From positions 6,586,690 through 6,650,689 of the forward strand of contig CM051029.1 in NCBI GenBank assembly GCA_027627225.1: a stretch of DNA of 64,000 bases, given 5' to 3'. A program made the position numbers and the translations under genes. Shown in pieces: positions 1 through 64,000 of the stretch. How positions within the stretch are numbered: the stretch's first letter is position 1; each line of letters opens with the position of its first letter. Origin of the DNA: Congeria kusceri. Taxonomy: Eukaryota > Mollusca > Bivalvia > Myida > Dreissenidae. The notes below the pieces were generated by a model, which saw nothing but the letters and a program-made list of their open reading frames with translations, was not told the origin of the DNA and did no database searches.

Positions 1-600
1 TTGGTATATAACGTTGTACAGTGATCCTCTACAACGATTGCTTAAATGATGCCCATGGGGTCAAAACTGACAACATCCCTTGGCTCACATGGTTTATATA
101 GACTTAATTGCAAAATAACTTTAAAAATCTTCTCATCTTAAACCGCACGGACCAGAGGTTTCATATTTGGTATGTGACATTGTATAGTGGTCAGATACAA
201 AGATTGTTCAAATAATTCCCCTCAGGTCAAAACTAGCCACACCCGAGGGGTCACAATGTTTATATAGACTTAAATAGCAAAATGACTTTAAAAATCCTCT
301 TTTCTGCAACCGCAAGGCCCAGAGGTTTCATATTTGGTATGTAACGTTGTATAGTGGTCCTCTACAAAGATTGTTCAAATGATGTCCATGTGGTCAAAAC
401 TGACCACACTCCTACACTCACATGGTTTATATAGACGTGAAAGGCAATTTGATTTAAAAATCTTCTCATCTGAAACCGCAAGGCCCAGAGGTTTTCTATG
501 GTATGTAACATTGTATAATAGTCATCTACACAACTTAAATAGTAAAATGATTTTTAAATCTACTCATCTGAACCGCAAGACCCAGTGTTTTGTTAACACA
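1..600. repeat. Tandem repeat, ~166-bp unit, about 3.6 copies
   Basis: Copies begin near 1, 167, 334 and 498 with TTGGTATATAACGTTGTA, TTGGTATGTGACATTGTA and TTGGTATGTAACGTTGTA (the fourth starts ATGGTATGTAACATTGTA and is truncated). Each contains a TTTATATAGACTTAA-like stretch and ends in an ACCGCAAGGCCCAGAGGTTT-type segment. Copies differ by substitutions and small indels. The array may continue left of the window. No coding potential; short ORFs here are chance. Confidence 0.9.
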
Positions 601-639
601 ATTTAAAAACAAAAAATCCGGGCGTAGCACATTTTGTTT

Positions 640-2345
640 CCGCCCTCTAACTCTAGAACGGATTAAGCTATTGTAAAGAAACTTCATACATAGATGCCAT
701 ATAGCGATACCTCGTTTAGAATTGTCAATGACAAGGTCACCGTTACTAAAAATAAAAAAGGGTTTCCGCTAAATAACTTAAGAACGCATTGAGGTATATT
801 AATGAAATTTAATACATATATACCTGTTATCGAGTACTTGCTTGGGATTGCATATGGGGTGAGTAGGGTCAATGTCCAGGTCACTGTAACTAAAAATAGA
901 TAAAAAGGTTTCCGCTAAATAACTTGAGAACGCATTCAGATATTTTAATGAAACTTAATGTATAGATACCTTTTATCGAGACCTTGCTTGCGATTGCATA
1001 TGGGGGTGACTGGGGCCAAGGTCACTGTTACTTAAAATATAAAAAGGGTTTCCGTTCAATAACTTGAGAACGCATTAAGATATTTTAATGAAACTTAATA
1101 CATATATACCTTTTATCGAGACCTTGCTTGGGATTGCATATGGGGTGAGTGGGGTCAATCAAAATAACTGTTACTAAAAATAGGAAAAGGGTTTCCGCTC
1201 AATAACTTGAGAACGCATTGAGATATTTTAATGAAAATTCATACATAGATATCGTTTATCAAAACATTGCTTGGGATTGCATATGGGGTGGGTGGGGTCA
1301 AGGTCAATGTCACTGTTACTAAAAATAGAAAAACGGTTTCCACTCAATAACTTGAGAACGCATTGAGCTATTTTAATGAAACTTTATACATAAATACCTT
1401 ATATCGAGGTCTCGTTTAGGATTGCATATGGTGTGGATGGAATCAAGGTTAAGGACATTGTTACTAAAAATACACAAACAGTTTCTGCTCAATAACTTAA
1501 AAACGTATTGAAATATTTCAATAAAACTTAAAATACTACATAGATACATTATATCGAGACCTCGCTTGCGATTGCATATTGGGTGGGTGGTGTCAAGGTA
1601 ACTGTCACTAAAAGTAGAAAAAAGGTTTCCGCTCAATATCTTGACAAAGCATTGAGATATTGTAATCAAACTTAATACATAAATACCTTATATTGAGACC
1701 ACGCTTGAGATTGAATATGGGGTGGGTGGTGTCAAGGTCTAGGTCACGGTTACTAAAATTGAAACAATGTGTCCGCTAGAAGTCTTGTGAAGGCATTGAG
1801 TTATTTTATTGAAACTTAATACATACTTATCTTATATCAAGACCTTGCTTGGGATTGCATATGAGGTGGGTGGAGTCGAGGTCAAGGTCACTGTTACTAA
1901 AAATATAAAAACGGTTTTCGCTAAAAAACGTGAGAACGCTTTGAGTAATTTGAAAGATATTTTAAAGAAACTTAACACATAAATACCTTATATCGAGACC
2001 TTGCTTGTGATTGCATATGGTATGGGTGGGGTCAAGGTCACTTTAACTAAAAGTATAAAAACGGTTTCCGCTATATAACTTGAGCAAGCATTGCGATATT
2101 TTAATGAAACTTAATACACGTATCTTATATCGAGATCTCACCTGGGTTTGCTTATGGGGTGGGTGGGGTCAAGGTCAATGCCACTGTTACTAAAAACAGA
2201 AAATCTGTTTATGCTCAATAACTTGAGAACGCATTGAGGTTTTTTAAAGAAACTTCATATTTAGATACCTTATATTGAGATCTCGCTTAGGATTGCATAT
2301 CGGGTGGGTGGGGGTCATTGTCACTATTACTAAAAAAACAAAATA
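640..2345. repeat. Tandem repeat, ~145-bp unit, about 12 diverged copies
   Basis: The junction TTTCCGCTCAATAACTTGAG recurs near 772, 918, 1059, 1201, 1346, 1491, 1635, 1778, 1922, 2074 and 2216. Each unit also carries GGGATTGCATATGGGGT and a GTCAAGGTCA/TTACTAAAAATA stretch. Spacing is 141-150 bp and identity moderate. This is a non-coding satellite-like array of a type common in molluscan dispersed elements. Confidence 0.9.
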
Positions 2346-2380
2346 TTCTCCTGAAACAGCAAGGCCCAGATATTTATACT
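2346..2380. repeat. Detached end of the 166-bp repeat
   Basis: CTGAAACAGCAAGGCCCAGA matches the unit end of the array at 1-600. The 145-bp array is therefore bracketed by pieces of the 166-bp family, which suggests one composite element or an insertion into it. Confidence 0.6.
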
Positions 2381-2539
2381 CAGGTAAGTGCTTTAGTGCC
2401 ATTTGGCCCACTTGTTAAAAGCAATTATGATGCCTTTATCTCAGTAGAGCGATCAAAGGTCATCGTGGCCCTTTTATTGGACAATATCGCCGGATTTTTT
2501 AGATCGCGAACCAGTATAAAACAGTACAATTATCAGAGT

Positions 2540-2572
2540 GGTAATTTTCACTGTTTTAAACAGTGAATTACC
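2540..2572. repeat. Short inverted repeat (hairpin)
   Basis: GGTAATTTTCACTG and CAGTGAATTACC flank a TTTTAAA centre. The same arm motif (CAGTGAAAAT/ATTTTCACTG) recurs near 31340 and in the small TIR element at 48851-48963, so this may be the remnant of a dispersed inverted-repeat family. Confidence 0.5.
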
Positions 2573-2580
2573 ATTAGTAT

Positions 2581-3239
2581 TTTACCTATAAATTAGTAGA
2601 AAGCATAAAATAGAAACGTTTTATTACGCAAACGTGTGTTTACAATTATTTTGTATATATTATATTACGTGTGTTTGTTCGTAAAACGTAAAACCAACAG
2701 TTATACTTCCTAATGCAACGACCTTGTCTGTGTCCTAAATATGTTTTGTAGATGCACGCGGTGATTTGCACAAAGATGAAGTGATTTAGAAAATTGCAAA
2801 TCCCATTTGGTGATACAGCTATGAGGGACAAAGTAAATATTGTAGTTTAACTAGGTTAGTACGCATTCACAATTCAGTTTGCAAATAAAGTTGGTTCATT
2901 CTCAACATAAACTTTATTTATGGCATGTAAATTATGACCCAATAATATATGCACACCCAACGCAGCAGTTTAAATCTGTTCATAGCATTGTGGATAACTG
3001 CAACGGCTGCCCATTACAACTCAACACACGTGTATTGAACCTGTTTACATTAAAAATAAATATTAAGTCAAAAAACATTTTGCATAGCATCAATAGTAGG
3101 ACCACTGGCAATATCAGCACTATTAACAACCACCACGGTCAAAACTATCAACATCTGTATTTATAAGAACCATCAAACAACTTTTTATTGGCCAACCAGC
3201 CACAAACAAGTCAAGAGACAATCGTTATCTGGCGCAATT
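2581..3239. other. AT-rich sequence without recognisable gene
   Basis: Only short ORFs with no family signature. The last ~100 bp already resemble degenerate units of the 47-bp minisatellite that follows. Confidence 0.5.
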
Positions 3240-4640
3240 TCCCATCTATAACAACCATCCTTTTCAAGGCTAGTCAACCCAGTCAAGTAACTACCTCCGT
3301 GTCAGTTACTACACACTTTAGAACATCCAAACCCAGTTACTCCTCTAGTACGGAACTGTTCACTCTAGCACAACCCACCTAAGTAACTACCGTTGTCTGC
3401 CAATATCACTCTAGTACATTATTAGAGTTACAACCGACACAATTCACACTAGTACAACCCTTCAAATTAATGTTGTTCTAGTTTGGCACTATATAATAAC
3501 CATCCAAGTAAACTACAAATCGAAATAATTGTGCTAGTTCTGCACTATTCAAATACCCAGCCAAGTAACAACCATTGTCATGCACTATTCACCCCGGAAC
3601 AACCCAGTCTAGAACTGTTTCTTATCCAGCACTATATACTCTAGAACTACCAATCCATGTATTTTCACAAGACATGCACTACTCTAGAACAATTTAGCCA
3701 AATAATTGTCCTAGTTTTGCACTATTCTCTCTAAAACAACCGAGCTAGGTAATGTAACAACCCTAGTTCCACAAAATTATTTCTATAACAACACAGCCAA
3801 TGAACAGGCTTACTAATATTTCTACTAAACAAAACCATGAACAACCCTTTTTGGACACTATTCACTGTAGTAAAAACACAGGCAAGTAACGTTCTACCCT
3901 TGTCCGCTATAACTTATTAAATACATTTGTCCCGAAAGTTCACTCTAGAAAAAGCTAGTTAAGAAACTTACCCTGCCCGGGACGTTTAACTCTAGAATTA
4001 CCAAGCCTAGTTACAACTTTTGTTCGGAACAACATATATTCACGCTAAACTAACTCAGCTAAGTACAATGTAACTACCCTTGTCCCGCAGTTTACACTGT
4101 AAATCACCAAGCCAAGTAACTGATGTAATTATCTTTATTGGGTATTATGTTCTTTACAATAAACCAGCCAATTATCAACCATTGTCTTGCATTATTATCT
4201 CTAGAACATCCAAGACAAATAAATATCATCGTTCTATAGTATTTACTCTAGAAAATCCAGTTAAGTACTTGTATCTACAAGTATCCTCTTTGATAGCATG
4301 CTATCTAGAACAACCAAGTCAAGTAAGAATCATTACCTTGCATTATTCGCTTTTGGACAACCCCGCCAAGTAACTATCCTCAGTCGATATGAGTTGCTTT
4401 AGAACAACCCAACAATGTAATTAACGTTGTCCTCCGTTATTCCTTCGAGAATAACCCAGCCGAGTAAATGCTACTGCCCTGTATTCTTCTCTATACAACA
4501 ACACAGCCAAGTAACTACCCCTCGTTCGATATTATATTTCTCTCGAACAACTAAAGCCAATTGATATCCCTGTTTGATACTGTTTACTGTAGAACAACCT
4601 ATCCAAGTAGCAATCATCGTTCGATAGTTTATGCGCACCA
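3240..4640. repeat. Ancient minisatellite, ~47-bp unit, ~30 copies
   Basis: Units follow an approximate consensus of AACCCAGCCAAGTAACTACC, then a TTGTCCTGCACTATT-like stretch, then CACTCTAGAAC. The register is clearest at 4310-4640, where seven consecutive units of 47-49 bp can be laid out. Earlier units are shorter, longer or mutated (for example near 3370, 3545 and 3855). The unit is not a multiple of three and all frames are interrupted, so it is not a coding repeat. Confidence 0.8.
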
Positions 4641-6061
4641 AACTTAGAAACGATATCCATCAGGAACTATCAATTCTTGAATTACGGATGAATTTTACTA
4701 TGAGAGTCAATGTACTCCAACAAGCTAGATACGTGTAAATGCGTTTAACCAAGATAGGTGCCAACCATTTAAAACCATTCAGACATTATTATATAATGGC
4801 CGTCAGACTCAGCTACAACTTGGGCTACTACCAATCCGTGTCAACCACGTATCTACTTATCTACTTAGAATACATAAGTTTGAAGTGTTAAACCTTTTCC
4901 TTTGAATTAATATGTGTATATATTTGGACTAATAAACATGTGAAGTATATTTAAACTCGTTATCATTTATTCATGAATAAGGCAATTATTAGTGTATTTA
5001 CTTCTACATTTACAACATGCTTAGTTGAGAAGACATCAATGAATAGTTTCCTTTCGAATGTGATAATACAAGACAACGATTGAGTCTATGTTTTGATTTA
5101 GTTTTCTTTATTTATAATTATACAAACTGGCAATGGTATGGATATTCGGACATGAAACTGCAAGTAATATACACATGCATAGTTCAAATATTTTTACATT
5201 AAGAGTTCATGAAAAAAGCATCTTCCATTTCAGTTACAATAGGCACATGTTATATAATAAAAAAAAAAGCTTTGAAAAGAATCCTCTAGTAAGCACATTA
5301 CAAGTAGCATTATTACTGTAATTACGTTATGTTTACACGCAATGTCATGTTAACACTAAAGTATTAACGTGTAACCTAAAAGTATAACAATATAACAACA
5401 TTATTCAATCATTTATATTTAAATGAGGATTGAAGGGTAGGCACTTATCACCAGTTAATTTTTAACTTGCATTTTTTGAATTCATGTCGCATTAAACACA
5501 GTGACTACAGAAATAGTGGCATTAAATAAAGCTGATAAAACATATAACTCATGGTTGAAATTAATTAATTATTCCTTTCTTAAACATAATAAAGACCTTA
5601 CTTCTTAAGCAACCAATGTCGAAGTTGTTTTTATTACAAATTCTTAATGTGATCAATTATTCATATAATGACGTAAATATTAGACGAGCTGTTTCTTACT
5701 GTACTAATTTAGGCGAATGTATAATGTATTTGACTCAAATTTTCACTAACACGACAATGTATAGGTTTCAAACAGATATCCCCTCTATGTCTAAATACAA
5801 CAATAACTAAGCAGCGTATACAAAATACTGTCATAACAACGGAAAAGGCCGTGAACCTAGTCGTAGCACGTGCACCATTAAATATGTACGTACTCTTTGC
5901 AACCTTCAATTATACTTTCGTGCGCATTCATGGAAAAATCGTATTGTGTCTGAATATATAACGCATCATTTATATTTGTAATGCTAACACTATTAAAATA
6001 TGGTGTTTTAAATATTGAAAACATACTTTCATTTAAATCACTAAGAGCTGTGCATACTTAC
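4641..6061. other. Intergenic, no gene recognised
   Basis: AT-rich unique-looking sequence. A hydrophobic 66-residue minus-strand ORF at 5709-5909 lies where a 3' end of the phosphatase pseudogene could be, but it shows no PTP motif and was not assigned. Confidence 0.4.
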
Positions 6062-6190
6062 CGCATTGGTTATTATTTGTTTTCTCCTTTTGCTGACCAT
6101 CCTCGACGTAACATTTTATTCTCTCCACAACGCACCACATGGCAGCGAACAATTCACTCTGGTGTATCCATCACTGCAATTAACACATGC
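6062..6190 (-). pseudogene. PTP D2 signature-like exon
   Basis: Reads VNCSDGYTRVNCSLPCGAL, then after a frameshift VERIKCYVEDGQQKEK, ending at a perfect GTAAGT donor. CSDGYTR.. matches the degenerate CxxGxxR signature of D2 domains, followed by the LLERVK-like helix. No later exon was recognised. Confidence 0.65.
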
Positions 6191-6400
6191 GGCATGAGCA
6201 TTCGATAAATACACGCATATTAATATCTATAGCTTCAACATACTATTTTGCAGATGTGTGTTCGTGTAAAATTCACCTGCCTGAAATTGTAATGTCATAT
6301 ACACAATATATTATTTGCTATTGCCTATATTTGGACATATAGTTAAATGTTATTCTTAGTGGCACTGAATGACAACCGGTCCTTCTGTTGCAAACTCTTA

Positions 6401-6499
6401 AACGTCTATCACAATGTTCAGCAGATCCTCCGCTTCGCAAACACTTGCATTTTTGGGCCACTTGGTAAACTGTTACACTCGAACATCGAAACTCTGTTG
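6401..6499 (-). pseudogene. PTP D2 exon with WPD-loop relic
   Basis: After GTTTTGTAG the frame reads SFDVRV, a TAA (6473-6475), then QFTKWPKNASVCEAEDLL and NIVIDV. QFTKWP.N..V......LL is the WPD-loop region of a PTP. Asp is already replaced, as is usual in inactive D2 domains. Confidence 0.75.
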
Positions 6500-6625
6500 C
6501 TACAAAACACGATACATTAACTGTTAATAATAAGCATTTAAAGTTTCGTTACATATCCAGACATAGACAGTTCAATAAATGTTACGCCTTATGCAATAAT
6601 TTATATAATATTTTGTAATAGTTAC

Positions 6626-6751
6626 CTCCCCGATACGTTTGTATGCAATGGTACTGTCCCGAACATGACCCCTGTGTGAGCTAGAGACAAGTGCTGCTGC
6701 AAATGGATCTAGTACGAGGACATTATCATCAACCGGAACGACGGAATGGAC
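6626..6751 (-). pseudogene. PTP D2 middle exon
   Basis: A 126-bp phase 0-0 exon, fully open, between ACATTCAG and GTAACT. It encodes VHSVVPVDDNVLVLDPFA, then AALVSSSHRGHVRDST and IAYKRIGE. VHSVV fits the strand after FWRL.... in D2 domains; the rest is divergent. Confidence 0.55.
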
Positions 6752-6998
6752 CTGAATGTATACAAGCGTTTGATAGTAGACAACCAAATTACATATATCA
6801 ACTACACGTACATATGCAGATTTGATTGTTATTGCATTGTGTTGTTGTTGTTAGTCTTAAACAGAATAGCGTATTCTCTATATAATAATTAGTTGCGTTT
6901 TGACCTTATTGTGCATGATAATATTAAAAAAGCCGTTATTCTATTAGCCGCAGTCTTAAATGTAAAGTATTCTTTTAATGCAATACATATGTATTTAC

Positions 6999-7078
6999 CT
7001 CGTCGCAAAACGTACCGACCAACTTCTCATAGTGGTCTTGTAGCAAACGCACAAAATCAATTTCTGAGCTTGTTGATG
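6999..7078 (-). pseudogene. Open exon of RPTP tail, domain not assigned
   Basis: Eighty bases between ACCCAGTCAG and the donor GTAAAT, open: STSSEIDFVRLLQDHY and EKLVGTFCDE. Splice sites and position support it as an exon of the phosphatase pseudogene, but I cannot place it on the PTP fold. Confidence 0.45.
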
Positions 7079-7868
7079 CTGACTGGGTTAAGATCAGTTT
7101 GTTTTGCTCGATAAATGTATTCATGAAACAAAAGTAATCATTACATTTACATATTCCACGTTTTGCAAAGTTACTAGTACTTACCTAGATCTATCGCAGA
7201 TTTGGGTAAACAATAATGCCGATAACGGAAAAAAAAGTAATTACCCAGATATAGATTGGAAAATATTCAGGAACCCAAATACAAAACATACAGACTGCGA
7301 GTCAGACATGTACATAAATATATAGGCATACAGATATTCACACACCATTCGCATGCATACAGACATTCAGATATTTTGGTATGAAAACGTGCACGCTACT
7401 GGTTTTATTATCGCTGTAAAATATATTATATCCATACAGATACAAGTGCTTGGAGAATTTTTTATTTACCGATATGTAAACTGCATTTATGTAATCGTTA
7501 TGACCCTTCATGTGTACAAACAAGTTCAGGGCAGGTCGGTATTTGTCCTCTGAAACAACAGTGTATATATCGTTAATTGTACAACAAGACAACAAGACTC
7601 AAGACTCAAGTCTGCCAAACGAGATGCATTAAGGATACACACCTAAACCCTGAAGCATTAAAAGTATAAACACAAATATCACTCAAAACAGGTGATTTAA
7701 GTTAGATATGGAATACGTTTCAATATATCGAAGAGTATGGTATACATTAATTAAAGAATGGTGTCGTTATAGTGGTTAGACTAGGCACTTTCAAATACGA
7801 TTATTTAAATTTTAGTCATATAGCTTATACGTAGAGTGTTAGCTTTAATAGTATTTCACGGAATATAC

Positions 7869-7996
7869 TAAACAACGCAGCTGGTACCGCAGCTGGATCA
7901 ACGTTCTTCTTCTTATTTTCAGGCTTTTCACCATCTAATAGTTTGCTGTAATCGTCATCTGCCGTTGCTTCCACAAAATCAGGGGATGCTTCATTG
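7869..7996 (-). pseudogene. Exon leading into PTP D2
   Basis: An open minus-strand stretch reads NEASPDFVEATADDDYSKLL, DGEKPENKKKNVDPAAVPAA and LFS. The KPENKKKNVDP.AVP part resembles the N.xKNR...V.P block of a PTP domain, here taken as D2. A possible donor is GTATAT. Confidence 0.5.
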
Positions 7997-8373
7997 TTAG
8001 TTCAATATATACTCAAAACTTATGTTACGGCATTATACGAACATAATGTGTAATTTAGTTAGTATTGGGTATTGTTGCAATATGTGTACTTATTTTCACA
8101 ATTAATATTTAACAATAATAAACTATACATACTTTAACAACCGTGTATGAACCGAGTTTTATATTATATAGTTTATATGTGGCTAGTGTTATTACTAGTT
8201 GTGTTATAATATAACAAAGGCACGCATGTAACAAGCTACACACACATTTACATGTACCCTGTACATGTATATGATTACTATCTAAATAATGTAGTATCTT
8301 TCAATTCATACGTCGTATTCCTGGTTAAGGAAGTCATTTGATTGGTTAGAACCAGCATACAGCTTGTTTGTCA

Positions 8374-8433
8374 GTACATCTCCTGCTGGACAAAGTGCCT
8401 CACAAAGACTGCATGGAGATATAAATACTGGAG
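8374..8433 (-). pseudogene. PTP D1 C-terminal exon (QY motif)
   Basis: After TCCACAG it reads LQYLYLHAVFVRHFVQQEMY and a TGA at 8371-8373. It corresponds to the EQY.F.h.al.e end of a PTP domain, and its phase 0 fits the preceding MVQTK donor. Confidence 0.7.
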
Positions 8434-8628
8434 CTGTGGACCATGCAATTGGCAAACAATAAAACTAGTATGAAATATCCTGTGCATATGTTTTAATACA
8501 AAGGGATGCTATAAAATACTAAAACTAATATGATGACATTAATACAATTCATTATAATGGTTTATATTTGCACACACTAAGCTCGTGGCCGTAGAATAAT
8601 AATATATAAATGTGACAGGAAAGGTTAC

Positions 8629-8824
8629 CTTTGTTTGCACCATAGTGATCCTTGGTTCCCTCAATTTCAGGATTGCATCAAACAAATTAACCTGTTTTTC
8701 CGCCATACAAGTAGTCTAGAGCAATACATAGTCCCAGTACTGCCCACTCCAGCACTACACAATACAGAAAACATTTGCGAAACATTAATACGGTTTGGCA
8801 TTAACACAGCACAAGACGTATTGT
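8629..8824 (-). pseudogene. PTP D1 catalytic-signature exon with Arg lost
   Basis: Acceptor GTCTTTAG, donor GTAACC. The frame reads VSQMFSVLCSAGVGSTGTMY, then by two frameshifts IALDYLYGGKTG and NLFDAILKLREPRITMVQTK. Family knowledge: HCSAGVGRTG is the phosphate-binding loop, followed by ..ALD.LL and VD.F..v..LR..R..MVQT. The Cys is kept (signature at 8733-8759), but His is Leu and the phosphate-binding Arg is Ser, so catalysis would be lost even without the frameshifts. Confidence 0.88.
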
Positions 8825-9038
8825 CTAAAGACAATGTAAATGAAGACAGGAAGAAATGATGTATTCGATATGTTTCGTACTTGAAATTTAAACCTTATAT
8901 ACGCTTTACCAGGGATTGTTTAACAATACAAATGCATATTGTTGCTCAAATGCAGGTTAAAATTTGTTGGCTGTTTATACACAATGTAAAATAAATTGAG
9001 CGTATTTGATTCAATAAATCACGATGACAGCATTATAC

Positions 9039-9165
9039 CTGCAGTGGACCATCCACGGGGAGCTACCATCCATGCCGACAGACAGACAGATCTGTGTCCG
9101 GAATTTTGAAGTGACAGTGCGTAACAACGTGGACGTCTCTAGAACAAACCTAAAATGGTCCAATA
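9039..9165 (-). pseudogene. Probable PTP D1 exon around the WPD loop, heavily decayed
   Basis: It lies between the QYWPD and signature exons. Fragments VTHCHFK, PDTDLSV and, in frame before the donor GTATAA, PVDGPLQ resemble the V..FHF..WPDHG.P..PL segment, but stops and shifts prevent a continuous reading. The opposite strand is open for ~57 codons here, which I regard as a shadow. Confidence 0.4.
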
Positions 9166-9419
9166 GTAAAGTAGTTGAGGTAAAACATTTATAATTAATA
9201 TGTTTTGTTTCTTTGATTATACATTTAAGTTATTAATTTATATGATATTTGAGGAAGCATAGAAAACCAAGCCAGACAGAAGGCAAAATTAATATACACG
9301 AAAATTAGAAAATAAGTGCTAATTAGATATTTGTTAAGCAAATTAGTAATATTTAAAGTGGTTTCCATAGTAAGGTGTGTACACAATTGATCAATCGAAT
9401 GATCGTGAATTAAAACTAC

Positions 9420-9539
9420 TTTGAACAATGCAGCTTTCTAATCTCAAAATCAGTGTACTCCTCTTCTGTCAGCATCGAGACGGTGTAATCCTCGTTTTTG
9501 CAGTTTTCATTTATCTGGCCAATACTGGAATCACTTAGT
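9420..9539 (-). pseudogene. PTP D1 exon: QYWPD block, stop and frameshift
   Basis: Acceptor TTCCAG, donor GTAGTT. The frame gives K, a TGA (9531-9533) where Cys is expected, then FQYWPDK. After a one-base shift it reads ENCKNEDYTVSMLTEEEY and TDFEIRKLHCSK. This is the KCxQYWP...y.V.......y.iR.L block of PTP domains. Confidence 0.8.
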
Positions 9540-9751
9540 CTGGAATAAACATACCAGTATCGTCATAAACCACTTCACATATATCATACACACGTGTGGC
9601 CTTCCTTCATGCAGATATATAAATATATTGCCAATGACATAAATTGAACACATTAATTATCAGAACCTACTGGCTTTACAAAGTGTACATTATACAAATC
9701 AATTATATTATAAATCAATTATCGATTTTAAATAAGTATTGAGACAACAAA

Positions 9752-9855
9752 TCAAATCTTTGAATCCTCGACATGATTTGTTTCCATGGCCACCACATTG
9801 ATGTTTTCCGACCATTTCATTCTCCATGTAACAGCAATGGTAGAAGCCAACGGAC
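9752..9855 (-). pseudogene. PTP D1 exon: GPLAST...WRMKWS
   Basis: Reads GPLASTIAVTWRMKWSENIN then VVAMETNHVED, matching the QGP...T..DFWRM.W......VVM.T...E block of PTPs. No GT is found where the donor is expected after the HVED segment, which may be a further lesion. Confidence 0.8.
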
Positions 9856-9974
9856 CTATAATACAAAATGTACACATCCTAATGTATTATAATCAACATA
9901 TGGTATATATATGAACTTATGTGACGACTGTATCTGCTTTATATAAATTCGCCTAGTAAGAAAACTATCTCTAC

Positions 9975-10011
9975 CTTGAGCAGCGATGTATTTTCTAGAC
10001 AATGTATAGCC
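9975..10011 (-). pseudogene. PTP D1 exon: KYIAAQG
   Basis: A 37-bp exon (acceptor GTTTTAG, donor GTAGAG) encoding GYTLSRKYIAAQG, the YIAtQGP block of PTP domains. Exit phase 1 fits the next exon, which starts by completing the Gly and then Pro. Confidence 0.8.
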
Positions 10012-10261
10012 CTAAAACAAAACAAATAGCAACGATCATACGTAACTGTGTACTAATTTGTTATCGAAAATATATATAATTTTTTTACAATATTTTTTTT
10101 TTCTGAGCTCTGATAACTACAAATTTTATAAAAAGCAATACTTGCTCTATAAATGTTCATTTAATAACCGCATTAATTTACAGCAAACATATATATATGC
10201 ATGTATGTGTTCAAAACTGAACATATGCACACTTTAAACTATATAAACTGGTATGCCTTAC

Positions 10262-10338
10262 ATCAATAAAACTTGCGTTAATGAAGTCAGAATCCTCGTT
10301 ACAGTCTATGATAGGCCATAACACACGGTTTTTATCAT
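10262..10338 (-). pseudogene. PTP D1 exon: KNR...DFINASFID
   Basis: A 77-bp exon between TTTGAACAG and the donor GTAAGG, open throughout: DDKNRVLWPIIDC then NEDSDFINASFID. This corresponds to the conserved KNRY...DYINASYIDGY block of classical PTPs. Its exit phase 0 fits the next exon. Confidence 0.85.
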
Positions 10339-10509
10339 CTGTTCAAAGGAAATAATAGCACGTTATCATTCTACTCACAACTTGTATGAACATTACTGTA
10401 GATACAATGCGCCATTCATACTTCAAAATTGTGTACATATAAGAAAACATTATGTTTCAATATTCTGTAAGAACTAATGACAAGGGAACATATTTTGTAT
10501 CAGATTTTC

Positions 10510-10577
10510 GACATATTTGCCGGCGTTTGAGCTGCATCTGATGAATATTTTATATTCTCAGATATCGCTGTTAATTT
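10510..10577 (-). pseudogene. PTP D1 exon: KL...PAN segment
   Basis: After the acceptor TTTGTTTCAG the frame gives KLTAISENIKYSSDAAQTPA and NMS, comparable to the KLP.G.....A..P.N.aKNR stretch that opens PTP domains. The donor is not certain. Confidence 0.6.
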
Positions 10578-10725
10578 CTGAAACAAAGAAACACAGTCTT
10601 ATGGACGTTCGTCAACTATATATTGGTAGGTTTATTATGCATTTATTAGCCAGAATGTATACAAAGTGCACACAGGCCAAGAATATTTTACTATACTTAA
10701 GCAAGTGATTTTTGATTAAGCTTAC

Positions 10726-10945
10726 ACTAAACTCTATGAAAACGTCCGTTGGGTCAGCTTTAGCATCTTCCACAGTTTTTCGAAATTGCTTGATGGATAT
10801 GTCGGACTTTTAAAGTGTATACGTTCCTTAATGAGATTATCGTAAATTGGATCACGCTCTATAGCAAATGAATGCTTTTTCTTAAGCTCCGATTTCTTCA
10901 GGTGTTCATTTTTATTAGCCGCTATCGCTGGTTAAGGCTTAAGTT
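10726..10945 (-). pseudogene. Juxtamembrane / PTP D1 entry exon
   Basis: Between AATACTTCAG and the donor GTAAGC. The frame reads EHLKKSELKKKHSFAIERD and IYDNLIKERIHF, then shifts to ISIKQFRKTVEDAKADPTDV and FIEFS. The last part matches the region before a PTP domain (I.v..F...v......F..EF). One stop near the start and one frameshift are present. Confidence 0.65.
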
Positions 10946-11469
10946 CTGAAGTATTCATCATACCTTAACAACAAAAACAATGTTTAACTATAAATACGAT
11001 ATGTATCATGTTGAAACAAAACTGATACATGTATACATTTTGCCGTGTATGTATCATTTGGATGTGCACATTATTGTTTATACCAATTAAATTGTTTATT
11101 TGCTGGTGAATTTATAATGCGGTACCTGTGTTTAAAGACTCAAAGCATTTAAATAATAGATAAAATAAAACATAAACCAACACAGTTATGCAGCAATCAA
11201 AATATTATGAAAATGAATGTCCAAGAGGTGAATATATTTAATTTACTTACCAACGTTTTGGTGAGTTGTAAACTCACGTTTAGGTTGTTTTAATATATGA
11301 AAAACCAGCGATACGATTAACGTTGTCACGTTTAATTTACACACAGAGATAAAAAACAATTTCCATGCAGTGTGAGCCCATAACTATTCGTTATAATTGC
11401 ACTGCATCGTTTATTAACACTATAATTAGTAGGCAACAGATTTATAATAAAAAAGCGTTGCATCAATAC

Positions 11470-11509
11470 CTGTTGGATGTTTCATTGTGTGAATGTTGAT
11501 TTGCAGATT
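11470..11509 (-). pseudogene. Short juxtamembrane exon of the RPTP pseudogene
   Basis: Forty bases between TGACTTTCAG and the donor GTATTG, encoding about 13 residues (ESANQHSHNETSN). Its entry phase matches the TM exon. A second mini-exon candidate ends at a perfect GTAAGT donor near 11268. Confidence 0.55.
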
Positions 11510-11798
11510 CTGAAAGTCACGTAAATTACATTTACTGTGATTAAGCTCTACTACCCAACTTATTGTTTTGATTGAGAGCAATACATGCAACTTAATTTAT
11601 ACTCGATAACGGTATTCCATCAAAAACTAAAGTATTTTTAGTTTAAATTCAAAATGTATGCTCCTAAAAGGTATGCAATCAAAAACTAAAATATGTTTAG
11701 TTTAAAATCAAGTTAAATGATTTTGGAAAACATATTTACTATACCTATATTGTTTATTATTAGTATTTGCTACTGCAACGCACGTGTTACTAACGTAC

Positions 11799-11915
11799 CT
11801 TTAACACGACGTTGCCTTACAATAACTATGCCAACAACAACAATAGCAGCAGCAACAACGATGCTGACTGACCCTCTCACAAAGCCTGCTATTGGTTGTG
11901 CACTGTCCGGATTCT
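11799..11915 (-). pseudogene. Transmembrane exon of the RPTP pseudogene
   Basis: A 117-bp phase 1-1 exon between ...CCTCTAG and the donor GTACGT. It encodes ENPDSAQPIAGFVRG, the hydrophobic helix SVSIVVAAAIVVVGIVIV and the basic stop-transfer RQRRVK, a classic type I membrane anchor. This exon itself is undamaged. The plus-strand ORF over it is a shadow. Confidence 0.85.
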
Positions 11916-12027
11916 CTAGAGGAACATATGCACAATGAATATGATTTAAGTAATAATCGTATCTAAACTAAACGCAAACTATATGTATATATTGATATAT
12001 GTAATACTGATATTTTAGCAACTCAAC

Positions 12028-12321
12028 CAGATGGAGTAAGTATTGTAGCTGTAACGACGTCTGTCTCTTTACCAGCGATGTTTTTTACAAACATTTTTAT
12101 GAGATACGTTGTCCCTGTGCGTAACTCAACAAGGGTATAATTAATAATATAAGCCGACACATTCACGTCAATCCAATGATTTTTGGAAGCAATCATTTTA
12201 TATTGTATAACAAATGTTTGTTCTTCACCACCATTGAAACCTGGTTCCCGTTCAACAGTTAAGGAATCAACCCCCAATTAATCTTCTTTGACACGGACAT
12301 TCTTAGGGGATTCAGGTTTGT
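12028..12321 (-). pseudogene. Fibronectin type III exon of the RPTP pseudogene
   Basis: The acceptor TTGCTTCAG and donor GTTGAG bound a 294-bp, phase 1-1 exon. It reads DKPESPKNVRVKED, a TAA at 12278-12280, then LTVEREPGFNGGEEQTFVI and YTLVELRTGTTYLIKMFVKN. PGFNGG plus the L..GT.Y.I...N pattern identifies FN3. The phase fits the following TM exon, whose first two bases complete a Glu codon. One nonsense codon is visible; otherwise the exon is open. Confidence 0.85.
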
Positions 12322-12475
12322 CTGAAGCAAATTATTTAAACGATAATCAAATAAATTTGGCAAGTTAAGATTTAATATCGACGAAGGGTTACATTATCAG
12401 ATCACTTGGATTGATAATTATATATAGCTTGATATTTTATTACACACACATTAATTATGCATTACGATGTGCTCA

Positions 12476-12800
12476 AAGTTCATACTCATGTGTTGCCTTT
12501 CCAAGCTCATTGTAAACACTGACCATGTATCTTCCGAAGTCCTCGCTCTGTAAACTGGAGATAGACAAGTACATTTGAAATCAATCTGCAGAAACACTAA
12601 CAGCGACTGATCTAGTATCATACGCATTTTTTCACCCTGAGCCATTAAGCCTGAACCATGAATATGCAGATCTGTCTGTTGGAGGGTACGCCTTTATTGT
12701 ACACGTAGGCACCACAGATCCGTTTAATGTCCTTGAGATATTGGTCACCGGAGGGATGAATGGTGATGGTCTCGGTGCACAATTTACATTTTCCGAGTAC
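12476..12800 (-). pseudogene. Ig I-set exon remnant of the RPTP pseudogene
   Basis: One minus frame reads VVPTCTIKAYPP, YSWFRLNGSG, LSISSLQSEDFGRYMVSVYN and ELGKATHEYEL. That is an I-set Ig pattern, with Cys, Trp and the L.SEDFGRYMVSV.NELG region in which the second Cys position reads Met. The frame is broken by TGA at 12632-12634 and 12581-12583 and ends at TGA 12473-12475. Two longer open stretches in the neighbouring frame are shadows. It lies directly upstream of the FN3 exon. Confidence 0.8.
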
Positions 12801-13230
12801 TCTTACACATATGTTTAAAACATTCAAATATTCGAATCAGTACATAAAGCACCTAAATGCGAGTAAATATACTAGTGGTCTAGTCAGTTAATTGACAACT
12901 CTCGCGTGTATATATTGACCTGAATAAGACATCACACGTGTTTCAAATTCGTTATGAATTTGAAGACATCCAAGTATTGTATTACATAATATTGTATTTG
13001 CAAGTTGTTGTTTTTTTTCAGAAACGACAGTTTGGAAATGTTGCTTTTTATGACTGCTTATGTATTCAACTGATTCTCAATAAAATACCTAAAGTATCAC
13101 GATTGTGCTGTATAGTTAAGCATTCGACATAGAACACAAGCACTATATTTAATAATTACAAATCGTGATATCCCTCTCAGCTGAAAAGTAAAGAGCTGTC
13201 CTAACACTTAATGAAGATCTCTAATATGTG

Positions 13231-13428
13231 TTATTGTGTCTTTGCCAAATGAGGAATGGTTGCTTCAATTGATTGAGTTTGCCCGCTTCCTAAAATGCGC
13301 GTATCGTTCATAATCGAGATTTTTGCAACTGGATCGCTGTCGAACTCACAAACTAATGTAACAGTGTCGCGTTCCTTAACAATAATTGTGATTTACTTCT
13401 CGAAACCGGTCGCAAAATATCGCCTGAT
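13231..13428 (-). pseudogene. Ig-domain exon remnant of the RPTP pseudogene
   Basis: After an acceptor (TGCTCAG) the frame reads ...GFEK, a TAA at 13393-13395, then ITIIVKERDTVTLVCEFDSD and ISIMNDTRILGSGQ, closing with another TAA at 13231-13233. The VTLVC core and following strand resemble the first half of an Ig domain; the second Cys half is not readable. Both stops lie in one frame, so the exon was once open. Confidence 0.6.
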
Positions 13429-13760
13429 CTGAGCAGCGTATGAAAGGTAAAATTACAATGAAATAATATACATTTAATAATGAATTATAAATTACAAAAT
13501 GCACCCATTATATGATATTATCATTCTGTATGTATGTTACACGACTACAATATTCCACAGGCTAAATGAACTGACAAGATACTGCATACACTGTACATTT
13601 ATGTTGAAACTAGTTTCGGCATAACACTGCTCAGCACTACAGCTGGTAGCCTCCATAGTGTTGGAATAAATACATCATGCTCGCCTCAGTTTGAATTAAT
13701 TGTTTCATCTGTCTATGTTACCTTCCTTGTCAATTATATTGTCGTTTCATGTTACTTCAG

Positions 13761-13918
13761 ACTCTGCAGTTTTTGGCCATGAACATATAAATGAGCCCCT
13801 TGCAGAACTAGAATTCCTTGAATATTCGAGTCTTACTCCTTACGAAACTCGAAGAGACAATACGTCGCCCACAGATAATCTGCCTAGGATGCCATCATTA
13901 AGACAAACTGTTAACTGA
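13761..13918 (+). CDS. Terminal exon: cytoplasmic tail with ITIM-like motif
   Basis: A clean acceptor (TTCATGTTACTTCAG) opens a phase-1 exon coding 51 residues plus a split first codon: SAVFGHEHINEPLAELEF, LEYSSLTPYETRRDN, TSPTDNLPRMPSLRQTVN, then TGA at 13916-13918. LEYSSL fits the ITIM pattern (I/V/L/S)xYxx(L/V), and a second Tyr follows in TPYETR. In vertebrates such motifs recruit SH2 phosphatases; here that is inference. No TM or Ig exon on this strand lies within 5 kb upstream, since the minus-strand phosphatase pseudogene fills that space, so the exon is either the end of a gene with a long last intron or an orphan left by rearrangement. An AATAAA lies near 14264. Confidence 0.5.
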
Positions 13919-14849
13919 TGATAGGGAATACGTTAATATGAAGTTGTCCACTCTTTAAAAGTGCCACCGTGATGTACTGAAGATATATTGTTACTTTAAG
14001 ACACATGGGAAATTTGTTTAGTGGCAATACTTTAGTATCGGGTTGTGCATACAAATATTGCATTGCCAGGTCATATTATGTAGAATTATAACATTATTTT
14101 ATAGTCGGTTGATATATAGTATGCCTTATTAAGCTTAAATTTCTTGAATTATTGAATCGAATGTAATTCTTTATTTCGTATTTTTTAACTAATATCCTTT
14201 TATTTTGAAATACTTATCTTGTTTTTGCATATGACGATATATAATCAATACACCCAAGAGTATTAAATAAAGTACCAAATAAATTAAACCATTAAGTTGA
14301 ATTTGGTTTGATTGTATTGTTTTCATTGATGTTTAGAACAGATCTAAAGAACAGTGACACATACATGCACATGTAGCACGCATACCCTTCTATATCGATA
14401 GTACTCACGTGTACTATGTGTTCTTTCCAAACCGTAACTTTCATTTCTGGAATAGAATGACTATATTTAAAACTTAAGAAATACCGCCAAAATATATTAA
14501 ACACACGTTTATATGGTGCATCATGTATCATATAATGCATTGCTTTATTTCTTCGTTATTTACATTAAATCAGTTAGCTGCTACATTGTTAATATCAACG
14601 GGAGATATATGAGTACAATGCTACATGTACATCGTATATCATCAATCGAATTGGAACAATAGTATATACTTTTTTTTAACATGAGCATTCTAAGATGCTG
14701 TAGCATCAACTTAAATTGAACATGTTTAAATAAGAATGCAAACATATTGGTTATTTTTAACGAGTCAACCTAATGAATGGGAAATGTTAATTTGATAAAC
14801 TTTAAGATAGTTTACACACAGCTATGCATGTTGAACTAACAAAGCGGTC
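13919..14849. other. AT-rich intergenic sequence
   Basis: No gene recognised. It contains an AATAAA near 14264 that could serve the tail exon at 13761-13918. Confidence 0.4.
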
Positions 14850-15052
14850 ATAAGACGCAATGGTGTAGTGAATATGGTGTCCGCCTTGCGATCTGGAGGT
14901 CGCGGGTTCGATCCCCACGCAGGGAGCGTTCTCAAGATCTTTCCAAAGACACCAAGTACTGGCTCTTCCCAGAAAACGGAGTCGATAGCGTCTCTATAAG
15001 CCGAAGGCTTCCGATGCAATCGAACTTAAATAAATAGGTTTAAACTAAACTA
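14850..15052 (+). repeat. tRNA-derived SINE
   Basis: GACGCAATGGTGTAGTGAA holds a pol III A box (TGGTGTAGTGA), and GGGTTCGATCCCC about 45 bp later is a B box. A non-tRNA body (CCAAGTACTGGCTCTTCCC region) and an A-rich, TAAA-containing tail ending near 15052 follow. The tRNA part does not fold into an intact gene, so this is a SINE. The minus-strand ORF over it is a shadow. Confidence 0.85.
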
Positions 15053-15589
15053 AGACACATGTACAAATTCCGTGTGCATATGATTTGCAGACATATAAAT
15101 ACACGCTGACATATTATAAAGATGTATTGAAATGCAAATTTCATAGCCATACACGATTGCCATAACATTCCGTGTATTATGTGTATTTAGTGGAAGTAAG
15201 CCGGGGCGATGGTGCACTTTGAATTTGTATTGGTATTTGTTGTGTCGACAGTTGGAGTTAAGTTTTGTTTTCAACAAATTTAATGCTTGTTTATTAATAA
15301 AACGTCATTATTGTTAAGCAATTTTTGTTATTTTAAGTGTGTGGAAAAATCTGCACGTTTACGATACGCATGTGTAAAGTGCAGTTAAGTGTCGTGGAGC
15401 AATGAGGATTTAAGGGATGTACACGTGCATAATTAAAGTTGCTAAACGGGTTATCGCTAATCAAAAAGAACACAAAAGCGTTAACAAGATCATACTATTG
15501 CAATTAAAAGAGTGCTTATGCACGTACCTTATTCTAACGAAAGCGTGTTTACTATTTTATTTCCCGACTTACACGTTTTTGTGTCTCCT
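15053..15589. other. Intergenic, nothing recognised
   Basis: Only chance ORFs. No domain, RNA gene or repeat was identified. Confidence 0.35.
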
Positions 15590-16250
15590 GAAAAAGCGAC
15601 ATATACACTGTAGGCATTACTTTTAGCGGCATCGGCGGTAGCGGTGTTGTTGGCGGAGGCGTCTCCTTTAGTTGGTGCAGAGAAAAACTTTGTTAGTATT
15701 ACATTTATGGAAGTTTTAGTAAGCTTAAAGGAAGGTAAAGTTCGGTTTTCGGCATAATTGCTCTTATCGTTGTTGTGTTATGCCTCTTTTAAAACAATAG
15801 TTCAAATAAGGCTTGTGCAGACAATAAATTAAAATGTGTTTGTGCAACCAGCATGAAAGTTCAGTAACTTTAACTGAATGTCCATTTCGGTTTTCAGCGC
15901 AATTGTTCATATTGTACTTGAGTTATGCCCCTTTTTTACTTAAAAATAGTTCAAACAAGGCTTGTGCAGACAATAACTGAAACAATTTTCGTTCAATCAT
16001 TACACTTTTTGTGTCGCAAATTATGTCGCCTGAAAATAACGACATATAGGGGATACTTTTGCTGCGGCGGCGGTGTCCCCTTTAATTTGTGTAGGCAATA
16101 ACTTTAGACGTTTTTGTGCAATCATTACTAGTATGTGATTTTAGGTAAGTGTTAGTAGGCATAACAGGAAGTTTGATTTTGGTTTTCGGCATAATAGCTC
16201 TTATCGTATTTGAGTATTGCCCCGTCAAGCAAAACATCCGACTCTCGGAG
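15590..16250. repeat. Dispersed bivalve-type repeat with internal duplication
   Basis: The segments GGTTTTCGGCATAATTGCTC...TTATGCC(CC) and CAAGGCTTGTGCAGACAATAA recur near 15745, 15820, 15890, 15960 and 16190, a degenerate ~160-bp tandem. Copies are edged by GTCTCCTGAAAAAGCGACATATA and TGTCGCCTGAAAATAACGACATATA. The same family lies in opposite orientation at 61858-62240. Confidence 0.75.
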
Positions 16251-16618
16251 TTCTAGTTATAATTTGTGACAATAATTATCTGCCAAGTGCTTATAACCTG
16301 TACCATGTATCCTGAGGTTACAAACAAACGTGTTTCTCCCAACTATTGTTTTTGGTGTTATACGCATCGTGTATATGTGTCCTGTAAAGGGAATGGTTGA
16401 AGAATATTATTACGAATGCTGACCAATAAACAAATCACGCGAACCTTGTTTGTATTGTTATGTTGTGCAACAATTAAAATATGCAGACTTTTCCTTGTAG
16501 ATAGTAGGACTAAGTTCGTATGAATATCATGTATAAGATGTGTATATTTTAAATTGTTTTTTAAGCATCCTGCGTCAATCAAGACACTGAGAAAGGCAAT
16601 TAAAATCTACAAATGGGG

Positions 16619-16848
16619 TTTAAATACAATTGGAGTAACACAGGAATAATACAGGTAGTATGCTACAAAGTGCAATCTTATATGGGGGAGTGCGCATTTT
16701 TGTTTGTTGCCGCATGCATTCATTCATTGGCGTCTATACTAGTTCTTCAAATGGAGACCTCACATCTACATACCGTACTATAATAACATTCAATGCAACA
16801 AAAGTAGGAGAATACAACTGTTCCAACGATGAATGCAAGCTAGAATAG
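16619..16848 (+). pseudogene. V-like Ig exon, frameshifted
   Basis: One frame reads YNWSNTGIIQVVCYKVQSYM then GECAFLFVAACIHS; the next frame continues FIGVYTSSSNGDLTSTY, RTIITFNATKVGEYNCSN and DECKLE followed by TAG. It parallels the exon at 47082-47380: CYKVQSYMGEC against CYKSNNLIGQC with identical spacing, then seven residues to the next Cys, GVYT against GIYT, and VGEYNCS against LGNYSCS. The two loci are therefore paralogues. The frame switch near 16715-16726 breaks this copy, and no donor was seen. Confidence 0.65.
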
Positions 16849-17251
16849 ATACTATTCAATCAATGTATCGGCGGAGCAAAAGATGACCATCGAGGTTAAT
16901 AATATTCAACAAATACGTGTGTCTGTCTATAAATGTAGCTCACACCGACACATGTATAAAGAGTGTTTTATGGAGCATAAGTGATTAGGTACGTTTACGC
17001 TCACATGAAACCCAAACTAAAAATAATTGCAGTTATAATGTTGTGATCCTTTAATATGCATATACACTCAAAATAAACATTGTTCATTTTACCAGTTCAT
17101 CATCAAAATACATCTGAACACAGTACATGAGATCATGGTGTATGTTCAGCTAATCATCCTGTATCATATATTTTTACATTAGTCAACAAGTTAACTACAA
17201 TTAATATATTTTCTTGCAGTAAAATCTACTTCGTTTACTCTGTTTCTACAG

Positions 17252-17372
17252 ACAGCCGTCTCAATACAACCCAATATACAATGTGCAATTGACGTTCACT
17301 TGCACCACATCGAAAAGTGGACTTGTTGCAAGTATTCACTGGTTCGTTGCAGACCGTAACATCACCGACATG
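17252..17372 (+). CDS. Ig-domain exon (first half) of the 16.6-18.8 kb receptor
   Basis: After GTTTCTACAG the frame reads QPSQYNPIYNVQLTFTC, TTSKSGLVASIHWFVADRN and ITDM, up to a good donor GTGAGA. LTFTC followed by IHWFV gives the Cys-Trp core of an Ig domain. The same frame stays open to TGA 17403-17405. The second Cys half is not clearly seen, so the domain is either split or decayed. The long minus-strand ORF here is a shadow. Confidence 0.5.
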
Positions 17373-17703
17373 GTGAGATATACTTACAGTCGGGCTATGA
17401 AATGAATATGTTTGCGGAAACCGTAGTTGGTAAATCCAATAAACCGAATATTGCAACGTCTGGTACGCTTGTGTCAAATAATACAGGTATTTTTTGGTTA
17501 AATGTATAGGGTGATTAGATCTGAAAAACACCAACCATATACAATTAACTGTCGAATTTCGCACTACTATTTCTGTAAATTTTAAACATTGTAATGTTTA
17601 GCTTCGCCGGATGTTGTACTGGCGACACAATGATGTTATTGGTTTCAACTGTATTTTATTGCAACCATATACAAATTGACAATTAACATGCAATCGCTAT
17701 GAG

Positions 17704-17840
17704 TGGATTGGAGCAAGACTGTTCTTGCGCATCAGTATTAATCGGAACTGCATTGGGTTGCGCTATGTATGGATGCATCTTCGCACTTTTTGTTGACCGA
17801 TTGATTGCGAGACTTCGAAATAATCTGGGGCAAACAGGAA
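17704..17840 (+). CDS. Transmembrane exon of the 16.6-18.8 kb receptor
   Basis: Open exon ending at a perfect donor (GGAA|GTAAGTAAG). It reads GLEQDCSCA, the hydrophobic stretch SVLIGTALGCAMYGCIFALF, then VDRLIARLRNNLGQTG with a basic cytoplasmic flank, a single-pass type I anchor. It is followed 800 bp later by the tyrosine-containing tail exon. Confidence 0.65.
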
Positions 17841-18120
17841 GTAAGTAAGATACATACATTTGCCATTTTTCTTAATACACCGTCATTGTGCGTATTTTCA
17901 TGTAAACAAAATCATGTGGTGTTCTCTCTTTAGTTGCAAAAACACGGCGGGATGGTTTCTCTAATGCATTACAGTTGATTTAAATTGCGACTCTATACAC
18001 TTAATATACATTTGCATTTGACTTTATTTAGTTTAACACTATGGCCAGTGAGAGTCTGGCTAGTCTTGATACTGATTAAAACATTAACTGTGGTGTTTAT
18101 TTTATTTCAAAATAATTGAC

Positions 18121-18190
18121 GGGTATTTCGGTAATTTACCAACGGTTTGAAGTTCCGATGCGTAGGAATTAAACCACGAGAGCGATAAAA
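18121..18190 (+). repeat. Fragment of a dispersed repeat shared with 24540-24672
   Basis: GATGCGTAGGAATTAAACCAC here matches GATGCATAGGAATTAAACCAC near 24578, with similar upstream sequence (GTTTGAAGTTCC against ACTTGGAGTCC). It lies in the intron between the TM and tail exons. Confidence 0.55.
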
Positions 18191-18640
18191 CAATATAATA
18201 TACACTTCGCCTGTATTTTTAAAGGTTCTAAATGAAAACTATATTAATTTATCATCCGCCCATTTTTCGCAAAGTACACTCACTCATGCGTTTCTATGCC
18301 GTCAATAAATAACAATTCTAAATGACGTCAATTTTATTGATAAACATTGAGCGAATGACGTCATACTTGTTGATAAAAACAGTGAAAATTGGATGCTTAC
18401 ACGCGCAATTTAAAAGCATATTTACAGAACGTTAAACGTTTTCGGGAACTTTCCTTCTTTATGAATGGAAAACTAGCCGCGTGCCGTGTTAGAATTAAAA
18501 ATATCTTATTGGCCATTTTAGTTGCCGGAAACGTTGTTAAAAATAAATATAATGTATACCTGCTTAATTTGCACAATATCTAATGCTGATATGTACCATA
18601 CAGATAACGATTATTCACTACAGTTAATTTTACTTTACAG

Positions 18641-18801
18641 ATCGATGACATGGCATTATATATGAAGTTCTTGCTCAACTAAAACTCAGGGAATATGCAA
18701 TACATCCTTTGGGCGACGATCGGAAGCACAAAACAACTATGCCAGACAGTCGGTCCAGTATGGCCACATTAGAACGTATTGTGTACGACAATGAGCAATA
18801 A
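18641..18801 (+). CDS. Terminal exon: tail with ITIM-like and YxN motifs, one early stop
   Basis: Acceptor TTTTACTTTACAG. In the phase given by the TM exon (phase 1) the frame is R, TGA (18646-18648), HGIIYEVLAQLKLREYAI, HPLGDDRKHKTTMPDSR, SSMATLERIVYDNEQ and TAA (18799-18801). IIYEVL fits the ITIM consensus, and VYDN has the YxN pattern bound by Grb2-type SH2 domains (family knowledge; function here inferred). Apart from the TGA the exon is open to a natural end, so the lesion is either recent or a sequence error. AATAAA at 18797-18802 overlaps the stop codon. Confidence 0.6.
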
Positions 18802-18802
18802 A
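18797..18802 (+). terminator. Poly(A) signal overlapping the stop codon
   Basis: AATAAA begins in the last sense codon (CAA) and spans the TAA stop of the tail exon, implying an extremely short 3' UTR if it is used. Confidence 0.4.
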
Positions 18803-19849
18803 AACATATGAAATGTTTAAGTGTTTGAGGCAATTATATTAAATGCGCGTATCAATACATTGCCATGCCATTATTTTTTTGGTGAATCATAATATGATTT
18901 GATACAAACTATATAAACGAAGTTTCGGTTTTAACTTCTTGTAATTCGGAGTGTGTTTATTTGTACTCTTATTGTCGTTACGTTTCATTATGGATGTTGG
19001 GAAATTGGGAAATGTATTGCGAATAATACTAGCAGCAAAGCCGTGTCAATTTTAAATGTGGCGACTTCATTTGGGAACAAAAACACATGCACATCATATT
19101 GATTCGTAAATTGTGTGCTAAATACAATTAGACAAATTGTTAAGCGAATACATTTTATAAAGTATGACGTTAATGGCCGCTGATTTATTTTGGCATTCCT
19201 TTTTTCAATCACTATCGATTTTCGCCGCGTGCAAACAATTCAAACAGACGGTCATATATTTTATATTCAAATCTTACTGGTTGATATTGATACAATCTGA
19301 TAAGAAACTATCCAATAAATTACAAAACAATCAATGCGTATTTCAGTGATGTGAAACATCAAATATAAATGATGTATTCTCTGTAATGTCTTTTTTTCAA
19401 ATGTAAATACTTACAAGAGAATTCACAGATAAACCGTTGATATGTACATGTAACCCCCTTTCAATTAATATAAAAAACATCCGAAAACAATCCATCTGCT
19501 GCTAAAACGTGTGTCATAATGTACGAACTATTTTTTTTAATGCAGGGACAAATGCGCTTTGTTACATGAAGTACAAGTTGGACATTATGTTGTTGTTTTT
19601 TTATAAAGTTATATTCACTTAAATACAATCGATGTTGCAAAATAGAAATATATATTTGAGAGTTTCAAGATATGTGTGTATTTCAGACTACGCCTGTTGG
19701 ATATCCGTCAGCTTACTTGTATTTATTATATGCTTTTCAATCAAATATATAATTTTATAGATGTATTTTTTAAAAATATTTTCAATGTGAAATATTTTCA
19801 CTTACATAAAACGCATTAGTTTTCTCTCAATCGCATCGATCTACCATTA
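18802..19849. other. AT-rich intergenic sequence
   Basis: No gene or clear repeat recognised. Confidence 0.35.
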
Positions 19850-20262
19850 GTGGATTACCTCCCTTCGCAAAGTTATACATGTACAGTATTTACATACATT
19901 TGTTTACAGAAAACACATGATATAATTCAACAAAGGTATAATTTAGTGACAACGACGCACAATTTATGGCACCATTCCCCATCATACTTATGTTACACAA
20001 TTTTGAAATCATTTATGAAGTCATTTTTATGAAGTCAGAATACACAAACGTGTGACGTTTAAGCTTCTCTCGCGCACTTTAATGTATTTATCGTCCAAAA
20101 AGCATCACATTAAACGAAAATGTGTTTATTTTGGGAAATGATCGGATTTTTCTTTCACTCGTTGTCATAGAAAATTATAGTTTCACTCATGGCTATTGTT
20201 TTCTATAACCACTCATGAAATAAAATCCATCATTCACCGAAATCAACAAATATCCTCTATGT
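19850..20262 (+). repeat. Dispersed element, second copy inverted at 48400-48815
   Basis: Shared blocks in the same order: ACATGTACAGTA, TTGTTTACA, ATTCAACAAA.GTATAATTTAG, TGTGACGTTTAAGCTTCTCTCG (TTGTGATGTTTAAGCTTATCTCG in the other copy) and CCGAAATCAACAAATATCCTC at the right end. The right-hand part is a decayed version of the long hairpin that is well kept at 48411-48543. Confidence 0.75.
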
Positions 20263-21260
20263 ATTAAAGTTAACCTGCTTTATAAGCTTAAAGGTGATTT
20301 TTTTTCCATTCATATCGCATGTAATATACATTGGAACGTCGCATGATGACTGTAAAATGTGCCTGAACCACGTGTAAAATCAATATTAACTTTCGTCTGC
20401 GCTTCATTAGGTTTGATGCCCATCTGTTAACACGACATAACATGAATCCATATATTTAAAGTACACACGCTTGTGTGATTTTAAATGCTCTTTATTTCAG
20501 TACAACAATATTTAAAATTGAAATATTTAACTAAACGTAATACATAAGTTTACATGTAGTAATAGTATCGTAAAGGCTACTCTATACAAGATATGGTGAT
20601 GCTGTCACGTTATCTGCGTCAGAATTTGTTATGTATACTGTTCTTATTGATAAGGGATTTTACACATTTATCTTTAGTTGGGGATATCTGCCATATATGT
20701 TCAGGTACATACAAATAAAATCGCTTACTAACAACTCAAAAATGACTCTTTGTAAATATGGCCTTCTTAAAAATTCATATCCAAATTAATTTGTGTGTGG
20801 ATACTTATCTGGTCTCTATCTATTGGTAAATTTACACGAGTTCGTGCAATTGCTGCAGTTTTGAATAAATGTGTCAAATTCATATCCAAATTAATTTGAG
20901 TAACTTAGTTGTCAGAGTATCGGAGTATTTAAAACAGTTCATGATATATAACTAAACATTCAAAATCTTGAAAAAATGTACCTTTGAACATACTTTAATA
21001 CAGTCGTAATAAGTGTCCACTCCTGGTAGTCGATCTCATTTTATATAGTGCAGTTGTTATTTCATTTTATTATTACTAAAAAAGTTGTTACTATGTTGCC
21101 TGGTAACATCCAACCATAGTTAGATTGTATTAAAATTCAATTAAGTAGTCTATTGTATTACTATTGAATTTGAATTTCGAGGCTATAAGGTTACTCTTTA
21201 TTTACGTGTACATGCATTGTGCATAGTTCGGGCGACCATTAACCGGTTTAAACCCCCATT
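20263..21260. other. AT-rich intergenic sequence
   Basis: No gene recognised. The phrase AATTCATATCCAAATTAATTTG occurs twice (near 20771 and 20878). Confidence 0.35.
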
Positions 21261-21542
21261 GACCGTTCCAAGACGGTGTCCCTAGTTGTATTAGTATTTG
21301 CGTTTTGTGTTTGTTACGTGCGTGTTTTGTATTATGATGTGTTGTATTCGCATAGACCGTTCCAAGACGGTGTCCCTAGTTGTATTAGTATTTGCGTTTT
21401 GTGTTTGTTACGTGTGTGTTTTGTATTATGATGTGTTGTATTCGCATAGACCGTTCCAAGACTGTGTCCCTAGTTTTATTTGTATTTGCGTTTTGTGTTT
21501 GTTACGTGTGTGTTTTGTATTATGATGTGTTGTAATGGCAAT
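21261..21542 (+). repeat. Tandem repeat, 94-bp unit, 3 copies
   Basis: GACCGTTCCAAGACGGTGTC starts units at 21261, 21355 and 21449 (the third has ACTGTGTC). Copies are nearly identical, so the array is young. The hydrophobic ORF across it is an artefact of the repeat. Confidence 0.92.
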
Positions 21543-21949
21543 AGGTGACTTTCCTAAAATCAATAACACAGTGCTGTTAAAATGAATTCTTTTCTGTTCT
21601 CTTCTGTTTTACGAAGAACAAACGCGTTTGATTTTTCAATGAAACTTGATCTTAACTGCACTACAATATATGAATCTTCTTACCAATAAATGGATTTTTG
21701 TGATAGTTTTTGTTTGAATTCTGCAAGGTATACTGAAGTCGATAATGTTGCCAAATGTGTGCCAAATACTCGTACACGTGTAATCAGCTATATATAGCAG
21801 CTATATGTAGCAGCTATAAGATCAACTGCACATGTGTAAGCTTTCATTTGGAATGTTCAATACAGAGCGACATGACGTTTAACGATCGGATTTATTTTGG
21901 GTTTGTGTGTGTGTTAAGTTGTACTGTATCTCGAGGTATTTACTACTAA

Positions 21950-22175
21950 ATTTTGAATATTTCTGTAAGAAATGATACGCGGGTTTACCAACTTGTTTTA
22001 AATTCAGTTTTGATGTTTTTCTGTAAGAAATGATATGCCAGCTTATCAACTTGGCTTTGATTCAAATCTGATGTTTTCTGGACCAAATGATACGCCGGTT
22101 TATCAACTTGATTTTAAATCAATTTTAAATATTTCTGGAATATATAATACGCCGGAATATCATCTTTAATTATTC
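21950..22175 (+). repeat. Tandem repeat, ~58-bp unit, 4 diverged copies
   Basis: AAATGATACGC.GGTTTA.CAACTTG-type units begin near 21971, 22030, 22086 and 22145. Confidence 0.75.
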
Positions 22176-23098
22176 TTTACAATGTTTTAAATAGAAAGAT
22201 TAGAATGTTGTTATAGAAAATGACACTGGTTTGTACTTTTCATATAGATACTACCAAAAATATGAAAATTATGATAAAAAATCACCAATATAAAGTCAAT
22301 TTTCTTGACAGTATTTTGGGAATGATTATACTTTCCTTATTCAAATAGAAAGCATTCATAAAACTGCCTATGAATATGTACAGATAAGAACATCGTTTAA
22401 ATACATGTACCAGCTTTAATGCACACAGTCTCTAATAACACGACGGCTATACATATTTGTCCTGCACATACGGTTTCTGTTCGACAATAAGGCAAGTTTG
22501 ACTTGTTTCCATAAAAATTGCAAAATAATATTCTGTTTTACATTTAACTAAGTATAAGCCCTTATACATTTTTTTATCCAACGAAGAATCTTTATAACAA
22601 GCGAACGTGTCTATATTGTTTAAGGAAACGAGTGGGGTTAATATTAACAATATTAAAGTCGTCTTTGGGGTAAGTACGCATATTTAAAGACACTGGATCT
22701 ACTTTGAATGAAAACATATTTTATTAATTTGGCAATTTAATATTATATATAGTTGAAGATTATTTACGAAACAAAATCTAGCCATATCTTTTGTATAATG
22801 TAAACGAGTGAACACTTTTTATTACAAATGCACTTTTAACTGATGAGATGCATATCATTGATAGTGTATTACACATATATGTTTAGTCGAACAAAGTCCC
22901 AATATGTTTCGGCAGTTTTTTTATCTGCATTATGTTGTAATTCGGCAGACCCCATTTACGTTTTCCAAATATAAAAAGAGACACAATGTTGTTTTACTAA
23001 ATGTTGTTAAATCTAGATCTATCGTGGTCAGTAATATTGTAAGAATACGTAACATAATATGTTGAATATATGTATATTAAAATATATATCCGTTCCAG
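22176..23098. other. AT-rich sequence upstream of the first Ig exon
   Basis: It should contain the 5' end (signal-peptide exon) of the gene at 23099-37293, but I could not identify it. Confidence 0.35.
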
Positions 23099-23437
23099 TA
23101 AACGGTGAGAGCCTACTGCTGAAGACGGATAATTCAAATGTTATTGAACACAACTCAATAACACTGATATGCAGTCTACCCAGTAAACCCATGCACGTTT
23201 CATGGTGGCGAAATGGCTCATCAGCCGCCATATGGACATGGATGAATCCAGACACGTCGTGCCAGTCATCGCCATCACCACTCCCTGGGTACGGCTTCTC
23301 TGGCATACACAGCACTGTCTACACACTGACTCTAAATCACGTGCATAGGACCCAGGATGGGGAGTTTTGGCAGTGCGCAGTCAATTATGTTGGTAGCACT
23401 ATGAATGACAGCAACAGCATAACGCTCCGCGTTATAG
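23099..23437 (+). CDS. V-like Ig exon, intact
   Basis: A 339-bp phase 1-1 exon (acceptor TCCGTTCCAG, donor GTATGT), open throughout. It reads NGESLLLKTDNSNVIEHNS, ITLICSLPSKPMHVSWWRNG, then VYTLTLNHVHRTQDGEFWQC and AVNYVGSTMNDSNSITLRV. The LICS...SWWRNG and DGEFWQCAV segments give the Cys-Trp...D.G..C frame of an Ig V-type domain. Reverse-strand ORFs here are shadows. Confidence 0.88.
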
Positions 23438-24539
23438 GTATGTTTCGCCCTACACCAATCAGTGTTCTTATTTGTTGTAAATGCATGTTTATCAACACGG
23501 GCAAATACATATATTTGATTACAAAACAATCAAGTTACTTGTGTGTTCAACATTCTAGCTTAGAGTAATTGTCAGATTTTAGATATATTATTAGACTTTT
23601 CGTTTGTAAAGGCAATTTAATATCAACATAAGGCTACAACCAACAAAGGTATTTTATGTGTAACCTCTTACGTCGCATGAATAACAGTTTATGTAAAGGA
23701 CACATAGCCATCGACCTGATAAAACAAACAATATTAAACTTAGATCAATTTGAATATCAACTCGCAATCATATATGCGCCAGGAGTTGTGTGTGTTTGTT
23801 TTACATTTATGTGCTGACTACAGGTTGTAAAGTAAGATATAAAGAGGCTTGTCAATATGTTTACCATGCATCTTGCACTGTTACAAAATGTATAAGAGTT
23901 TTCTAACATGAATCTACTTCACGATATATATCAGTATATATCAGTTTTTGATAAATTCGTTATACGGTTTAAATGTCGCGCCATGACCTAGCGTTTTGTA
24001 TTTCTCTCTCAAAATAGTCCATTACATGACATTACTTTAATAACACTGAATGATTAATTATTCTTTATTGCTGGCTTGTGACAGGTTTCAAACAACTAAG
24101 TCATTGTGATGTAATTCATTTCAAATTTTAATAGTATCAGATTAGGAACAGACACGTGGGTAAGATAACGAATTTAATTTTAAAAAGAGGATTACATGAT
24201 TTGTACCAACATTTATCACAATCCAGACAAATGAAAGTAATAATGAAATAACATAATTATAGCAATGCAATTTAAAGTAAACAGTTATCAAAATGAAGAC
24301 AGATTTCAATCACATTACAGTTGTATTATTATATGGTTAGAATATAGTTTGAACAACATAATAGGAATTGTGCTGTAGATAAACGCATGCATTTGGCAAA
24401 ATGAAGTTTTATTAATGCATGTTAAATGGAAAATATAAGTGGGCTGCTAAAAAAAAAGACATGAAAAGCATGTATTATAAATTGATGGTTAAGTAAAGGT
24501 AATTGAGGATGTTATTTAGCAAATAAGTTTCGCATTATA
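23438..24539. other. Intron sequence, nothing recognised
   Basis: Intron 1 upstream of the transposon, AT-rich, no exon or repeat identified. Confidence 0.35.
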
Positions 24540-24672
24540 GTTGTTTATCGGCCAGTAAACAACGACTTGGAGTCCTGATGCATAGGAATTAAACCACAAA
24601 GGGGTTAGCCCGAGTTGCTCAATAGACACGCAAAAGAACGACACAGAGTTGTTTATTGGCCGATAAACAACG
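24540..24672. repeat. Pair of 25-bp palindromes bordering a dispersed repeat
   Basis: GTTGTTTATCGGCCAGTAAA plus CAACG at 24540-24564 and GTTGTTTATTGGCCGATAAA plus CAACG at 24648-24672 are near-identical and each nearly self-complementary. Between them lies the TAGGAATTAAACCAC motif also present at 18165. It sits just outside the Harbinger left end. Confidence 0.7.
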
Positions 24673-24879
24673 GTTATGCGAAACTTGGAGGCGTTTCAAC
24701 AATATTTACGATTATACATAAATTACGTTTCATCAACGAAATCGAAAATGCACAATACATACATATACGACGACATAAATTATGGTGTTCATTTACCTAT
24801 AAATTCGTGACGCAGTCTAAAAGTTTTACATGACGTCATTTTCGCGCGATCTTTCAACGCAGACGAATTGTAAACAAAC

Positions 24880-26608
24880 ATGGCGGAGAAAAAGCCAAAA
24901 AACAAAAACTGGTCGTACCAGGAAACATCTGTTTTAGTTGACAGGTCTGTCAACGGAAACGGCATTTTGACCGGTACACACTAAATGGGGTTAACAGAGG
25001 CAAACAAGGATAGATATTGGACTGAAATTGTAAATATGTGAGTTTGTAATATGTCAATTAGTGTCCTTACGGTTGTGTACGTGTGTTGTTATTTCAAATT
25101 GAATATGTGTTATCAAATAATATACTTACCCGACAGTGAATGGCTGTCATTGTATTTGTCACTAGCTGGTCTTTAACCAAAATTGAGTTTTTATATTATT
25201 ATACATATATTGTTTTATATTCACGTTTCGTTACATGATTAACGCTGTTGGACCAGGCCGCACAATTGCGGATGTCAGGACAAAATGGATTGACCTGAAG
25301 GTGCATAAATATTTACTTTGCATATGCATTGGTTTCTTCTTCGATTCCTGTACGGGTCTCGCTGTGGAGCATTGTCGTTTGTACTGATTTAAAACCACTC
25401 TTTATATAAGTCAGTTCCTGCACTTATCAAGAAATCATTGTCGTAGAACTTAAATGACTGTTTACTTTATATTACTACCTAACAACTGTGGCAATCATTA
25501 TTCCAGAGTGTACCAAAGAAAAAGGAACAGGAGAGGGCAAGGAAGAGTCTAGGCACTGGTGGAGGGCCAGCTCCCTCAAAATTGATACCTTTGCAGAAGA
25601 AGGTAGATTAATACATTTTGTTAAGTTCAACTGAAATTTCGACAGTACAGTTGTAAATCTATGTACCCTAGTATATGTGATGCGCAATCATTTGTTTAGT
25701 AAACAAAGTATAGATGAATTTCATATTTAATGGGAAAACTTTCTTTGACGATAATCATGAACCATGAAAGCTTGTAAATAAATGTAAAGACACGCATGTT
25801 TTTTGAGTAATATGGAACATTTATTATGCCGTATTTCTTATTCTTTTTTTTTTCTTTTTTTTTGTAGGTTTTTCTATTGTTCCACTTTGCTCTCTCTCAG
25901 GAGTCACTGATCATGGTGACATATTCCTCGATAACTCCAAGGGTAAGTGTGTGACTGCACAACTTGAATCAGGGTTATGGAGAAAATGGCAGAATGGCAG
26001 TATAAATTATTTAATGACCAATACCCAGACAAGTTTTGTGGCGGGCGTTTGAACTCGTGAACCCCATATTGAAAATCCAGCGCTCTACCAACTGAGTTAG
26101 CTGGGTCAAAATTGTGTACTCCTAATAACTTCAATTTCTTTGATATAGATACAATTAAATTTAAGGAAGTTAAATTTGTTACATTTTCGGAAGTTCAGCG
26201 TAATAATGTCACTGTCATTTTTTTCTTTAATTTAAGGTATGCACACAGAAGATTTGACCTCCTGTGAAATGCCTGTGGATACTGAAGAAGATATGACCCA
26301 CTATCTGTTTACATCAATAAGTGAAATTCTAAAGTGTATTATTAATTATACCATTGTCTGCAATTATCAGGGGTTCTATGTTACTGCTTTTCTGTGTAAA
26401 CATTACATGCTGTTAAACAGAATGTGGTCTTTAAAATTATGCTTAATAACTCATTTTTTGTAAACATATTCTAAACTTGTTTCCATCAGATCTTGCTTCA
26501 TTCAAGCAAGTGTTAGACAGTCCAAAAGCGGGGCCCAGTCGTGGTAAAGAGGTGTCCTCAAGGACAAAAATGAAGTCTGAAGTCAGTTTAATCAAAAAGA
26601 ACGGTTAA
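24880..26608 (+). pseudogene. Harbinger Myb/SANT-like protein gene (NAIF1-like), decayed
   Basis: Six exons. Exon 1 (24880-25037) starts ATG: MAEKKPKNKNWSYQETSVLV, DRSVNGNGILTGTH, a TAA at 24982-24984, then MGLTEANKDRYWTEIVN. Exon 2 (about 25238-25300): INAVGPGRTIADVRTKWIDL K. Exon 3 (25507-25602): SVPKKKEQERARKSLGTGGG, PAPSKLIPLQKK. Exon 4 (25868-25942): SIVPLCSLSGVTDHGDIF. Exon 5 (26237-26320): MHTEDLTSCEMPVDTEEDM. Exon 6 (26490-26608): DLASFKQVLDSPKAGPSR... to TAA. The NWSYQET...W.EI...NAVGPGRT...V..KW.DLK pattern is the Myb/SANT-like domain of Harbinger accessory proteins, which help bring the transposase to the nucleus and DNA (family knowledge). The exon-1 stop and a missing AG before exon 2 indicate decay. 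Confidence 0.75.
25975..26113 (-). repeat. tRNA-derived SINE inside the Harbinger element
   Basis: On the minus strand, AGCTAACTCAGTTGGTAGAG is an A box within a tRNA-like head, and ACGAGTTCAAACGCCCGCC a degenerate B box; the anticodon region reads GGATTTTCAATAT. The arms no longer pair properly. It is inserted between Myb exons 4 and 5. Confidence 0.75.
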
Positions 26609-26836
26609 GACTTAATATAAAATTTGAAAAAAACTCTACATTAACTCATCATAAATAATTTACACGCATATTAAAATATTCCAAACTTTTGACAGACTGA
26701 TTTGCAAGTTTTTCATACTTTTTGAAGGCCAATTCACCTGTAAAACATTTTGAAGAACATTTTAAGAACAACTCCAATCATTTAAAAACATAACAATTGC
26801 GACATGTTTTGTAATTTATTTGTACACATATATGTA

Positions 26837-27170
26837 CATTCACACGCACATACATTTACATACATACAAACAAACATACATACATACACACATACACACA
26901 TACATACATACACACATACACACATGCATGCATACATACATACATACGTACGTACGTACGTACGTACGTACGTACGTACATGCATGCATGCATGCATGCA
27001 TACATACATACATATATACATACATACATACATACGTACGTACATACATACATACATACATACATACATACATACATACATACATACATACATACATACA
27101 TACACACAAACACGCACACACACACGCACACACACACGCACACACACACGCGCACACACACACACACTAT
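26837..27170. repeat. Microsatellite (ACAT/ACGT/ACAC)n
   Basis: Long runs of TACA with islands of (CGTA)n near 26946-26980 and (CATG)n near 26981-27000, and (AC)n toward the right end. The overlapping ORFs of Thr/His/Tyr or Cys/Val repeats on both strands are artefacts. Confidence 0.97.
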
Positions 27171-27470
27171 AGTTTGAAATATGTACACTTACCTTCAGGG
27201 TCTGATGATTGGTACAGACAATAGATCATACAGATCGAGAGAGAGAGGTTAGCGGTGTCCAGGAAAAGAAACTAGTTGTTGTGTGATATAAGCAACAAAA
27301 TGTAAACGATAATTTCACTCAAAAAATTGAAAATGTTGAGTAACAACCAACTGATACCAGAACATAAAACGATACTCATGTATCCAGAATATTTTTAAGT
27401 GTGTATGTACGATCTGTCATATTGGTTACTATCAAAAGCAGATAAACGTGACAAAATTTACTTGGAAACA
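27171..27470. other. Harbinger interior, nothing recognised
   Basis: Non-coding sequence after the microsatellite, including a short GA run near 27236. Confidence 0.35.
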
Positions 27471-27474
27471 AAAA

Positions 27475-27770
27475 AAGGGTGTAAAATGGCCCTAAGTCGC
27501 TCACCTGAGTTTAATGAATAATGGATAATTTCAGTGAAATTATTTCAAAATCCAGAATGTGGATTTCAAAGTTTTCAATAAAGCCATTAAGGACTATAGG
27601 GAGATTTCCTCTTATACTGGAGTTGATGACAAATGGTATGTTCCAAGTTTCAAGTGACTAACTTGTGTAGTTTTGAAGTTACAAGACTTTTGAATATTAA
27701 CTTTAATCAAATTCAGACGCCGACGCCAGAGGCATTAGGAAAGCTCACCTATTCTTTGAATAGGCCAGTA
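27475..27770. repeat. Dispersed non-coding repeat (CGCTCACCTG family)
   Basis: Starts around ATGGCCCTAAGTCGCTCACCTG and includes GAAATTATTTCAAAATCCAG; related sequence lies at 29890-30470 and 31735-31845. Such sequences are common dispersed repeats in bivalves (general knowledge). Confidence 0.6.
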
Positions 27771-28855
27771 CAAATACATTGACCATGGTGGCCAAGGTTT
27801 AAAACGATTTTAAAATTTAAGTAAATTGTTTACGACTACGACGGACGCCATTCTGTTTCTGACCAGAATTGCTCACCCTTTAGCACTTCATGTCCATGTG
27901 AAGATAAATAAATGCGAAGGAACACTATCAAATAAATCAACCAATACAGGTGTCAATTTTTTATTTATCAAAAGCGTCGTGTAACCTCAATCAACTATCA
28001 AATCAATGTATACAAATTCATTGTGGTTTACAAATGTACAGTCGAAAACTAGTTTGTGATTAAAAACTTAATAGTGAAAAGCAATGTTTGTTCTTTACTT
28101 TCATTGCAATTTGGTTATTTGTATATTTACAATTATGTATCGTGTAAGATCGTACATACACACTTTAAATAAGCAATATCGCATACCCAGAAAGGTAATA
28201 CTAATGAACAATTATAAACACTTTAAGCATTGTTTTGAGCATTTAACAAGTATGTTTTATTTTCACAATATATATCACACTAAGATCACTTAATTTTTCG
28301 CTACAAAACCATTTGTATTGTAAACAATTACAATTTTTAAAATACACCTGTTATGATGCTTACGCATCATTCCAGACTATCTATCCGACTAAAGACAATA
28401 GACAGTCACAAGGCTTAAATAATAATAATAATGATAAGAATAAATTAAAAACATTGAACTGTAGACAGACTTCTCGATTTTGCAATATGTACCGCATTTA
28501 AAATGTCATTATATAATCAATAATGTTATTCATATTATCACATGTAAATAATGTAATTCATGTAAAAATATGAAAATTTGAATCAATATTTTTATAACCA
28601 TTACTTTGTAATACAATTATACAGTTATTTGAAAGGATATTTTGTTGGAAAAGACCATTTTTTAATTCACAATTATACAGATTAAAAAAAAACAACAACA
28701 AACAAATCATTGTTGTGTGAATATTGCCAGAGTTTCTCATCTCCAGCACTGTAGACATTTTCACTTTGTCGAGTTGATACTCTCTATGTAACTTAATTAT
28801 GTACACAATAAAGTGATTCTTGGAAAGTTATTCAAACAGTTGTATTAATGCTTGT
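27771..28855. other. Harbinger interior, nothing recognised
   Basis: AT-rich, no exon of either transposon gene identified. Confidence 0.35.
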
Positions 28856-29884
28856 CATCTGTTATGACCATTTCTATTCTCCGCAATCCGTAATGGAACA
28901 TCCTGGTCACCCTCCAAGTCCTCTACATAATCGTTAGTGGCACATTTCTTGTGACACAGACATTGTGCAGCCGCATACATGCTATGTCAACTTCAGCACA
29001 TATTGCTTGATCAGATGGAAGGCATCCAGCAGATTTATGGAAGCACCTGAAACTTACATTCACAAGACAATGAGCACGATAGTTAGAACTCCGGGAGTGA
29101 GATGAGTCACATGTTGGAGCATATCTCAAATGTTAGAAGAGCACCTACGCCTTAAAACCGAACTAGCCCTTCCTGTTTTCCTACATACACAGATCTACAG
29201 TTCCATGATTGCTCAGAAACTTCTCAATTTGTTGCAAGCCCAAAGTAATGGGAATGCCGCCAAAGTAACCTCTATAAGTTGCCCTTTCAGACGAAACAAA
29301 TACTGTTATTTGATGTGTGTATAGATATGTATACAAACATAAACATTACATTGCAATAAACTCGTTTAACAAGCATTTCCATAGGACCAAAAACATTAGT
29401 TGAGACCCATACTTGTAGGTGTTAATTTATCTCAAGCAACAGAACATTTTTTGTTTACTTGAAATGAGATTTGAGTAAATGTATTTTTAAATACCTAGAA
29501 CGTGATTTGATGACACCAAATGTCCTCTCTACCACCACGCGTCTCTTTATCAAGTCTGCATTGAACTGTTCCTCTGCAGGTGTAGTTAGATTTGACACCG
29601 ATGTCATCAGGTACGTTCTCAGTGGGTAACCACAATCGCCCAAAATAACCAATATCCTGCCTGCTCAAGTGTTCCTAAGTATTAATCCATATTTTAATTA
29701 TAATTTTGAATAGAAAAAAAAGCATACAAATAGAAACAACGCAACTGCAATATGAAAAACTGTTAAACTAGGATTGGACTAATTTGAGGATCATACAAAA
29801 ACATGTTTTAGCTATAAAAATCTTTATAATAGCATATATTTGAAGCAATGCAAACTGACTGGTTAACATTCCATTTTCATTTTT

Positions 29885-30480
29885 AAACAAGAGGCCCTAT
29901 GTCGCTCACCTTTAGTTAAGGCGTCATTATGGTTTTGACCATTTTTTCAGCAGGTACATAGATGTATTAAGTGAATTGTAAACACACATGATAACGATCG
30001 ACAAAACAAAACACATAGTCAAATAAGAAAAACTGTCTTGCCTTCTGGAAGCCTTGTTTTTAAACACTAAAATGATTATAGTACAGGATTATTATTATAA
30101 AATCCACAAGTGGTTTCTAACAAGGAGATTGTCGAAGTTACGATTATGGCCTTTTACGGTAGAACTTCCCCACACCCGTGCGTATATGTTTTTTAACAAA
30201 TCAAACTTATTTGAAGAAATTTGGGAGAGAGTCTCCCAATAAATATTTTTGTGAAATTATTTTCAAATCAGGCCAGTGGTTTCCTTCAAAAAGATTGTTT
30301 TAAGATTGTCAGTTTTTAAGCTTTCTGTTGCCATGGCAACCAGAATTTTCAATATATTCAAATTTATCAAAGGGATTTCTTAAAGGACCATCTCAGGAAC
30401 TTTCCTGCCCAGCTTGGTTAAAATTGGCATAGTGGTTTCAGAGTTCAAACTAACCTTCAGTCCACAGTTATCAAAAACAG
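29885..30480. repeat. Dispersed repeat copy; serves as empty-site reference
   Basis: Begins AAGAGGCCCTATGTCGCTCACC and includes GTTGCCATGGCAACCAGAAT near 30328. The stretch at 31735-31847 continuing at 32546 is the same family interrupted by the LTR element, so this copy shows the site before insertion. Confidence 0.65.
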
Positions 30481-30594
30481 AGGCATCATGTGTTGATCAC
30501 GGCCATCGAGCAACTACATCGATAAATCTGAATTAAAACAAGATTTTGTGTTTGATAATACACATGCCCCCATTTGGTGCTGGGTAGCCCATTC

Positions 30595-31140
30595 TAAGTC
30601 CAACTAGTTCAAGGTCAAGGTCAAAGTGAAGTTGGGCGATATGGGTGGATTGGGGATGGTCATAAGCAACAACTGTGTATGCATCCAAGTGTTGTAGAAA
30701 GCGGTGTTGGTGCTAGACGAAATGGTTAAATCTAGTTAACCAAGAAACAGCCCATTTGAATTATTCTAAGTGCAAATTAGGTCAAGGTCAAGGTCAAAGT
30801 GAGGTTGGGTGATATGGGTGTATTGGGAACGGTCATAAGTAACAACTGTGCAATATCCAAGTGTCGTAGTAAGCGGTGCTAGACGAACCGGTAAAATCTA
30901 GTTAACCAAGATATGGCACTTTTTAATTATTATAAATCTAAATTAGATCAAGGTCAAAGTGAGGTTGGGTGAAATGGGTGGATAGGGAATAGTCATAAGC
31001 AACACATGTGTAAGTATCAAGTGTTGTAGTAAGCTGTGTTGGTGCCAGACGAAACGGTAAAATCTACTTAAGCTTGTCACGGACGGAAGGAAGGACGGAA
31101 GGACGGTCAGGATGATCGCTATATGCCTCCTGCATCAAGA
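30595..31140. repeat. Tandem repeat, ~170-bp unit, 3 copies, with GGACGGAAGG tail
   Basis: GGTCAAGGTCAAAGTGA.GTTGGG-type unit starts near 30613, 30786 and 30950. The array ends in a short GGACGGAAGGA run and TGATCGCTATATGCCTCCTG, a layout common in bivalve Helentron-like non-autonomous elements (general knowledge). Confidence 0.75.
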
Positions 31141-31847
31141 TGCTGGGGGCATAAAAAGAAAAAAAGTTAATGATAATAAATGAATTATAAAAGTTTGAAA
31201 CAAGAAGGGTGAAATGAAAACATGCATTTACACAATTATAACACAATGTGAAAACATATTTCTATTTATTGTATGCTTTTCAGTGATTTATAGGGATATA
31301 TCAGTGAAAGAAAATTGATAATTTACTGTTTCAAAACAGTGAAAATCACCACTTTGGTAATTTTCACGTTCACACTGCTTCCCGATTTAATATCTGAAAT
31401 GAATTAGACGCTCAAAGCCCTACTACAAACTGTATGGAAAAAGGCATAAGATAAAAAGAAAAATCGTTCTTTTCGGTAAAAATATTGATTTTTGATTCAT
31501 CCATGGTCGGAAATAGTCAGTTTAACGCTTGACTGCACCACACGTAAAAATATTACTTTATATTATCACTTGTGAATTAAACTCGAAATTCTACTAAAAC
31601 CAACAAATATCAATTTTTTTTTTCATATGACAGCAATTTCATAATGACTAAATACACTGCTAAAATTTGAAATTTGAAATCTGCTCCGCCCCCCTGGTGG
31701 CATTGTTTTTAACATTTCAAAAAGATTTAAGGTATGTACTAGAGCTGCACCCAAGGAACATTTACGTGGAATTATTTCAAAATCCAGTCAATAGTTTCAA
31801 ATAATAAGATTTTAAATGTTTTTTCTTCTGTTTTTGAGCTGCCATAG

Positions 31848-31990
31848 TGTCCCAGGGTGAGAAAATTGTGCAGCCAGTCCGGGACTCGAACCCGGGATCC
31901 CTCGCTATCAGGGCGAGTGCTCTCCCGACTGAGCTAACCGGGCCGCCACACAACTTCTCCCCTTTAAGTGACCAAGTTCATGCCGTGACA
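31848..31990 (-). repeat. LTR copy A (143 bp) with tRNA-like segment
   Basis: On the minus strand: GGTTAGCTCAGTCGGGAGAG (A box), anticodon arm CTCGC-CCTGATA-GCGAG, then CCCGGGTTCGAGTCCCGG (B box and T arm). The tRNA part is embraced by TTGTGTGGCGGCC and GGCTGCACAA, giving an extended terminal helix. Position 33 of the anticodon loop is C rather than the invariant U, so a working tRNA is unlikely. Confidence 0.8.
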
Positions 31991-32135
31991 TACACCCTCG
32001 CTCAAATATGAATTCGTCCTCGAATTCAGGGATTCATTGTGTTATATAATTACCACGGGCCCTCGGAGAGTTAACCCGAGTAACGTCACGGTCCCGCGTT
32101 GGGCGCCAATGTCAACGTAGCCCAGTCGACCTATG

Positions 32136-32278
32136 TGTCACTGGGGGAGAAAATTGTGCAGCCAGTCCGGGACTCGAACCCGGGCCCCCTCGCTTTCAGG
32201 GCGAGTGCTCTCCCGACTGTGCTAACAGGGCCGCCACACAACATCTCCCCTTTAAGTGACCAAGTTCATGCCGTGACA
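32136..32278 (-). repeat. LTR copy B (143 bp)
   Basis: Same layout as copy A; anticodon loop CCTGAAA. A 26-bp extra segment (32110-32135) separates it from the primer-binding-site-like sequence. ORFs here are shadows of the repeat. Confidence 0.8.
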
Positions 32279-32398
32279 TACACCCTCGCTCAAATATGAA
32301 TTCGTCCTCGAAATCAGGGATTCATGGTTTTATATAATTACCACGGGCCCTGGGAGAGTTAATCCGGGCAAGGTCACGGCCCCACTTTGGGTGCCAAA

Positions 32399-32541
32399 TG
32401 TCACAGGGTGAGAAAATTGTGCGGCTAGTCCGGGACTCGAACCCGGGACCACTCGCTATCAGGGCGAGTGCTCTCCCGACTGAGCTAACCGGGCCGCCAC
32501 ACAACTTCTCCCCTTTAAGTGACCAAGTTCATGCCGTGACA
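32399..32541 (-). repeat. LTR copy C (143 bp), 5'-most in element orientation
   Basis: Same layout; immediately followed (minus strand) by TTTGGCACCCAAAGTGGGGC. It ends at the right-hand ATAG duplication. Confidence 0.8.
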
Positions 32542-32545
32542 ATAG

Positions 32546-33199
32546 CAACCCGAATGTTCAATGTATATCATTGTTTTGCAGGAATTTCCGAAAGAAACTC
32601 CCCAGGAACATTGCAAAGTTTGGTTAAATTCGTTTAATAAAGTTGAGCAGATAAGCCAAAACAAATAAGTACCGGCTTGCGATACATTTTCGCCCAGAAA
32701 TGGAGTTTGCTTGTTTTTGTCTTGCTTGTGACTTGCTTAACTGTTTGTAATGAAGCTTGCCACATGCAATATTAAGCACCGTACAGAAAAAAAACCTTAG
32801 CATTTTTTTAAAATTCATTTACACATATCAAATCATAACACTATATAACAAACACATGCAAATGCTCAATGCATAATTATTTGCTCACCTTAAAAAACGT
32901 ATTAGCTTAAAAAGCAAATTAACCAATTTCCAGTGAAAAAAACATCAGTCGAGGTCTGAACTGGCGTACTGAAGTATTGTTTGTTGACATGGATATAAAC
33001 ATATGGAATTATTCCGAATTTCGGCAACAATCCACTTAATTTTAACACAATAATCAGGCTAACCAATTCCTAAAATGTTTTACAGTATTTGTGTTTTGTT
33101 TTGACATGTTTTTATAAGTGAATAAAGTCAACATTTTATAAAAATGAAACTTACTTCACACAAGTCAATTTTAATTAATGAATTACCTTATGTTATTTA
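32546..33199. other. Continuation of interrupted host repeat, then AT-rich Harbinger interior
   Basis: CAACCCGAATGTTCAATGTA continues the repeat cut by the LTR element. Beyond ~32640 nothing was recognised. Confidence 0.45.
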
Positions 33200-34330
33200 A
33201 TCGTGGGTACACTGCCCCGACAAAGCGATGTAATATTCTGCAAAAACTTGACCTACTGATCGATGCAGATGAGCAATTTCGGAGTAAAAGTCTCCCTTAC
33301 CCAAGTAGCGCAGGAAAGCAATAATCTGCAAAAATGGAAATTTTGGTAGTATTCAAAGCATACTAACCAAACTGAATATTGTTAATAAATGAAGAACGGA
33401 GGACGAATTATATTCAGACACATTTAGTAGCATACATGAGATAATTTCATATTCCAATCATAACTTTTATTCATGTCTATCAATACATAATTACACATGT
33501 ATCAATTATTTCAATGTTTATTTAATTCCAGCACTGTACTCTCCCGATTTTTTTTTAATGCTTAAATAAATTTATTGTTTTTACTTTTAATTTAAATTTA
33601 GAGAAAAGCAAAGGTTTCACTATCACTTAATGCAAAATGTCAAAGCATGACATTTCTTGGGAGGGGAACATTATGTCACCGGATGTTAAACTCTAGCTTT
33701 TGTAATGATGAATAGCGATTTATGAAACTGTTTGCAATTATCTGAAAAAATACTAGCCTAATAAAATGATAGACGGTTGCATTTGTTACATTTTAAACTT
33801 GCATGCTTTATTGTTTGGAAAAGCAATGACAAATAAACTTTTTAAATCCGCTTGTTTCTTCGCCAAATGACCTTGACCTGTCAAATTATGAGCGGTATTC
33901 AACATAAAGAATGTATTTACAAGCACTTAAATGCAAACATGAATAGCCGCAATATATGTACCTGTGTTATTGCTTTTATTGCGGATGACCGGTTGTATGT
34001 CAGAGTCAAGTCATCGCCTATTAATTCGAGCTGTTCTAGTATCGATTCTCGGTTCAGTCGATACTTTGAGATCAAATCCTCTTCACGAAGTTGATGTAAC
34101 GCCTCCCGCGGTTTAAAAAGGCGATGAATGGGTCTGTTTCGACCCCTTCTTTCAACAACAAGAACATCACAGACATATACGACTGCTCTTACCCTGTCGT
34201 ATATTTATTTATGACAATTATGTAGTCGGACGTTACTATTTGTTTGTTGAAACGCGTTTTCTTTGTAACGTCGTAAATTATGTAAGTTGTAGCGTGCGAC
34301 TGGTAGTACTACCGTTGATGAAACGCCTCC

Positions 34331-34673
34331 CTTATTTCTATTCTAAAATGATAGGCGTATATGTTTTTGCAATTGTAATTAGAGCGACTTTTTACACTGC
34401 TCCGCTAAGAATCGGGACTTCTTTTTGCGTTGTTTAGTGTGTAGTTTTGCAACGATAATTTTGTTCTGTGTCTATAGAAAAAAATAGCGAGTATCAATGT
34501 TGAACTGTTTTTCATATCAACATATGTAGCAGACTCAGTATCAATCATACGCACAATATTCGTTATTTCTTAGAAGTGTAGCAGTTTGCATACATGTAGC
34601 ATTTATATGTGTAATATTTATATAATTTGGAATTCAATTATGTGCACTTATTAACCCAAAGTGATTGTTGCAG
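34331..34673. other. Intron between transposon and Ig exon 2
   Basis: Starts with the right-hand CTT target duplication; otherwise unremarkable intronic sequence. Confidence 0.4.
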
Positions 34674-34997
34674 TTCATATCACGAAACTTACAATGTACC
34701 CAGAAGACGACCCAGTATCTTTGATAGCAAGTCAACAAATACATTTAACTTGTACCAGCGACTTTGGGAGACCCAGTCCTTCAATTTTCTGGTTCAAGCA
34801 TCTGATCGCAGGTCATTCATCACACGACATAAACATGACATGCTTTGCGTCATCCACAACTTCGAATCAGAGCATAACCGTCAGCACCCTGGCATTTGAC
34901 CCTTCCAAGTCCGACCACAACATGCGACTTTACTGCACGGGAAACAACGGAGGCCAAACTGTGATCTCAGAATTGAAGCCTTTAATTAACGTCCAAT
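34674..34997 (+). CDS. Ig-domain exon 2, intact
   Basis: A 324-bp phase 1-1 exon (acceptor GATTGTTGCAG, donor GTAAGA). It reads HITKLTMYPEDDPVSLIASQ, QIHLTCTSDFGRPSPSIFWF, then STLAFDPSKSDHNMRLYCTG and NNGGQTVISELKPLINV. The first Cys is in HLTC, the Trp in IFWF and the second Cys in RLYC. Confidence 0.88.
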
Positions 34998-35184
34998 GTA
35001 AGATGATTAGCATGTTATAAATACGTCGGTGGTTTTTATGATGTCGCATCTGAATTATGTTTTCTATTTCAATAAATATGTAACTAGTTAAACTAGTTTT
35101 AAGTTATGTTACAAAAGATGCCGCGCTTATGCAAATCATTTACCTGTATCGTAAAATATATACGGTTCATTTGGTCGACTTCAG

Positions 35185-35473
35185 ACGGGCCATATACTCC
35201 AGAGATTTTGTTAAACGGAATAACAGTAACAGACACGTTAAACGTTATTTCTGGTCAACCTTTAACTATCGAGTGCGTAAGTGGCAGCAATCCACCTCCA
35301 ACCTATTCGTGGAAGTATCCTGGCGGTTCAGCAACTGGTGGAACCTTATCGATTTCAAGCATTCAACCGTTCCATGGTGGGGACTTCACGTGTTATGCTA
35401 GAAACACTATGTCATCGTCGACTGGTATAACTATTTCGGAACAGAAGACATCAGCAATCGGTGCCCAAGTGCT
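35185..35473 (+). CDS. Ig-domain exon 3, intact
   Basis: Acceptor GGTCGACTTCAG. It reads GPYTPEILLNGITVTDTL, NVISGQPLTIECVSGSNPP, PTYSWKYPGGSATGGTLSI, then SSIQPFHGGDFTCYARNTM. Compact I-set Ig with LTIEC, YSW and GGDFTCYA.N. The donor is weak: GTGCCC at 35461 or GTTAAT at 35474, both phase 1. Confidence 0.83.
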
Positions 35474-36060
35474 TGGTTAATAGATGTTGTTTTCCTTTAG
35501 TTGATCTTGATTCATGCTTACGTAGCAACATGATTATGTTTCACTATGCGTGCACATTTGCTTACCAGTTTGTTATATAAAAGAGGTTATATAAGTAAGG
35601 TTATAACAAACACTGCGATGTTTATCTGTGAAGCAATGGTAACGCGGTCGACATCTGGTGTTATAAATCATCATCAATAAAATAGTTAAGTGAGCAAAGC
35701 TGACTTTCACAACATCATTGTCCAATGTTATGTGTAAATGTATACACTGAGACCGTTCATGTGCCCTGAATACTCAAATATGTATCTGTATTACTATAAT
35801 GATTATGTATTTGATTCTGAAAATGTATTGGACTGACTTCTCAGAAATACTTACTATTTAGCGAAATAACTATAATTCAATTACAGTTCAAATTGCCCTT
35901 GAGTTTTCATTATTATTCCGTAATGTTACGTTATCCGTTGTTCTAGAATGATTGCATATCATCTATATTACCACGTGGTTATATATTCATTTTGAAAATT
36001 AAAGTAACTGACAGAAACAAATAGTTTTAAATAACATAATATACTGTAATTCAATTACAG
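35474..36060. other. Intron with a duplicated acceptor sequence
   Basis: TAATTCAATTACAGTTC occurs at 35872-35888 and again at the real exon 4 acceptor (36047-36063), 175 bp apart. Confidence 0.5.
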
Positions 36061-36393
36061 TTCCAATAACACATGTTGAGATTGTTGGTGAAGATGCACA
36101 CGTTGCTGTTATGAAAGAGAACGAAACCAAATAGTTCGTGTGTGAGACATCTGCAGGGAAACCAGCTGCAACAATTTACTGGTATAAGGACAACGGAACA
36201 CCACCTAAAATTACAGATGACATACCATTTCATTTGGCGAGCTTCAATACTACAACAATGGCTGACATGTTCGTAAGGAGCGTTCTTAATTACAAGGGGG
36301 TACGTTATGACAATGGCATGAGAATATATTGTACAGCAAATAATGTTGGAAAAGTATTGAAATCTGAGATAAAACCTCAGTTGATCATAACAG
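36061..36393 (+). pseudogene. Ig-domain exon 4 with in-frame TAG
   Basis: A 333-bp phase 1-1 exon (acceptor AATTCAATTACAG, donor GTAAGT). It reads THVEIVGEDAHVAVMKENET K, TAG (36132-36134), FVCETSAGKPAATIYWYKD, then MRIYCTANNVGKVLKSEIK. The Ig core is otherwise intact, so the stop looks recent. Confidence 0.82.
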
Positions 36394-36669
36394 GTAAGTA
36401 GAACATATGATTCTTTTTATCACATTCATTTGTTTCAATAACATATACAGTGACGTAATTGTATTGCTGCAATGTTTGTTATGTAATTGTACGCACTATT
36501 AACACGTTCGTGTTAATGATATTTTATTTCATTCTCTGTATTTGCGCAAGTTAGTTAGATTGAAACGCCATAGTATTATAAAAACCGGTCATAGTTGCAT
36601 TTTTGTTGCGCATAAACAATAGCCAACATGTCTTCCTATTATCGCCCTTAATATCGTCCGTATACTTAG

Positions 36670-36980
36670 CTCCGCCGGAAACACCTGGATCGCTAGAGGT
36701 TCCAGAGGTCAGCATGAATTATGCAAAGGTCTGCTGGCGTTACTGTGCTGGAGGCAATCTTGACCCACGCTTTATCTTGGAGTGGAAACGTAAAGATACA
36801 CAGTGGATAGAAATCTAGTGTCTGATATGAACATAAATTCAAACTTCAGCATTTGTACTTTTCTAAAAATGTTAGAACCATCTACACCATATGACGTTCG
36901 ATTGTATGCAGAAAACGCTCTTGGACGAAGTGGATATTCAACTATCGAATCATTTACAACTGAGCCTTGGTCAACAACAG
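36670..36980 (+). pseudogene. Fibronectin type III exon with one-base deletion
   Basis: Acceptor GTATACTTAG, donor GTGAGC. The first frame reads PPETPGSLEVPEVSMNYAK, VCWRYCAGGNLDPRFILEW and KRKDTQWIEI; the next frame continues LVSDMNINSNFSICTFLKML, EPSTPYDVRLYAENALGRSG and YSTIESFTTEPW. The exon is 311 bp; restoring one base near 36815 gives 312 bp and phase 1-1 like its neighbours. EPSTPYDVRLYAEN.LG is the FN3 L.P.T.Y.v.v.A.N..G pattern. Confidence 0.85.
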
Positions 36981-37127
36981 GTGAGCAAGTTTACACAATA
37001 TGTACACAATGCGTGTAGTACTACAAGAGTACGGGTGTGTCGTTTGTTTTGTCGCATCATTTAAAACAGCAATGTATGATACGAAGTTCACTGTTAAACT
37101 AAGCTGCGTGTTTTTGAATAATTTCAG

Positions 37128-37249
37128 TCACCCTGCGATCAACAACGACAACGCTATCATCGGCCAATTCAGACACATCGACCCTGAGCTTGGCGTTTGA
37201 TGTTTTAACTTTGGTGGTCGTCGTGATATCGCCGTGTTTTCTGGTGTAA
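37128..37249 (+). CDS. Terminal exon: Ser/Thr stalk and GPI-signal-like hydrophobic end
   Basis: Acceptor TTTGAATAATTTCAG, entry phase 1. It reads TLRSTTTTLSSANSDTST then LSLAFDVLTLVVVVISPCF and LV before TAA (37247-37249). There is no cytoplasmic residue after the hydrophobic stretch, as in GPI-attachment signals with a small-residue cleavage zone (SSANS). A tail-anchored TM helix is the alternative. AATAAA follows 39 bp later. Confidence 0.7.
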
Positions 37250-37287
37250 AGAATGGCATATGCGTGCGACTAAAATCGTGAAATCTT

Positions 37288-37293
37288 AATAAA
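37288..37293 (+). terminator. Poly(A) signal
   Basis: AATAAA 39 bp after the stop codon of the terminal exon; it marks the 3' end of the four-Ig/FN3 gene. Confidence 0.6.
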
Positions 37294-38234
37294 GTATCGA
37301 GGGTAGGCCGACAGAACCATTTGAACAATGATTCCTTTATATATACTTTATAATGAAGCACGGTTACATACGACAATTGTTTGTATATACAAATCGAAAT
37401 CCATAAGATTGTATCGTATACTTGGTAAACATAAGAGTATAACATGTACATGAACAACCTTTGCGCGTACAATTTATATACGAAACATTGATACATATGG
37501 GAACGGATAGCAAAACAGATATAATGATGTTTGTAAAATATTAGTATTTCTTTTGTAAACACTCAACCATGGACAATGAAGCATTTATATTGAACGTTAT
37601 GGTGTGTGTAAATAGATAGTATCCATGTATATTTGTGTGTTTTGAATGTTTTCTAAATAAATACGACTAATCAGTTTAATACATTTGTGTTTACTTTCAA
37701 CATTGGGCTGTAAAAAGAAGTCGTTTGCTAACCTAGACCGAAAGGTGGATTTTCGCTTGAACTTGAACGTTTGATATATCCTTTCATATCATATCAATAA
37801 ATCTATAAAACGTCAATCGTCATGTTTATAACGGTATATTGTAGTACGAGGGGTAATCGACAAAGTCGCGGAAAGATTATCTCGTTTCTTTATTTGACAT
37901 GCAATATTTATGACATTTCTACTAAATACAGATTGATTTAATACAAGTATATTTACAAATGTTCATTAACATCACTTATCAAATAAAATACCACAGTCTC
38001 TATAGTTACGTCACTATGCCATATCAAGCCCAATGATTTTTGACGTCGACGTCAACACAAATATCTTATGGCAACTCAGATAGTGGTGGGCTGTTAATCC
38101 TTTTTAACATAATACACGCTCAATCCACGAGTATAATTATGAAACAATCCCTAAATGCGCCAGTATGAATGTTAGAAATGGCGGCCTGCACTGCGCTTAA
38201 AAGCTCGTCAATATGTATTGTGGAATCATTTGAA
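37294..38234. other. Intergenic, nothing recognised
   Basis: Downstream of the Ig/FN3 gene; a long minus ORF at 37128-37562 is a shadow of its terminal exon plus chance sequence. Confidence 0.35.
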
Positions 38235-39266
38235 TACGCTGGGTACAACTTTCGCGAACATGCTATCGCGGACATATTTGCGTGGTCTTAAATTCGTGCA
38301 AACCCGATTTAGAAAAAAACAGTGTTTTACAATCAAAAGTTCATTGATCGGTGTAACACCCGACTGTACGGATCGGAAGTAGAAAGCCCTACTATAACAT
38401 CTTGTTTATTGCAATAAACATGCGTATCGGTACAGGATTAGGCCCTTAGGTGATAATACATGTCCACCACTCCACTTTTGGATAATAGGGACCGCATCAG
38501 ATGATAAACGTGTTTAACCCACATTGTATAATACGCTGCATTTACAGTCTGCCCTTGCGGTACGGCAATTGTTAAATAAATACGCTGGGTACAACTTTCG
38601 CGAACATGCTATCGCGGACATATTTGCGTGGTCTTGAATTCGTGCAAACCCGATTTAGAAAAAAACAGTGTTTTACAATCAAAAGTTCATTGATCGGTGT
38701 AACACCCGACTGTACGGATCGGTAGTAGAAAGCCCTACTATGACATCTTGTTTATTGCAATAAACATGCGTATCGGTACAGGATTAGGCCCTTAGGTGAT
38801 AATACATGTCCACCACTCCACTTTTGGATAATAGGGACCGCAACAGATGATAAACGTGTTTAACCCACATTGTATAATACGCTGCATTTACAGTCTGCCC
38901 TTGCGGTACGGCAATTGTTAAATAAATACGCTGGGTACAACTTTCGCGAACATGCTATCGCGGACATATTTGCGTGGTCTTGAATTCGTGCAAACCCGAT
39001 TTAGAAAAAAACAGTGTTTTACAATCAAAAGTTCATTGATCGGTGTAACACCCGACTGTACGGATCGGTAGTAGAAAGCCCTACTATGACATCTTGTTTA
39101 TTGCAATAAACATGCGTATCGGTACAGGATTAGGCCCTTAGGTGATAATACATGTCCACCACTCCACTTTTGGATAATAGGGACCGCAACAGATGATAAA
39201 CGTGTTTAACCCACATTGTATAATACGCTGCATTTACAGTCTGCCCTTGTGGTACGGCAATTGTTG
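38235..39266. repeat. Tandem repeat, 346-bp unit, 3 copies, very young
   Basis: TACGCTGGGTACAACTTTCG starts units at 38235, 38581 and 38927. Copies 2 and 3 differ at one position seen (CTTGCGG against CTTGTGG); copy 1 differs from them at about four. No ORF spans the unit. Such similarity implies very recent expansion or an assembly duplication. Confidence 0.95.
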
Positions 39267-40594
39267 TTTATAAGGACTATACGATTAGGTTGCTTAGTTT
39301 GTTTATGAAACTCTTTCTGTTGAAAGACCGCTCATAAATACTTCGACATTGCCATGGCAACCACAGCTACAACAAACGAAACCTCAAAAAAACAGTCCAT
39401 CAGAGAGTTTAGACAGTGTGGAAACGACCTCTTCACTAACGCTAAAACGTATAAAAACTTAATTTTTAACGTTAATTCATCGCGCAGTTGTAGACAGAAC
39501 AGCCAAAGTATTTAAGTATCAAATACTTATCATAAATCATGTCATGTGTAATGAATAATATTTAATAACGTGCGGAAAGGCTGCTTCTGACTGAGAAAAC
39601 AAACGAAGCACAATGATACTATTTCTGACAATTTACACAGCATTAAACTACCTGCATGTACATGTATAGTATTATTAGCAGCGGCGGCCCGGATACGTAC
39701 AATGCGTACACGCGTAAATAAGGCACACACATTCGGAAAATACGCAGAAAATATTGGGTGCACATATACGCCGCCGAGAAATAAAAATGTGGATGTACAT
39801 TTACGCATAATATGTATCGGACGTTCACGTACATAACGTCATATTTTGGGAGTTTTGACATGTTTGACTAATTGAATATGCCCGTGGTTCAGATGTTAGG
39901 CTAGCAATCACAGTCTTAAACTGTTTAAATGTATTATTTGCGACATTATTGTCTTCAAATTGTGTTGCTATACATTATTTGGATAGTTGTTATATATGTT
40001 TATTTGTTTACACTGCGTTCAGTTTGATGGAGGTAATTTAACCACCAAAAGGCAAATATCCTATAAAGACCTAACATTTACCCCCATACATTCTGGAGAG
40101 AGTGTACATTAACCCTCAAAAGTCAGAAGTATGCGTAGCCTTATCCCAGTGCAAAAGCTTATCTGGAGCACTGATTAGTAGTGAGTTAGTATTATTAGTT
40201 TTAGTATTGATGTAGTTATCATTATTATATAAAAATGAGGCGACATGACGAAGCGTGACATAGGCATTAGTACGCCAGCAATTTCAAAACAATCTAGATA
40301 ATTGTTCTTTATTTTGCATTTGCTATTTAACACATTAATGTAGGCGTTACTATTGGGCCAATATGCAATATAATACACATTTAGTGATTTATTATGCACA
40401 GCATAAACAACATAATAGCATTGCATTGTTGTATTATGTTGAGAAATAGTGATTTATATAAACAGAAGAGACAAATTGAAATGCAGCCACTTTCAATCAG
40501 ATCTAATAAACGCAATTTTAATCAAGCTGCGTTATTTTACTATATAGAAATCAGTTGTGTCATCTTTTAGAAATAAAGTTACTGTATATATTTC
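39267..40594. other. Intergenic, nothing recognised
   Basis: Contains TTGCCATGGCAACCAC near 39352, resembling the dispersed repeat near 30328. No coding signature. Confidence 0.35.
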
Positions 40595-40789
40595 ATGCTG
40601 TCTGACACATATGCACTAATGCATGACGATGTGTGCATTCAATACAGTGTCGCACCAACAACAAACATAACAGTCAATTTCAATTACAAGAATCTCATTT
40701 CAGTAAAACAAATTACAATTAATGGGCTTAGGGTCTACCAAAGCGAAATGATGTATTGGTTATTTACTAAATGCACAGTCATAAAATAA
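40595..40789 (+). CDS. Unrecognised ORF, possible exon
   Basis: A 64-codon frame starting with an in-frame CTG rather than ATG: LSDTYALMHDDVCIQYS, then TTNITVNFNYKNLISVKQI and TINGLRVYQSEMMYWLF. Alternating hydrophobic residues and SVKQITINGLRVY resemble beta-sandwich (galactose-binding-like) exons, but I cannot name a family. No convincing splice sites were defined; it may be chance. Confidence 0.2.
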   Translation: MLSDTYALMHDDVCIQYSVAPTTNITVNFNYKNLISVKQITINGLRVYQSEMMYWLFTKCTVIK

Positions 40790-43624
40790 TTGTTTTTTTC
40801 GAAAGACAAATAACACTTTATACTTGCATGCATCATAACAAACAGTTTACACTATACTCACAGATTTGTTTAATACCAATGTTTAATGGCTAGGTTATCT
40901 TTTAACTTAAATTGAGCATCAAAGTTTATGTATAACACAAACCGACTTATATTTATCTAATACAATACATATATCGAATAGTCATATTGATTATTATTTT
41001 AAAACGGTTCGAATATAGCTTTTATGTAAATGTATTTTGTTAAACCACATCAAAATACTGATATATAATAGCGGTGATATTATATCGTCGATCTGCAGTA
41101 ACTGTGTTTGTAAAGCCTTTTATGCAGGTGGGTTGGGTGAAAGTGTTGTGATATAAAAAATATTCACCGCATCGTCTGAATATGACGAATAAGAGTAAAG
41201 TCCGTCGTAAAACTAAAGTATTTCGAAGAGCTATAAACATTATAAAGTTACTGTTAAATACACAAGGAATTATATTTATAAAACATCGTTTTCGTTAACG
41301 TTCAATTTAACCACGAGAGATGTGTTTGACGAATGAGTGTTGAGGTTGAGGAAAAAAGGTAATACAATGTTAGATGTCGGTAAATCCATTTAAATGCTGA
41401 GCCTGTTGATCGGAATTCAGGAAACGTTTCATCCGACAGAGGAGTCGTTACTCATAGCAGCATAGCATGTAGTACTCGTAAATCAGTGTACTTCTACATA
41501 CGTGTTTTTTTTTAAGTACATGTCATAGTTTGGCTTACTATCTACGAATGATATTTTCTATGAATATTAGAAATGTACATGTAGTAGGAAGGCACACACG
41601 AAAGATCTTTCTTGGGCCGTGCAGGGTACGTTTTTTTTTCAATACTAACCTAGTTATTGCATGTGTCCAATACATATCAATAAGTACACGCGACAATCCA
41701 AAGCAAAACAGGGCTATTTTTTTAATAAAAGAGACAACTAAACTTGGTCATAATAGCAAAAATCAAACGCAAATCTTAGTATGGCTGTATTATGTATTAA
41801 ACGGAGGTTAAGCCATTTCAGTGTTGTCGTATATATAGCTATATTCCATGTATTTATCTCATTTCATGGAATAGCACAGCTGAAATGATTTGTAATTTCA
41901 AAACGTGTTTCAAAAACCTGCAGGCGAACGATCATAAATATTTAACTCGTGCAGGTAAATGTTAAACGTCTGTACTCGTATAAAGAGAATAAAACACGGG
42001 TTTATCAATATAGATGATTTATCGCTTGTAACTGAAGAAGCCTCTTGCAAAACTGTTTACAACAACCAAACTACAGGTGACCTACTTGTAAATAAAAGCG
42101 ATAATCTGCGGGAATTTATATGCGATGTAAATACGTCTGCTTGCTACACTTATAGAACACACCATGTCTTGTATGTTTGCGAACGCTAATCTCACGCAGA
42201 TTTATGACGCATTATACACTAAGGAAATCATTATAGTGACATAATTAAGGTGACCTACATCATTCAAACTGGTTGCATGTAAGCCATGTGCTTTGTTGTG
42301 AGCATTTCTTATTCAATACTCCATAATTGGACTACAGCAATTATCGAGCCACCTCTGAGATTAACGATAAACCTTACGCACGCATGCTGTAAACGAGTTG
42401 GTTTCAAATTTATAGTGGTTACATTAAAATGCGACGAATTTCGAGCTTAATTCTATAAACGTTTAAACCCACGACGCGAATATCGTGCTAGGGGAAATCC
42501 AGTTGTGATTTTTAATGGTATGAAAAACAATGTATGTTAGCCAGATCTCAGATCGACCTTCGAACACATAAAGCGAATATTCTAATGAGGGCCAATACAG
42601 TGCTACTCTGAGAGCAACAATTAAATAAAACAAATACGTATAGCGGAAGTTAATATTGACCCAGACTTGAGATCGACATTCAAAGCAACATGTATAATAT
42701 CGAGACCTTTAGAATATTGAGCCAGCTAAAATTTTTACATATGAACGAAACAAAAATATCGTGCAGTACAACACATGTTTAAATCAAATTGAAAACCCAC
42801 ATCACCACAAATAGTTGAAGTGAAAATACATTACGCGACTATTAAGCTATAATAAATAAAACATTAAAAATGATATGTCATCGATTTTTGTGTTCATCCT
42901 TGTGTGAATTTTCTGGAGTGAATGTCAATTTGAGAAGTCACCGAAATGGCGTACCGTAAGTCAAGGACTGGAGTTCAATTCACATCCTGGTTTTTACAAA
43001 CTATAAATATATGTTAGCTAAAGCTCACGTTAGAACGTATGTATAGTGTATTATGTTGCATTATTAAGTAATCTTATATAAATCTACTATTATTACTAAA
43101 AATCGACGTGAAGGGACATCTATTATAATACTGTTTCCGTTGTATATAGGTACCTTCAAGATGTTAATATTGTAAAGTGTAGTTTTGATCTAAATCATTC
43201 AAATAAAATGTATGTGGCAGATAAGAACCTTCTGTTGAATTCATATACACAGAGATATTTCGTCAACAGTTCTATAATATTTTATGTCAAAACGAAAATA
43301 CTAAAGTTGGATGTACAGTATTTGACTCAGAACGTGTCTATAATCGTTATTCATCATTGAATTACACGTTTATTGAATACATCATATTGTATCTGGGATC
43401 TTACAAGTAACAGAAATTGCTAGGTATCAGACGAACCAAAGGAAAACAAGAGTTCAGATCTAACGAGAACCTTTGTTTTCTAATGCGACAAGTACTGGGT
43501 GACTATTGTTATACTTCTCCACATAACATGTGTATACCAGTTTTGTTTTACACTTTCCGGGTAATGTTTTTAAATAAACGTTTTTTCATGCATCTGTATG
43601 TCTTATTCATAGAACAGTTCTTAC
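40790..43624. other. Intergenic or intronic AT-rich sequence
   Basis: A 76-codon ORF at 41959-42189 (Cys-containing, no family recognised) and small imperfect duplications around 42470-42790 (ATCTCAGATCGACCTTC and CTTGAGATCGACATTC). The cytoplasmic end of the minus-strand receptor should lie here but was not found. Confidence 0.3.
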
Positions 43625-43747
43625 ATATAGCTACATGTGCTAATAACACTAAAACTGGTACAACTGCAAGGACAACTGGGGCTGCTATCCATATCGTTAT
43701 GTGTGATGTTCGTTTTTGGGTAATCTCATATGCTGACACGGTTGTTC
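43625..43747 (-). CDS. Transmembrane exon of minus-strand Ig receptor, intact
   Basis: A 123-bp phase 1-1 exon (acceptor TGTCCTTTCAG, donor GTAAGA). It reads TTVSAYEITQKRTSHITIW then IAAPVVLAVVPVLVLLAHVA I, a stalk and one hydrophobic helix. Its entry phase fits the donor of the Ig exon at 47082-47380; the plus-strand ORF here is a shadow. Confidence 0.7.
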
Positions 43748-44400
43748 CTGAAAGGACACAGAAACATAGGTATTGGTGTAATTTATGTATTTACTAAATT
43801 TATTAGCTCCAATATGCATTTGATAATGGAACGCATATGTACTCTATTCGCGACATCATGCCACCAAATAAAGGTATTTCAAAGCAATCACAAGCTGTAG
43901 AATGGATCGATCGTTATTGGTAAAAAAACAACAACATGTAATGAATATGATAGTCACCTAAGCACTGCTAATAGTATGAGAAAACTCGGTAACATTTATG
44001 GTTGGCTACTGTCACGTTAACATACACCAGCTTTATAAATATATAAAATATGTGTTTGATGGATATATGTTTTTGTAGTAGCTGTAATTACCTGATGTAT
44101 TGTTACTGTCTTGTAATACGATAAAATGTTTAGTTGTTAGGTATCTTAAATGGTCTGCAGTTTTTATTGTTTTATGCTTATTTCTTTGTTGTTATTGTTT
44201 CATATACAGCATTAAGACAAGTAAACACGTGGTTGACTTTTACTCATATCAAAGGATGCTCCATTATAAAAGAAGAAAATAATAAACACTAGAATAAAGA
44301 TTCATCATGGATCATTTAGCAATAAACCATAGCAAAGTTTCAGACACGTAATTGTGTTGATACATGTGCAATTGACTGAATTCAAACGATTGCAGATCAT
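43748..44400. other. Intron of the minus-strand receptor, 5' of the TM exon
   Basis: No exon recognised; ends at the left boundary of the TIR element. Confidence 0.35.
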
Positions 44401-45902
44401 GGCCGGTATTCACAAAGCTCATAAGGGAAATCTAATCTTCAGGTGGATTTAAGTGGATATTTCATATCAAAATGTATGTGAAATCCAATGATTTTTTATT
44501 ACCAAATGGTAAAACATGACAGACATAAACAATATTTATTAGTTTGGACCATGTTTATGTAAAATGACCTATACATAAAACAGCTAAAGAATTAAGGAGT
44601 TTTATGATTTTCATGCGCAACAATATCGCTTCTCAGCGCGGCGCAAACATCGATACTTCTCACGTAAAATTCACATTGATTTGATAGGGGGCGTTAAATA
44701 TTATTTGCTGTAACTTCCTTATTTGTTTTACTCTCAGAAAAGTACAGACGGTACTGAAAAGAGAATTTTATGCTCCTTAACATGGTACCATTTATTTTAT
44801 TTTATTTTAAAATTTAGGTGGGGCAATTTACACTTTTGTCACATCCCCCTTTTTCCTAAAGAAATCAATAGAAACTCGGTCGGAAATATGGTGAATGTTC
44901 AACTTTATCGCATAAAAAAAATAAAATTATTTGTTAGAAAAGTACAGACGGATTTGGAAAATTCCTTCTTTGCTTGTTCGAGTGATGTTAATTTTGTTTA
45001 GTTATTTAAAATTTTAGGCGGGGTCGGGACTTTAGAATTAAATGAGGTATCTATAATTTACAATTCATTTCCGTGACTTAATACGGAAAAAAAAACGAGC
45101 GTTGTCGAACGATACCGAGTTGGTACCGTTCTAGCAGTATATGTTCCCCGAATCGTTTATTTGGGGTAATAGACAAACACAGATAAGAATCTTAGTATCA
45201 TAGACCTTATAATCTGCAGTTTAGCTATTTTGCGATAGTTCAGAGTATGCATGTTAATTGATAGCAGAAAATATACTTTCAATTATTGTTTAATAAAAGA
45301 TAAAAAAATTAAACCTTAATATTGTGATCCAAAAACAAAAACATCAGCATAATGTCCGAAATCAAGGAAAGAACCAAAGGAAAAATAAACAGTGTTTTAA
45401 TACGTGTTATAATAATTCATTTATTAAATTAATGCAAAACAAACTTGCGTAACTGAAATTACAAAGTTCTGATAATGTAACCAGTACAATGTATAACTGT
45501 AAATGATTTAACTTTAAGTTTCTATATTAATTAAAGCATAATATATCAAATAAAAATGGGATCATGCAGGCACTATATGTGTCGGTGGTATAATCAGCTG
45601 ATAACGATCATTATATATGGCAGCTGTCCTAATTGTTTTTAAAATTATATTGTTGAGTCCTAAGTGCTAAAGTGATTATGTTTTGACAAGGGTGCGCGAA
45701 CTTGTCTGAAAAGGGGCTAAAAACCTGGTCTCCACGGATAGGCGAAGGTGACAAACGAGGCCGCTAAATAATTTGCTTGTGCAATCCCCAGTATGTCATC
45801 GATGCCATTTCATAAAGGAAAATTGTGGTAATTTTCAGTAGTCAGTTCTTATTTATTGCCAAACAGAGCTTGTGGTATAACAAAATGTAGATAATAACAA
45901 CA

Positions 45903-45958
<56 letters not shown>

Positions 45959-45988
45959 TTATTATTATAATTACTAGCAGTATTAACA

Positions 45989-46087
<99 letters not shown>

Positions 46088-46660
46088 ATAGTAGTAGGTA
46101 GTAGTAGTTGGTGTTGTATTAGTGTGTCGTTACTATTAAATACTATGGAATAATTGTTAACCGCAATATTTTCCAACAGAGAAAGCAATTGAACAAGACA
46201 TATGGAAATTCCAATATTTCGAACAAAACGCATTAAACGAAAAGTTGACGCCGCCACTATGCCCGCCCGCCCAACGACATACCCAATCTCATAAACGAAT
46301 TTGTTCTTCGAAAAATTTGGTTAATAAAAACAGAAATGTGTCGCTTTAATTCTTGCAAACTGATATACTCTTGCACAAACACTGCGCTAACAGGACAGCC
46401 AGATCAAATTGTTGAGGGTATGAAAGCGTAAATTGTATTACCGATTGAATCTTAGATAAGGCAGTATCGATCATCAGATAAAATTGATAGCAGCCGAAAA
46501 TCTTCGCAATATTTCTGATATATACCGAATAGATGACTGTCTATCGGGTAGTACTATTGATTTTATCAGCTTGACTATCTGGCTTAAGCAGAAAGGCGGG
46601 ATTGTTCAGTATGAAGAAATGTTCTCAATTTTTTCCTAAGGAGCTTTGTGAATACGGGCC
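44401..46660. mobile_element. 2.26-kb element with ~20-bp terminal inverted repeats
   Basis: The left end GGCCGGTATTCACAAAGCTC and the reverse complement of the right end, GGCCCGTATTCACAAAGCTC, differ at one of 20 positions. CAT flanks both sides (44398-44400, 46661-46663), a possible 3-bp target duplication. No transposase frame; it contains a ~200-bp duplication (44725-45020, AGAAAAGTACAGACGG twice) and trinucleotide arrays. Probably a non-autonomous DNA transposon in the intron between the Ig and TM exons. Confidence 0.65.
45904..46095. repeat. Microsatellites (AAT)n and (AGT)n
   Basis: Pure AAT run to about 45958, then AGT run 45990-46095. The poly-Thr/poly-Leu ORF over it is an artefact. 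Confidence 0.97.
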
Positions 46661-47081
46661 CATATTTCGTTTTGGCGTTGAGACGGGTTTATCTTTTATT
46701 ATTCAATGCGTTGTAGTTCTTTATAAATCTGTAAACATCGCTTTGTTCGCTTTGTGTAATGCGTATTATTCAAACGGGTGATAATGTGTTGTTCCATTTT
46801 ACCAAAAACAAGGTGCGATTTACTTATAAACAAGGCTACAACAATTTAAATTATAAAGATTATATTTTGATAAAACACATATTGGTTTTAAACTTAAACA
46901 ATGTTAGCGAACTGAAACATTCGTAAACTAAAATAACCCAACTAAAATATACTCAAACCCAAAAAGCCAACATATTAAATATATATATACTTAATTAATT
47001 GACACAATTACAATGAGTTTATAAATATTATATTATTCTACGACACGTACAGGAAAATATCATGTATTAATATACATGTAC

Positions 47082-47380
47082 CTGCTACTTGAATACACAT
47101 TATTCTGGTCTCTTTGTACTGTTCCTTGGAACAGCTGTAGTTGCCCAGGCTTGCCAAGTCGAATGATATAATTACGATTGCGACATTTGATGCGTCTTCG
47201 TTTGATGACATTGTGTAAATGCCAACATTTTGTGGTTCAATAGAACATTGTACCATACTAATCCCAGAACATTGACCAATCAAATTGTTAGATTTGTAGC
47301 ATCTTAAATATTTAGGTTCATCTTCAGGCCATAACAACTCAAACTGTAGCGTAACATTTCTGTCTCCAACCTCAGCACTA
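47082..47380 (-). CDS. V-like Ig exon of minus-strand receptor, intact
   Basis: Open exon ending at a donor GTACAT (phase 1). It reads SAEVGDRNVTLQFELLWPED, EPKYLRCYKSNNLIGQC, SGISMVQCSIEPQNVGIYT, then VAIVIISFDLASLGNYSCS and KEQYKETRIMCIQVA. LRCYK and LGNYSC give the Ig Cys pair, with two extra Cys (GQC, MVQC) that are also present in the 16.6-kb paralogue. The acceptor is TTGTAG or the AG three bases on. Confidence 0.8.
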
Positions 47381-47470
47381 CTACAATCAGCAGAAATGTA
47401 CAATATGTGCAATATAAAATATAAGACAAAAGTAATTGGATAATAAAAATAGTGATAGAAATGCTGCTGA

Positions 47471-47520
<50 letters not shown>

Positions 47521-47554
47521 TTACTACTACTACTACTACTACTTCCACAACAAA

Positions 47555-47635
<81 letters not shown>

Positions 47636-47680
47636 CACAACAAATACTACTACTACTGCTACTATTACTACTACTACTAT

Positions 47681-47720
<40 letters not shown>

Positions 47721-47828
47721 GCTACTACAAATAATAATAATAATAATAATAATAATAATTGCAATAATAAGAATAAGAAGAAGAAAATGAAGAAGAAGAA
47801 GAAGAAGAAAAAAAGAAGAAGAAAAAAA
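47471..47828. repeat. Microsatellites (ACT)n, (AAT)n, (AAG)n
   Basis: About 250 bp of ACT with a few ACA/CCACAACAAAT interruptions, then AAT and AAG runs. ORFs of poly-Thr, poly-Leu or poly-Val are artefacts. Confidence 0.97.
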
Positions 47829-48399
47829 ACAACAGTAACATAAATAACATGAGTTCCTATTAATTTGTTGTTGTTGTTATACCTAATGACTTTAAAATCT
47901 GTATTCCGGAAGTCCAACACGATCGGATCCTTCTGGTTCCGGGTCTTTATGTATAGGTTCCGTGTTTCAGTAACACTAAACAACGCTTAGCGCCCCTGCT
48001 AACAGGGAACCAAATTCTTGCATTTTATTGAACCCAAAGAAATAATAACAGAAAGTAAATAGTTGTAATTAGAACGCCACACAAACCATGATCTGTAATC
48101 ACGTCGATACATCCATTTATTACCAATATTTAATACGCAAAATTAATTATTTTATAATAAAATAAAAAAAATTATATATAAATATTTTATAATAAATGTG
48201 ATTTAATACAATGTTGCTTTTGTAAATGAGTATATATTTCATTATTTTTAATTGCTTACTTGATGTCAATCATTTGAAAAAACTAGAAAAATTGATAAAT
48301 TATACCTATATAGATATTGCAATATAATAGTTAACAGTGACAAAAATGCGAAACAGTTATCAACTGTTTTGACCAGTAAACAGCAAGTGGCAGGAAACA
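47829..48399. other. AT-rich sequence, nothing recognised
   Basis: Very AT-rich from 48120 to 48260. Confidence 0.35.
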
Positions 48400-48815
48400 G
48401 ACATATAGAGGATATTTGTTGATTTCGGTGTAAGAGCGTATTTTATGTCACGAGTGTCCATAGAAAATGATATTAAATATATATTTCATATGGGCACGAG
48501 TGAAATAAAATACGATCTTACACCGAAATCAACATATTTTCTTTTTATTTTATGCTTTTGGACAATAAATAAATACAATTGCGCGAGATAAGCTTAAACA
48601 TCACAAGTTAGTGTAATCTGACGTCATAAAAATGACGTCATCAATGATTCCAAAACTGTCACTCGTTAGTATGGTGCGAAAAAAGTGCCATATTTTGTGA
48701 GTCATTGTCGCTAAATTATAATTTTGTTGAATTGTGTAATGTGCTTTATGTAAACACATGCATGTACATACTGTACATGTACATACATTTGCCAAGGGTT
48801 GTAAACTACTACTTG
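48400..48815 (-). repeat. Dispersed element with long hairpin, inverted relative to 19850-20262
   Basis: The left arm 48411-48469 (GATATTTGTTGATTTCGGTG...) and right arm 48484-48543 are inverted copies about 58 nt long with high identity. The rest matches the 19850 copy, including two TGACGTCA palindromes (48619-48626, 48633-48640) and ACATACTGTACATGTACAT. It behaves like a foldback non-autonomous DNA element. Confidence 0.78.
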
Positions 48816-48850
48816 TAGATTGATGCTATTTACTAAAAAGTAGTCCGTTT

Positions 48851-48963
48851 AATGATATATTTTCAATGCAGTGAAAATATTTTTACTGCTTCAACAGTGA
48901 AAATATAAAATGTTATTTCACCAATAAAAAAAAATTCGATATTTCACTGAAAAGCATATCATA
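48851..48963. mobile_element. Small TIR element (MITE-like, ~113 bp)
   Basis: The start ATGATATATTTTCAATGCAG with TGAAAATAT, and the end GATATTTCACTGAAAAGCAT with ATCAT, are imperfect inverted repeats of about 27 bp. An inner palindrome has CAGTGAAAATATTTTTACTG. Related arm sequence occurs near 2540 and 31340. Confidence 0.55.
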
Positions 48964-50340
48964 CAATAATTTATTCTGCTTACGTTCAATGCAAACTTTA
49001 AATGAAACCGAAAATTCAATTCAGTGATAAATATAATATAGATCAAGACCTACATCCAAAAATAAACTGTTTGATCTATGTTGAAACATAGATGTATACA
49101 TAGCCAATGTAATAATTTCACTGTCAATTCTATAAATGTTTTTGCAGTTTACAGCACAGGGCATTACAAATTTAATACTTCAAAAATAAATTTTCTACAC
49201 AGTTGCAGCCACTCTAATCCACTGACAAAAATGCACAAAGTCGCACACTTGACGCAATCTGAATACGTCACAACAGTGAATATGTCATAATATTTTTAAG
49301 TGTGTCGGTTTAAATCTCATCAAGGTTTTAGCTGGGTCCCTAAATATGTGTATGCCACTTCATAAATTGGCCGAGGCGTATGAGGGAGTGGGTTGCCACG
49401 GCATTTGTTGTTTTGGTAGGTGTTGGATATGATTTTGGGTTTATAGTTGGTAGCATCACATTTTGTGGTATTATCATGAACACCAATAAATGAGCCAAAT
49501 CTGCATAAACTGCGATCGATTAGATTAACAAACCTGGTCTATTTACTTCGGTTCACTGAAAACCTATGTAAGAACATATTGGTGGGCATGTATAGATTTC
49601 TATAGACACAAATGATTGTTAACATTATCATTTTTAAAACTCCACTCTGTTAGAGGTATGTTAGAGACTTTTCCCCGCACACCACTCCCAAAACATTAGA
49701 AGAAACGAACCAGTTTTAGTATCATATCATATGTTGTATTTTAAAACATAATGCGTTAAATATACACTGATAAAAACGTGGATTCGTGGAATACAACTGT
49801 CACAATGACGTTTTAATGATTATAACATTGACTGTGCTCTAATTAGAATTTGTATGTAGTCGATAAGGTTACAGACAACTAAGTCATTGTTTTCTATTTC
49901 GATTTGGTTACATACAACTAGTTGTATTGGTCATTGAATAATGAAACCCTTCACAGACGAAGACAATACTTTTTAGTGGCCTTTTTTTAGATAAATGGAA
50001 TGAGACAAAGAACACGTGGTATAAGTAAGAAAAGAAACCTCTGTCAGTGTGTGATCAGTATGATGCCACTATAATCATATGTTTTGTTATATGAAATGTT
50101 CTACATTATATGTGAAATTGTTATCAGTAGCATTAGTTACTGCACATCATTTAGGATGTAAACACATTGAGTTTACCTGTTACATGTGTGTTGGCTCGCT
50201 TTAATGAACGTTCGACAATTGGTTCCAAATCGATTCCGAAATATAAACATAGGTGACTTTATTTGACAAGTGGTAAATTCACCTTATCAACATATTTTAC
50301 TACATATACTACTACTACTAGAATTACCAGTAGCAATACT
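48964..50340. other. Intergenic, nothing recognised
   Basis: Short chance ORFs only. Confidence 0.35.
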
Positions 50341-50342
50341 GA

Positions 50343-50344
<2 letters not shown>

Positions 50345-50381
<37 letters not shown>

Positions 50382-50419
50382 TGATGATGATGATGATGGT
50401 GATGATGAAGATGACGTCA

Positions 50420-50461
<42 letters not shown>

Positions 50462-50522
50462 CTGATGAAGATAATGGTGATGATGGTGATGATGGTGATG
50501 ATGGTGATGATGATCATGATTA
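50345..50522. repeat. Microsatellites (AAT)n and (GAT)n
   Basis: AAT run to 50380 followed by GAT with GGT interruptions. ORFs of Asn/Asp, Ile/Met or His repeats are artefacts. Confidence 0.97.
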
Positions 50523-50552
50523 GGATCATGATGAAGATTAAAGGGATCGGTT

Positions 50553-51043
50553 TGTTTTAAACAGGCTGTGAGCCAAGTTAGCAAGAAAATATAGGAACGA
50601 TATAGGACTAATTTCACAACAAATATATAACTTTTGGTCATTTTTTTATAGCAAATATAGGAATTTTATAGTAAAAATACTGCATATGGATGAGATGGGA
50701 TACAATTTTAGCCTGACTAGTCATACAGTTTGTGTTTTAATGAACAAACATTTTCTAAACATATTCATTGTAATCAATTTACAACTAAGGCATACCATGG
50801 CCTAAAAATAAGTTTAGTGTTTAAGATTGATTCGAGCGAAGAGAGCAAGAAAAAACTCAATGCATAGGTTCACGATATACTGTTCACAGACCAATTTCAG
50901 ACGCGTGAATTACCAAATTTACCAAAAATATAGGAACAATGGATAAAAACAGGAAAATATCGGAATTATAGGTTTTACAAAATATAGGATTTCTTTCCAA
51001 ATTATAGGAAAATATAGGAATTGGTTGACAGCCTGTTTAAAAC
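50553..51043. mobile_element. MITE-like element, ~490 bp, with 23-bp TIRs
   Basis: The left end GTTTTAAACAGGCTGTGAGC with CAA (50554-50576) pairs with the right end TTGGTTGACAGCCTGTTTAA with AAC (51021-51043), two mismatches. ATCGGTT flanks both sides (50546-50552, 51044-51050), a 7-bp direct repeat (8 bp with one mismatch), as expected of a hAT-like element. The interior is rich in AAAATATAGGAA repeats and non-coding. Confidence 0.72.
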
Positions 51044-51339
51044 ATCGGTTAGTGCAATGAGCTAACTAAAGTACGAGTTGGGTAGTGCATGTGCGGTATT
51101 TTTACTTATGGTTCTCAATTCATGTTTCACTATATTCTTTTTCGCATGACAGTTTTGGAGAACAAATGCGATATTTGCTGTGCTATAAGCTCAAGTTGTG
51201 CTTTTTCTGTAATTATTTTCTGTCTAATGATGATAAATGATGCTAATGCAGGCTCTAAAGCCATCAATGTTGCATGTACAAATAACTGCATGTAAGGTTT
51301 GCAATTGTTGGAAATCACATTGTATCAATCAATTTTCAT

Positions 51340-51520
51340 GGTCAAATGCAAACTGTAAGTTCGGTCAACATTGAATAAAAAATCCTGTGTGCAAGGCAAT
51401 CCTTGATAAATTGTTTTTTTTTCACACACAAGGGGCAATAACTCCGGTGTTTCTAGTCCAATCATTCTTATATTCGACTTCACCTGTAATCTTACGTTCA
51501 TAGACAAACTGATAAATACT
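51340..51520. repeat. Dispersed repeat unit (GGGCAATAACTC family)
   Basis: CACACACAAGGGGCAATAAC with TCCGGTGTTTCTAGTCCAAT; further copies at 52270-52680. Confidence 0.65.
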
Positions 51521-52269
51521 AGCCAAAACTATAGCCAAATAGATAAAGAATATCTAAGTAGTATGTAACCCAAAAACTTGATTCATTGTTTATATAAGGG
51601 AACATGTAGTTCGGACATTTTGAGACTCGGATAGATTATTAACAAAGCCGGAATAACTTACTGAAATGTGTTTGGTGCTAGGAAATCGATCGTAATTTAA
51701 GTTTGCTTATATGTTGTTATCATACAATCATTCGTTACAGTTGTCATTTCGTTTTAAGTTAGAAATCGTGCAAAATGCCTACCGATTGTTCGATTGTTTA
51801 CAAGAAGTATTGGATGGAATAATTCCGTTTTTAAATGATTATGTTTTGTGAACTATATCCCTATGTGTTTCATATGTGGTTGAAAATTATATAAAATATA
51901 CCTTAGGACATTATGTTGTCATAAAAGTATGTTTGAAACCCGTGATTCAGAACATATGTTGATCTCCCTATTTCAATGTCAAGTAGACTGAGCCGTCAAA
52001 TGGACTCGCCCACTAGCTATCAGGGTATAAAATGCGCGTAACAGTGGTAATTTGGGGGAGTCTCGATGTGTCTGCGAAGGATTACGGACCGGTAGGAAAG
52101 AAGATGCTGTAACACGTTGTTAATCAAAAGGGCTCTTGGACTGTCTTATCTGCCTTACGGATCATTACGATACGTACGGCATACAATCAGGAAATCCCCG
52201 GGCTTCAATTCTGCCGTTCACTAGATGAAAACTGGATGAAAAATGAAGTCTCTATCCTGAATAATGTCC
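51521..52269. other. Intergenic, nothing recognised
   Basis: No gene signature seen. Confidence 0.3.
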
Positions 52270-52745
52270 ATTTTTGAATTTTTTTCACAAACAAAGAGCA
52301 ACAACTACGGTGTTTCTGGTCAGATCCTGCTTATATTCGACTTCAAAAGTAATCTCATGGTCATAGACAAAGTGTGCAAGATTGGTGATGATTGGTATAC
52401 AAATGAAGCCTCTATCCTGAATAATTTTTGTATATTTTTCCATAAACAAAGGGCAATAACTCCGTTGTTTGTTGGCGTCTTCTTGGTTAAGATTTGATTG
52501 AAATATAGGAAAATATAGGAAAGTATATATGTTGGAAAATAGCATTTTTGCACTATTTTGCATGAAAAAGGGGCAATAACTCTGGTGTGATCTTACCAAT
52601 AACAATCCCGTCCGAGATGTTATGGTCATACACAAACTGTGTAAGTTTGGTTAAAAAGTGAAGTCTCTATCGTGAGAACGAAACAAATTGTTGACGGTCC
52701 ACGGAGGACGGACGACGGCCGACGAACGACGCAGGAGAGGTCCCC
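52270..52745. repeat. Diverged tandem copies of the GGGCAATAACTC repeat
   Basis: Units near 52285, 52438 and 52562 share ACAAAGGGCAATAACTC and GTCATAGACAAA.TGTG; they end in a GGACGGACGACGG simple run near 52700. Confidence 0.7.
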
Positions 52746-54930
52746 TATACAAATACCTCAAAAGAATACCAACTTTAAAACACTCGTAGAGAGTATAACA
52801 ACGCAAAGATATGTAACTTTTCCAGCACTATGTCGACTCCCATGCCAGCGCTACTAATACTTTCGATAATGTATTCATTTTCACCCTTACCAAAAACAAT
52901 TCATAAATGTGTTATGTTAAAATGCTAACGCGCATATAAACAGATACACGAACAAACACGTACGTTACAACAACACATTACTTGCCTGGCTTAGGTAATA
53001 TTGACAATAACACATATAATACATTACCTGTTGTTGCTTTAAGTAAAACGAACTCCAAGAATACACAATATAGTATGGAAGTCATATTATTGTCATCTAA
53101 CTGCTCAGGTAGACAAGGCTTAGATAAAGGAATGTTACTTTCACAAGAGCAATAAATATATTCGAACAAACACAATACATGCAGTATGTAAAGCCGCACA
53201 TAGATTGGCATTATTCAGCTTTCGAAATCAGTTATTTGAAAACAACCTTTAAGTTTGGGAATGTGAATATACATAATTGCAGTTGTTTTGTAAACGTTCA
53301 TTGCATGATTAAAGTGTATGCTTTCAAATAGGATTTACAGCCTGAAAACAAATACGTTGTATTGTAAAATTTAATTAGCCACCTTGTTATTCCCGCCGCC
53401 CTTTTTCTCGCTTTATTGATGCTTCAAAACGTACACACCAAAGCCACCATGCTTATGCATTACAATTCTTCTTATAAACAGGTTATACTTATTTTTAAAT
53501 AAACGTAACAATGAAGTAAGAAAAAAATGTGTTGGAAAAACTAAACAATATTATTAAAATAGACCATAGGTCAAGATATATCATACATATATTGCTTATT
53601 ACAGATACGCTTTGTATTGTGGACAAAAGATTTTCCAGTATTATTGTGTATTGATCAATCAAGAAATTCATATATAAATCATGACTACTTGAAGGTGTAT
53701 TGATCTAACGTTAAAATATTTGAACGGATCAAAATTAGGTAGAGAGAGAGGAGTTAGAAAAACGCAAGCGTAGATTACACTGAGCGAATAAAAACCGTTG
53801 TAAGTGCGCCAAAAACAATGTTTGAGTACTCGGGTTAAGACAAAGAAATTAAATCACTTTCATAATGCTTTTTTTGTAGGCCACGACACTGCTTCGTATT
53901 ATATTGCCCGATCTAAGTAATAATATAAGAAACACTGATTATTATACGCTCGAACGAACACACTTTTTTTACACGATAAAGTCATATTTTTCAAGAGTAT
54001 TATTGTTCTCGTATACACGTTAGAAACCTGAAGGAAGTTACACGTGTATGGATCAAGTATTGGATACTGGACAAATAAATGAAGTAATTAAAATAGTCAT
54101 CTAAGACACTGCTATTACAAAATCGCTGTAGTGAGATGTACTACCGTCAGATGTTACCACATAGCGTTCAATAATCAGCATACACCAACTGCTCGTTCTT
54201 TGCAAACTGTAAATAAACAAACAATTATATGCAAGGTTGTACACTTGGTAATACAATGATGTGTGATACACACGAGGCGAAACATCTTCAAATGTATATA
54301 GACACTAGTTTTGATGTATGGGCAGTTGATTGTTAAATATAGTCAATATCGAACCATCCATACTAAATTGTATACTTTATGTAAAACTTTTGTCAAGATT
54401 ACCCATCTTAATCAATAAAATGATGTGACGCTTCTAAGTAAGACAGTTTGGTACTTATGATATATTGCAGTCAGAGTATCACTGAGAATAAATAGCACCA
54501 TTGAGAACCAGAAGGGCTTATCAGCCGTCTATGCACGTACGCTGATAGGACCTTTTGGCTGTAAAGGGACGAAATATGAAGTATATTTACACAAACATTT
54601 AACCTTTGTGCACTTCACTGTCACACCGTCTATCTGACGTCGGTGTTAGGTCTGAATACGATTGCGCAATAGACTGAATGTAGTAGGTATCACGATGTTT
54701 TAACTTGATTTGTGTTCAAATAGAGCTATTTATATGACTGGATTGGATTCGTCTTTGGAAACTAGTTCATATGGTGTTACTTACATCATTTGTGAAAAGA
54801 CAATACACATGCAGCTATCAGAATTACTACACTGTTCTACCTCCGTTAAGAGCATTATGTTTCGCTCAAATATTCACCGAATAGTTCGAGCTTTACTACT
54901 CACCCGTTCGTCGGCGTCGGCGTCCTGGTA
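52746..54930. other. Mostly AT-rich sequence without recognised gene
   Basis: Apart from the candidate signal exon at 53034-53091, only chance ORFs. Confidence 0.3.
53034..53091 (-). CDS. Candidate signal-peptide exon of a minus-strand receptor
   Basis: On the minus strand an ATG opens MTSILYCVFLEFVLLKATTG and meets a donor AACAG|GTAATG. A hydrophobic 15-residue core after the start and a phase-1 donor are typical of a secreted-protein first exon. It lies about 5.7 kb upstream of the Ig exon at 47082-47380, but the phases do not join directly, so an exon is missing or the pairing is wrong. Confidence 0.3.
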
Positions 54931-54934
54931 ATGC

Positions 54935-56740
54935 TCTGGTTAAGGTTTGCGTGCAACAAGTCCATATCTCTGTAACTAGTACATATATTCAATTGAAGCT
55001 TCACACGTGTTTTCAGGGCCATTATGAGAGATTACTGACCAATGCCCTAACTCTAACTCGCAATTTAGTACGATTATGCCCCTTTTTGTACTGAAAATCA
55101 GGTAGAAGTGTGCGTGCAACAAATCTACATCTCTATACCTATTACAGATATTCTACTGAAACTTCACACATGTCATCGTGGTCATTATATAAGTTAACTG
55201 GCCAAGACCCATAACTGTGAAGAGCATTTTCGCAGAAGTATGCCCCTTTGTGTACGTAGAAAAGTCAGGTTAAGGTTTGCGTGCAAGAGAAAATTCAGAT
55301 TGAATGCACACACAATGTGCTGCAAGTTAAGACAACCACGAATATTTAACTAAGATTTAATCAACACATAAAATAAAACATTATGACCAAACACTAGTTT
55401 ACATTTTCTTAAAATAAATTAAATTTGACTCGTTTTATTTCCACTTGATTGTTTACATTTAAAGACATTTGGTGTCCTAGTTTCCCGTTAAAGGAATGCA
55501 AATCCTATGCATGATTTTTGCATGGAAAAATCCCGTTATTGTGGTCAGTGAAGTGTTTCAATTTCGAGGGTCGTCTAATAAACCTATATTAGTATCAGAT
55601 TTGAATAAAGACATTGGTACAACACAATGAGAAAACAAAGGTAATTATACACAAAGCAGCATGGTTTTTCTATGCAATTGTATTTATTATAGTGGTCAGA
55701 AATTTTTAGTTCGTTAAATGTTGCATGTATTATATATTTTAAACTTTAAATACTGTACAAAACGTTTTAGAGACGGCCCTCAAAATGACTTGTCCAGTTT
55801 ATGACAAATGACATTACTGTTAGCAGTACAGTTATTCATGAAAATCATGGAACTTGTGAAAATCACTACACTAGCAAATAAACACAGCAAGTGTTTATAC
55901 ACAGTTTACTTGGAGAATTGGTGTTTTTATATTAAACGGTATTCATAAATCAAATAGTTTCCTGACGTTGGGTGTAATAGAAGCTTACACATACAATAAT
56001 ACAATTTTATCAGACATGTTTTTAATTGTTTAATATAAATTTGACAATGTTCACCTTAAATGAGGCTTTAATGTTTGCGTGCAACAAGTACATATCTCTG
56101 TAACTACTATAGATATTTAATCGAAACTTCACACATTCTTTCGGTATCATTATGTAAGGTCACTGACCAAGGCCCATAACTCTGACCTGCAATTTAGCAG
56201 AATGAAGCTCTTTTTTGTACAACTCCATATCTATTTAGCTACTACAGATTTTCAATTGAAACTTCACACAAATCTTCAGAGTCATCATGTAAGGTCACCG
56301 ACCAAGGCCCAAAACTCTGACCTGCAATTTAGCAAAAGTATATCCCTTTTTTGTACTTAAAAATTAAGTTTAAAGTTTACGTGCAACGACTCAATATCTA
56401 AATAACTACTACAGATATTCAATTGAAACGTCACAAATGTCGTCAGTGTCATTATATAAGATCACTGACCAAGGCCCATAACTCCGACCTGCAATTTAAT
56501 AGAATTGTGTCCCGTTTTGTACTTAGAAATTTCAGGTTTAAGTTTGCGTGCAACAACTTCATTTCATTATATCTGCTACAGGTATTTAATTATAACTTCA
56601 CACATGCCTTCAAGGTCATTATATAAGGTCACCGGCCGAGGCACATAACTATGACCAGCATTTTAGGAAAATGTTAATTTTATTTGAAAATAAGTGTAAC
56701 CATGTGAATTATGCCCCTTTTTGTAGTGATGAAGAACAAT
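54935..56740. repeat. Tandem repeat, ~167-bp unit, ~6 copies, split by a ~780-bp insertion
   Basis: Units start with TTAAGGTTTGCGTGCAACAA and contain GAAACTTCACACATG, GGTCACTGACCAAGGCCCAT and ATGCCCCTTTTTGTACTTA. Copies begin near 54942, 55102, 55272 (broken), 56072, 56205, 56371 and 56536. Unrelated sequence fills 55290-56070. Confidence 0.82.
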
Positions 56741-58795
56741 AACTCTAACAAAGCGTTTGAACAGTCGAGCGCACTGTCCTGAGACAGCTCGTGTTATATC
56801 CAGACTAATAAATGTGTTGATGAGGAATACATTAAGTAAAGGGCATATAGAAGTAGCACATAGAAAACAAGTTTCATTTTAAAACAAATACTATAAATAT
56901 AGTGACAATATTTTAAATGTAAAGTTTAGTCGCGGTGTCAGGACATGTGTTTGTGTGTAGAAGAGGAATATGTATATTCCGTCATTTAAATCCATCAATT
57001 TCTCTCAGTGGCATCTTGGCCTCTAGAAAGAGCGCTCGACTGACTGCGGACGAAGGGAATCCAAACTATTACCTTGTACCTCTCTACTGGAGAATATTTA
57101 GTATAAGAGTTGATGACGCTTGTTTTCTAATCAAGTTTGTATAATGTTTATTGCACCTTAAACAATGACATGGCATAATATGTTTGATTGCCCAAATAAA
57201 CATTGATACGGCCATTGTATCAACTTAAAGACCTAGTTTAATCCTTCTTAATTTGACTCCCCAAAGTATGTGGTATTGTACTCCTGTGATATAGCACCCT
57301 GCTGTGGTCACAGTGTGGATACAGCATGGCTACCCGTATCAGATGAGATCAATATAATGCTGCAATTGAAACTGTGCAGTCAGACATTGCTCAGTCAGTT
57401 AAGAGAACAGATTGCATATAATGATAAGAGATTTTATGGTGTACCAATACATAGACTGGAATACCCAATGGGGACTCCAGACATCACTTAAACCAGGCCT
57501 TTAAACAAAACATGTGTTAATTTAACATAGGAAACATTGTGTCTACTACGAGAAATATCTAATATCAGATAAAGTAATCTAAATTGTTTGTTTTGTTTTT
57601 ACTTTGGACCTTTTTCTTAAATTAGGACCTTGTATACTCAGTCGCATCAATATTAACCTTATATTGTATTATTTGCACTCACATTTGTAATTTTCTGATC
57701 TGTTAAAGATGTATGTTCATTTACAAAGGTTACACATAAAAGACCAATTTCAACACGTCGTTAAGATGTTCATTCATTATGTTCGTTGTTATTGTAGTCT
57801 GTACGCCATTAATATTCAAGACACACCGCAAAACACTACTGATATAAACATAATACACGCGTTGGATGAACCTTTTGTTTCTTCAGTCAGTTATCTATAA
57901 ACAATGACGAAACAGTTCAATAAAGTAAACCAGTATTGAATACCTATTAAGTTGGCAATCCAAAACAGTGCCAAAGTAAGCGTAAACTTGTTTATTTATT
58001 ACATTATCATAAGCAATGAAGTATTGAATATAAAACAACAAAATAAGCTAAAGTTGTCGAAGTAACAATGCATTTCGTGGGTCGGATTTGCATTCGTTAA
58101 CACTTTAAAAAACAAGGACCATATATTATTGTATACGAAAATTAGACTTGTATTCCCTCGATTGCAAAGTCAAAGCGTTATAAAATCGACAGTGTTATAT
58201 TGCTGTCACTTACGAAATGTGTATACAACGAATGTCACAATTATCAGGAGCATACGTGTATGTTCATTTAGTTATGTTATAGTCAGTTTTTTATTATGAC
58301 CCAAAAGGAGGGGATCAGGGTTAAGCATGTTATTTAGGTTGGCCCTATATGTTTTTACTGATTCGTCAATGCCAGGTTAGATTTTTTAAATGCTTAATTC
58401 AGAATTAATAAAGCTTGGATCAAGACAAGCGTCGGCCGCATCTACTGCTGCTGCTGCTATTGCTGCTAATTTCCAAAATATACCAACTCTGCATACATTA
58501 TGCATGCTTACTTATTTATCAGACACAAAATAACTAACCAGCAGCGTTGTTGACGTATCTGAAAAAAACAACAACATATCACTTATTGTGTTAACCATAC
58601 TAGCATGAGCAATTATAACTCTGGTTGGAAAGAAGGAAGTAGTGTATTTTGCTGTCAAACTTCATCAAGGTATTTCATTTAAATTTAATTTCATTTCGCG
58701 TTTGACGAAATATAATCAAATGATTGATGAGGCCACCATAGTGTTCAGGTGATAAGGATATCCAGTGGTGTCGTGCAAGGTATTAATTTGAGGTT
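56741..58795. other. Intergenic, nothing recognised
   Basis: ORFs at 56935-57144, 57270-57491 and 57709-57900 show no family signature. There is a short (CTG)n stretch near 58444. Confidence 0.3.
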
Positions 58796-58799
58796 TTAA

Positions 58800-59100
58800 T
58801 TTGAATAAATTGAAGCTGATGCTATAATGTTATGGGGGCATATAATGTTGGCTCTGTCGGTGTCTCTTCGGAATGTTGTCCAGTATAATTTGTCCAGCAT
58901 GGAAGGATTTACACATAACTTGGCAAAGGCGATAAACATAATGAGTCGGTATATCACGCACAAAATCCAGGTACCTACACCCAAGGTCAAGGTCACAATT
59001 AAAGGTAAAATGTCAAATATATTAATACAAGCCATGGACACTGTCCGGAGCATAATTTTGACCAGCGTTAAGCAGCGGAGCCTCGAGTGTGATACGAAAT
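58800..59100. repeat. Dispersed non-coding repeat (AAGGTCAAGGTCA family)
   Basis: TATGGGGGCATATAATGTTG..., CACCCAAGGTCAAGGTCACA and GGACACTGTCCGGAGCATAA are typical of dispersed bivalve repeats. The overlapping ORFs on both strands are chance. Confidence 0.5.
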
Positions 59101-59601
59101 GACGCAAGCCACGAGACTAATACATAGTACTCTTGGAACAATTGACTAGCGTAATATTCCTTTTATTATATACCACAATAAACTTACAAAGTGCATTTAC
59201 CTTATTTTATTTGTTTAAAAACTACAATAATGACTTACCATTGTAGGTTTAGATTTTATATTGTGTTTACATAACTCTTTGACGTCATTAAACAGTAGTC
59301 CAGCTAATATGGTAATATGGGTTCAGAGAAATAGCGAGTAGCATAATACGAGATTTTTTTCTGTCGACATATATTTCAACAATTGATAACGTATGTATTT
59401 TGTGGAGATTTTAATCAGGTATATAATAAATAGTAGTATCATATACGTTTGCAATTACACCATAATGTTTATTATTTGTGTTCATATTGTGCGTTATTTT
59501 TTTATATTGTTATAATTGACTAGTATGAGTTTTGGAAGCACCTATGTAGTGCCAATTTAGAATGTTAACATCCTACAGTATGCTTTTATTGACATAACGA
59601 T

Positions 59602-59857
59602 ATGAGGCGTTTCGTGGGGAAATCGGGCTTAATGCATGTGCGTTAAGTATCGTCCTGGATTAGTCTGCGCAGTCCGCACAGGCTGAACCGGGACGACACT
59701 TTCCGCCCACAGTAGATTTATGTTTAAAAGGGACTTCCTCGAAACAGAACATACCATAAAAGCGGAAAGTGTCGTCCTGAATTAGACTGTGCGGACTGCA
59801 CTTTACGACACTTTACGCACATACATTAAGCCCGATTTTCCCACGGCACGCCTCATA
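59602..59857. mobile_element. MITE, 256 bp, with ~45-bp terminal inverted repeats
   Basis: The left end TGAGGCGTTTCGTGGGGAAA then TCGGGCTTAATG; the reverse complement of the right end is TGAGGCGTGCCGTGGGAAAA then TCGGGCTTAATG. Inner arms AAAGTGTCGTCC/GGACGACACTTT extend the foldback. TA flanks both sides, fitting a Tc1/mariner-type non-autonomous element. I recall this sequence type as abundant in dreissenid mussels (unverified). Confidence 0.88.
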
Positions 59858-60940
59858 TGATATTACGGTGTCACTTGTTTCACGTATAAGTTATCTGATG
59901 ATAATGTGTTCCGTTTGGTCATACTTCGTTGTATTTAGATTCAATTGTAATTTTTGTACCATTTCAACCATGTTTAGAGATGAATTTTATTATACTTTTA
60001 TTGTTGTATTTGAACTCGTTTATCAAGGAAGGATAATTTTATATTTAACTTAGACTACTGATATAATCAGATCAGTTTTTATTTATTTATAAAATATCCT
60101 TTATATCAGTGTTGCTTTAACGTTATTGAATACACTGACAATCATTCTAGTGATGCATGCCATCACACAGGTTGAGAAAAGTGTGTAGCAAATCCAGGAT
60201 CCGCACTGTTGCTGTTGCGTATGTGCGTATGACCAGGGAAGCCCCTAAAATATGCATATTTAATAATGACTACAGATGTTTAACACAAAACGTTGTGTAT
60301 GAAAGTCTTTAACAAAACATCGTCTTTTGTATACATATTACGATTCTTGAACGCAATAATAAAGTTGGTTGTGACTCGTAAAGTGTCCTATGATTGAAAA
60401 CAATAATACATATGTTTAGGACATGTAGTTAAATGTAAAAGACAATGCACTGACAATTTGCACGCAGACGATATCACTTGTGTACTAGAACATATTGTAC
60501 GAAGTTTGACAGTCAGACAATGTTTCAAAGTTCTATGTGTTGATATTGTATTGCTATATTGTTTTGTTGTTGTTCTTTCTTGCTGCATTAAAGTAAAACA
60601 CACTGATAATTATGTTTTCATTATATTGTTTTCGTCACAATTACAGTATTATATGTTTTTCAACATGAGTAAATGAACACATTTCCGGAGCTATGTCTTC
60701 GAAAAGTGATTTCAGCAGTATTTAATGTTACTATGCCAGAAAAATAGTACCATACATCTTAGAAACCATGTAAAAGAACATTAAACGCAACAAAACCATT
60801 CTAATGACATGATAGGTAAAATTAAATAACTTGTTAAAGGCAGAATAAAGTGGTTCGTAAATAGTATTGTAATATTAGAGGGTCATTCAAGGAGCATGTA
60901 TGTGAAATTGTTTTATTTTGAAATCCAGTCTGGGGTTTCT
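59858..60940. other. Intergenic, nothing recognised
   Basis: No coding signature. Confidence 0.3.
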
Positions 60941-60944
60941 GACA

Positions 60945-61500
60945 AAAACCCCAGCCAGCATGAATATATGGACCCATATTGGACCAATATAGGCTACCAT
61001 ATGAGTCCGGTTTGGGCAACCTATATCGGACCAAGTGGGAAAATTTTCAAACTGTATTTGTATTGGTCCCAGATGGTTTGCGATATGGGACCTATGTGGG
61101 TCCCGTGTGGACCCATGGTAGGGCTCAGATCGGATACCCATAGGTCCTCTATGGGCAAACCATATGGGGCCAAGTGGGATTTTGCAAACTGTTTTTTTAT
61201 GGGTCCCAGATGAGTTGCGATATGGGACCTATGTATGTCCCATGAGGACACAAGGTGGGTCATATATGGGTATACCCATATTGGTTAAAGATGGTCTTCG
61301 ATATGGGTCCTGTATGGGCAACGTATATAGGAGATTGGAAACTATTTTTGTATGGGTCCCAGATGGGTTGCGATAAGGGTCCTATGTGCGTGCTATAAGG
61401 ATCCAAGATGGGCCTCATTTTGGACTACCTATGTGATCCAGTTAGTTTTTGCAAACTCTGTTTGAATGGGTCTCATGTGGGTTTCGTTATCCTGTGTGTT
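60945..61500. repeat. Diverged tandem repeat, ~140-bp unit, ~4 copies
   Basis: TATGGGTCCCAGATGGGTTG then CGATATGGGACCTATG recurs near 61060, 61198 and 61348, with a weaker copy near 61465. Within units ATGGGACC and GGTCCCAT motifs alternate, making it internally self-complementary. Overlapping ORFs are artefacts. Confidence 0.8.
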
Positions 61501-61857
61501 AGGCATACATGATGGATTGCAAAATATAATAAACCTTACCTATTTTATGAATGTTACTCATATCCTTTGGGGCATATAGATATACATTTTATAATTTAGT
61601 TCATTATTGAATACAACATATTTAATCCTTTCCTATTTTAATTAAATTAACATTTGCAAAATATAACACTTACTAGTATTTACATTTGTAGGGTGTCCTT
61701 TAAGACTATTCAATATAAATGTTAGTTCCGTTAGGCATAAAGTTAGTGTGCGAACACTGCATTTATGTACTATATATGAACATACAATCACTTTTTTTCT
61801 TCATTTATACAGGAAAAATATTGGGTCAAATTTACATGGTCACTAAAACTCCGCCAG

Positions 61858-62240
61858 ACGGATGTGTCGCCTGACGGGGCATAACTCAAGTACGATAAGA
61901 GCAATTATGCCGAAAACCAAACTTGACCTTCCTTTTATTCCTACTAACACTTTCCCTAAAGTTTCATAATGATTGCTCAAAAACTTATTGTTATTGTCTT
62001 CACAAGCCTTATTTGAACTGTTTTAAATGCTTTTAAATGAAGGGGCATACCAACTTTGATAAGAGCAATTATGCCAATAATCTAATTGACCTAACTTTAT
62101 GCCCATAACGTTTTATAATGATAGCACACACACTACTCAAGCAATTGTCTGCACAAACTGAGGGGGACGCCGCCGCCAACGCAGACGACGCCGCCAAAAG
62201 TAACCCCTTTTTCGCCTTTTCAGGCGACATAAAATAAGTA
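61858..62240 (-). repeat. Dispersed repeat, inverted copy of the 15590-16250 family
   Basis: GATAAGAGCAATTATGCC occurs twice (near 61896 and 62057), with GTGTCGCCTGACGGGGCATA at the left and TTTTCAGGCGACATAAAATA at the right end, plus a GC-rich GCCGCCGCC stretch near 62170. Confidence 0.75.
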
Positions 62241-62945
62241 TAAGTTAAACCGCATATAAAAAAAAATATTATATACACACCAATTGCATAGCACTATATA
62301 CACACCAATTGCAATGCACATTTATTTATGAAGACATTTTAACATTGTGTTACAGCAACGGACCAATCAATTAAGATTATATTGACTAGATTAGAAAGAT
62401 ACAATTCTGAAAATTAAGCTTGATTGTAAAATGCACATGTTTGGCACAATAACACACCAATCAAACAATTATCACGGTTAGCGGTGAATAAGCAGTAAAA
62501 TCGGGCATGCTCCGGTTTGTGGGTAGTCTATTGACTTGCTGTGATTCTATACATGTATAAAGTCAATCGTCCGCATTCTCCTAAAACAATTAAATACTGT
62601 TTTTGTTCATTTGATTGATTTCCATGCCATATTTTAAGATTTAGATTTAGATTTTATTTCAGGTAAATATTTTATCGTTTATACATGGTCTTACTAGTAT
62701 GTGTTCCTTTATACTAATAAAGGGAGATAACTCGTTAATATGCAAATTACAAATTATCATACTGCTTATGTCCTATTGCCTGTTGCCCACGTTACAATTT
62801 ATTTGTTGGGAGATCATTTGCAATTAATCATATCCGAGTAAATAGTCATTAAAACAGTAATATAACTTTTATTTAACCCCATCCTTAAGCAAACAATGTG
62901 AATATTACGGTGTTCCGTTGGGGCCACTCGTTATTTCGCACTTTT
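62241..62945. other. Intergenic, nothing recognised
   Basis: CACACCAATTGCA is duplicated at 62277 and 62301; no gene recognised. Confidence 0.3.
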
Positions 62946-62949
62946 TACC

Positions 62950-63405
62950 TATGATTTACAAGCGCGAGAACGCGAGAACATGATACGAAGTAGCGAAATC
63001 ACTATGCGAGATTGCGGGATTACGATGCGAGATCGCGAAATTAATATCGCGATCTCGCATCGTAATCTCGCGCCCTCGCATCGTGTTTTCGTCTCGCCCA
63101 TGTATATCCAAAGGTCGAGAATGCGAGAACACGATGCGAGGTTGCGAAATTAAATTCGCGATCTCGCATCGTATTCTCGCGATTTCGCATCGTATTCTTG
63201 CGATCTCGCATCGTAGTCTCACCATCACTAATAGTAGTCTCGCGATTTCGCATCGTGGTTTCGCAATCTCGACCTGTGGAGTACAAGAGCGAGATTACGA
63301 TACTAAGATGCGAGATCGCGAGACAACGATGCGATATAACGATACGAGATCGCGAAATTAATATCGCGATCTCGCATCGTGTTTTCGCGTTTTCGCTTGA
63401 GCATA
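62950..63405. repeat. Foldback minisatellite of TCGCATCGT / ACGATGCGA units
   Basis: Units of about 21 bp (TCGCATCGTATTCTCGCGAT) appear in both orientations, switching strand several times. Blocks around 63030-63060 and 63345-63380 read GCGAAATTAATATCGCGATC through palindromic centres. It is CpG- and TCGCGA-rich in an AT-rich setting. ORFs on both strands are repeat artefacts. Confidence 0.9.
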
Positions 63406-64000
63406 GGTAGTTTAACAACAATAATTGTGTTCTTTGCCTATAGACACTTTAGAGAGTATCATGTTAGAATAATGATTATGTTGTTGTTAAACAAATTTGA
63501 AGGAATAATGGGCGATTTGCGAATAGCCTAATTGAATAAATGAGAAGCATATAAGGCATTGTTATGATTTTATTATGGAAGACCCTGTGCCATTCAAAAA
63601 CTTTATTCTAATAAATGATGGCCAGTATAATCTCAAACAAACTGCTAAAATGTAATCTAGCAATATCAAATTGCTTTGGCATTTTATCACGGTGGGGCTA
63701 TAATTGGATAATTAATCACATTTCTTTGTGGGGCCTGTACTCCAAGGTTTACAGAAATGGAACATGCTCTATCCTAAGAATGTGTCCTACACGTCCAAAA
63801 ACGTTTATAATGCAAGTGTAGTAGACAAATATACAAGGAACACTTTGATTAATAAATCAAGCTTTATAAAACAAGTTTTACCCTGTAGAGGGCCATCAAC
63901 AGATGAGAAGCAGTATCCTAACATGTTGGATTTCCCTTGCACAATGCAGTGAGTGTGGCTGGGAACATAATTATATTGATCAATGTTTAAATACTAAAAT
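63406..64000. other. Intergenic, nothing recognised
   Basis: Two overlapping ORFs (63615-63821, 63728-63952) without a family signature. Confidence 0.3.

Follow-up and report, generated by a model that had tools for sequence, protein, structure and literature searches.

A probable Helenus-type miniature LTR retrotransposon with three tRNA-like LTRs in the bivalve Congeria kusceri

Miniature LTR retrotransposons (TRIMs) with tRNA-like LTRs have been described under the name Helenus from fungi, from one plant and from animals of six phyla; bivalves, fish and wasps are among their hosts, and sizes range from 311 to 1263 bp (Kojima 2024, PMC10886601, cited throughout, like the other papers here, for part of its text). 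According to the same source, animal Helenus elements have 4-bp target site duplications (TSDs), the primer-binding sites (PBSs) of bivalve families correspond to Lys, His, Ile, Pro, Glu or Ser, a comparison of PBSs links the animal elements to Gypsy, tRNA isotypes disagree in many families, and tandem arrays are noted for the zebrafish family LTR-11_DR. Arrays are also on record for other TRIMs: Cassandra forms short arrays that tend towards about three LTRs, for which recombination and template switching have both been proposed (PMC7215508), and in Wukong three LTRs were reported for 8 of 89 intact elements, most multi-LTR copies having TSDs (PMC4528315).

In a 64,000-nucleotide stretch of the Congeria kusceri genome (the window), we identified an element of 694 bp that is read on the minus strand from 32541 to 31848 and is arranged as LTR(143)-internal(120)-LTR(143)-internal(145)-LTR(143), all of its features lying on that strand. 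Repeat comparison placed the 5′ LTR in element orientation (LTR-A) at 32399–32541, internal segment A at 32279–32398, the middle LTR (LTR-B) at 32136–32278, internal segment B, in which 25 nt are extra, at 31991–32135, and the 3′ LTR (LTR-C) at 31848–31990; the portion LTR-internal A-LTR measures 406 bp. The LTRs align with one another without gaps, confirming the three 143-bp repeats that a sequence-only reading of this DNA had proposed, while its figure of about 120 bp for both internals holds for A and fails for B. All three LTRs start with TGTCA and end with GACA, which is preceded by T in A and B and by G in C, giving TG...CA ends.

The single ATAG duplication that had been claimed for the outer sides of the array was found there by reading the sequence, at 31844–31847 on the left and 32542–32545 on the right, and this 4-bp TSD is present at the one locus available in the window (1/1). 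At the spacing of these flanks, a 4-mer match occurs at 429 of 63298 window positions, or 0.7%. No stop-to-stop open reading frame of at least 100 aa overlaps the element, which is thus without coding capacity, and no A-rich or simple tail is visible in its sequence.

Further LTR-like sequence within the 64-kb window is limited to one weak match, 41 nt long and ungapped, between LTR-A nt 100–140 and 60166–60206 on the plus strand, which is possibly a decayed LTR end. Its first part obtained a blastn E of 0.01, and 0 of 1000 shuffles of the region, which was picked post hoc, equalled its score; no Rfam tRNA match was returned for it at E up to 5. Searches with exact patterns from the element, two in viral contigs and one in prokaryotic contigs, yielded no copies, which says little given the viral and prokaryotic nature of those collections.

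Every LTR harbours a tRNA-like domain. ARAGORN called tRNA-Ser with anticodon TGA in 3/3 LTRs, and the Rfam tRNA family RF00005, with a gathering score of 29, matched all three at 44.7–47.4 bits: 46.8 bits at 32422–32494 in LTR-A, 44.7 bits at 32159–32231 in LTR-B and 47.4 bits at 31871–31943 in LTR-C, where the ARAGORN call covers 31870–31943. The domain is 73–74 nt long with a short variable region, and the Rfam alignments show 1, 2 and 3 non-standard stem pairs in the three copies. Scanning with A- and B-box patterns from general knowledge, each of which matched 3/3 LTRs, located the A box as TAGCTCAGTCGG in LTR-A (32476–32487) and LTR-C (31925–31936) and as TAGCACAGTCGG in LTR-B (32213–32224), and the B box as GGTTCGAGTCC in LTR-A (32433–32443), LTR-B (32170–32180) and LTR-C (31882–31892). 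In all three copies LTR nt 55 is the first of the A box and nt 99 the first of the B box, with 32 nt between the two. The earlier claim of tRNA-type A and B boxes in every LTR is upheld by the pattern scan, as the tRNA-like domain is by ARAGORN and RF00005, and the promoter within each LTR appears tRNA-like, presumably serving pol III. Predicted pol III terminators, found by sequence scan at 32413–32416 (LTR-A), 32150–32153 (LTR-B) and 31862–31865 (LTR-C), are TTTT runs at nt 126–129 of each LTR, and the element has no TTTT elsewhere (3/3 LTRs, 0/2 internals); their absence from both internals is also seen in 49.5% of shuffles, and is hence not significant but at most consistent with this role.

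The boxes had also been placed within an extended helix, and each of the three LTR cores is indeed predicted to fold with the flanks of the tRNA-like part paired in this way. Compared with 200 dinucleotide shuffles, the helix is clear in the LTR-A core (z -4.11, 1 shuffle as good) and moderate in LTR-C (z -2.10, 6 as good), but that of LTR-B is no better than shuffled sequence (z -0.38, 64 as good). Folds of the whole LTR, computed for A and C, gave z values of -4.36 and -1.85, respectively. No cloverleaf appears among the lowest-energy folds; those of A and C are unbranched rods and that of B is branched.

Both internals contain a putative PBS that agrees at 16 of 18 positions with the tRNA-Lys1,2 primer site printed in PMC8775094, the reference being this published site rather than the host's own tRNA-Lys. 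PBS-A, TGGCACCCAAAGTGGGGC, lies at 32379–32396 and begins 2 nt after the LTR, whereas PBS-B, TGGCGCCCAACGCGGGAC, lies at 32091–32108, at the position equivalent to PBS-A, and begins 2 nt after the 25-nt stretch. The internals had been described as starting with a PBS-like sequence, which is accurate for internal A and inaccurate for internal B, where the 25-nt stretch intervenes. Other sites matching the Lys1,2 PBS at 14 or more of 18 positions were absent from both strands of the 64-kb window. At all four mismatched positions the Lys base is found in the opposite copy, which makes a complete match to tRNA-Lys1,2 likely for the parent site.

Directly ahead of each downstream LTR is the same purine-rich but interrupted sequence, GAGCGAGGGTGTA (32279–32291 before LTR-B and 31991–32003 before LTR-C), a weak candidate for a polypurine tract (PPT); no strong polypurine tract precedes the downstream LTRs. 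The 25-nt stretch, which repeat comparison placed at 32111–32135, occurs only between LTR-B and PBS-B and ends in a second TGACA, like the last letters of the LTR. When this stretch, taken as 26 nt, was aligned with two of the LTRs (A and C), with each internal and with the 100 nt next to the element on either side, 0 of 6 alignments beat their shuffles, the smallest fraction being 0.4985.

Taken by its anatomy, and from one locus, the element is very probably a miniature LTR retrotransposon of the Helenus type, its three LTRs being separated by two internals: it is of TRIM size without coding capacity, carries tRNA-like A and B boxes in its LTRs, has a PBS near the start of its internals and is flanked by a 4-bp TSD. 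With the described Helenus elements (PMC10886601, in part) it shares a TRIM length below 1 kb, the tRNA-like boxes in each LTR, the PBS, the 4-bp TSD of the animal members, a primer (Lys) that is among those of bivalves, a tRNA-like part that is unlikely to be a working tRNA and, with LTR-11_DR, the tandem arrangement. It differs from Helenus, as described in that part of the paper, in its three LTRs, its weak PPT and the extended helix around the tRNA-like part. The sequence-only reading had presented a tRNA-bearing animal TRIM as something unusual; this does not hold, since Helenus elements, with their 4-bp TSDs, are already on record in six animal phyla (PMC10886601). The element is accordingly likely to be a further example of Helenus and not a new kind, and tandem TRIM arrays, too, have been published before.

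Likenesses to other TRIMs are partial. In Cassandra, too, every LTR includes sequence from a pol III gene, short arrays link about three LTRs through internals, and multi-unit transcripts have been reported, but the sequence is 5S rRNA instead of tRNA and the hosts are plants (PMC7215508). The bivalve biv-TRIM likewise exists in solo, canonical and tandem forms, with up to 58 terminal repeats, but these are 202–218 bp long, its internal region measures 77–80 bp and has no clear PBS, and the term 'polymerase III' appears 0 times in the main text of the paper (PMC6934838). Wukong, a maize TRIM, resembles the present element in its three-LTR members and in the TSDs on the majority of its multi-LTR copies, and differs in having 230-bp LTRs, a plant host and a 5-bp TSD, with no tRNA-like part mentioned in the portion of the paper used here (PMC4528315).

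How the three-LTR array arose was approached through the divergence among its repeats. The LTRs differ at 5 of 143 sites between A and C, at 10 between A and B and at 9 between B and C, and internals A and B differ at 13 of 120 aligned sites, to which the 25 extra nt in B are added. Comparing the outer LTRs (5/143) with the internals (13/120) gave a Fisher p of 0.026 two-sided and 0.017 one-sided, in a test that is small, post hoc and drawn from one locus. Also, of the 12 LTR sites that vary, 7 show a base found in the middle LTR only, which by itself is not significant (binomial p 0.066 against one third). Reverse transcription remakes the outer LTRs from one sequence and keeps older differences in the internals and the middle LTR, so an excess of internal divergence favours insertion as an array. 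On these grounds, formation of the array before or during insertion is modestly favoured over growth in place, and we consider it somewhat more probable than not that the three-LTR form existed when the element inserted; site-specific constraint or gene conversion could mimic the divergence pattern.

The array had been said to have moved as a unit because a single duplication lies outside it. That argument is not valid by itself, because unequal exchange within one inserted element leaves identical flanks; the claim instead receives modest support from the divergence values and the 25 private nucleotides. The broader interpretation, to which we give about an even chance, is that multi-LTR arrays of a tRNA-promoter TRIM are mobile in their own right: read-through by pol III, or a switch of template from one family member to a different one, would have built a chimera with three LTRs and two PBSs that was reverse transcribed and integrated whole, and the array would be a replicating state rather than recombination debris.

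The principal competitor is that a two-LTR Helenus inserted once and gained its third LTR later, in place, through unequal exchange between LTRs on sister chromatids or homologues, which would yield the same structure and the same single outer TSD. Under such a history the internals would have been identical when the array formed and should diverge no more than the outer LTRs, whereas they have diverged about three times as much per site (13/120 against 5/143), and the 25 nt private to one repeat likewise count against it; we therefore regard this as a possible but rather unlikely origin. Less probable still is that two neighbouring elements, each from an insertion of its own, recombined to give one three-LTR array. 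Joining of this kind has been proposed for TRIM arrays in PMC4528315, in the Yin model as quoted by PMC6934838 and, for Cassandra, in PMC7215508, and it would account for the divergent internals; it predicts, however, non-matching flanks from two target sites, and both flanks here are ATAG, a 4-mer match seen at 0.7% of positions. Because the outer flanks match, we judge it improbable.

A separate observation concerns the junctions between internals and LTRs, where no differences fall in the last 34 nt of either internal (31991–32024 and 32279–32312) or in the first 35 nt of any LTR. This PPT-to-U3 block gave uncorrected p values of 0.013 and 0.034, and, as it was spotted post hoc, we put no weight on it.

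The life cycle of the element may be pictured as follows. Pol III transcription, driven by the internal A and B boxes of the first LTR, would begin shortly before the tRNA-like domain; the rule for type 2 pol III promoters puts this start near LTR nt 38–45. The polymerase would then pass the TTTT of the upstream LTRs and terminate at that of the last LTR, leaving both RNA ends with a shared R region of approximately 85–90 nt, as strong-stop transfer requires, and the PBS would take tRNA-Lys (isoacceptor 1,2) as primer. An integrase would create the 4-bp ATAG duplication, and the proteins of an autonomous Gypsy-type element would be the likely means of mobilisation in trans, a partner suggested by Kojima's PBS comparison for animal Helenus together with the 4-bp TSD. 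With the promoter inside R, each new copy would bring its own promoter, and the three-LTR form itself could come about via read-through of a tandem copy or via template switching between two co-packaged RNAs. Read-through is the weak step in this scheme, since the TTTT in the first LTR is expected to release most transcripts early.

The locus is a clear case of a Helenus-like array bounded by a TSD, and the divergence of outer LTRs versus internals offers a simple test of whether arrays of TRIMs transpose as such or expand after insertion. Applied genome-wide, this test would bear on the choice between recombination and template switching, both of which are named in PMC7215508.

Two further readings concern the nature of the element itself. 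One takes it for a simple SINE in tandem, or for tandem repeats that stem from a tRNA gene, in keeping with its tRNA-like domains, pol III boxes and short overall length. A tRNA-derived SINE (SINE2) is a single unit with a LINE-like or simple tail and a longer, variable TSD; the array here is bounded by LTRs with TG...CA ends, each of its internals has a Lys-type PBS, its TSD measures 4 bp, and it shows no A-rich or other simple tail, making this reading highly improbable and bearing out the earlier classification as a TRIM-type LTR element as opposed to a tandem SINE. That three true tRNA-Ser(UGA) genes are clustered here, as the ARAGORN calls taken literally would imply, can be dismissed, as the 73–74-nt domain has a short variable region where serine tRNAs have a long variable arm, contains up to three non-standard pairs and belongs to a repeat unit that runs well past it. 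Such elements can nevertheless inflate tRNA-gene counts, ARAGORN calling three tRNA-Ser genes at this locus, and inflation of this kind has been reported by Kojima for rust fungi (PMC10886601). A Cassandra- or Ajax-like 5S-type element was also considered and is ruled out, given that Rfam at gathering scores finds nothing but tRNA in 31800–32600, with no 5S rRNA-derived sequence in the LTRs.

The surroundings of the element contain both gene-like and repetitive sequence. Pfam searches at a threshold of 0.01 were run on six open reading frames, of which three gave no match and three are plus-strand, Ig-domain exon-like frames situated on both sides of the element (23053–23568, 34655–35020 and 35103–35480). 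A protein search gave 71 candidates, of which none reached E 0.001. An inverted pair of dispersed repeats at 19771–20260 and 48405–48885 shares 76% identity over 499 aligned bp, and minisatellites of 145 and 166 bp, at 724–2313 and 30609–31071, have the motif TCAAGGTCAAGGTCA in common. The minisatellites are mollusc-like in appearance and, together with the Ig-domain frames, suggest an animal host, perhaps a bivalve. Finally, three tandem 346-bp units with approximately 99% identity occupy 38233–39265, forming a recent satellite-like array.
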